A DNA stretch of 21,382 bases, taken from positions 1-21,382 of IMG/VR virus record IMGVR_UViG_3300027996_000199; one strand, given 5' to 3'. The notes beneath the pieces were generated by a model. The model was not told where the DNA came from, made no database searches, and saw only the letters and a list, made by a program, of their open reading frames with translations. Positions 1-21,382 of the stretch are shown here, piece after piece. How positions within the stretch are numbered: the first letter of the stretch is position 1; every line of letters begins with the position of its first letter. Source of the DNA: a virus. The position numbers and the translations under genes are program-made.

Positions 1-337
1 CCGCACCAAAGTTTTTATTAAAAGCCGTGTTTTCTGTAAAGTCTGCTTTCGCTCCTATCTCCGCTGGCGTTGGGAAAGTCATTACTACATCTGTAGCCGT
101 ACCTCCTACACCGTCACCCGTTACCGTGTCAACTCCGCTTGCGATTGATTCAGGGATATAATCTAAATCGCTCCAGACATCCGTACCATTTGCGAATTTA
201 AAGCGGGGCTGATCGGTTGATGAATAGAACAAATCAGAAGTGACTAGGATAGTTTTGTTGGAATAAACCGTTGAATCAACTGCCCATTCCGCCGCCGTTT
301 GAGTGACTATATTTCCTTGTATGTTTATTGTTGGCAT
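1..337 (-). CDS. Fibre-like virion protein, N-terminal part only
   Basis: Minus-strand frame starting at ATG 337-335 and still open at the window edge, so only about 112 N-terminal residues are present. It starts MPTINIQGNIVTQTAAEW and continues with a pattern ending FANGTDVWSDLDY. That layout (short strand, TAAEW, then K/N-G-D-G/T-x-W-x-x-L-x-Y) is the small N-terminal module often found at the start of phage tail fibre and receptor-binding proteins. Residues 65-100 are Gly/Thr/Val rich, as in fibre shafts. The start overlaps the stop of the 223-aa gene by one base (TAATG), so the two are translationally coupled. It could instead be another long virion protein; the missing C-terminal part would decide. 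Confidence 0.6.
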   Translation of the reverse strand, partial: MPTINIQGNIVTQTAAEWAVDSTVYSNKTILVTSDLFYSSTDQPRFKFANGTDVWSDLDYIPESIASGVDTVTGDGVGGTATDVVMTFPTPAEIGAKADFTENTAFNKNFGA

Positions 338-1008
338 TATCTTAAATTTATAATTATATCCGTACCGTCAACCGTTACATTCTCGCCTGTGTCTACACCG
401 TCGAAAAATAAATCGTAATCGTAGGAACTGGAAGTGTATCTGTATTCGCCACCGCTTGCAACCTCATCGACTAGGATATCATTCTCATAAATGGAAACAG
501 GCTCGCATCTGACGCCCGTGATCGTTCCCGTTTCAAAATCGTATTCAGGTAGTAACGCTTGCAAATCACAAATCCCGTGTCTTTTTTTGACTTTCAACGT
601 GAATGATGCAATCCATCCGAATGACTTATCACGGCCCTTTTGAATAGTTGGTTGACAATTGATTTGCCCTTGAATCTTGCTGAAATCCTGCCATCTGTTC
701 GAGTAACTGATGGTTTCTTCCAAGTCGTTTAATATCTGTCGTGTATCGCTCATTACACGTTTTCGGTTAGATTGGTCGTCTTGCATCCAATCCAGGACCA
801 TGATTTCAAAATTGTAGTTGAAATACCACGTTTCAGAAGGCGCATTCAAAACATTCACAACCATTGCAGGATAATTGCGTCGATTCTCCGACGTTACCTG
901 TAAAAACTCACCAAATCCCCAAAACTGATTGATCATCGAATGATTATCAGCCCATTGATTCAATTCGTATAATACTCTGCGAAGTGTTACGTCTGCGTTT
1001 ACTGACAT
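337..1008 (-). CDS. Tail completion/terminator-like protein with C-terminal add-on
   Basis: 223 aa. The first 145 residues have the pattern of a phage tail-completion family: a helix (LRRVLYELNQWA), a FGFGEF segment, a YP-A-M-V strand near residue 46, then a predicted strand FNYNFEIMVLDWM followed by a helix with VMSDTRQILNDL. This resembles small joiner proteins at the end of the tail tube in Bacteroidota phages. Residues about 150-223 form a separate beta-rich tail, with CEPVSIYEND and a Gly/Asp-rich end, like add-on domains seen on other virion proteins of such phages. It sits between the head-tail connector and the fibre-like gene, which fits a neck or tail-end role. The start ATG at 1008 has an A-rich leader. 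The family call is from pattern memory, not a search. Confidence 0.5.
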   Translation of the reverse strand: MSVNADVTLRRVLYELNQWADNHSMINQFWGFGEFLQVTSENRRNYPAMVVNVLNAPSETWYFNYNFEIMVLDWMQDDQSNRKRVMSDTRQILNDLEETISYSNRWQDFSKIQGQINCQPTIQKGRDKSFGWIASFTLKVKKRHGICDLQALLPEYDFETGTITGVRCEPVSIYENDILVDEVASGGEYRYTSSSYDYDLFFDGVDTGENVTVDGTDIIINLR

Positions 1009-1069
1009 TATCTTTTATTTTTTTTGCGGCCTTTTTGACCTTCTCTTTTGTTTTGTTGTTCGGTGTCAT
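947..1069 (-). CDS. Possible small basic protein overlapping two genes
   Basis: An overlooked frame of 40 codons starts at ATG 1069-1067, overlapping the stop of the 178-aa gene as ATGA, the same coupling used elsewhere on this strand. It begins MTPNNKTKEKVKKAAKK and is very rich in lysine and arginine. It fills the 57-base gap before the 223-aa gene and then overlaps that gene's first 62 bases in another frame. The ATGA junction is the only positive argument; the lysine-rich composition could simply reflect A-rich leader DNA for the next gene. Low confidence. Confidence 0.25.
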   Translation of the reverse strand: MTPNNKTKEKVKKAAKKIKDNVSKRRRNTSQSIIRIESMG

Positions 1070-1602
1070 ATTATCGAAATACTTCCAAAATAATCATGCG
1101 AATCGTTCGTGTCTGCTGGTAACGTTTGTTTAATCTGATCGGCTTCAGGCGATTCATTCAATTCGGGAACTTCCTCCCAGTTATCACATAACCATGCTTT
1201 CAACTTTTTCTCGTATTGTTTCGCATCCTTGATCAGTTCATTTCTCAAATTGTTGTTCGCCTCTCGATCATTTGCGCTGATGTTCTGATCGTTGTTTTTT
1301 CCCGTTGTTTTGTTCGTTATTTGATTCGTCGTGTGCCATGTCGCTTTGTAGTCACAGTATGCAATCATTGTTGGGATGATGTGATCTTCCAAAACGTCCT
1401 TGTATAATCCCGTCACCGAACTCGCTTTGATGTCGGTCACGAGCTTATTATATAACATCGTACCAATCACGGGTTCGATTCTCGTTCTTTGTACTGCCCG
1501 AATGATCGGAAGTAGTTTTTTTGTATCCGTGTTGATGTCTGTGAATCCGTACTCGCCCCAAACTGCGACGGTCAGAAAATATGTGAAATCTAGTCCTGCC
1601 AT
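1066..1602 (-). CDS. Head-tail connector-like protein
   Basis: 178 aa. The mostly helical N-terminal part has the pattern of Bacteroidota phage head-tail adaptors: a segment around residues 33-55 reading PIIRAVQRTRIEPVIGTMLY, then DVLEDHIIPTMIAYCDYKA. This 'tiling helix, conserved I-P-V/I-G, long helix' layout is what small connector proteins under the portal look like. The C-terminal third is polar (NNDQN, ESPEADQ). It follows the portal gene with only three bases between them, and precedes the tail-completion-like gene, exactly where a connector is expected. ATG 1602 is preceded by an A-rich leader. Function is inferred from pattern and position. Confidence 0.55.
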   Translation of the reverse strand: MAGLDFTYFLTVAVWGEYGFTDINTDTKKLLPIIRAVQRTRIEPVIGTMLYNKLVTDIKASSVTGLYKDVLEDHIIPTMIAYCDYKATWHTTNQITNKTTGKNNDQNISANDREANNNLRNELIKDAKQYEKKLKAWLCDNWEEVPELNESPEADQIKQTLPADTNDSHDYFGSISII

Positions 1603-1605
1603 TTT

Positions 1606-3432
1606 TTATCTCCTTCCAAATGTGACAACCTGCGACCATTCATGGCGGCAACCTGGTTCGTTTTTATTTGTGTTCGGGTTATGATACCAACCGCCACGAT
1701 ATGCGAACACATCGTAACCCTCAACCCCTGAAATCATTGCGATATCTTCCCTAGTGTATAGGCGATTCAATCCGATTAGCGTTCTGCAAAAGTCGCGCGT
1801 TCTTCCTTCTCCTAAATCATCAGGCTCTCCCCTCGATGCAAGCGCAGGCCTCAATCTGTATTCGTACATGATGGTCATCGATTCAACGTCATTGATTGCA
1901 ATCTGTCGCCGTCCTTCTGTCGTTACCTGTCCCGATTTCGTGATCAATCCCTTTCCGATTAATCCCTGATAAATCTGCGCCAATTCTCGTCCGCTTACGT
2001 CCAATGCTTTTCGAATTTCGTTAAATCCTTGATTTTCTTCAATAAGGTTCAACGCCTGCTGTTGGTTGTCGGATAAAGTTGCAAATTTACTTTTTGCAAG
2101 TTCGATCAAATCATCCTTTGTTTTGTCATAGCCTGAAAACGATTCGATGATGTTGAACTTATCACGGCTTTCACCGCATCCCCTAAGACGTTCCAAAATA
2201 ACGTCGTGTTCCTTCATCTTCTGTTCGCGCTCCTTTTCCTTTTCGATAATAAACGCGGGCCGTTCTTCTTCCTTTGGCAAATTCAAATTAACCTTACCAA
2301 ATGTCAAAACACCTTGAATCCCTGCGATTTCATTCATTATCCAATTCAAAACGGATAGAATCGTTATTCGACGGCCTTCGAAATAATTGGCCTGCATGAT
2401 TGCATAACCGATTTCAAGTTCAGATGCGTTGAATGATCCCTCCTGATTTACTCCAAACAATGATGGGACCACAACTTCATGAGCATAGATTATCGACTGC
2501 TCTGATCCTTTCTTTGAATTGGCATATCTGTCAGGCAGGTTGTTTCCTTGTAAACTTTCAATGTGCGGCTTCATGTCTTGACCATTGCCATAAACGACCA
2601 TTGATCGACCTGCTTGCAAGCCTCCCGTTGATGATTGGCTCAAATCCATTTCCAATTGACGTTGATCATCATCGTTTTTCGGCTGTCCATTTGCCAAATA
2701 AATCAGCGTTCCCAAGCTGAATCCGTTGTGAATCTCGCTATTGTTGTAAACACCGATCTCAATCAACGTATCGATGTCCGTGATTGCGCCTGCGTAAACA
2801 GGTGACGGGTACCATCCCGGATTGACTTTTTTTCGTGTTCCAGGGATAAGCGTTTCGCCGGTTTCCTCCTGAAACAAAACATAACATTCGCGCTGTTCCT
2901 GATCGTTTGAATCGTAAGGATTCAAAGTTTTATAAATCGTTTTCGGATCTGTCCAATCTTTCGCCGTGCGTATGTTGCCCGTCAAATAAACATTAGATTC
3001 GTCGTCATATGCGATTTCAAATCGAATCTGTTCAAACGGAATATGTTCAATTTTTTTGTATTTCTTTGGACCTACTGCGTTAAAAACAACTTTGACCGCA
3101 AATAGGTTTGATTTTTCGAAGTCTTGTGATAAACACCGAATGACTTCAAATAAATTCTTTGTGTGATGGTCTTGTTTTCTGTTTTTGAAAAATAAATCAA
3201 ATGCGGATTGATTCGGTCCTTCATATTCCAAACCGCCAGAAATTGTATAATGCACTTTTGATTTCACAATTCCCCCATGAATCGGATTCGCATCGGCCAA
3301 ATATTTCAAATAATATGGATACTCGTTGTATTTACCCCATTTCAGGACTTCCAATTTCCTGTCGTCGTTTTCTAACGGTTGTGGAATGTTCGATTTCTTA
3401 ACCGATAACATTTGAACGTTTCTTTTATCCAT
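1606..3432 (-). CDS. Portal protein with winged-helix and minor-head-like C-terminal domains
   Basis: 608 aa. Residues 1-390 have portal features: a basic N terminus, KWGKYNEYPYYL near 31-42, VKSKVHYTISGG around 56-67, and a central segment (YAHEVVVPSLFGV, 316-328; FNASELEIGYAI, 334-345) with the long helix that follows. The dodecameric portal forms the DNA channel at one capsid vertex. Two extra parts follow. Residues about 452-512 look like a winged helix (NQQQALNLIEE, RKALDVSGRELAQIYQGL, then the wing ITKSGQVTTEGRRQI). Residues about 520-608 carry RTRDFCR, GYDVFAYRGGWYHNP and a final CRHEW, resembling the C-terminal domain of phage minor head (Mu F-like) proteins. It overlaps the upstream 122-aa gene by 8 bases. 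Unusually, it lies downstream of the capsid gene. Confidence 0.78.
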   Translation of the reverse strand: MDKRNVQMLSVKKSNIPQPLENDDRKLEVLKWGKYNEYPYYLKYLADANPIHGGIVKSKVHYTISGGLEYEGPNQSAFDLFFKNRKQDHHTKNLFEVIRCLSQDFEKSNLFAVKVVFNAVGPKKYKKIEHIPFEQIRFEIAYDDESNVYLTGNIRTAKDWTDPKTIYKTLNPYDSNDQEQRECYVLFQEETGETLIPGTRKKVNPGWYPSPVYAGAITDIDTLIEIGVYNNSEIHNGFSLGTLIYLANGQPKNDDDQRQLEMDLSQSSTGGLQAGRSMVVYGNGQDMKPHIESLQGNNLPDRYANSKKGSEQSIIYAHEVVVPSLFGVNQEGSFNASELEIGYAIMQANYFEGRRITILSVLNWIMNEIAGIQGVLTFGKVNLNLPKEEERPAFIIEKEKEREQKMKEHDVILERLRGCGESRDKFNIIESFSGYDKTKDDLIELAKSKFATLSDNQQQALNLIEENQGFNEIRKALDVSGRELAQIYQGLIGKGLITKSGQVTTEGRRQIAINDVESMTIMYEYRLRPALASRGEPDDLGEGRTRDFCRTLIGLNRLYTREDIAMISGVEGYDVFAYRGGWYHNPNTNKNEPGCRHEWSQVVTFGRR

Positions 3433-3793
3433 TGTATTCGTAGTTTTGGCCTGCTGTCGGTGTGTATGCTGTTCCTTGATCTAAATCAGATTGAACACGC
3501 AAATCACCCGATGACAATAAATTCATGCTTGAATAGTCCGTGTCACCCGTCAAAGGCGATTGGTAAACGTACCATTCGTATTCACCCGATTCAAGGTCCA
3601 AGTCAGTCGGCAAAGTTAAATTGAATTGATCAAAACGCGGATTTGATGGAAGTTGATTTTCCAATTCAATCAAGTTTTCGATCTGTGTTGTCTTATTGAC
3701 AAACCGCCATAAATAAACGGGATCCGTCAAAGTTAGAATGTCATCACAAACTACATTCAATTTATTCGCTGTTGCCTTACTGATTATCAGCAT
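3425..3793 (-). CDS. Small beta-rich virion-associated protein, unknown function
   Basis: 122 aa. Not recognised as a named family. It reads as a single beta sandwich: VVCDDILTLTDPVYLWRFVN, an IENLIELENQ stretch, FDQFNLTL near residue 55, then GEYEWYVYQS and a final strand SSGDLRVQ before a polar, Gly/Tyr-containing tail. This 'ligand, load, strand, G-x-Y-x-W-x-V-Y' layout is seen in small conserved proteins of Bacteroidota phage head clusters. It overlaps the 65-aa gene upstream by 17 bases and the portal gene downstream by 8 bases, so the three are co-translated. A structural or assembly role near the head is inferred from location only. Confidence 0.6.
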   Translation of the reverse strand: MLIISKATANKLNVVCDDILTLTDPVYLWRFVNKTTQIENLIELENQLPSNPRFDQFNLTLPTDLDLESGEYEWYVYQSPLTGDTDYSSMNLLSSGDLRVQSDLDQGTAYTPTAGQNYEYNG

Positions 3794-3974
3794 CTTTTTT
3801 GACCGTTTTTCTAGTTGGTTTTTTTGCCTCTAATTTCTTTGGCTTCGGCAAGCCCTCTAATAAATCGGTGCGGCCTATTCTGAACAACAAATCTGCGTGC
3901 GATTCCTTAACTGTGAACCGCCCGATCTTACTGCTGAATATACTTGCACCGATTGCGCTCTTTTTTACTTTCAT
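3777..3974 (-). CDS. Small basic head-cluster protein, unknown function
   Basis: 65 aa from ATG 3974 (MKVKKSAIG). A longer reading from a TTG at 3992 is rejected because that start lies inside the T-tract of the terminator at 3991-4026. The protein has a compact N-terminal part with KIGRFTVKESHADLLFRIGR followed by DLLEGL, and a C-terminal tail dominated by Lys/Thr/Pro. The size and position, between the structural genes and the portal, recall small head-completion or decoration proteins, but I do not recognise it. It overlaps the next gene by 17 bases. It is the first gene after the terminator, so its expression probably depends on read-through. Confidence 0.55.
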   Translation of the reverse strand: MKVKKSAIGASIFSSKIGRFTVKESHADLLFRIGRTDLLEGLPKPKKLEAKKPTRKTVKKDADNQ

Positions 3975-3990
3975 AGCCTCTAATTTAAAC

Positions 3991-4026
3991 AAAAAAACGG
4001 GAACGGACTTATGCCTGCTCCCGTTC
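3991..4026 (-). terminator. Rho-independent terminator after the 179-aa gene
   Basis: On the minus strand AACGGGA (4025-4019) pairs with TCCCGTT (4002-3996), a 7-bp stem with a 16-nt loop that can pair further (GG with CC), followed at once by a run of seven T (3997-3991). It sits 24 bases past the stop of the 179-aa gene and 17 bases before the start of the 65-aa gene, so it would reduce, not abolish, expression of the portal and downstream genes relative to the capsid genes. Confidence 0.8.
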
Positions 4027-4049
4027 TTTATGTTGGTGAAGGTATTTTT

Positions 4050-4589
4050 TTATGATACAGGCACTAATAAAGCCAATACATCAGCCTGATCGATATTCAA
4101 GGCGCGAGTCAATTCCTTTCCTTCAAAGTTCATTGTATGGCCTCTTAAATCCTCGTAATTCTGCCCTGTTGATGCTTCCGATGTTGTAACGGTCAACCCG
4201 TTTGCAAATCCAAAACATTTCCATTTCGTGCTGTTTCCTGCTGGTGTCGAATACTTAACAAAGAAAACAAGCCCCGTCGAACGTCCCAAATTTTCGTCCA
4301 TATTCGCAACGATGTCGGTGTCCTCTTTGAACATGACCATTCCCGTATGCGTTCTGAAAACCGAATTGTTCGATCTGTCGCCTGTTCCGTTGTCGGTAAA
4401 TACTGCGCTTTCGATGTCAGGTGTCCAGGTGTACGCCTGATTCCCTGTTGTCATTGCAATCGCTGTGATTTCACGACCTGTCAAGGTTGTGTTGTCTTGG
4501 TCGATCTTGCAAAGTTCAGCAACTACAACGCGCTCAACGCCTCCGTTCTCTCTCTCGCACGATTTTACATAATCATCAATAGTAATCAT
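4050..4589 (-). CDS. Abundant structural protein candidate (tail tube-like)
   Basis: 179 aa, beginning MITIDDYVKSCERENGG. The body is beta-rich: TGREITAIAMTTG, then AYTWTPDIESAVFTDN, a central HTGMVMFKED strand, GLVFFVKYSTPAGN, and a C-terminal GLTVTTSEASTGQNYEDLRG. A small, single-domain, beta-rich protein encoded directly after the major capsid protein and closed off by a strong terminator suggests a high-copy virion component. The T-S-E-A-S-T-G and F-E-G-K-E segments resemble tail-tube-like proteins of Bacteroidota phages, so tail tube is my first guess; capsid decoration is the alternative. ATG 4589 has the leader AAAAAAAATAGAAA, typical of this host group. Confidence 0.55.
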   Translation of the reverse strand: MITIDDYVKSCERENGGVERVVVAELCKIDQDNTTLTGREITAIAMTTGNQAYTWTPDIESAVFTDNGTGDRSNNSVFRTHTGMVMFKEDTDIVANMDENLGRSTGLVFFVKYSTPAGNSTKWKCFGFANGLTVTTSEASTGQNYEDLRGHTMNFEGKELTRALNIDQADVLALLVPVS

Positions 4590-4617
4590 TTTCTATTTTT
4601 TTTAATGGTGAATAAAT

Positions 4618-4640
4618 GGGGGACGAACTGAATCGCCCCC
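4618..4640. other. Stable intergenic hairpin after the capsid gene
   Basis: GGGGG (4618-4622) pairs with CCCCC (4636-4640) and CGA (4624-4626) with TCG (4633-4635), one bulged A, loop of six. On the minus strand the stem is followed by ATTTATTCACC, not a clean T-tract. It could be a weak terminator or an mRNA-stabilising 3' hairpin for the capsid message. Confidence 0.6.
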
Positions 4641-4650
4641 GTTAAATGAT

Positions 4651-5679
4651 TTATGATGTCGGTGTCAATCTCAATCTAGTGAAATATGCAGGGAATACAT
4701 ACGCAACCCCCGTTCTCCATTTCACGCCAAATCTCAATTTCTCATCGTAATCAGAATATTTCCAAGTGAATCCGTCTTTGTCGTTTTCCAGGTCTGTTGC
4801 ATAGAACATATAACCGTGACAAACTCCGTAAACTTTCGACGTTGTGTCAAGTTGAGGAATTGAACGAACCGTCATGTTTGTAGTTGGTAACGTGAAGATG
4901 ATTTCACCGTTTTCACGAACAACATCAACACTAGATGCGTAGTCCTTGTCATTATAAATCTGATCAAGTGCAAATTGTGCCGTTTCAAATCCGCAGATGA
5001 TTTCCGCACCGATTGTGTCCTTGTGACGTTTCACAATTGTAGGCATCGCATTATAAATCTCTTTCAATACGTCGAATCCGTTTGAGGCTGTGATCGCTGT
5101 TTCAGTCGAATACGCAACGTTTAAATCTCCGTCATTGTCCCATTGTTTCGCAAATCCATCGTAGAAAACAAGGTTTGAATCAAGTGAAGCTGTGTCCCCG
5201 TTCATGATCAAGTTTTCGTCTAACTCCTGCGCTCTCATTTGGTAATATGAAAGCATTGCATCAGCGAACGATGGCGGCGTTTCGTCTTGTGCATTCGCTC
5301 CGACTGCGTTCATGATTTGCGCCCATGTTTCATTCAGGTTCTCGTTGCAATACTCTTCCTGAATCTTAACACGAACTGTGCTGATTGCAACATCAGTTAA
5401 GATCATTCCACCGCTGGCATTCCATCCACAAGATGAAGCCGCTTGCAATGACGGATCTGAATTGATCAATTTGATTTCTTCCGAACCTTTAACGTTTTGC
5501 ATCACGTTAATTCGGCTTTTGATGTTACCTGCGTTAATCAGGTCCTGCATCACTTCTTCTGACTGCTCGTCAACATACGTCCCTAAATCCGAAACATCAT
5601 AATCGAATTCATGTTTTTTGGAGAATGTCGCTTTCAATACGTTGTTCTTCAATGAGAACTTTGCAAACTTCCATTTCAT
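4651..5679 (-). CDS. Major capsid protein (HK97-like fold)
   Basis: 342 aa. It starts MKWKFAKFSLKNNVLKATF, an N-terminal arm, then EQSEEVMQDLINAGNIKSRI and a P-loop-like region with EEIKLINSDPSLQA. A spine helix (FADAMLSYYQMRAQELDENLIMNGD) and a late segment TNMTVRSIPQLDTTSKVYG followed by the C-terminal YDEKLRFGVKWRTGVAYVFP match the way Bacteroidota phage capsid proteins read (final 'K-x-x-G-V-x-x-x-x-x-P' strand of the HK97 A-domain/P-domain). It forms the icosahedral shell. The gene lies directly downstream of the protease/scaffold gene with a 31-base gap whose A-rich leader (AAACAGAAAAAAATG) suits high expression. Assigned by position, size and pattern. Confidence 0.75.
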   Translation of the reverse strand: MKWKFAKFSLKNNVLKATFSKKHEFDYDVSDLGTYVDEQSEEVMQDLINAGNIKSRINVMQNVKGSEEIKLINSDPSLQAASSCGWNASGGMILTDVAISTVRVKIQEEYCNENLNETWAQIMNAVGANAQDETPPSFADAMLSYYQMRAQELDENLIMNGDTASLDSNLVFYDGFAKQWDNDGDLNVAYSTETAITASNGFDVLKEIYNAMPTIVKRHKDTIGAEIICGFETAQFALDQIYNDKDYASSVDVVRENGEIIFTLPTTNMTVRSIPQLDTTSKVYGVCHGYMFYATDLENDKDGFTWKYSDYDEKLRFGVKWRTGVAYVFPAYFTRLRLTPTS

Positions 5680-5710
5680 TTTTTTCTGTTTTTTTGGTTT
5701 TACTTTTTGT

Positions 5711-6406
5711 TTATTTTCTCAACGCTCTCCATCCTCCGGAATGTGTTGATTTTGCTTTTTTAGCCTCTTTCTGCTCTGACAGTCTTTCAACCGCTTCGCG
5801 TAGTTCTTCAATTTCAGATGCAAGCGTTTTCACTTGACCTTCGAACGCCTCTTTTTGTGCGCTGAATTTTGTTTCATATTCCGCGCGCATTGCTTTCATC
5901 GCTTCTTCAACCTCTGCAAGTTCTTGTTCTTCCACTTCTTCAATAGAAACCAATTTGCCGTCTTCGATAACAATTGAAATACCACCCTCTAAATCGTGTG
6001 GTCCATCTGGCGCAGGTTCTGTCATTGCTTCGTCTAAAAACAAAGCAGTACCCTCAATTAATTCAGTTCCTTCATAATAAATGGCAACACCATCAATTCT
6101 CATTACATTAGCCATTTGAACTACGCCCTCAACCGATGTGATCACACCGTTTTCGTCAACACTAATCAAGATCATTTCACCGTCTATGTCGATGGTCATT
6201 TCTCCTTCTGGTGCTAGAATTGGTTCACCCTCCGCAGGAACTACAAAGATTGAAACACCTTCAGCAAGATCACCGTCCCATTGAACCGTATCGCCGTCTG
6301 TGTTGACTGCCTCCGCATATTTATGCTTTGCATCGTATTCCGCGCGCTTTGGTTCGGACGTTCCGAATCCTAAACGCTCGAAAAGACTTTTTTTCTTTTC
6401 TGACAT
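5711..6406 (-). CDS. Candidate nested scaffold protein (internal start)
   Basis: In frame with the protease/scaffold gene, Met188 (ATG 6406-6404) is preceded by AAAACAAAATAAA, very like the leaders of the real starts on this strand (capsid, 179-aa gene). It starts MSEKKKSLFERLGFG just after the protease domain ends and would give a 231-aa protein made of the beta modules, coiled coil and basic tail. Phage lambda does the same with C and Nu3, and other phages nest scaffolds in protease genes. Seen: the leader and domain boundary. Inferred: that it is used. Confidence 0.5.
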   Translation of the reverse strand: MSEKKKSLFERLGFGTSEPKRAEYDAKHKYAEAVNTDGDTVQWDGDLAEGVSIFVVPAEGEPILAPEGEMTIDIDGEMILISVDENGVITSVEGVVQMANVMRIDGVAIYYEGTELIEGTALFLDEAMTEPAPDGPHDLEGGISIVIEDGKLVSIEEVEEQELAEVEEAMKAMRAEYETKFSAQKEAFEGQVKTLASEIEELREAVERLSEQKEAKKAKSTHSGGWRALRK

Positions 6407-6967
6407 TTTATTTTGTTTTTGGTTTTCCTTTGTAAATTTGACAGGTATTTGATTGAACCACCCTTCCAAGCTGAAACCTGTTCCGTGTTCCTTGACAAAA
6501 TTCCATGTGTCTTTTGATTCAATCCAATAGGAGAAAATCAATGAACCTGGTTGCAAGTTCTGATCTTTAAACGCTTCAGGGATGTTCTGTTTGTTATCCC
6601 ATACGAAATACGATTCGATCATGTAAGCATCACGGACCTTCTTCCCTGCATCATGCATCAGGTTCACGTTGTTGTGATAGCCACCTTTTGCGAATTTCTT
6701 CATGATTTCGAACGTGTCTTGTTTTGACAGATAAACGTCGTATTCGTAACCGTCAGGATCACGTCTATAAATCAATAAATTCGTGGCGATTGCAACACCT
6801 GTGACAATTTGCTTTTCGCTGTTGAACATCGTTTTAACGGCAACTTCTCTAGGTGCTTTGGACATCGTGGTCCATGCTTTACCGTGTGCAGGTGCATCAA
6901 CTAAGGCCATGAAATCCATGCCCTCCGTCATTTCATCAATGGCTAATCTGTAAACAGGTCGCTTCAT
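5711..6967 (-). CDS. XkdF-type prohead protease fused to scaffold
   Basis: 418 aa. Residues 1-180 read as an XkdF-like phage serine protease: VDAPAHGKAW near 24-32, IVTGVAIATNLLIYRRD (54-70), NVNLMHD with His105, MIESYFVW (116-123) and TGFSLEGW with Ser166 as the likely nucleophile. This enzyme matures the procapsid by cutting scaffold and capsid proteins from inside. Residues 188-418 read as the scaffold: two similar beta modules (about 223-283 and 291-345, each ending in an I-x-V/I-E/D-x-G-x-I/L-x-S-x-E motif), an acidic linker and a long coiled coil (about 345-402), then a basic tail STHSGGWRALRK suited to binding the capsid shell. The gene directly precedes the capsid gene, as usual. It opens the left late block at ATG 6967; no TAnnTTTG promoter is seen upstream on this strand. 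Confidence 0.8.
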   Translation of the reverse strand: MKRPVYRLAIDEMTEGMDFMALVDAPAHGKAWTTMSKAPREVAVKTMFNSEKQIVTGVAIATNLLIYRRDPDGYEYDVYLSKQDTFEIMKKFAKGGYHNNVNLMHDAGKKVRDAYMIESYFVWDNKQNIPEAFKDQNLQPGSLIFSYWIESKDTWNFVKEHGTGFSLEGWFNQIPVKFTKENQKQNKMSEKKKSLFERLGFGTSEPKRAEYDAKHKYAEAVNTDGDTVQWDGDLAEGVSIFVVPAEGEPILAPEGEMTIDIDGEMILISVDENGVITSVEGVVQMANVMRIDGVAIYYEGTELIEGTALFLDEAMTEPAPDGPHDLEGGISIVIEDGKLVSIEEVEEQELAEVEEAMKAMRAEYETKFSAQKEAFEGQVKTLASEIEELREAVERLSEQKEAKKAKSTHSGGWRALRK

Positions 6968-7003
6968 GTTTAAAAGATTAGTGAATTCAAAAAATGTTGG
7001 TTT

Positions 7004-7034
7004 TTTGGTTTTGTTATAATTATTATTATATTTG
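7004..7034 (+). promoter_or_regulatory. Early promoter of the plus-strand block
   Basis: TTTG (7004-7007), 19 bases, TATATTTG (7027-7034) fit the Bacteroidota sigma-A promoter (TTTG ... TAnnTTTG). The likely start is about 7040, giving a short leader of some 20 bases before ATG 7062 with A-rich sequence. It lies in the 94-base divergent region 6968-7061 between the early and the capsid block; no equivalent box was found on the minus strand there. Confidence 0.75.
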
Positions 7035-7061
7035 TCCTAATTACTAACTAAAAAAATTAAG

Positions 7062-7583
7062 ATGAGTAAACAAAAAATAACACAGAAGTACTTTCACGCT
7101 TTGAAAGATTTGCATCAATTATTAAAATGTACCGATCAATTTCATGCAACAAAATTCGAAAGTCAACGAAACGTTCCACACAACTTCATTTTATGCGCGG
7201 TCCAACACAAACTGATTGAACGCTCTGGAACCAAAAGAAATTACAAATATAAATGGAACACGATTGAACCAACTTTGGAAATGGCTGTGGGATTAAGATT
7301 GCAAATGACTAAATATCAACAGCAAAAAAAGGCTGAACGTGAACAATCTGAAAACCAACACAAAATTGAATATAAATCAACGGTAGTTCATAAACCTAAA
7401 AAAAGATACAATGCTGATGATGTTCCTGCATACATAGAAGAACATAATCAAAAATCTAATCTTAATCCGGTAATTGAAAAACAACACACAACGCAATCAA
7501 TTCAATTCAATCATGATTTTGTAACAAAATCGTTTTCCATTCTTTGGGGATTGTTTAAGTTCGAACGCAGGATTGAAAAATAA
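7062..7583 (+). CDS. Early protein with winged-helix-like N terminus
   Basis: 173 aa, first gene after the early promoter. Residues about 8-75 resemble a winged helix: helix QKYFHALKDLHQLLKCT, helix NFILCAVQHKLIER, then a basic wing (SGTKRNYKYKWN) and PTLEMAVGLRLQ. The next 60 residues are charged and low in complexity (QQQKKAEREQSENQ). The C terminus ends FSILWGLFKFERRIEK, a Trp/Phe-rich basic ending that I recall from several small Bacteroidota phage and element proteins. I do not recognise a named family. DNA binding and an early regulatory role are inferred from the wing-like segment, the basic charge and the position. Confidence 0.6.
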   Translation: MSKQKITQKYFHALKDLHQLLKCTDQFHATKFESQRNVPHNFILCAVQHKLIERSGTKRNYKYKWNTIEPTLEMAVGLRLQMTKYQQQKKAEREQSENQHKIEYKSTVVHKPKKRYNADDVPAYIEEHNQKSNLNPVIEKQHTTQSIQFNHDFVTKSFSILWGLFKFERRIEK

Positions 7584-7621
7584 TCATTATTATATTAATA
7601 TAAACAATTAAAATTTAAAAC

Positions 7622-7939
7622 ATGGTAACAGATGGACAGTATTTAGATGCTTTAGTGACAGTTAAAAAGTATTTGGCTCAGATTAAGAGCGAAATTAATG
7701 AAGCGGAAAACGATGTGACACGTTATTTCAATCCCGCACTTGAAAAAAAAATTGTCGATCTCGATATTAGTACTAGATTATTCAATGTATTGAGATGTCA
7801 TCAGGTCAAAACTTTAGGGGACCTTGCTAGGTACAAAGCTAATGATGTAATTCGATTTAGAAATATGGGGACTAGATCATTTAGCGAAGTTAAACTTTTA
7901 CTAAAAACTAACGGTTTAAAGTTTGATATGTTTAAATAA
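7622..7939 (+). CDS. Free-standing RNA polymerase alpha-CTD-like protein
   Basis: 105 aa. Residues 43-105 read as the C-terminal domain of RNA polymerase alpha. DISTRLFNVL aligns with the E. coli helix LTVRSANCL, putting Arg52 and Asn55 at the DNA-contacting Arg265 and Asn268; the later FRNMGTRSFSEVK aligns with TPNLGKKSLTEIK, so Asn81, Gly83, Arg85 and Ser86 match Asn294, Gly296, Lys298 and Ser299. It ends GLKFDM, like GLSLGM. These residues bind UP elements and activators. Residues 1-42 are a short helical, acidic stretch, not the alpha N-terminal domain, so it cannot assemble into polymerase as alpha does. It may bind DNA or the host sigma factor and redirect transcription. Co-transcribed with the preceding gene (38-base gap). 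Confidence 0.75.
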   Translation: MVTDGQYLDALVTVKKYLAQIKSEINEAENDVTRYFNPALEKKIVDLDISTRLFNVLRCHQVKTLGDLARYKANDVIRFRNMGTRSFSEVKLLLKTNGLKFDMFK

Positions 7940-7951
7940 TCATTATATTTG
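7922..7951 (+). promoter_or_regulatory. Promoter for the structured RNA / replication operon
   Basis: TTTG (7922-7925), 18 bases, TATATTTG (7944-7951). It overlaps the last codons of the alpha-CTD-like gene. The expected start, about 7956-7958, coincides with the first base of the outer stem of the RNA described next. Confidence 0.7.
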
Positions 7952-7956
7952 TAAAA

Positions 7957-8052
7957 CGGTCACGGGTTCAAAATAAGGTGATCAAAGGAATTATTAATAA
8001 GCCTGATAATGAAAGTAGCTTGAACCCCTACCGGATTTATCGGGCTTTTTTT
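7957..8052 (+). ncRNA. Structured leader or small RNA with interleaved stems
   Basis: A roughly 96-nt transcript is bounded by a promoter and a T-tract. Stem A: GGGTTCAA (7964-7971) pairs perfectly with TTGAACCC (8020-8027), extended across a small internal loop by CGGT (7957-7960) with ACCG (8030-8033). Stem B: AAGCCTGATAA (7999-8009) pairs with TTATCGGGCTT (8037-8047) with one G-U pair, and ends in seven T (8046-8052). The two stems interleave (A, B, A', B'), so they form a pseudoknot or compete. Stem B plus the T-tract is a terminator. The T-tract ends 7 bases before the replication gene's ATG at 8060, so this is either an attenuator controlling that gene or a separate small RNA. No known RNA family was recognised. 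Confidence 0.6.
7999..8052 (+). terminator. Terminator arm of the structured RNA
   Basis: 11-bp stem 7999-8009 / 8037-8047 (one wobble) closing a long loop, then T 8046-8052. The long loop and the interleaved stem A make it look conditional; the only local alternative is a weak 3-bp CCG/CGG hairpin at 8031-8043. Confidence 0.55.
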
Positions 8053-8059
8053 ATTCAGT

Positions 8060-8788
8060 ATGGCACAAGGAAAAAAAACATTCATATTTTATTCAGATTG
8101 GATAAATATGATTCGAGAAATGCCTGATGCGGATGCCGGTGCATTATTGAAGCACGTTTTATCGTATGTCAATGATGAAAATCCCGAAACAGATAATCTT
8201 CTTGTTAAGATGGCATTCGGTCACATGAAGCCACTTTTGAAAGCTGATTTGGAAAAGTGGGATAACATTAGAGAAAAGCGAAAAAAAGCAGGTCGAAAAG
8301 GTGGTCAAGCAAATGCTAAGCAAAAGGAAGCAAATGCTAAGCAAGTGGAAGCCGTTAATGTTAATGTTAACGTAAATGATAATGTTAATGTAAATGATTC
8401 TTTAAATAAAGAATATAGTCAGAACGTTTTGCAAACGTTTGACGACTGCCTAAAATATTTTGATGATCATCTTCATCCTAAAAATGAAAAACAGTCGGAT
8501 AAATGGAAGGACACAATCGACAAGCTGAACCGAATCGAAAAGATACCGTTTGAAAATATTGTCGATATTGTCAGGAATACGCGTGACGATCCATTTTGGG
8601 CCAAGAACTTTTTATCCCTAAACAAACTACGCCAGAAAGACAAAAACGGCATCATGTACGTCGTGAAGTTTAATGAACAAATCAAATCAAATGCAAAAAA
8701 TCAACGAACTAATTCAAGCCAGCAAGCCGTCAGCGACGAACGACTTGCAGAAATCTATTCAAAGGTATTCGCTGACAAAAAAGAATGA
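8060..8788 (+). CDS. Replisome organiser-like replication protein (DUF6291-like N terminus)
   Basis: 242 aa. Residues 1-85 have the DUF6291-like pattern: KTFIFYSDWINMIREMPDADAG near the start, LLKHVLSYVND, VKMAFGHMKPLLKADLEKW, then EKRKKAGRKGGQANAK. Many phage replication-initiation proteins start this way. Residues 85-110 are a repetitive linker (ANAKQ repeats and Asn-Val repeats). The C-terminal part, with SDKWKDTIDKLNRIEKIPFE and DPFWAKNFLSLNKLRQKDKNG, resembles the DnaD-like tail of phage replisome organisers ('F-W-x-x-N-x-x-S-x-x-K-L-R'). It probably binds the phage origin and helps load helicase. It is directly behind the structured RNA and the next replication gene overlaps its end. 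The linker-coding DNA holds candidate origin repeats. Confidence 0.7.
   Translation: MAQGKKTFIFYSDWINMIREMPDADAGALLKHVLSYVNDENPETDNLLVKMAFGHMKPLLKADLEKWDNIREKRKKAGRKGGQANAKQKEANAKQVEAVNVNVNVNDNVNVNDSLNKEYSQNVLQTFDDCLKYFDDHLHPKNEKQSDKWKDTIDKLNRIEKIPFENIVDIVRNTRDDPFWAKNFLSLNKLRQKDKNGIMYVVKFNEQIKSNAKNQRTNSSQQAVSDERLAEIYSKVFADKKE
8307..8353 (+). repeat. 21-bp tandem repeat, candidate iterons
   Basis: Two full copies (8307-8327, 8328-8348) and the start of a third; the unit begins AAGCAAATGCTAAGCAA and the copies differ at two bases. Each contains AGCA-AA-TGCT, an inverted half-site pair. They code for ANAKQ-type linker residues in the replication protein. Confidence 0.7.
8354..8395 (+). repeat. 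Seven AT-rich 6-bp repeats next to the 21-bp repeats
   Basis: GTTAAT, GTTAAT, GTTAAC, GTAAAT, GATAAT, GTTAAT, GTAAAT in tandem, encoding an Asn-Val linker. Together with the 21-bp repeats the order is iteron-like repeats then an AT-rich, easily melted tract, as at the lambda origin inside gene O. Origin function is inferred. Confidence 0.6.
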
Positions 8789-9203
8789 TCATTTCGAACT
8801 GTCTGCATACAATGACGAATTGACACCACAAGGATTGATAAAGGCCGTTAAACGTGTTAAGCAATCATTCCCGTCATTGCACGATGGTTTTCATGAAATA
8901 TTTGCAGAACGCATCAAAGAAAAAGGATTCACGGACCGGCAATTGATTGATGCCGTGAATCATGTCATTGATAACTGCGAATATCCGACGCCAACGATTG
9001 CAAAATTCCTTTCGTTTGATAGCCGGATCAAGTTGCTGAACTATGAACAATACTTGAAAAGAAATGACGAAATGCATGGTCAGGCTTCGAAGTTTTACAA
9101 ATCAATTGCTGTTCCTGGATATGAAAAACCATTTTGGTCGCATGAAAACGACATTCAAAAATTTAACTTAACACTATGGAAAGACAGAAATCAAACGCGA
9201 TGA
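8691..9203 (+). CDS. Conserved replication-associated phage protein
   Basis: 170 aa from ATG 8691 (MQKINELIQASKP); an in-frame ATG at 8673 is possible, but the 8691 start has the A-rich leader AACAAATCAAATCAA. It overlaps the end of the preceding replication gene by about 100 bases in another frame. The core reads LTPQGLIKAVKRVKQSFPSL, GFTDRQLIDAVNHVIDNC, YPTPTIAKFLSFD and IKLLNYEQY. The pattern 'F-P, G-F-T/D, D-A-V-x-H-V-I, C-x-Y-P-x-P-T-I-A-x-F-x-S-F-D' is familiar from proteins found next to initiator or helicase-loader genes in Bacteroidota phages. A helicase-loading or primosome role is inferred from position; no ATPase motif is present. Confidence 0.6.
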   Translation: MQKINELIQASKPSATNDLQKSIQRYSLTKKNDHFELSAYNDELTPQGLIKAVKRVKQSFPSLHDGFHEIFAERIKEKGFTDRQLIDAVNHVIDNCEYPTPTIAKFLSFDSRIKLLNYEQYLKRNDEMHGQASKFYKSIAVPGYEKPFWSHENDIQKFNLTLWKDRNQTR

Positions 9204-9523
9204 AATATGCATTCCGGAACATGAAATCAAAGTACGAACATTTGATGAAAGGAAACAACTATAATGAATGCTTCACGGATTTGGACGGTTTATATTATTA
9301 CCAGGTATTCACAGAATCGGGATTGATTCAGGTAACGGATGAAGAAAAAAAACAGGTATGGAAACAAATAACAGGTGACGTGAAATCATGGTGGACCAGG
9401 TCAGAACGAAACCCACGAAAGGCCGAATTGATCGCAAAATCAAAATCAACCATTTTCCGAAATTGGATTCAGGACAAAGCGGATTCGAAAATGAAATTGG
9501 TTGATATTTGGAATTTAATTTGA
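9176..9523 (+). CDS. Small early protein, unknown function
   Basis: 115 aa, start ATG 9176 with leader AAAATTTAACTTAACACT; it overlaps the preceding gene by 28 bases. Highly basic at both ends, with KYAFRNMKSKYEHLMK, a central aromatic DGLYYYQVFTESG and a Trp-rich segment (QVWKQITGD, KSWWTRSERNPR). The FRNWIQDKADSK and VDIWNLI ending is amphipathic. I do not recognise it. Overlap with two replication genes suggests it belongs to the same translational unit. Confidence 0.55.
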   Translation: MERQKSNAMKYAFRNMKSKYEHLMKGNNYNECFTDLDGLYYYQVFTESGLIQVTDEEKKQVWKQITGDVKSWWTRSERNPRKAELIAKSKSTIFRNWIQDKADSKMKLVDIWNLI

Positions 9524-9552
9524 TCCAAAACAAAACTTTTTTATTATTTTTA

Positions 9553-9582
9553 TTGTATATATAAAATATATGTGTAAATTTG
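9553..9582 (+). promoter_or_regulatory. Promoter for the small-gene group
   Basis: TTG (9553-9555), 19 bases, TAAATTTG (9575-9582), matching the Bacteroidota promoter. Expected start about 9588, directly at the tandem octamer that follows. Confidence 0.7.
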
Positions 9583-9589
9583 GTATCAG

Positions 9590-9605
9590 TTAAACAATTA
9601 AACAA
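9590..9605 (+). repeat. Tandem octamer at the transcription start, candidate operator
   Basis: TTAAACAA occurs twice head to tail (9590-9597, 9598-9605), starting 8 bases past the TAnnTTTG box and ending 8 bases before ATG 9613. Ribbon-helix-helix proteins commonly bind tandem sites over their own promoters, and one is encoded two genes downstream. Confidence 0.45.
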
Positions 9606-9612
9606 TATACGA

Positions 9613-9882
9613 ATGAATAATATTAGCGAAGAATTAAAAGCAGAAATTAAAAACTTTGATTATGAAGCAATTTTTGCAGGTTGTGGAGACATACCACATA
9701 CAGCAGAATCTTTAGCGTTAGAGGCAGAGATTGAAGCGGAAAAGAAAGAGGAAGCAATCGAAGCGGCAAAATATAGAAAATGTGGGAGATGTAACGGGAA
9801 AGGAAGAATCGGACATTATCACTATGTTTCCAATGGCGTTTGTTTTGCGTGTGATGGTAAAGGTAAAATATATAAAGGGTAA
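9613..9882 (+). CDS. Small zinc-ribbon protein (DnaJ-type CxxCxGxG)
   Basis: 89 aa from ATG 9613 (MNNISEELKAEIKN); a TTG start 33 bases upstream is unlikely because it lies inside the promoter box. The N-terminal half is helical and strongly acidic with an AEIEAEKKEEAIEAAKY stretch. Residues 57-84 hold two CxxC pairs, Cys57/Cys60 and Cys77/Cys80, each followed by a NGKG or DGKG motif, the pattern of DnaJ-type zinc fingers. It probably binds one zinc and mediates protein or nucleic-acid contact; no J-domain is present. The gene follows a clear promoter. Confidence 0.65.
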   Translation: MNNISEELKAEIKNFDYEAIFAGCGDIPHTAESLALEAEIEAEKKEEAIEAAKYRKCGRCNGKGRIGHYHYVSNGVCFACDGKGKIYKG

Positions 9883-9886
9883 GATC

Positions 9887-10018
9887 ATGAAAAAAAAATT
9901 AATTGAAATGCCAACCGAGTTATTTAATCAGATAGTTCGGTTGGCTTCTGATAACGACAGAAGCGTTAACGCAGAGATACGCCACGCAATCAAAGTTTAT
10001 TTAAGACAAAGCAAGTAG
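9887..10018 (+). CDS. Ribbon-helix-helix DNA-binding protein
   Basis: 43 aa from ATG 9887, 4 bases past the preceding stop. An upstream extension in this frame overlaps the zinc-ribbon gene and is not a convincing start. The sequence MKKKLIEMPTELFNQIVRLA then RSVNAEIRHAIKVYLRQ fits the Arc/CopG ribbon-helix-helix fold: a short beta strand KKLIEMP, a first helix, a turn with DNDRSVN, a second helix. Such proteins act as dimers on tandem operators, often on their own promoter. The tandem octamer at 9590-9605 is the nearest candidate target. Confidence 0.7.
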   Translation: MKKKLIEMPTELFNQIVRLASDNDRSVNAEIRHAIKVYLRQSK

Positions 10019-10039
10019 AAAAACACTAAACAAAACACG

Positions 10040-10504
10040 ATGATCGCTAAAATCACAATTTGCATTTCACTATTCATCCAGTCCCCTATTGACTTAGACA
10101 GAGCAACGACTTACAACCCTGAAACAAGTCAATGCGACAACGATCCGTTGACAACTGCTGACGGTAGCCGAATTGATTTAGATAAACTTGCAAATGGTGA
10201 ATTAAGATGGTGCGCTTTGTCCAGGGATTTGATTTGGGATTTAGAACGTCAGAAATTGCACGACTACGATACAAGCATTTTCCGAGGCTTTTTTCGTTTC
10301 GGTGATACAATTGTCGTCGAATCAATTTCAAGCCCTCAAATCAACGGAAAATGGTGCGTGCGTGATTGTATGAATAAAAGATACAAGCGGTCGATTGACT
10401 TTTTGTTTGATCCGCGAAATAATAACCCAAAGCTAGGCGTATGCCCTGACGTTAAAATAACTAATATATGGCACAACTATTTAAAGGCGATTGCCTTGAA
10501 GTAA
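10040..10504 (+). CDS. Double-psi beta-barrel (3D/RlpA-like) protein
   Basis: 154 aa, start ATG 10040 with leader CACTAAACAAAACACG. Conserved positions of the 3D/RlpA double-psi beta-barrel group are visible: TTYNPETSQCD (23-33), TADGSRID (39-46), ALSRDLIWDL (59-68), FGDTI (87-91), NGKWCVRDCMNKR (102-114), SIDFLF and KLGVCPDVKI. Five cysteines suggest disulfides and export, and residues 4-13 (KITICISLFI) are a short hydrophobic stretch that could be a weak signal. Relatives cut or bind peptidoglycan glycan strands. In this early position it could aid lysis or entry, or be a host-derived cell-wall protein; no other lysis gene is seen. It overlaps the methyltransferase by 37 bases. Confidence 0.6.
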   Translation: MIAKITICISLFIQSPIDLDRATTYNPETSQCDNDPLTTADGSRIDLDKLANGELRWCALSRDLIWDLERQKLHDYDTSIFRGFFRFGDTIVVESISSPQINGKWCVRDCMNKRYKRSIDFLFDPRNNNPKLGVCPDVKITNIWHNYLKAIALK

Positions 10505-11220
10505 TGAAGTCTATTCCAGACGGAAGTATAGATGCTATAATAACCGACCCTCCATACGGAACAACCGCCTGTAAATGGGATAGTGTAATTGACTTCGAGT
10601 TGATGTGGGAGCAATTGAATAGAATCATTAAACCTAATGGTGCTATTGTTTTATTCGGAAGCGAGCCTTTTAGTAGTGCTTTGAGAATCAGCAATATTAA
10701 GAATTATAAGTATGATTGGAAGTGGATTAAAAACAGATACGGTAATTTTATATTAGCCTCTTGCCAACCTATAAAAGAACAAGAAGATATTATAGTTTTT
10801 TCATTAGGTGGAGCGTCCACTACAAGTAAAATTAAAATGCAATATAACCCACAATTCACAGGTCCACAAAAAAACAATTCACAGGTCCATAGTGAAATAA
10901 AAAATAGTTTAGGAAAATCTAAAATAGGTTATGAATTTAAAAGGAATATCAATAAGGGTGCTTTTCCTAAAAATATCCTAAAATTTAATTTTGATAAAGA
11001 TAGATTACACCCAACCCAAAAACCAATAGCATTAATGGAGTACCTAATAAAAACCTACACCAATGAAGGCGAAACGGTTTTAGATTTCACTATGGGTAGT
11101 GGCTCTACTGGAGTGGCAGCTAAAAACCTTAACCGAAAATTCATAGGAATAGAACAAGACGAAAAGTATTTTAACATAGCGGAACAAAGAATAAAAGAAA
11201 CAGAATTAAAGTTATTTTAA
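10468..11220 (+). CDS. DNA methyltransferase, beta class (N6-adenine/N4-cytosine)
   Basis: 250 aa. Motif IV is DPPYGTT (residues 27-33) near the N terminus, after KGDCLEVMKSIPDGSIDAI; the AdoMet-binding motif I is near the C terminus as LDFTMGSGSTG (205-215), with HPTQKPIALMEYLI before it. That order is the beta class. DPPY is typical of amino methyltransferases; N6-adenine is more likely than N4-cytosine but cannot be settled here. No restriction partner is adjacent, so it is a solo enzyme that may protect phage DNA from host restriction or mark it. The gene looks more A+T-rich than its neighbours by eye, suggesting recent acquisition. Last gene of the plus-strand block, 10 bases from the converging tape measure stop; no bidirectional terminator was seen. 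Confidence 0.88.
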   Translation: MAQLFKGDCLEVMKSIPDGSIDAIITDPPYGTTACKWDSVIDFELMWEQLNRIIKPNGAIVLFGSEPFSSALRISNIKNYKYDWKWIKNRYGNFILASCQPIKEQEDIIVFSLGGASTTSKIKMQYNPQFTGPQKNNSQVHSEIKNSLGKSKIGYEFKRNINKGAFPKNILKFNFDKDRLHPTQKPIALMEYLIKTYTNEGETVLDFTMGSGSTGVAAKNLNRKFIGIEQDEKYFNIAEQRIKETELKLF

Positions 11221-11230
11221 TATCGGAAAA

Positions 11231-13618
11231 TTAAAGCGTTGAAATATCCGCAATGTTCGAAAGTTCGTTTTGTGTCTTGTTAATTTCAACTTGACTGATC
11301 ACGACTGTCGGACCTTGATTGAGGAGCGCATCTGTGTCGGTTGTGATTTCGTCACCTCCACCTCCTCCGGTATTGTTTCCGGTATTGTTACCGATGTCGC
11401 CTGTGTCTAGATTCGGCGGCGTAAATGTTGGCGGTGTTAGCGAACCGGCTGAACCCTGGAACTTCTTTGATGCGACCAATGCCGCCTGTGCGATTCCGAT
11501 TCCTCCTGCTGTTGCAATTGCCGCAATTCCTAATGGTGATGGAGGCGGTCCGAATTGTGCAATCCCTTTGACAATTGCCTGCGCTGTATTGATTCCAATT
11601 TCAAGCAATGCGATCGCTTTGTTTCTTTCGAATTGACGTCGGGCGATCTTATCTTCCTCCTGCGCCGCTTTCTTTTTTATGTCATATTCAGCCTTCGCCG
11701 ATTCAAATTCGATCTTTGCTTTATCATAAGCCGCCTGCTGTTCTATTTTTTTACGTTCTTCGGCTGTCCAATTTTCATTCTCTAATTTGACAGCATTTAT
11801 TTTTTCAAGTTCCTGAAGTGATTCGTTTCTTTTTGCGTTCTCATAATCAAGTTCCTTTTGTGTGTTTTCCTGAATATTTTCGATTCTGCGATCACCAATG
11901 TCGTTCATCGTGTCGTTGATTTGTCTAATTGAATCCAGTCCAAACGCAACGCCTTCCTGAACCTTTCCAAGCATTTCCTTCATTTCATCAGGAATGTTGT
12001 CAATTCCTTTTTTGTATGCCTGACCAATTGCAAGAACAAATTCATCGAACTTGCCGAGCGTTTCCTCCATCTGAATTTCCATTTCAGACATGAATTCTTC
12101 ATCATCGACAATGTCATCAAACGAAATAAAGTTTTTGTCTTTTATGTTCTGACTGTATTCAGACCAACTGTCGGTTGATTCCTGGAAAAATATTTCTTCG
12201 GCTTCAAGTTCTTTATCGAATGAATCTTTTTTGTCTTTGACACGTTGTTTAAATTCTTTTTTGCGTAGTCCTGTGATTCGTGCCTCTGCTAATCGAACGT
12301 TGTATTCGTTTTGTTCAAGTAAATCATTTGCCTGTTGTTGTAATTTATCTAAATCAATTCCCTGCGCTTTCATGGATTTTTTGAAATCATCAATATCCTG
12401 ACCGCGTAAGGCGGCTAAATTTGTATAATACTCAATGTACGAATCAATCTTTTGTTTGTTCGCATCGAATATTGCCTGTGCCTTTGCAAGTTCTTCATTC
12501 AATATCTGTTCGGTAACTTTTGCAGATTCCTCACCTTGCGCCTCAAGCAATGCCTTTTCTTTTTCAAGTTCCGTGATTGTGCCGTCAATCGCTTTGACTT
12601 TCTCATCAAGTTCGTCCTGAATTTGTTGCATTCTTTTTGCGTGCGCCTGATCAATTTCCTTTTGTGCCTCACGTCGTTTCTTCATGGCGGCATCCTCTGC
12701 CTCCATTTGTTCATAAGTTTTACCGGTCCACCATTCCAAAAATGCCCGAATCGGGAGAAACTTTTCAGCGAATTCACCTAATGCCGTCGCAGATTTTGAA
12801 ACCCAATTCGTGAATGATTCCCAATTCGCAACAAGTAAACCGATCAGAACAACGATAGCACCAATCCCCGTTGAAACCATTGCCAAACGAAACAATTTCA
12901 TCGCTTTCGTTCCTTTTCCAACTACTAATGTATAAGCAGATGTGGCAAACGTTAATGCTTTCGTAGCAATTCCTTGACGTATTTGCGCGGCAACGCTGGC
13001 ATTCGTGTCAACCGTCACGCCTTTTGTTGCCGCTCCAACAATTTTTAGCATCAACGCGCTTTCCTTCCTAGTTAGGTTGTGAAGCTGTTCAATGCCCATC
13101 ATCGCGGATTGGGCCGCTTGTAGTTTTACGAATGTTTCTTGTAGTTTTTCATTTTCAACACCTACCAAAGATGCAACACCTTGAAAGGCTGAATATCCTG
13201 CCAAAATCCCCTGTCCTAGTTGCATTGATGCTTGCAAATTAACAGAATCGTTAGCAAGGTTTTTCACTTCCTTATCTAAATCATCAAGTCTGTCACGCAA
13301 TCCGGCGGCTTGTTGCAACGCTTCTTGACCTATTGGAGAAGTCCTACCTGCGGCCAATGCAATACTTTGATAATCTTGCATTGTTTTTCGTAACTGTCGA
13401 AAGTCTAATTCACCGCTGTTTACCCTTTGGTTTATTTCGTCAAGTTTATTTCGAAAATTATCAACTCCCTGCGTTTCGTTTCCGATTTCTTTGATTGATG
13501 CATCCGTTTTCTGGGCTTGCTTTTCAATTTGTTGCAATTCACTTTCAACAACGTTTGCACCTTGTTCAAATCCTTTCGGATCTAATTTTAAACTAACCGT
13601 GATTTCTCTTTCTGCCAT
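11231..13618 (-). CDS. Tape measure protein
   Basis: 795 aa. Begins AEREITVSLKLDPKGFEQG, the usual opening of tape measure proteins. The N-terminal half is helical with several coiled coils (for example DFRQLRKTMQDYQSI, about 72-86, and a repeated D/E-L-x-x-x-V-x-x-L pattern). A hydrophobic segment around residues 244-265 (MVSTGIGAIVVLIGLL) is a likely membrane segment, followed by long charged coiled coils (about 305-370 and 580-690) and a Gly/Pro/Ala-rich hydrophobic stretch (GPPPSPLGIAAIATAGG) before a Gly/Thr-rich end. It sets tail length and may enter the host membrane. Its start overlaps the 262-aa gene stop as TAATG. Oddly it comes last, behind the baseplate-like genes. Confidence 0.88.
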   Translation of the reverse strand: MAEREITVSLKLDPKGFEQGANVVESELQQIEKQAQKTDASIKEIGNETQGVDNFRNKLDEINQRVNSGELDFRQLRKTMQDYQSIALAAGRTSPIGQEALQQAAGLRDRLDDLDKEVKNLANDSVNLQASMQLGQGILAGYSAFQGVASLVGVENEKLQETFVKLQAAQSAMMGIEQLHNLTRKESALMLKIVGAATKGVTVDTNASVAAQIRQGIATKALTFATSAYTLVVGKGTKAMKLFRLAMVSTGIGAIVVLIGLLVANWESFTNWVSKSATALGEFAEKFLPIRAFLEWWTGKTYEQMEAEDAAMKKRREAQKEIDQAHAKRMQQIQDELDEKVKAIDGTITELEKEKALLEAQGEESAKVTEQILNEELAKAQAIFDANKQKIDSYIEYYTNLAALRGQDIDDFKKSMKAQGIDLDKLQQQANDLLEQNEYNVRLAEARITGLRKKEFKQRVKDKKDSFDKELEAEEIFFQESTDSWSEYSQNIKDKNFISFDDIVDDEEFMSEMEIQMEETLGKFDEFVLAIGQAYKKGIDNIPDEMKEMLGKVQEGVAFGLDSIRQINDTMNDIGDRRIENIQENTQKELDYENAKRNESLQELEKINAVKLENENWTAEERKKIEQQAAYDKAKIEFESAKAEYDIKKKAAQEEDKIARRQFERNKAIALLEIGINTAQAIVKGIAQFGPPPSPLGIAAIATAGGIGIAQAALVASKKFQGSAGSLTPPTFTPPNLDTGDIGNNTGNNTGGGGGDEITTDTDALLNQGPTVVISQVEINKTQNELSNIADISTL

Positions 13619-14406
13619 TATAAATACGTGTTGTCAATTAATAAAAGTTCAAATTCAACCGCTATCGATACCGTGCCACCACTTGTATAACTTGCAAGAA
13701 ATCCAATATCTGTATATTCTGAATATGATTTGTTCGCCTTATGTTCAAATTGATAAACATTTGATGCACCTGTATAAATGCTTTGTGTTTTCATCACTCC
13801 CGTATATGGCGATGATACATCGTTTGCATCTGACCTATTAAAAAAATAAAGGTTTGCAGATTTATTCCCATCAATGGAAAAAATTTGTGATAAAATGAAC
13901 GCCGTATAGCCTGCTGGTACGGTGTATGCTCCTATTAATGATTCGCCTGCACCGAAATTTGTTGCAATTGTTGGAATAGTCGCCCATGTTGCGCCACCTC
14001 CTGCGCCTCTCAAGGTTAATGTTCCCCTTTGAGATGCTTGCGCTTGATTTGCATATCTGCCCGATTCGCTCACATACATTCCAAAAACGCGTATAAATTG
14101 ATTTGATAGCGCAACGGGTGTTGTTCCGCTTAATGTGACCTGTTCTGTTTGCACATTCCAAGACGAATCAAGCCCCTCGACAATAACTTTGTGCGCCCCG
14201 TTTGCGCCTGGTTGATCTTGTGATTGATTGGATAAAATTTCAAGACTTGCCGCCGCTGTTGGTGTTTGATAATTACCACCATTACAAACAGGAGCAAGCG
14301 TTGATGTCACTGCCGTATTTTTGCCGAATTGATGAACGATTGAATGTCCAGGAACTTGTCCTTTTGAAACCTGAACTAGCCAATCTGTTGTGCCGTAATA
14401 ACTCAT
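13618..14406 (-). CDS. Virion structural protein of the 262-aa beta-rich type
   Basis: 262 aa. Opens MSYYGTTDWLVQVSKGQVPGH and then VHQFGKNTAV, CNGGNYQTPTAAASLEILS, a GLDSSWNVQTEQVTLSG strand, and WATIPTIATNFGAGESL. The pattern 'S-G-x-V-P-G, F-G-x-N, G-G-x-Y, L-E-I-x-S, G-L-D, E-x-V-x-L-x-G' is a recurring phage virion protein found in many tailed phages, probably beta-sandwich; its place in the particle is not firmly known to me. It lies between the 854-aa baseplate-like gene (2-base gap) and tape measure. A baseplate or tail-tip location is inferred from context. Confidence 0.6.
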   Translation of the reverse strand: MSYYGTTDWLVQVSKGQVPGHSIVHQFGKNTAVTSTLAPVCNGGNYQTPTAAASLEILSNQSQDQPGANGAHKVIVEGLDSSWNVQTEQVTLSGTTPVALSNQFIRVFGMYVSESGRYANQAQASQRGTLTLRGAGGGATWATIPTIATNFGAGESLIGAYTVPAGYTAFILSQIFSIDGNKSANLYFFNRSDANDVSSPYTGVMKTQSIYTGASNVYQFEHKANKSYSEYTDIGFLASYTSGGTVSIAVEFELLLIDNTYL

Positions 14407-14408
14407 AT

Positions 14409-16973
14409 CTAAATTAAATAATAATTGCCCCCGTTCATCTGAATGGTTGCGGTGTCGTAATCGTTTAATATTTCTAATGTCGGTTGTCCGTTTATCAATG
14501 CGCCGTTTTGTCCTTCCAAAATCACACGGTTGTTTCCTGCCACTTTCGTGATATGGAATATCTGTCCTTCCGTGTTTCCGCTGTATGGAATTGGAGGCGG
14601 ATTCGGATCACCCGGAATCACTTGCGGCTGTTGTGGTGTTAATCGGACGGTAACATCGCCCGACGTTGTATCGACCAAATAAGACTGCTGAAAACTAATC
14701 GTGTCGAAATCGCCCGTTTCAGCCTGACCGCCTGACGTTGATCCGCCGTTCGGCTCAAATGGTACGCCTGTATTGTCAAGTCCAGGAATGTTGATTTGTT
14801 GCCCTTCTAATATTCGAAGCAATTCAACTTTGACAAGGTTGCCACTGTTTGCAAGATAGTCCGTGATCAGATTTTTTCGATATACAACCCCATCAATTAA
14901 AGCAAGCCGTCGCATGAAATTATCGTACAAATCAGATTCGTCTAATTTGAACCATGCTGTGACAAGTTTTGAATCACGTCCTGTCAATTGTCGAATAAAT
15001 TTATTGTGATAAGCCGTGAATAAATTGTTAGCCGTGTACGCTGAGGCATCATAAAAAACGTAATTCGGAACACCGAAATTCAAATCGAATGCAGGCGTGT
15101 CGATGTCATCTAAATGGTGTGCTTGTGGATAGACTGCTTCGGTTGTTTCCGCATCTGTATCGGAATTGATCAGAATCCATCCCGTTGTCGTTGCCGTTGT
15201 TCCGTTATTAAAAAAGAAACGCGGTTTTCCTTTGTGCGGTTTGACTACTCCCGTCGCCTCATCCTTTTGTAATATCTGCGGAATAATAATGTCAGTCAAT
15301 TCAATTTGATTCGGGCATGATTGCGCTGAACCTAACTGATACACCTTGTCGCCTTTCTTAAATGTTGACGGAACTTCGTATGTATAATCGCCGTAATCCT
15401 CGCCCTCTGTGTCAAAATAAAGTTGTTTATAATAGTCGCGATCTTGCGCCCATCTGAATCGGTATTTTTTCCCCTCAATATTAACGCCTGAAACGATTTC
15501 TATGTCTGAACCTCTGTCTAGTTTATCGGTCCAATTGTCAACGTTGTCCGTATCGAAAAAATAATCTTGTTCTGATAACATCACGACCTCGCCATCATTG
15601 TTCGGATCTGAAATGTAAAGGTTAAACATCGTGATGATGTCGTTTATGAAATCACGAGCTTTCATATTTGGAACGTAGTTCGCAAGGACAACCGTGTCAC
15701 CGTCAACGATGTCCGTTTGAACCGCTGAAAGTTGCATCGTGTTTGAAATCAAATCGAATTGAATCCTTAGTGAACCATCTGTATTCTTGAATCGTGCCTT
15801 GCTGATCAATCGATAATCAACTTGGACGATGTCACCGACTGTCAAATCAAGTTCCTGCGATAAATTAACCGCAACAAGTCCCGAACCGCCTGCGGCTGTA
15901 TCGTAGATTGAAAAAGTTTCGGTATTGATCACCGCACCATTAACAAGAACGCGCGCAATCAAATCGATTTCATATTCCTTATCTGTCGCAAGTGCGCCAA
16001 CTGACTGATAGATAATTCGAACGTTTGAATTGAAGTCCATTGAATAAGTGCCTGCATTCGCTACGACCATGAAACCCGTTGATTCGTCCATTTGTGACAA
16101 ATCATCCTGAACCTCAACGATTGAAATATAGTCATTGTCGCTGTATTGATAGGCCCGTTCTGATTCCATGATGGACCAAAAGTTCACACCGACCACGTCA
16201 ATATCAGAAACAGGAACATCGAATGTATCTGTTCCCGTTCCCGTGAATGAAATCAATCGTTCGTCTGCCTCGGCTGATGATATGGTCACCTGATTGCCAC
16301 CCGATGAACCCCATGTCAATTTGTTAAGCGGATCGGAATCAAAGAACGCACCCGATAAACTTAGACCAGCATATTCAAAGCACTTTTCGACGATCTCCTT
16401 CACGTAAACATAAGGCCGCAATTGATTCGTTTTGATTCTAAGCGGATTTTGAGAATATCCGAAATGGATGTACGGGTACCAATACCCTGAACCGACTGCG
16501 GCGGTCCAACTGTTTTCTATGTTGGTGACGTTCAACGTGTGATTGTACGCCGACCAACCTAATTCGCTGACCTTAATATCACCTAACGCCTGAAACAAAT
16601 CGACAATCTCGGAAAACAAATTGATGTGAAATTCGTTTTGTCTGCCGTTGGTAAGGTCCGAACGTGTCACCGCTTTCACCAATTGTGCCGAACCTTTGAA
16701 AATAGGTTTTCCATTTCTCAACACCCTTGCAGGGTAACGAAGTGTAGGATCGAAATCAAACCCGATCAAATCACCGTAAACGTCGGATATGTGCAAATTG
16801 TAAGCGGATTGGAAAAACAAATTGTTCTTCCGTGTTCCTGGAATCTTGATTGTCTTTGAAAAATTCCTTTTGCGTTTTTCGGGATTCTTTGCATCCGATT
16901 GTGAAAACGTCAACGGAATGTCAATCCCTTCGCTGATGTCTATTTCTTTGTTATTAATAAACAGTTGAATCAT
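14409..16973 (-). CDS. Large baseplate/tail-tip-associated protein
   Basis: 854 aa. Starts MIQLFINNKEIDISEGIDIPLTFS then NPEKRKRNFSKTIKIPGT (30-47), a basic motif I know from large tail proteins of Bacteroidota phages ('R-K/R-x-F-S-K-T-I-x-L-P-G-T'). The middle contains repeated beta domains and aromatic segments such as YWYPYIHFGYSQ (about 164-175). The C terminus (about 720-854) is Gly/Pro/Gln-rich, then a beta module with GQIFHITKVAG and GQNGALINGQ, like fibre-type domains. It probably forms part of the baseplate or tail tip. It begins inside the upstream gene's stop (ATGA, 4-base overlap), so both are coupled. Confidence 0.6.
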   Translation of the reverse strand: MIQLFINNKEIDISEGIDIPLTFSQSDAKNPEKRKRNFSKTIKIPGTRKNNLFFQSAYNLHISDVYGDLIGFDFDPTLRYPARVLRNGKPIFKGSAQLVKAVTRSDLTNGRQNEFHINLFSEIVDLFQALGDIKVSELGWSAYNHTLNVTNIENSWTAAVGSGYWYPYIHFGYSQNPLRIKTNQLRPYVYVKEIVEKCFEYAGLSLSGAFFDSDPLNKLTWGSSGGNQVTISSAEADERLISFTGTGTDTFDVPVSDIDVVGVNFWSIMESERAYQYSDNDYISIVEVQDDLSQMDESTGFMVVANAGTYSMDFNSNVRIIYQSVGALATDKEYEIDLIARVLVNGAVINTETFSIYDTAAGGSGLVAVNLSQELDLTVGDIVQVDYRLISKARFKNTDGSLRIQFDLISNTMQLSAVQTDIVDGDTVVLANYVPNMKARDFINDIITMFNLYISDPNNDGEVVMLSEQDYFFDTDNVDNWTDKLDRGSDIEIVSGVNIEGKKYRFRWAQDRDYYKQLYFDTEGEDYGDYTYEVPSTFKKGDKVYQLGSAQSCPNQIELTDIIIPQILQKDEATGVVKPHKGKPRFFFNNGTTATTTGWILINSDTDAETTEAVYPQAHHLDDIDTPAFDLNFGVPNYVFYDASAYTANNLFTAYHNKFIRQLTGRDSKLVTAWFKLDESDLYDNFMRRLALIDGVVYRKNLITDYLANSGNLVKVELLRILEGQQINIPGLDNTGVPFEPNGGSTSGGQAETGDFDTISFQQSYLVDTTSGDVTVRLTPQQPQVIPGDPNPPPIPYSGNTEGQIFHITKVAGNNRVILEGQNGALINGQPTLEILNDYDTATIQMNGGNYYLI

Positions 16974-18136
16974 AAAACCGCGCTTTTGTACGTTGGTAGT
17001 TTTACCATAATTTCTTCAAGAAAGATGATGTCGTTTTCGGTTGTCTTTTCCTCAATAGTTCGGTTTTTCACTGCTCGCCTGATCAATGATGCATCTGTTC
17101 CATCTTCCTCCCAAACCGCAGGCGATGCAATGAAATTATAAATGATCCAATTTTGAACGGCTTGCGGTAGCCAATCGGTGACACATTTCATTTCACGTTC
17201 AATTGTTTTTGAATAATCAATGTCACGTCCGTTTTGATCGCCAAATTCGAACGAACTGCCATTCCATGAACCGAACGTCCTGATATACCCTTTTGATTGA
17301 ACAGAACCCATTCGACGCGTCAACAATCCGATTGAAAGTGAATCGATTGAACCCCATTGCGAAAAGAAATGGAAACGTTTGTAGGTCGAATAAACAAGTG
17401 AACGATCGATGTCAATTCTTTGCGTTTGCATTCCTGCGCCTGCATTCGCAGATATTTCGTAATATTCAGCCGCTTCAAAATTCGCTGTTGTGATTGCCAA
17501 AGCTGACGCAACAATGACCGCAGGTGAAACATTGCAAATCAATAATTGAAACGATGTCGCCGTGAAATTGAGCGTATCTGATACAATTGAAACGCCGTCC
17601 GAATCGAATAGTTCAACTTTGAACGCTGTGATCGATGTTTCGTCGTTGATCATCAACAGCCTGATCGATTCGTTTTCCTCTCTGACCTTTGGCGTGTATG
17701 GTAAGTCGTTTAGCCACAATCCAGGTGCGCCATAAATGTAGTTAGTCGAATCCCATGCGATGAAATCCTCGTCCGTCATTCGTGCTTTCCATGCAACAAT
17801 GTTCGTTCCTGCTGTGCTTGCTTGATCGGTTGCCGGTGTCCCGTACCTTTCAACGATTGTTATTCGGCATTCGCAATAGTTCGCCGCATCTGCAATCAGG
17901 TCCGAACCTAATGCAGGTAATGTGCAATAATTGGAACAATGATTCGACGCGTCATATCTTGCGTATATTCCCGATTCAGGGAAAACGACTTCATTTGAAA
18001 TCAACGTGTCGTTAATGTAAACCTTTACAACAAAATAGAAATTATCTTGTGCCGTTTGATCGCTGGAAAAAGTCCAAACAACGGGATTGTCTGACGGTGT
18101 GAATGAATCGGGTGTCTGATGTATCGTGACGGCCAT
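16970..18136 (-). CDS. Baseplate/tail-tip-associated protein
   Basis: 388 aa. Begins MAVTIHQTPDSFTPSDNPVVW, then beta-rich WTFSSDQTAQDNFYFVVKV, and a Cys-rich DASNHCSNYCTLPA. The C-terminal third (SLVYSTYKRFHFFSQWGSIDS then LTRRMGSVQSKGYIRTFG) is a pattern that recurs in Bacteroidota phages just before the large tail protein. Ig-like domains of this kind often make up distal tail or hub attachments. The start lies 1 base from the preceding stop, and the end overlaps the 854-aa gene. Function assigned by context and pattern, not by a named motif. Confidence 0.55.
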   Translation of the reverse strand: MAVTIHQTPDSFTPSDNPVVWTFSSDQTAQDNFYFVVKVYINDTLISNEVVFPESGIYARYDASNHCSNYCTLPALGSDLIADAANYCECRITIVERYGTPATDQASTAGTNIVAWKARMTDEDFIAWDSTNYIYGAPGLWLNDLPYTPKVREENESIRLLMINDETSITAFKVELFDSDGVSIVSDTLNFTATSFQLLICNVSPAVIVASALAITTANFEAAEYYEISANAGAGMQTQRIDIDRSLVYSTYKRFHFFSQWGSIDSLSIGLLTRRMGSVQSKGYIRTFGSWNGSSFEFGDQNGRDIDYSKTIEREMKCVTDWLPQAVQNWIIYNFIASPAVWEEDGTDASLIRRAVKNRTIEEKTTENDIIFLEEIMVKLPTYKSAVL

Positions 18137-18137
18137 T

Positions 18138-18722
18138 TTATAGTATTTCGTTTAATTTATCTAAAAGTAGTTGTTCCATTTTTTCAATTCGTTGTTCGGA
18201 AAATGCATCATTTACAAAGTTAGACGGTTCGATTCCGTCACGTTTTGTCGCTCGTGCTAGTAAGTAGGCAAGGGAATTATAATCGCCATCATCCGCGATG
18301 ATACCTTTTTCAGCCATCCAATTTTGCATTTTCCCTTGCTCGCCGTTCCTTCCATAATTCGCACCACCTCCAAACGCTTCGACCATTTTAGGCGACGGAT
18401 TAAGAGTTTTAAAGGATTGGACAACGCCGTCTTTTACATTCGGGATTGCTCCTGCTGATTGTTGAACACCGTCAACACCACTATTCAAATAATCCCAATA
18501 ATCATCCGCAAGGAAGTTGATAACAAATTTGCCATCTTCGAATTTTATAGGTTCATAACCGATTGACCTCTGCAAATTACCACTCCCATAGCGAACGGCA
18601 TCTTTCATTTCCTCAACTGTGTCTTTTGCGAATTGTTCTAAAACTTGTCCCAAAATACTGTTAGGACTTGTCCTGATTTCCTCGCGCTCTGTTCCGAATT
18701 GCTTTAGATATTCTTTGATCAT
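18138..18722 (-). CDS. Neck/tail-completion-like protein (HK97 gp10-like)
   Basis: 194 aa from ATG 18722 (MIKEYLKQFG). A longer version from TTG 18761 would start inside the terminator's T-tract region and is rejected. Residues about 30-75 read as the gp10-like core: helix VLEQFAKDTVEEMKDAV, GNLQRSIGYEPIKFEDG, then WDYLNSGVDGVQ. A Gly/Asn-rich middle is followed by SLAYLLARATKRDGIEPSNFV near the C terminus, the usual ending ('L-A-x-x-x-A-R-x-I-x-x-x-G-I-x-P-x-x-F'). Proteins of this family complete the head-tail junction or tail. It is the first gene after the methyltransferase terminator and is co-translated with the next gene (1-base gap). Confidence 0.55.
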   Translation of the reverse strand: MIKEYLKQFGTEREEIRTSPNSILGQVLEQFAKDTVEEMKDAVRYGSGNLQRSIGYEPIKFEDGKFVINFLADDYWDYLNSGVDGVQQSAGAIPNVKDGVVQSFKTLNPSPKMVEAFGGGANYGRNGEQGKMQNWMAEKGIIADDGDYNSLAYLLARATKRDGIEPSNFVNDAFSEQRIEKMEQLLLDKLNEIL

Positions 18723-18759
18723 TACTATAAAGATAGAAAAATCAACGGTTTGTTGAAAC

Positions 18760-18787
18760 AAAAAAAGGGATGCCGAAACATCCCCCT
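18760..18787 (-). terminator. Rho-independent terminator after the methyltransferase
   Basis: On the minus strand GGGATG (18784-18779), loop TTTCGG, CATCCC (18772-18767), then seven T (18766-18760). A perfect 6-bp GC-rich stem with a T-tract. It follows the methyltransferase stop by about 75 bases and precedes the neck gene, so the tail genes need read-through or their own promoter. Confidence 0.88.
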
Positions 18788-18860
18788 TTGTCCTTAAAAC
18801 TAAAACATGATAATTGGAATAATCATCAAAACGGACTGCAATATAAGTATTATTTTCTAA

Positions 18861-19865
18861 TTACGCACCAAGATCGAAAATAGTCAGTTGATTTAAAAAC
18901 GGCCTGCATCTTTCGTTTGTCATGTCAACATATTTTTTTTCAACATCGAATCCGATGAATCTACGTCCTTCTTTTGCGCTCATGGCGCACTCTGTTCCAC
19001 TACCTGCAAACGGAACGCACACAATGTCGTTTGGACGGGAACAAGTTAAAATTAATGCTCTTGTAAGTTTTTCGGGTTTTTTTGTTGGGTGGTCGCAATA
19101 ATTTATTTCTCTTGGAAATCTCAATATGTCTGTTAATCCTAAATCATTTTTGAAATACCTCCTTTTGTGTTCAAATTCCTGTCTTAAATCTTCGTACTCT
19201 TTCCTTAAATCTTCGTACTCTTTCCTTAAATATTCGTACTCTTTCCTTAAATATTCGTTGTTCAAATATTTTCTGACTTTCAAATACTGTTCTTCTGTTA
19301 TTACGTTGTCGCCATTTAGCCAGTTTGAAACACATCCCGTTAAGCCTCCTGTTTTGCTTGGGAATAGCTTTGCAATTTCTTTTCGTGTTACTTTCGCCTT
19401 TTTAAATTCATCTTGCAAGTATAAGCTAAACGGGTTTTTCGGTTTTATATACTGCTCAATTATTTGCTCCAATCCTGTTACATCCTCTTCATTGCTATAC
19501 ATAAGTAGTCGTTCTGCTCCACGTTCTGGAAATGTTCTTCTCGTGTCCCATTCATTAGGGTTGCTTGGTTTTTCCCAAACAAGAGTGCCAATTAAATAAA
19601 AGTACCTATCTAATATTATTTGAGCATAGGCAATTTTTCTATCCATCCCCCACCAAAACAAAGTCCCATTATCCGCTAAAATCCTTTTGCATTCAATCGC
19701 CCATTTTTCAACGTCTTTTAAATAGTCGTCAAACGTTTTCCAAATGAAATCAAATTCACCTTTAACCTGAAAATAAGGAGGATCGGCAATGATAAGCTGA
19801 ACTGATTTATCTGGAATTGAATTGTCTAAAAAATTAAGGTGATGTGCTTTGTTTATTCCGTTCAT
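18861..19865 (-). CDS. DNA methyltransferase, beta class, with inserted HTH-like and repeat segment
   Basis: 334 aa. Motif IV is DPPY at 28-31, after SVQLIIA; motif I is VPFAGSGTE at 284-292, after HPTKKPEKL (259-267); so it is a beta-class amino methyltransferase. Between them, residues about 153-203 hold a segment KVTRKEIAKLF, GGLTGCVSNWLNGDNVIT and EEQYLKVRKYLN, a helical DNA-binding-like insert that probably reads the target base sequence. Residues 206-232 are a seven-residue repeat (LRKEYED and variants) likely to form a helix, encoded by a 21-bp tandem repeat. It stands alone among tail genes, with its own terminator, so it is probably a late-expressed or independently acquired gene. 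The start ATG 19865 is 34 bases from the preceding stop. The target site is unknown. Confidence 0.85.
   Translation of the reverse strand: MNGINKAHHLNFLDNSIPDKSVQLIIADPPYFQVKGEFDFIWKTFDDYLKDVEKWAIECKRILADNGTLFWWGMDRKIAYAQIILDRYFYLIGTLVWEKPSNPNEWDTRRTFPERGAERLLMYSNEEDVTGLEQIIEQYIKPKNPFSLYLQDEFKKAKVTRKEIAKLFPSKTGGLTGCVSNWLNGDNVITEEQYLKVRKYLNNEYLRKEYEYLRKEYEDLRKEYEDLRQEFEHKRRYFKNDLGLTDILRFPREINYCDHPTKKPEKLTRALILTCSRPNDIVCVPFAGSGTECAMSAKEGRRFIGFDVEKKYVDMTNERCRPFLNQLTIFDLGA
19183..19258 (-). repeat. 21-bp tandem repeat inside the methyltransferase
   Basis: About 3.6 copies of a 21-bp unit (19183-19203, 19204-19224, 19225-19245, partial 19246-19258). On the plus strand it begins CTTAAATCTTCGTACTC, and one base changes from the third copy onward (TAAATC to TAAATA). 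In frame it encodes the heptad LRKEYE(D/Y), so copy number changes stay in frame. Confidence 0.9.
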
Positions 19866-19898
19866 GTTTTCCGTTTTGATTTAGCACTAAAATAATAA

Positions 19899-20117
19899 TT
19901 ATTTTTTAGACCTCAATCGTTCCTCTGCGATTTCGTCCTGAATGAAGTCCGACTTATACATGAAAACAACAATGTTCCAGGATACAACGTCCTCCCATGT
20001 TGTGTTGAATCGCTTTGCTACGTAGTCGATTGATTTTTCCCAGTCCCATTTTTTTTCCTTTGAACCAGTTCCCTTTGTCGTTCGCTTGAATAAGGCGTTA
20101 ACCCTTTCCAACTCTGC
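19899..20117 (-). CDS. -1 frame extension of the tail assembly chaperone-like gene
   Basis: This frame is open through the 3' end of the chaperone-like gene and encodes 72 residues, starting AELERVNALFKR at the slippery site and ending EEERLRSKK-like (EIAEERLRSKK). It has no good start of its own: the first possible one is a TTG at 20111. Joined by a -1 shift at 20117-20123, it makes a 249-aa protein with a natural continuation, FF(L)AELERVNALF, containing KWDWEKSIDYVAKRF and WEDVVSWNIVVFMYK. Short, Trp- and charge-rich C-terminal extensions of this type are what gpT-like parts of chaperones look like. Not an independent gene. Confidence 0.6.
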   Translation of the reverse strand, partial: AELERVNALFKRTTKGTGSKEKKWDWEKSIDYVAKRFNTTWEDVVSWNIVVFMYKSDFIQDEIAEERLRSKK

Positions 20118-20647
20118 AAAAAAAAAGCCTTCAAATCTAAATATTGAGCAAGGTTGAAATGCTTTTCGAGAATCTCGCCACGTTCACGGCGAGGATTTTT
20201 GATTTTGTTCGATTTGTCTATTTCATTGTAAACCAAACCATCCTCAATATACATCATGCCGATAATATCAACCATGCCCGTTCTTGGATCAATTGATTTG
20301 ATGTCACGGTGAAATGAAACAGGCTGATCGGTGAAGTCAAGATTCAATACGTATTTCGTGCCGTTATCGACGATTTCAGCCCTCGGTTTGTTTTCGGTGT
20401 ACTTTGATGCCGATTCAAGAATGTTCGCCAATATAACACGATTTGAATGGTCCGTGTATCTGTCGAAGTGATCAGGTGCGCTTTCAAAGAAAACCGCGTT
20501 CAAATCCGACACCTGGACCGCATCAAGTTTTGCAAGGAAATCAGGTTCGACGTTCTCGCCTGCTAATTCTGTTAATTCAACAAAGAACTTCGCTTTGCTT
20601 ATCGGCATATCTGCGACCGTTTCAGGTATTTTAACTTTTTCAATCAT
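20018..20647 (-). CDS. Tail assembly chaperone-like protein, zero-frame product
   Basis: 209 aa in the zero frame. The N-terminal helical part starts VKIPETVADMPISKAKFFVEL. A central domain includes YVLNLDFTDQPVSFHRDIKS, GMMYIEDGLVYNEIDKSN and NPRRERGEILEKHFNLAQYLDLKAFF (the last ends at residue 176). Such proteins in Bacteroidota phages carry 'I-Y-I-E-x-G-L-x-Y-N, N-P-R-x-x-R, HF-N-L-A-x-Y-L-D-L' and occupy the chaperone position before tape measure. After Phe176 the zero frame enters a 33-residue, Lys/Gln/Ser-rich tail ending KNQSTT that looks like out-of-frame sequence. The ATG 20647 overlaps the glycosyltransferase stop by 8 bases. Chaperone function is inferred from pattern, order and the frameshift. 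Confidence 0.6.
   Translation of the reverse strand: MIEKVKIPETVADMPISKAKFFVELTELAGENVEPDFLAKLDAVQVSDLNAVFFESAPDHFDRYTDHSNRVILANILESASKYTENKPRAEIVDNGTKYVLNLDFTDQPVSFHRDIKSIDPRTGMVDIIGMMYIEDGLVYNEIDKSNKIKNPRRERGEILEKHFNLAQYLDLKAFFLQSWKGLTPYSSERQRELVQRKKNGTGKNQSTT
20117..20123 (-). other. Slippery heptamer T TTT TTG
   Basis: On the minus strand a run of nine T (20126-20118) followed by G gives zero-frame codons GCT TTT TTT TTG, ending in T TTT TTG, a canonical -1 slippery heptamer in the correct phase. Re-pairing of both tRNAs by -1 places the ribosome in the open 72-codon frame. The same run of nine T could also be a transcriptional slippage site or a sequencing indel. Confidence 0.6.
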
Positions 20648-21269
20648 AATTTAATTTGAATATTTTGTCTGCAATCTCATTCTGAATCCGACAATCTTTC
20701 GATTCAGTGTCGAATATCGTTTCTTTGTTGTTGATGTGTTTAATCCATCCGGCTTTGTGTTTAAGAACTCCGATTGTTTTCTGTTGCTTGGCGGCCTCTA
20801 AGCTGAACAGAAGATCCGACATTCGAAGTCGTGGATCACTTGCCAAACCTTTCGGATGGAAATATCTTGTATCGAATGCTGTCACACCTGTTCCAGCCAC
20901 GTCAATCACTTGCGATTCGGGAACCGTACCAAGACAATGGAAGGATTTGTGCGCTTTGTAATAGTTTAGCCCCTCACCGAGCAACAAACGCCCGTGCAAG
21001 GTGATGATGCAATCAAATTTCTGAATCGATATGATCATCTTTTCAACATAGTCAGGTGGATAAGTCAAATCATCGTCAAGCAAGAACATGAAACAAGGTT
21101 CGTCAATGTGGTCAAGTGCATGAAATTTTGCATTATCTGCCCTGTCCAAATCGGTTGACGAATTGTCCATCAACCAAAATTCATCCAATTGCGGCTGAAT
21201 CGAATCAATCGCCTTTTGTCTTGTGTTGGCTCGTTTTTCATACGTGGCCATGCATCCGATTGTTTTCAT
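20640..21269 (-). CDS. Glycosyltransferase, GT-A type
   Basis: 209 aa from ATG 21269 (MKTIGCMATYEKR); a TTG two bases earlier in the stop overlap is not needed. Features of a GT-A glycosyltransferase: an N-terminal strand with the sugar-nucleotide loop, ADNAKFHALDHI near 45-56, FMFLLDDDLTYPPDYVEKMI with the DDD metal motif (about 64-67), TLHGRLL near 92-98, VAGTGVTAFDTRYFHP near 124-139 and MSDLLFSLEAAKQ followed by VLKHKAGWIKH. This reading is like phage-encoded glycosyltransferases that modify virion or host surface sugars. It is coupled to the gene upstream by TGATG. The acceptor cannot be predicted; capsid or tail decoration, DNA base modification and host polysaccharide alteration are all possible. 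Confidence 0.75.
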   Translation of the reverse strand: MKTIGCMATYEKRANTRQKAIDSIQPQLDEFWLMDNSSTDLDRADNAKFHALDHIDEPCFMFLLDDDLTYPPDYVEKMIISIQKFDCIITLHGRLLLGEGLNYYKAHKSFHCLGTVPESQVIDVAGTGVTAFDTRYFHPKGLASDPRLRMSDLLFSLEAAKQQKTIGVLKHKAGWIKHINNKETIFDTESKDCRIQNEIADKIFKLNYD

Positions 21270-21382
21270 CAATGATAATCCTCTTTATTTAAAATTTTGT
21301 CCAACACGATCAAATCCTCATACGTTAACGGCAGATTCTTACCACCTTTTATTTTGATGTTCACGTCGATCAATTGCCATGC
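21269..21382 (-). CDS. C-terminal end of an unknown upstream gene
   Basis: A minus-strand frame is open from the window edge to a TGA at 21271-21269, giving 37 residues ending in LTYEDLIVLDKILNKEDYH. The stop shares its last A with the glycosyltransferase ATG (TGATG), the coupling style of this block, so it is very likely a real gene running into the next window. Too short to identify. Confidence 0.65.
   Translation of the reverse strand, partial: AWQLIDVNIKIKGGKNLPLTYEDLIVLDKILNKEDYH

Follow-up and report, generated by a model that had tools for sequence, protein, structure and literature searches.

A structured RNA of about 96 nt lies directly before the replication genes of a Bacteroidota-type phage, and its pseudoknot is an 8-bp kiss that joins the loop of a 5′ hairpin (P1) to the tip of the terminator hairpin (stem P2 capped by P3). 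The fold is conserved among related phages, and the original prediction of a promoter-driven, pseudoknotted, terminator-ended RNA at this place is thereby supported. With a probability of about 0.52, we predict that this leader is a transcription attenuator of the replication operon which would also yield a stable RNA of ~96 nt.

The window, meaning the whole stretch of DNA that was analyzed, is the 21,382-nt record IMGVR_UViG_3300027996_000199, and the locus occupies its positions 7957–8052. Besides the features listed below, the window carries two N6/N4 DNA methyltransferase genes (PF01555) at 10468–11220 (+) and 18861–19865 (−).

7622..7939, + strand: upstream gene for an RNA polymerase alpha-CTD-like small protein, directly 5′ of the RNA (PF03118, E 4.8e-14)
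7922..7951, + strand: promoter TTTG-N18-TATATTTG of Bacteroidota type, overlapping the 3′ end of the upstream gene
7957..8052, + strand: whole structured RNA of ~96 nt from predicted start to end of the T tract (start deduced from the promoter)
7958..7963, + strand: P1 5′ strand GGTCAC (minimum free energy (MFE) fold; covarying helix)
7964..7971, + strand: K5, the P1-loop half of the 8-bp kiss, GGGTTCAA (covariation)
7978..7983, + strand: P1 3′ strand GTGATC (MFE fold; covarying helix)
7984..7998, + strand: linker with conserved AAAG..TT..ATT bases (alignment conservation)
7999..8009, + strand: P2 5′ strand, terminator stem (covariation)
8010..8014, + strand: 5′ side of the internal loop, TGAA motif, candidate for tandem G.A pairs (alignment conservation)
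8015..8018, + strand: P3 5′ strand GTAG (MFE fold; covarying helix)
8020..8027, + strand: K3, the P3-loop half of the kiss, TTGAACCC (covariation)
8028..8031, + strand: P3 3′ strand CTAC (MFE fold; covarying helix)
8032..8036, + strand: 3′ side of the internal loop, GGAT motif (alignment conservation)
8037..8047, + strand: P2 3′ strand (covariation)
8046..8052, + strand: T tract (T7) of the intrinsic terminator (sequence; T run kept in the family)
8060..8788, + strand: first gene of the operon, ATG at 8060, replication initiator or replisome-organizer-like protein (DUF6291; PF19808, E 7e-25)
8307..8398, + strand: iteron-like repeats AAGCAAATGCT ×3.5 (21-bp unit) and GTTAAT ×7 inside the rep gene, candidate origin

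Inspection of the sequence bore out the predicted promoter, whose full pattern matches once in the window against 0.16 expected matches. Likewise correct were the 8-bp complement of GGGTTCAA and TTGAACCC, the 11-bp stem 7999–8009/8037–8047, the T7 and the ATG. The −33 TTTG box of the window is not kept in relatives; the −7 TATATTTG alone is kept, and this box belonged to the pattern by which the relatives were collected. Homologues of the DUF6291 protein are annotated as replication protein in Flavobacterium phages.

The MFE fold adds hairpins P1 and P3, which the original prediction lacked. Since the 14-base P1 loop starts with GGGTTCAA and the P3 loop contains TTGAACCC, the interleaved helix is a loop-loop kiss. 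A proposed 4-bp extension of this helix (CGGT/ACCG) had to be given up, because it clashes with P1 and P3, both of which covary and occur in the MFE fold; its pairing is also not kept cleanly in the relatives L014 and L002. The anatomy of an intrinsic terminator is present in the form of the 11-bp P2 followed by T7, from which termination itself is predicted, and this terminator hairpin needs no kiss to be stable (−15.8 kcal/mol for the window sequence). The single-sequence fold of the 96 nt is unremarkable by itself (z −1.4), a score that is uninformative because the kiss lies outside the fold model.

BLAST of the window DNA against named phages gave no match, and relatives were obtained via proteins and DNA patterns. 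Regions upstream of DUF6291 homologues show a like architecture in other letters. The DNA pattern for the family consisted of the −7 box, TAATGAA and GGATTTNNNRRG only, and a scan with it placed the element in at least 119 viral contigs. The kiss and the T tract were absent from the pattern, and the covariance model R1 omits the kiss, so that both features serve as independent tests. A T run of at least 5 (longest run) is found in 68 of 77 members. R1 matches the window at 7953–8051 with 68.8 bits, the window sequence itself being part of the model. Having P1, a P2/P3 terminator hairpin and a covarying 8-bp kiss, the window RNA belongs to what we call type I. Among host chromosomes, 0 of 395 Bacteroidota genomes gave a hit, a weak negative given strict filters, few scored candidates and no positive control.

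For covariation, the 50 most divergent sequences were aligned, the window included, and the alignment has few gaps. Under the structure described above, 95.5% of the pair cells are standard pairs, and double changes occur in 23 of 25 pairs. The double-change cells number 322 compared with 85 in shuffles (0/500 shuffles), and pairing falls to 33–47% when the partners slide by 1–3 columns. All four helices covary: the kiss is 98% paired with double changes in 7 of 8 pairs, P2 is 100% paired with double changes in 8 of 9 counted pairs, and P1 shows double changes in 4 of 4 counted pairs. When every possible helix in the alignment was scanned, the kiss (5.64) and P2 (5.53) scored 20-fold higher than any other helix (next best 0.23), and no antiterminator or other alternative helix covaried. 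Compensatory changes in relatives had been set beforehand as the point on which the RNA could fail, and it passed strongly. The interleaved stems had been read as either a pseudoknot or a pair of alternative structures; the pseudoknot stands and the second option falls, since the terminator hairpin folds alone and covariation reveals no competing helix.

Unpaired positions are conserved as well. Linker columns 36–48, which lie outside the search pattern, are 82–98% conserved, and TGAA (columns 63–66) and GGAT (columns 88–91) reach 98–100% each, partly imposed by the pattern. Members found by protein alone (L002, L043, L044, L077, L095 and L084) keep TGAA and GGAT; L010 does not. These linker bases and the TGAA/GGAT loop may serve in binding or in tertiary contacts.

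As a control free of selection for the RNA, 60 upstream regions were picked by protein homology only. A terminator-plus-kiss score of at least 36 was obtained for 18 of these 60 regions versus 4 of 600 dinucleotide shuffles, and a score of 42 for 16 regions versus no shuffle. Most of the remaining regions hold other upstream genes, and in several the RNA lies farther upstream by one gene (L092, L006, L032). Two close relatives of the window rep gene (L021, L005) are without the kissing RNA; just 5′ of their DUF6291 gene stands another interleaved element, in which GAGAGG...CCTCTC-T8 overlaps GTTACT...AGTAAC.

Most of the 20 phage records searched whole (30–37 kb) contain a single copy, which speaks against a multi-copy regulon. 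Contig 3300005613_000224 has two ORF1-RNA-rep cassettes, one per end (L003 105–1486; L014 11225–12402), one copy standing before a DUF6291 gene and the other before a different N-terminal domain with a common C-terminal part; the kiss and stem sequences differ between the two copies. Three further observations concern kiss sequences in individual members. The gene start in L002 could pair with K3, which is absent from other members. At ~1395–1500 of L075 the P1-loop (K5) sequence AAATACCTACCA is repeated directly before the ATG, so that K3 could pair with either copy, and other members are without this repeat. The L140 contig fragment contains the kiss octamer GGCTTCAC or its complement four more times against 0.25 expected.

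The genes on either side of the RNA nearly all share its strand. The upstream gene is usually small, ends about 12 nt 5′ of the RNA and often encodes a DnaA C-terminal-domain protein (PF08299). From the RNA end to the ATG the distance is mostly 8–23 nt, usually about 19 nt, and a further −7 box TAnnTTTG occurs in 1 of 73 such gaps. The first downstream gene varies (DUF6291, lambda-O/DnaD-like, Lin1244_N, AntA/KilAC, NUMOD4-HNH, ParB-type, small ORFs) and is followed by an ATPase or primase-like protein, so the place at the head of the replication genes is kept despite the varied first gene.

A second structural type was collected with the pattern GGAGTAG N9-13 CGAAA behind a TATATTTG, in which the kiss was not asked for. 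It gave 49 contigs, 38 of them with a terminator stem and a kiss of 6–13 bases, and in several members the loops of P1 and P3 consist of the kissing bases and nothing else. RNAs with the type II internal loop GGAGUAG...CGAAA are those of L046, L047, L058, L060, L073, L076, L080, L233–L281 and L161 (complement of 21–130); L161 and L073 hold both types together. The covariation counts given above are for type I only, and in the type II alignment the kiss columns are misaligned in some rows. Cultured marine phages carry both types: type I stands before the AntA/KilAC antirepressor gene in Tenacibaculum phage Gundel_1 (R1 72.5 bits) and before the DUF6291 gene in Cellulophaga phages phi19:3 and phi13:2 (R1 38 bits), and type II lies two small genes before the DUF6291 gene in Olleya phage Harreka_1. 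For the DUF6291 phages tooticki, stinky, elemo and 11b, R1 matched nothing within the stretch covered.

The statement that no described RNA family has this layout held up against Rfam 15 and the open-access literature. With cmscan, the window and 18 member loci gave no family above the gathering threshold for the RNA, and permissive scans returned sub-threshold hits only; the sole Rfam match, DUF805b at 484–516 of L073 (49.5 bits), lies outside the RNA, 5 nt past its type I copy. The open-access literature contains no description of a kissing terminator RNA (most subscription journals and preprints lie beyond that search). Candidate structured RNAs from the human microbiome include phage-linked Bacteroidetes structures, and the kissing terminator was not found among them in the part of that source covered here (PMC8040213). 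A likeness of GGTCACGGGTTCAA to a tRNA T-arm or att site was rejected, being confined to a small clade with empty ARAGORN output. Together, the Rfam and literature results point to a new family within a broad kind that is already known, namely a structured leader or attenuator.

Several known systems share parts of this layout. In attenuators of the pT181/pIP501 type, a leader with an intrinsic terminator directly precedes a replication gene, and a loop-loop kiss is the key contact. The phage RNA resembles them in all three respects; however, in those systems the kissing partner is an antisense transcript of the other strand and an antiterminator competes with the terminator, whereas here both kissing loops belong to a single RNA and the alignment shows no covarying antiterminator. 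Inspection by eye of the minus strand opposite the RNA found no TAnnTTTG, and one sigma-70-like match is at chance level. The T4 gene 32 leader is likewise a phage pseudoknot heading a replication gene, but it is of the H type, acts in translational control and has no terminator, while the present fold includes the terminator hairpin and the first gene product varies among phages. Lambda oop, which is also short and brings its own promoter and terminator, adjoins the O-type gene and origin; it runs on the opposite strand, against cII, in contrast to the RNA described here, which is on the rep strand as rep leader. The compact pseudoknot of the pistol ribozyme also pairs a 5′ hairpin loop into a downstream stem-loop, but here K3 is in the P3 loop, P2 is the terminator, and the pistol model had no match in the Rfam scans. 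HK022 put RNA, a nascent phage RNA that acts in cis in early operons and consists of two hairpins, lacks a kiss and serves to suppress terminators farther on; the two-hairpin form and the proposed cis role are alike, whereas here the second hairpin is itself the terminator and a kiss is added.

According to the attenuator model, transcription would start at ~7957 and P1 would fold first. P3 would then form and present K3 in its loop, an 8-bp kiss would join this loop to that of P1, and P1, kiss and P3 would probably stack as a rod. Closure of P2 below P3 would, together with the U tract, release RNA polymerase and leave the stable ~96-nt RNA. As the terminator separates the promoter from the operon, and a further −7 box is so rare in the gaps, the genes from 8060 on, which lack a promoter 3′ of the terminator, would be expressed by read-through, and this need for read-through argues for attenuation. 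The level of read-through may be set by the interaction of the folded kissing leader with the polymerase or a bound factor. With no covarying antiterminator helix and a terminator whose stability does not depend on the kiss, the leader shows no switch of its own; control would thus come from a bound factor or from folding kinetics, unless there is none and the RNA is a small RNA with leak.

The fold suits this last case equally well, that is, a stand-alone trans-acting sRNA, made early in infection and binding a host protein or host mRNAs, with the replication genes served by leaky read-through or upstream transcripts. The compact promoter-RNA-terminator unit, a P1 that starts a few bases from the predicted transcript start, the conserved unpaired bases in P1 loop and linker and a terminator stable alone are all in keeping with such an sRNA. 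We nevertheless consider it rather unlikely, since the RNA immediately precedes the operon, where there is no other promoter, and matches to the kiss sequence elsewhere in the phage contigs are not enriched (8 observed vs 6.7 expected), so that trans targets of this sequence in phage contigs were rejected.

Improbable in our view is a switch that alters termination once a ligand, be it a metabolite or a protein of host or phage origin, has bound to the kiss, the linker and the TGAA/GGAT loop. The strongly conserved unpaired positions around a compact pseudoknotted fold directly 5′ of the operon would fit; however, there is no alternative helix to serve as expression platform, the downstream genes are non-metabolic, and for most sequences the search pattern had itself contained TGAA and GGATTT.

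It is more doubtful still that the transcript activates or primes an origin in the rep gene, in a position comparable to oop beside lambda ori. Iteron-like repeats do follow ~250 nt downstream, and in many phages the RNA sits between DnaA-like and O-like replication genes, but it ends before the repeats. The repeats themselves, which encode an N/V/D-rich linker of the rep protein, may represent a lambda-type origin within the initiator gene; lambda ori lies inside gene O. That the locus is only a set of chance inverted repeats or a coding leader, without any function as RNA, is already refuted by the covariation, which beats shuffles and slides; the excess of protein-picked loci over shuffles also speaks against it. 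A frame from GTG 7979 is open through the RNA in the window (by eye), but it is not kept in relatives, so a leader peptide there was rejected, and the conserved TAATGAAGTAG contains stops in most members.

To our knowledge, control of phage replication by RNA is little documented beyond enterobacterial models. The kissing-terminator RNA is common in aquatic Bacteroidota phages, and its fold is simple and testable. Tentatively, and at somewhat less than even odds, we propose that this previously undescribed, widespread phage RNA class, in which the terminator-hairpin loop kisses an upstream hairpin and which comprises at least two structural types, may be the main switch by which Bacteroidota phages commit to DNA replication, responding to a host or phage signal. 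Because it is present in cultured Cellulophaga, Tenacibaculum and Olleya phages, its role can be tested. As a natural intramolecular kissing loop within an intrinsic terminator, it would also be useful for learning how RNA tertiary contacts affect termination.

Follow-up and report, generated by a model that had tools for sequence, protein, structure and literature searches.

The window analysed here, a viral contig of 21,382 bases, carries on its minus strand a gene that is divided between two overlapping reading frames (Table 1). A run of nine T starts in codon 174 of the 209-codon zero frame, at codon position 3, and the zero frame reads GCT TTT TTT TTG CAG across it, a context that holds the heptamer T_TTT_TTG and also T_TTT_TTT. 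The -1 frame is open for 75 codons, as far as position 19899, and joining the two frames at the run gives a protein of 249 aa. An earlier note on this DNA had proposed that a -1 event at T_TTT_TTG joins the frames of a tail assembly chaperone-like gene, and had remarked that a separate gene for the extension would have a TTG start only. The latter remark is correct for the window, where TTG is the sole start codon of the -1 ORF, the stretch from the preceding stop to the run lacks an ATG in this frame, and the -1 domain of 75 residues has its first Met at residue 56. In the AlphaFold2 model of the 209-aa product the mean pLDDT is 86.7, with values of 58, 65 and 45 for the last blocks.

Table 1. 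Features of the two-frame gene and its surroundings in the window.
Feature	Position	Strand	Description
Whole two-frame gene	19899..20647	-	Long product of 249 aa, N domain plus -1 domain
Zero-frame product, 209 aa	20018..20647	-	N domain (residues 1-176) and a basic tail beyond the run
Putative slip site	20118..20126	-	Exactly nine T, as in 27/27 intact members
-1-frame domain, 75 aa	19899..20126	-	Counterpart of the helical C domain of the fused relative L062
Glycosyltransferase-like gene	20640..21272	-	Pfam Glycos_transf_2, 5.8e-6; just upstream, overlapping the gene start by 8 bases
N6/N4-type DNA methylase gene	18861..19865	-	Between the chaperone-like and gp10-like genes; absent there in L002
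HK97-gp10-like tail completion/neck protein	18138..18761	-	Pfam HK97-gp10_like, 3.4e-4; PHROG_5, 0.0081; conserved neighbour by synteny
Tape-measure-like protein, 795 aa	11231..13618	-	Weak: tblastn match to the tape measure of a Porphyromonas phage (E=6e-3 over 9%); relative position corresponds to that of P12024L gp50

The nearest relative, IMG/VR 3300005613_000224 (loci L002 and L013), keeps the run and both frames, with 76% and 87% identity. The Nonlabens phage P12024L was reached through a portal match, and its gp40, located behind the terminase, reads CTT TTT TTT TAT and is continued by a -1 ORF, the end of which bears the annotation gp41. This portal match and then the terminase of L002 served as the entry route to further relatives. 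A total of 56 terminase-based loci were scanned for in-phase X_XXY_YYZ heptamers with a longer -1 frame, then for homopolymer runs, which yielded more contigs with the identical arrangement, and the set was completed with profiles of the N part and of the -1 part together with a protein-pattern scan. Both domains were found in 29 distinct sources, i.e., 27 intact members with the run, L033 and L062. The 27, which are distinct contigs or genomes that keep both frames and include the cultured Nonlabens phages P12024L and P12024S, form 12 clusters at 50% identity and 14 at 70%; 12 of them were recovered by the protein pattern search alone, in which the T run was not required. Duplicates were counted once (L002, L003, L006, L007 and L073 with L013; L011 with L010; L075, L077, L079 and L086 with L015, L018, L019 and L024, respectively), and L020, L021 and L026, whose loci stop short of the site, were not counted. 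L033 (6962-8033) was left out of the 27: it is a family member with nine T whose frames are broken before and after the run, probably by sequence errors. Alignment A6 comprises 18 of the 27 members plus L062.

The comparison with relatives that the earlier note had suggested thus finds the T run and both frames conserved in 27/27. The note had also named a relative with a single frame and no T run as evidence against its proposal, and one such relative exists: in L062 the N part (5e-19) and the C part (5e-6) lie in one ORF directly behind the terminase, without any T run. Yet 27 other contigs keep the split form, and for this reason L062 argues for the fusion as a real product. Several other searches were unproductive: tblastn of the window protein against 50,697 phage records gave no match, neither the N part nor the portal retrieved a relative from genome contigs, single proteins or two-row alignments retrieved only one viral contig, and tblastn of the L018 and L043 genes against phages returned nothing useful. 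Single-frame genes behind the terminase in Bacteroides phages BU183P1 and ARB25 and in L045-type and L030-type contigs were considered as relatives and rejected (hhalign E 0.18, 0.0081 with a probability of 5%, and 0.13); the C-terminal ends of L045, L046, L047, L059, L067, L030, L038, L039, BU183P1 and ARB25 look similar by eye, a resemblance that hhalign does not support. Likewise, the annotated single-frame 250-aa chaperone of Flavobacterium phage FPSV-S2, encoded directly before the tape measure gene, shows no detectable relation to the family (HMM scan, plus strand, all loci).

In members with long enough flanks a gene order recurs, namely terminase, chaperone-like gene, gp10-like gene, a gene of about 370-400 aa and a gene of about 850-900 aa, with insertions in some members and differences in detail in the Inhavirus branch. 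In the window, between the chaperone-like gene and the tape-measure-like gene lie the methylase gene, the gp10-like gene and genes for proteins of 388, 854 and 262 aa. The earlier note's statement that the gene sits several genes ahead of the tape measure is therefore accurate for the window, and the same order is seen in P12024L, where the PHROG matches are tail completion/neck for gp43 (4e-4) and tape measure for gp50 (5.6e-12). BLASTP of the window's tape-measure-like protein against gp50 gave no significant match (E 0.36). Terminase and chaperone-like gene touch in many other members; in L002 (3848-6004) they are separated by genes that by eye resemble those of glycosyltransferases and methyltransferases. 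Additionally, the minus-strand structural genes of the window are broken up by a plus-strand gene block (7062-11220), within which a second methylase-like gene is seen by eye (10468-11220), and the central part of the methylase gene at 18861-19865 codes for a repeated EYLRKEY-type stretch.

The element that the family keeps is the homopolymer. In all 27 intact members the run is exactly nine T long, never eight or ten, and the C domain follows in the -1 frame, whereas the bases flanking the run vary. The codon phase of the run varies as well: it starts at codon position 3 in 21 members, at position 2 in four (L048, P12024L, P12024S and L012) and at position 1 in two (L016 and L043). Relative to the heptamer, the extra Ts fall upstream (2+7+0), on both sides (1+7+1) or downstream (0+7+2), depending on the phase. 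The run has slid by one base, with its length still nine, between the sisters L016 and L022 and between L043 and L048, and on the tree of the 27 at least three phase changes have occurred, the length being unchanged throughout. The heptamer T_TTT_TTG highlighted by the earlier note is indeed present in the window, but it is not the conserved element: it is in phase in 20/27 members and missing from seven, whose contexts are TTT TTT TTT ACC, TTT TTT TTT GCG, GTT TTT TTT TAC, CTT TTT TTT TAT and AAT TTT TTT TTC, whereas T9 is kept in any phase. Such a pattern is better explained by slippage on the homopolymer, for which RNA polymerase may be responsible, than by tandem tRNA slippage at one heptamer.

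For 14 representatives, the probability of a run of exactly nine per lineage, given the lineage's own codon usage, is 0.034-0.083 if an in-phase T_TTT_TTN is assumed and 0.11-0.14 if T_TTT_TTT is assumed, values that are not independent because the lineages share ancestry (hence their product was not used as a P value) and that ignore the amino acid constraint of the -1 frame, Phe codons needed by both frames also favoring T. Long T runs are otherwise avoided in these contigs: among 188 other ORFs (145,536 bases) the longest sense T run is seven, runs of at least eight number 0 against 4.8 expected from synonymous shuffling, and A runs of at least nine number 2 against 12.3 expected, although this avoidance may have causes other than transcriptional slippage. 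Within the 27 chaperone-like genes themselves, the sole other T run of at least eight is a second, in-frame T8 at position 10692 of L013.

Codon-position analysis covered 21 of the 27 members, i.e., the window/L013 pair, a 12-member group, the pairs L016/L022 and L043/L048, and the Inhavirus trio L010/L012/L069. Between the window and its nearest relative, variation before the run is concentrated at zero-frame position 3 (62/173 vs 29/174 and 21/174), and after the run at -1-frame position 3 (7/32 in the overlap and 12/41 beyond it, vs 2-3 at the other positions). In the 12-member group, zero-frame position 3 is variable in 148/159 columns before the run (vs 81/160 and 46/160), and -1-frame position 3 takes over in the overlap (33/48 vs 18/48 and 26/49) and beyond it (24/28 vs 4/28 and 10/27); the pattern of the Inhavirus trio resembles that of this group, as does that of the window pair. 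The sliding pairs are less uniform. In L016/L022 the flip is seen only beyond the overlap, in which -1-frame position 3 varies in 8/36 columns vs 11 and 15, and L043/L048 shows it clearly in the overlap but weakly further on (26/49 vs 16/49 and 24/48). No column varies inside the run in the groups of 2, 12 and 3 members, and one does in each sliding pair. Selection thus changes to the codon positions of the -1 frame right after the run in most groups tested, and the earlier proposal that a -1 event joins the two frames is upheld by this flip and by the retention of run and frames in 27 members.

As to the agent of this event, we consider it rather probable that RNA polymerase slips on T9 (programmed transcriptional slippage) and that this sets two chaperone-like products. 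One start would then give two proteins: unslipped mRNA with nine U would encode the 209-aa form, an N domain with a short tail, and the addition of one U (10 U) or the loss of two while the run is transcribed would bring the -1 frame into register and yield the 249-aa form with the conserved C domain. The slipping agent would be RNA polymerase itself, and the ratio of the two products would be set by the slip. This reading is the likeliest because evolution keeps the length of a homopolymer and not a codon-phased heptamer; a T9 fixed in length but free in codon position suggests that the slip is RNA polymerase's and not the ribosome's. Programmed transcriptional slippage is marked by an A/T run of about nine or more, of a length conserved in homologs and placed between two frames; all 27 members possess such a run, of exactly nine T, and it is independent of codon phase. 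Such slippage produces mRNAs of differing run length in vivo. In line with this reading, a 9A or 9T run of conserved length in homologs is described as very likely purposeful slippage in passages of Baranov et al. (2005, PMC1088944), and an excerpt of another paper names T9 as the run of mxiE, gives 7 T as the minimum for E. coli RNA polymerase and reports that this enzyme slips more on poly(T) (PMC6260861).

A possible reading, which we hold with less conviction, is that the ribosome slips by classical -1 programmed frameshifting at T_TTT_TTT (or at T_TTT_TTG), the mechanism of lambda G/GT and of HK97-type chaperones, and that the extra Ts only boost efficiency. Since nine T in any phase always contain an in-phase T_TTT_TTT, every one of the 27 members has an in-phase X_XXY_YYZ heptamer at which ribosomal slippage is possible. 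Moreover, the chaperone precedents (lambda, HK97-like) are ribosomal, and a gene in chaperone position in Porphyromonas phage005 combines T_TTT_TTG, with only six T, with a -1 ORF, which makes it possible that phages of Bacteroidota have a ribosomal site. However, nothing in the ribosomal model fixes the run at nine in every codon phase. An internal Shine-Dalgarno (SD) sequence upstream and RNA structure downstream are common, though not obligatory, stimulators of -1 frameshifting; in the 18 of 27 members examined, SD-like pieces were found within 30 nt upstream in none (0 of 18), and no downstream folding signal was detected (mean z 0.04 over 60 nt and 0.33 over 5-85 nt, for pseudoknot-free folding). 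In addition, passages that also describe the lambda G/GT frameshift rate U_UUU_UUU as a poor site for ribosomal shifting in E. coli in comparison with A_AAA_AAG (PMC5009743), and the ribosomes of Bacteroidia are described in excerpts of a further paper as occluding their anti-SD (PMC8710568). The same excerpts report prfB frameshifting as common in Bacteroidia (523/726; PMC8710568), which shows that ribosomal recoding works there.

Known systems resemble the locus in different respects. Lambda gpG/gpGT resembles the gene described here in that a single start serves both products, the long one requiring a -1 shift close to where the first frame ends and carrying a C domain read from the second frame, and in its location in the tail gene block. 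Lambda, however, uses a ribosomal heptamer in a gene just before the tape measure gene H, whereas the present family has a phase-independent T9 and several genes in between, and no family match was detected. The Porphyromonas phage005 protein XAW31823 shares with the family a -1 ORF behind T_TTT_TTG and the chaperone position before the tape measure, but it has only six T and its sequence shows no detectable relation to the family. At this site (L004 14119-14127; Porphyromonas phage005b, PP754928) the sequence reads GAT TTT TTG and the -1 ORF, which likely reflects an unannotated chaperone frameshift, extends to 14393, its last part being annotated as the short gene XAW31825.

Among systems in which transcription is involved, mxiE of Shigella flexneri has nine T and two overlapping frames, and its long product needs a non-templated base, as would be the case here (passages of PMC1088944 and PMC6260861); mxiE encodes a type III secretion regulator whose slippage is experimentally reported, whereas in the phage gene it is predicted from sequence. 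In dnaX of Thermus thermophilus (A9), transcription of a nine-base homopolymer similarly sets the product mix, but slippage shortens the product there and would lengthen it here (passages of PMC1088944). Similarly, for the orfA/orfB genes of IS elements the same passages describe a 9A run of a length conserved in homologs between two overlapping frames (PMC1088944); these are transposase genes with A runs, whereas a T run in a tail-block gene is found here. In the open-licence literature covered as titles, starts of abstracts and some passages, no paper describes the present slip site.

Tail assembly chaperones of the lambda G/GT type bind tape measure and tail tube proteins and are absent from virions. 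By analogy with them, the two-frame protein is probably a tail assembly chaperone that works like lambda G/GT, in which case the N part would coat the tape measure protein and the C domain would recruit tail tube subunits. A shared N part with a longer form made by programmed frameshift, the hallmark of these chaperones, is found at the level of sequence in 27/27 members. In contrast, the gene is not directly upstream of the tape measure gene, in the window and P12024L alike, which is the usual but not strictly defining place of a chaperone gene; hence membership is not claimed, only likeness in working. The earlier designation as tail-chaperone-like fits the anatomy and the neighbors of the gene, and the proposed role rests on these because no chaperone family matched significantly: searches of PHROG, Pfam and NCBIfam gave no significant chaperone match, Phage_TAC_7 appearing at 0.14 in 1 of 19 members. 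Solved folds did not match either, with no PDB entry at E < 0.001 and VIA Z scores of at most 4.0 and 2.5 in two comparisons. The model of L062, confident like that of the window's N product (pLDDT 86.2), shows the C domain as a separate helical domain, and the structure matches are uncharacterised phage proteins, including I6R9M9, a 175-aa protein of P12024S, and proteins of 243-267 aa, each from a single ORF, that align over both domains (TMq 0.70-0.72); proteins labelled as tail assembly chaperones are matched in fold only at E 0.17-0.35.

It is unlikely, in our assessment, that the frame-fusion gene encodes some other morphogenesis factor, an option compatible with either slip mechanism. 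The distance to the tape measure gene would suit such a factor, as would the lack of matches to chaperone families and solved folds; however, short and long isoforms that have a common N domain, with a small -1 C domain in the tail block, are the pattern of chaperones, and the fold matches to chaperone-labelled proteins, weak as they are, point the same way.

The -1 domain could also be read as a separate gene with its own start, as GenBank does for P12024L by annotating gp41 (2074-2241 of L010), which starts at the zero-frame stop, as a 55-aa protein. This is very improbable, given that -1-frame constraint starts immediately behind the run, that in 26/27 members no ATG occurs in the stretch from the upstream -1 stop to the run (the exception being L043, at -52), that the first Met is at residue 29 or later and the C domain of L074 has no Met at all, that a -1-frame stop abuts the run in L022, and that L062 is a single-frame fusion. 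The annotated 55-aa gp41, likewise in P12024S, covers only the end of the gp40 -1 domain, and the fused product is unannotated. Nine-base homopolymers are tracts of the kind that mutate by replication slippage, and phase variation, in which slipped-strand changes of the DNA would toggle the C domain within a population, is extremely improbable: phase-variable tracts vary in length between isolates, but all 27 runs are exactly nine, none eight or ten, and the deposited frame relation is -1 in every case. Homopolymers are also prone to sequencing error, and L062 is single-framed, but a sequencing or assembly error or a decayed gene whose true frame is one ORF has a vanishingly small probability in view of the identical run in independently sequenced genomes, the cultured P12024L and P12024S among them, and of selection on the zero frame before the run and on the -1 frame after it. 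To judge from this conservation, the two-frame arrangement is real, neither a sequencing error nor a dead gene.

Taken to the level of the clade, it is an evenly balanced question whether phages related to those of Bacteroidota set the ratio of their tail chaperones by polymerase stutter on T9, in place of the lambda-type ribosomal frameshift. Such a device would suit hosts that hide their anti-SD and would be dispensable in L062; the window's own host may belong to the Bacteroidota, as its phage relatives suggest. In annotations the genes of the family appear as separate ORFs or as hypothetical ones, and software that searches for in-phase heptamers would point to the wrong element. Since P12024L and P12024S are cultured, the slip is directly testable by RNA sequencing, and the single-frame L062 offers a natural control for the purpose of the short form. 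If the slip is transcriptional, the textbook case of ribosomal recoding, the tail chaperone G/GT, has a transcriptional counterpart, and a different level of readout yields the same protein outcome, as had earlier been found for dnaX.
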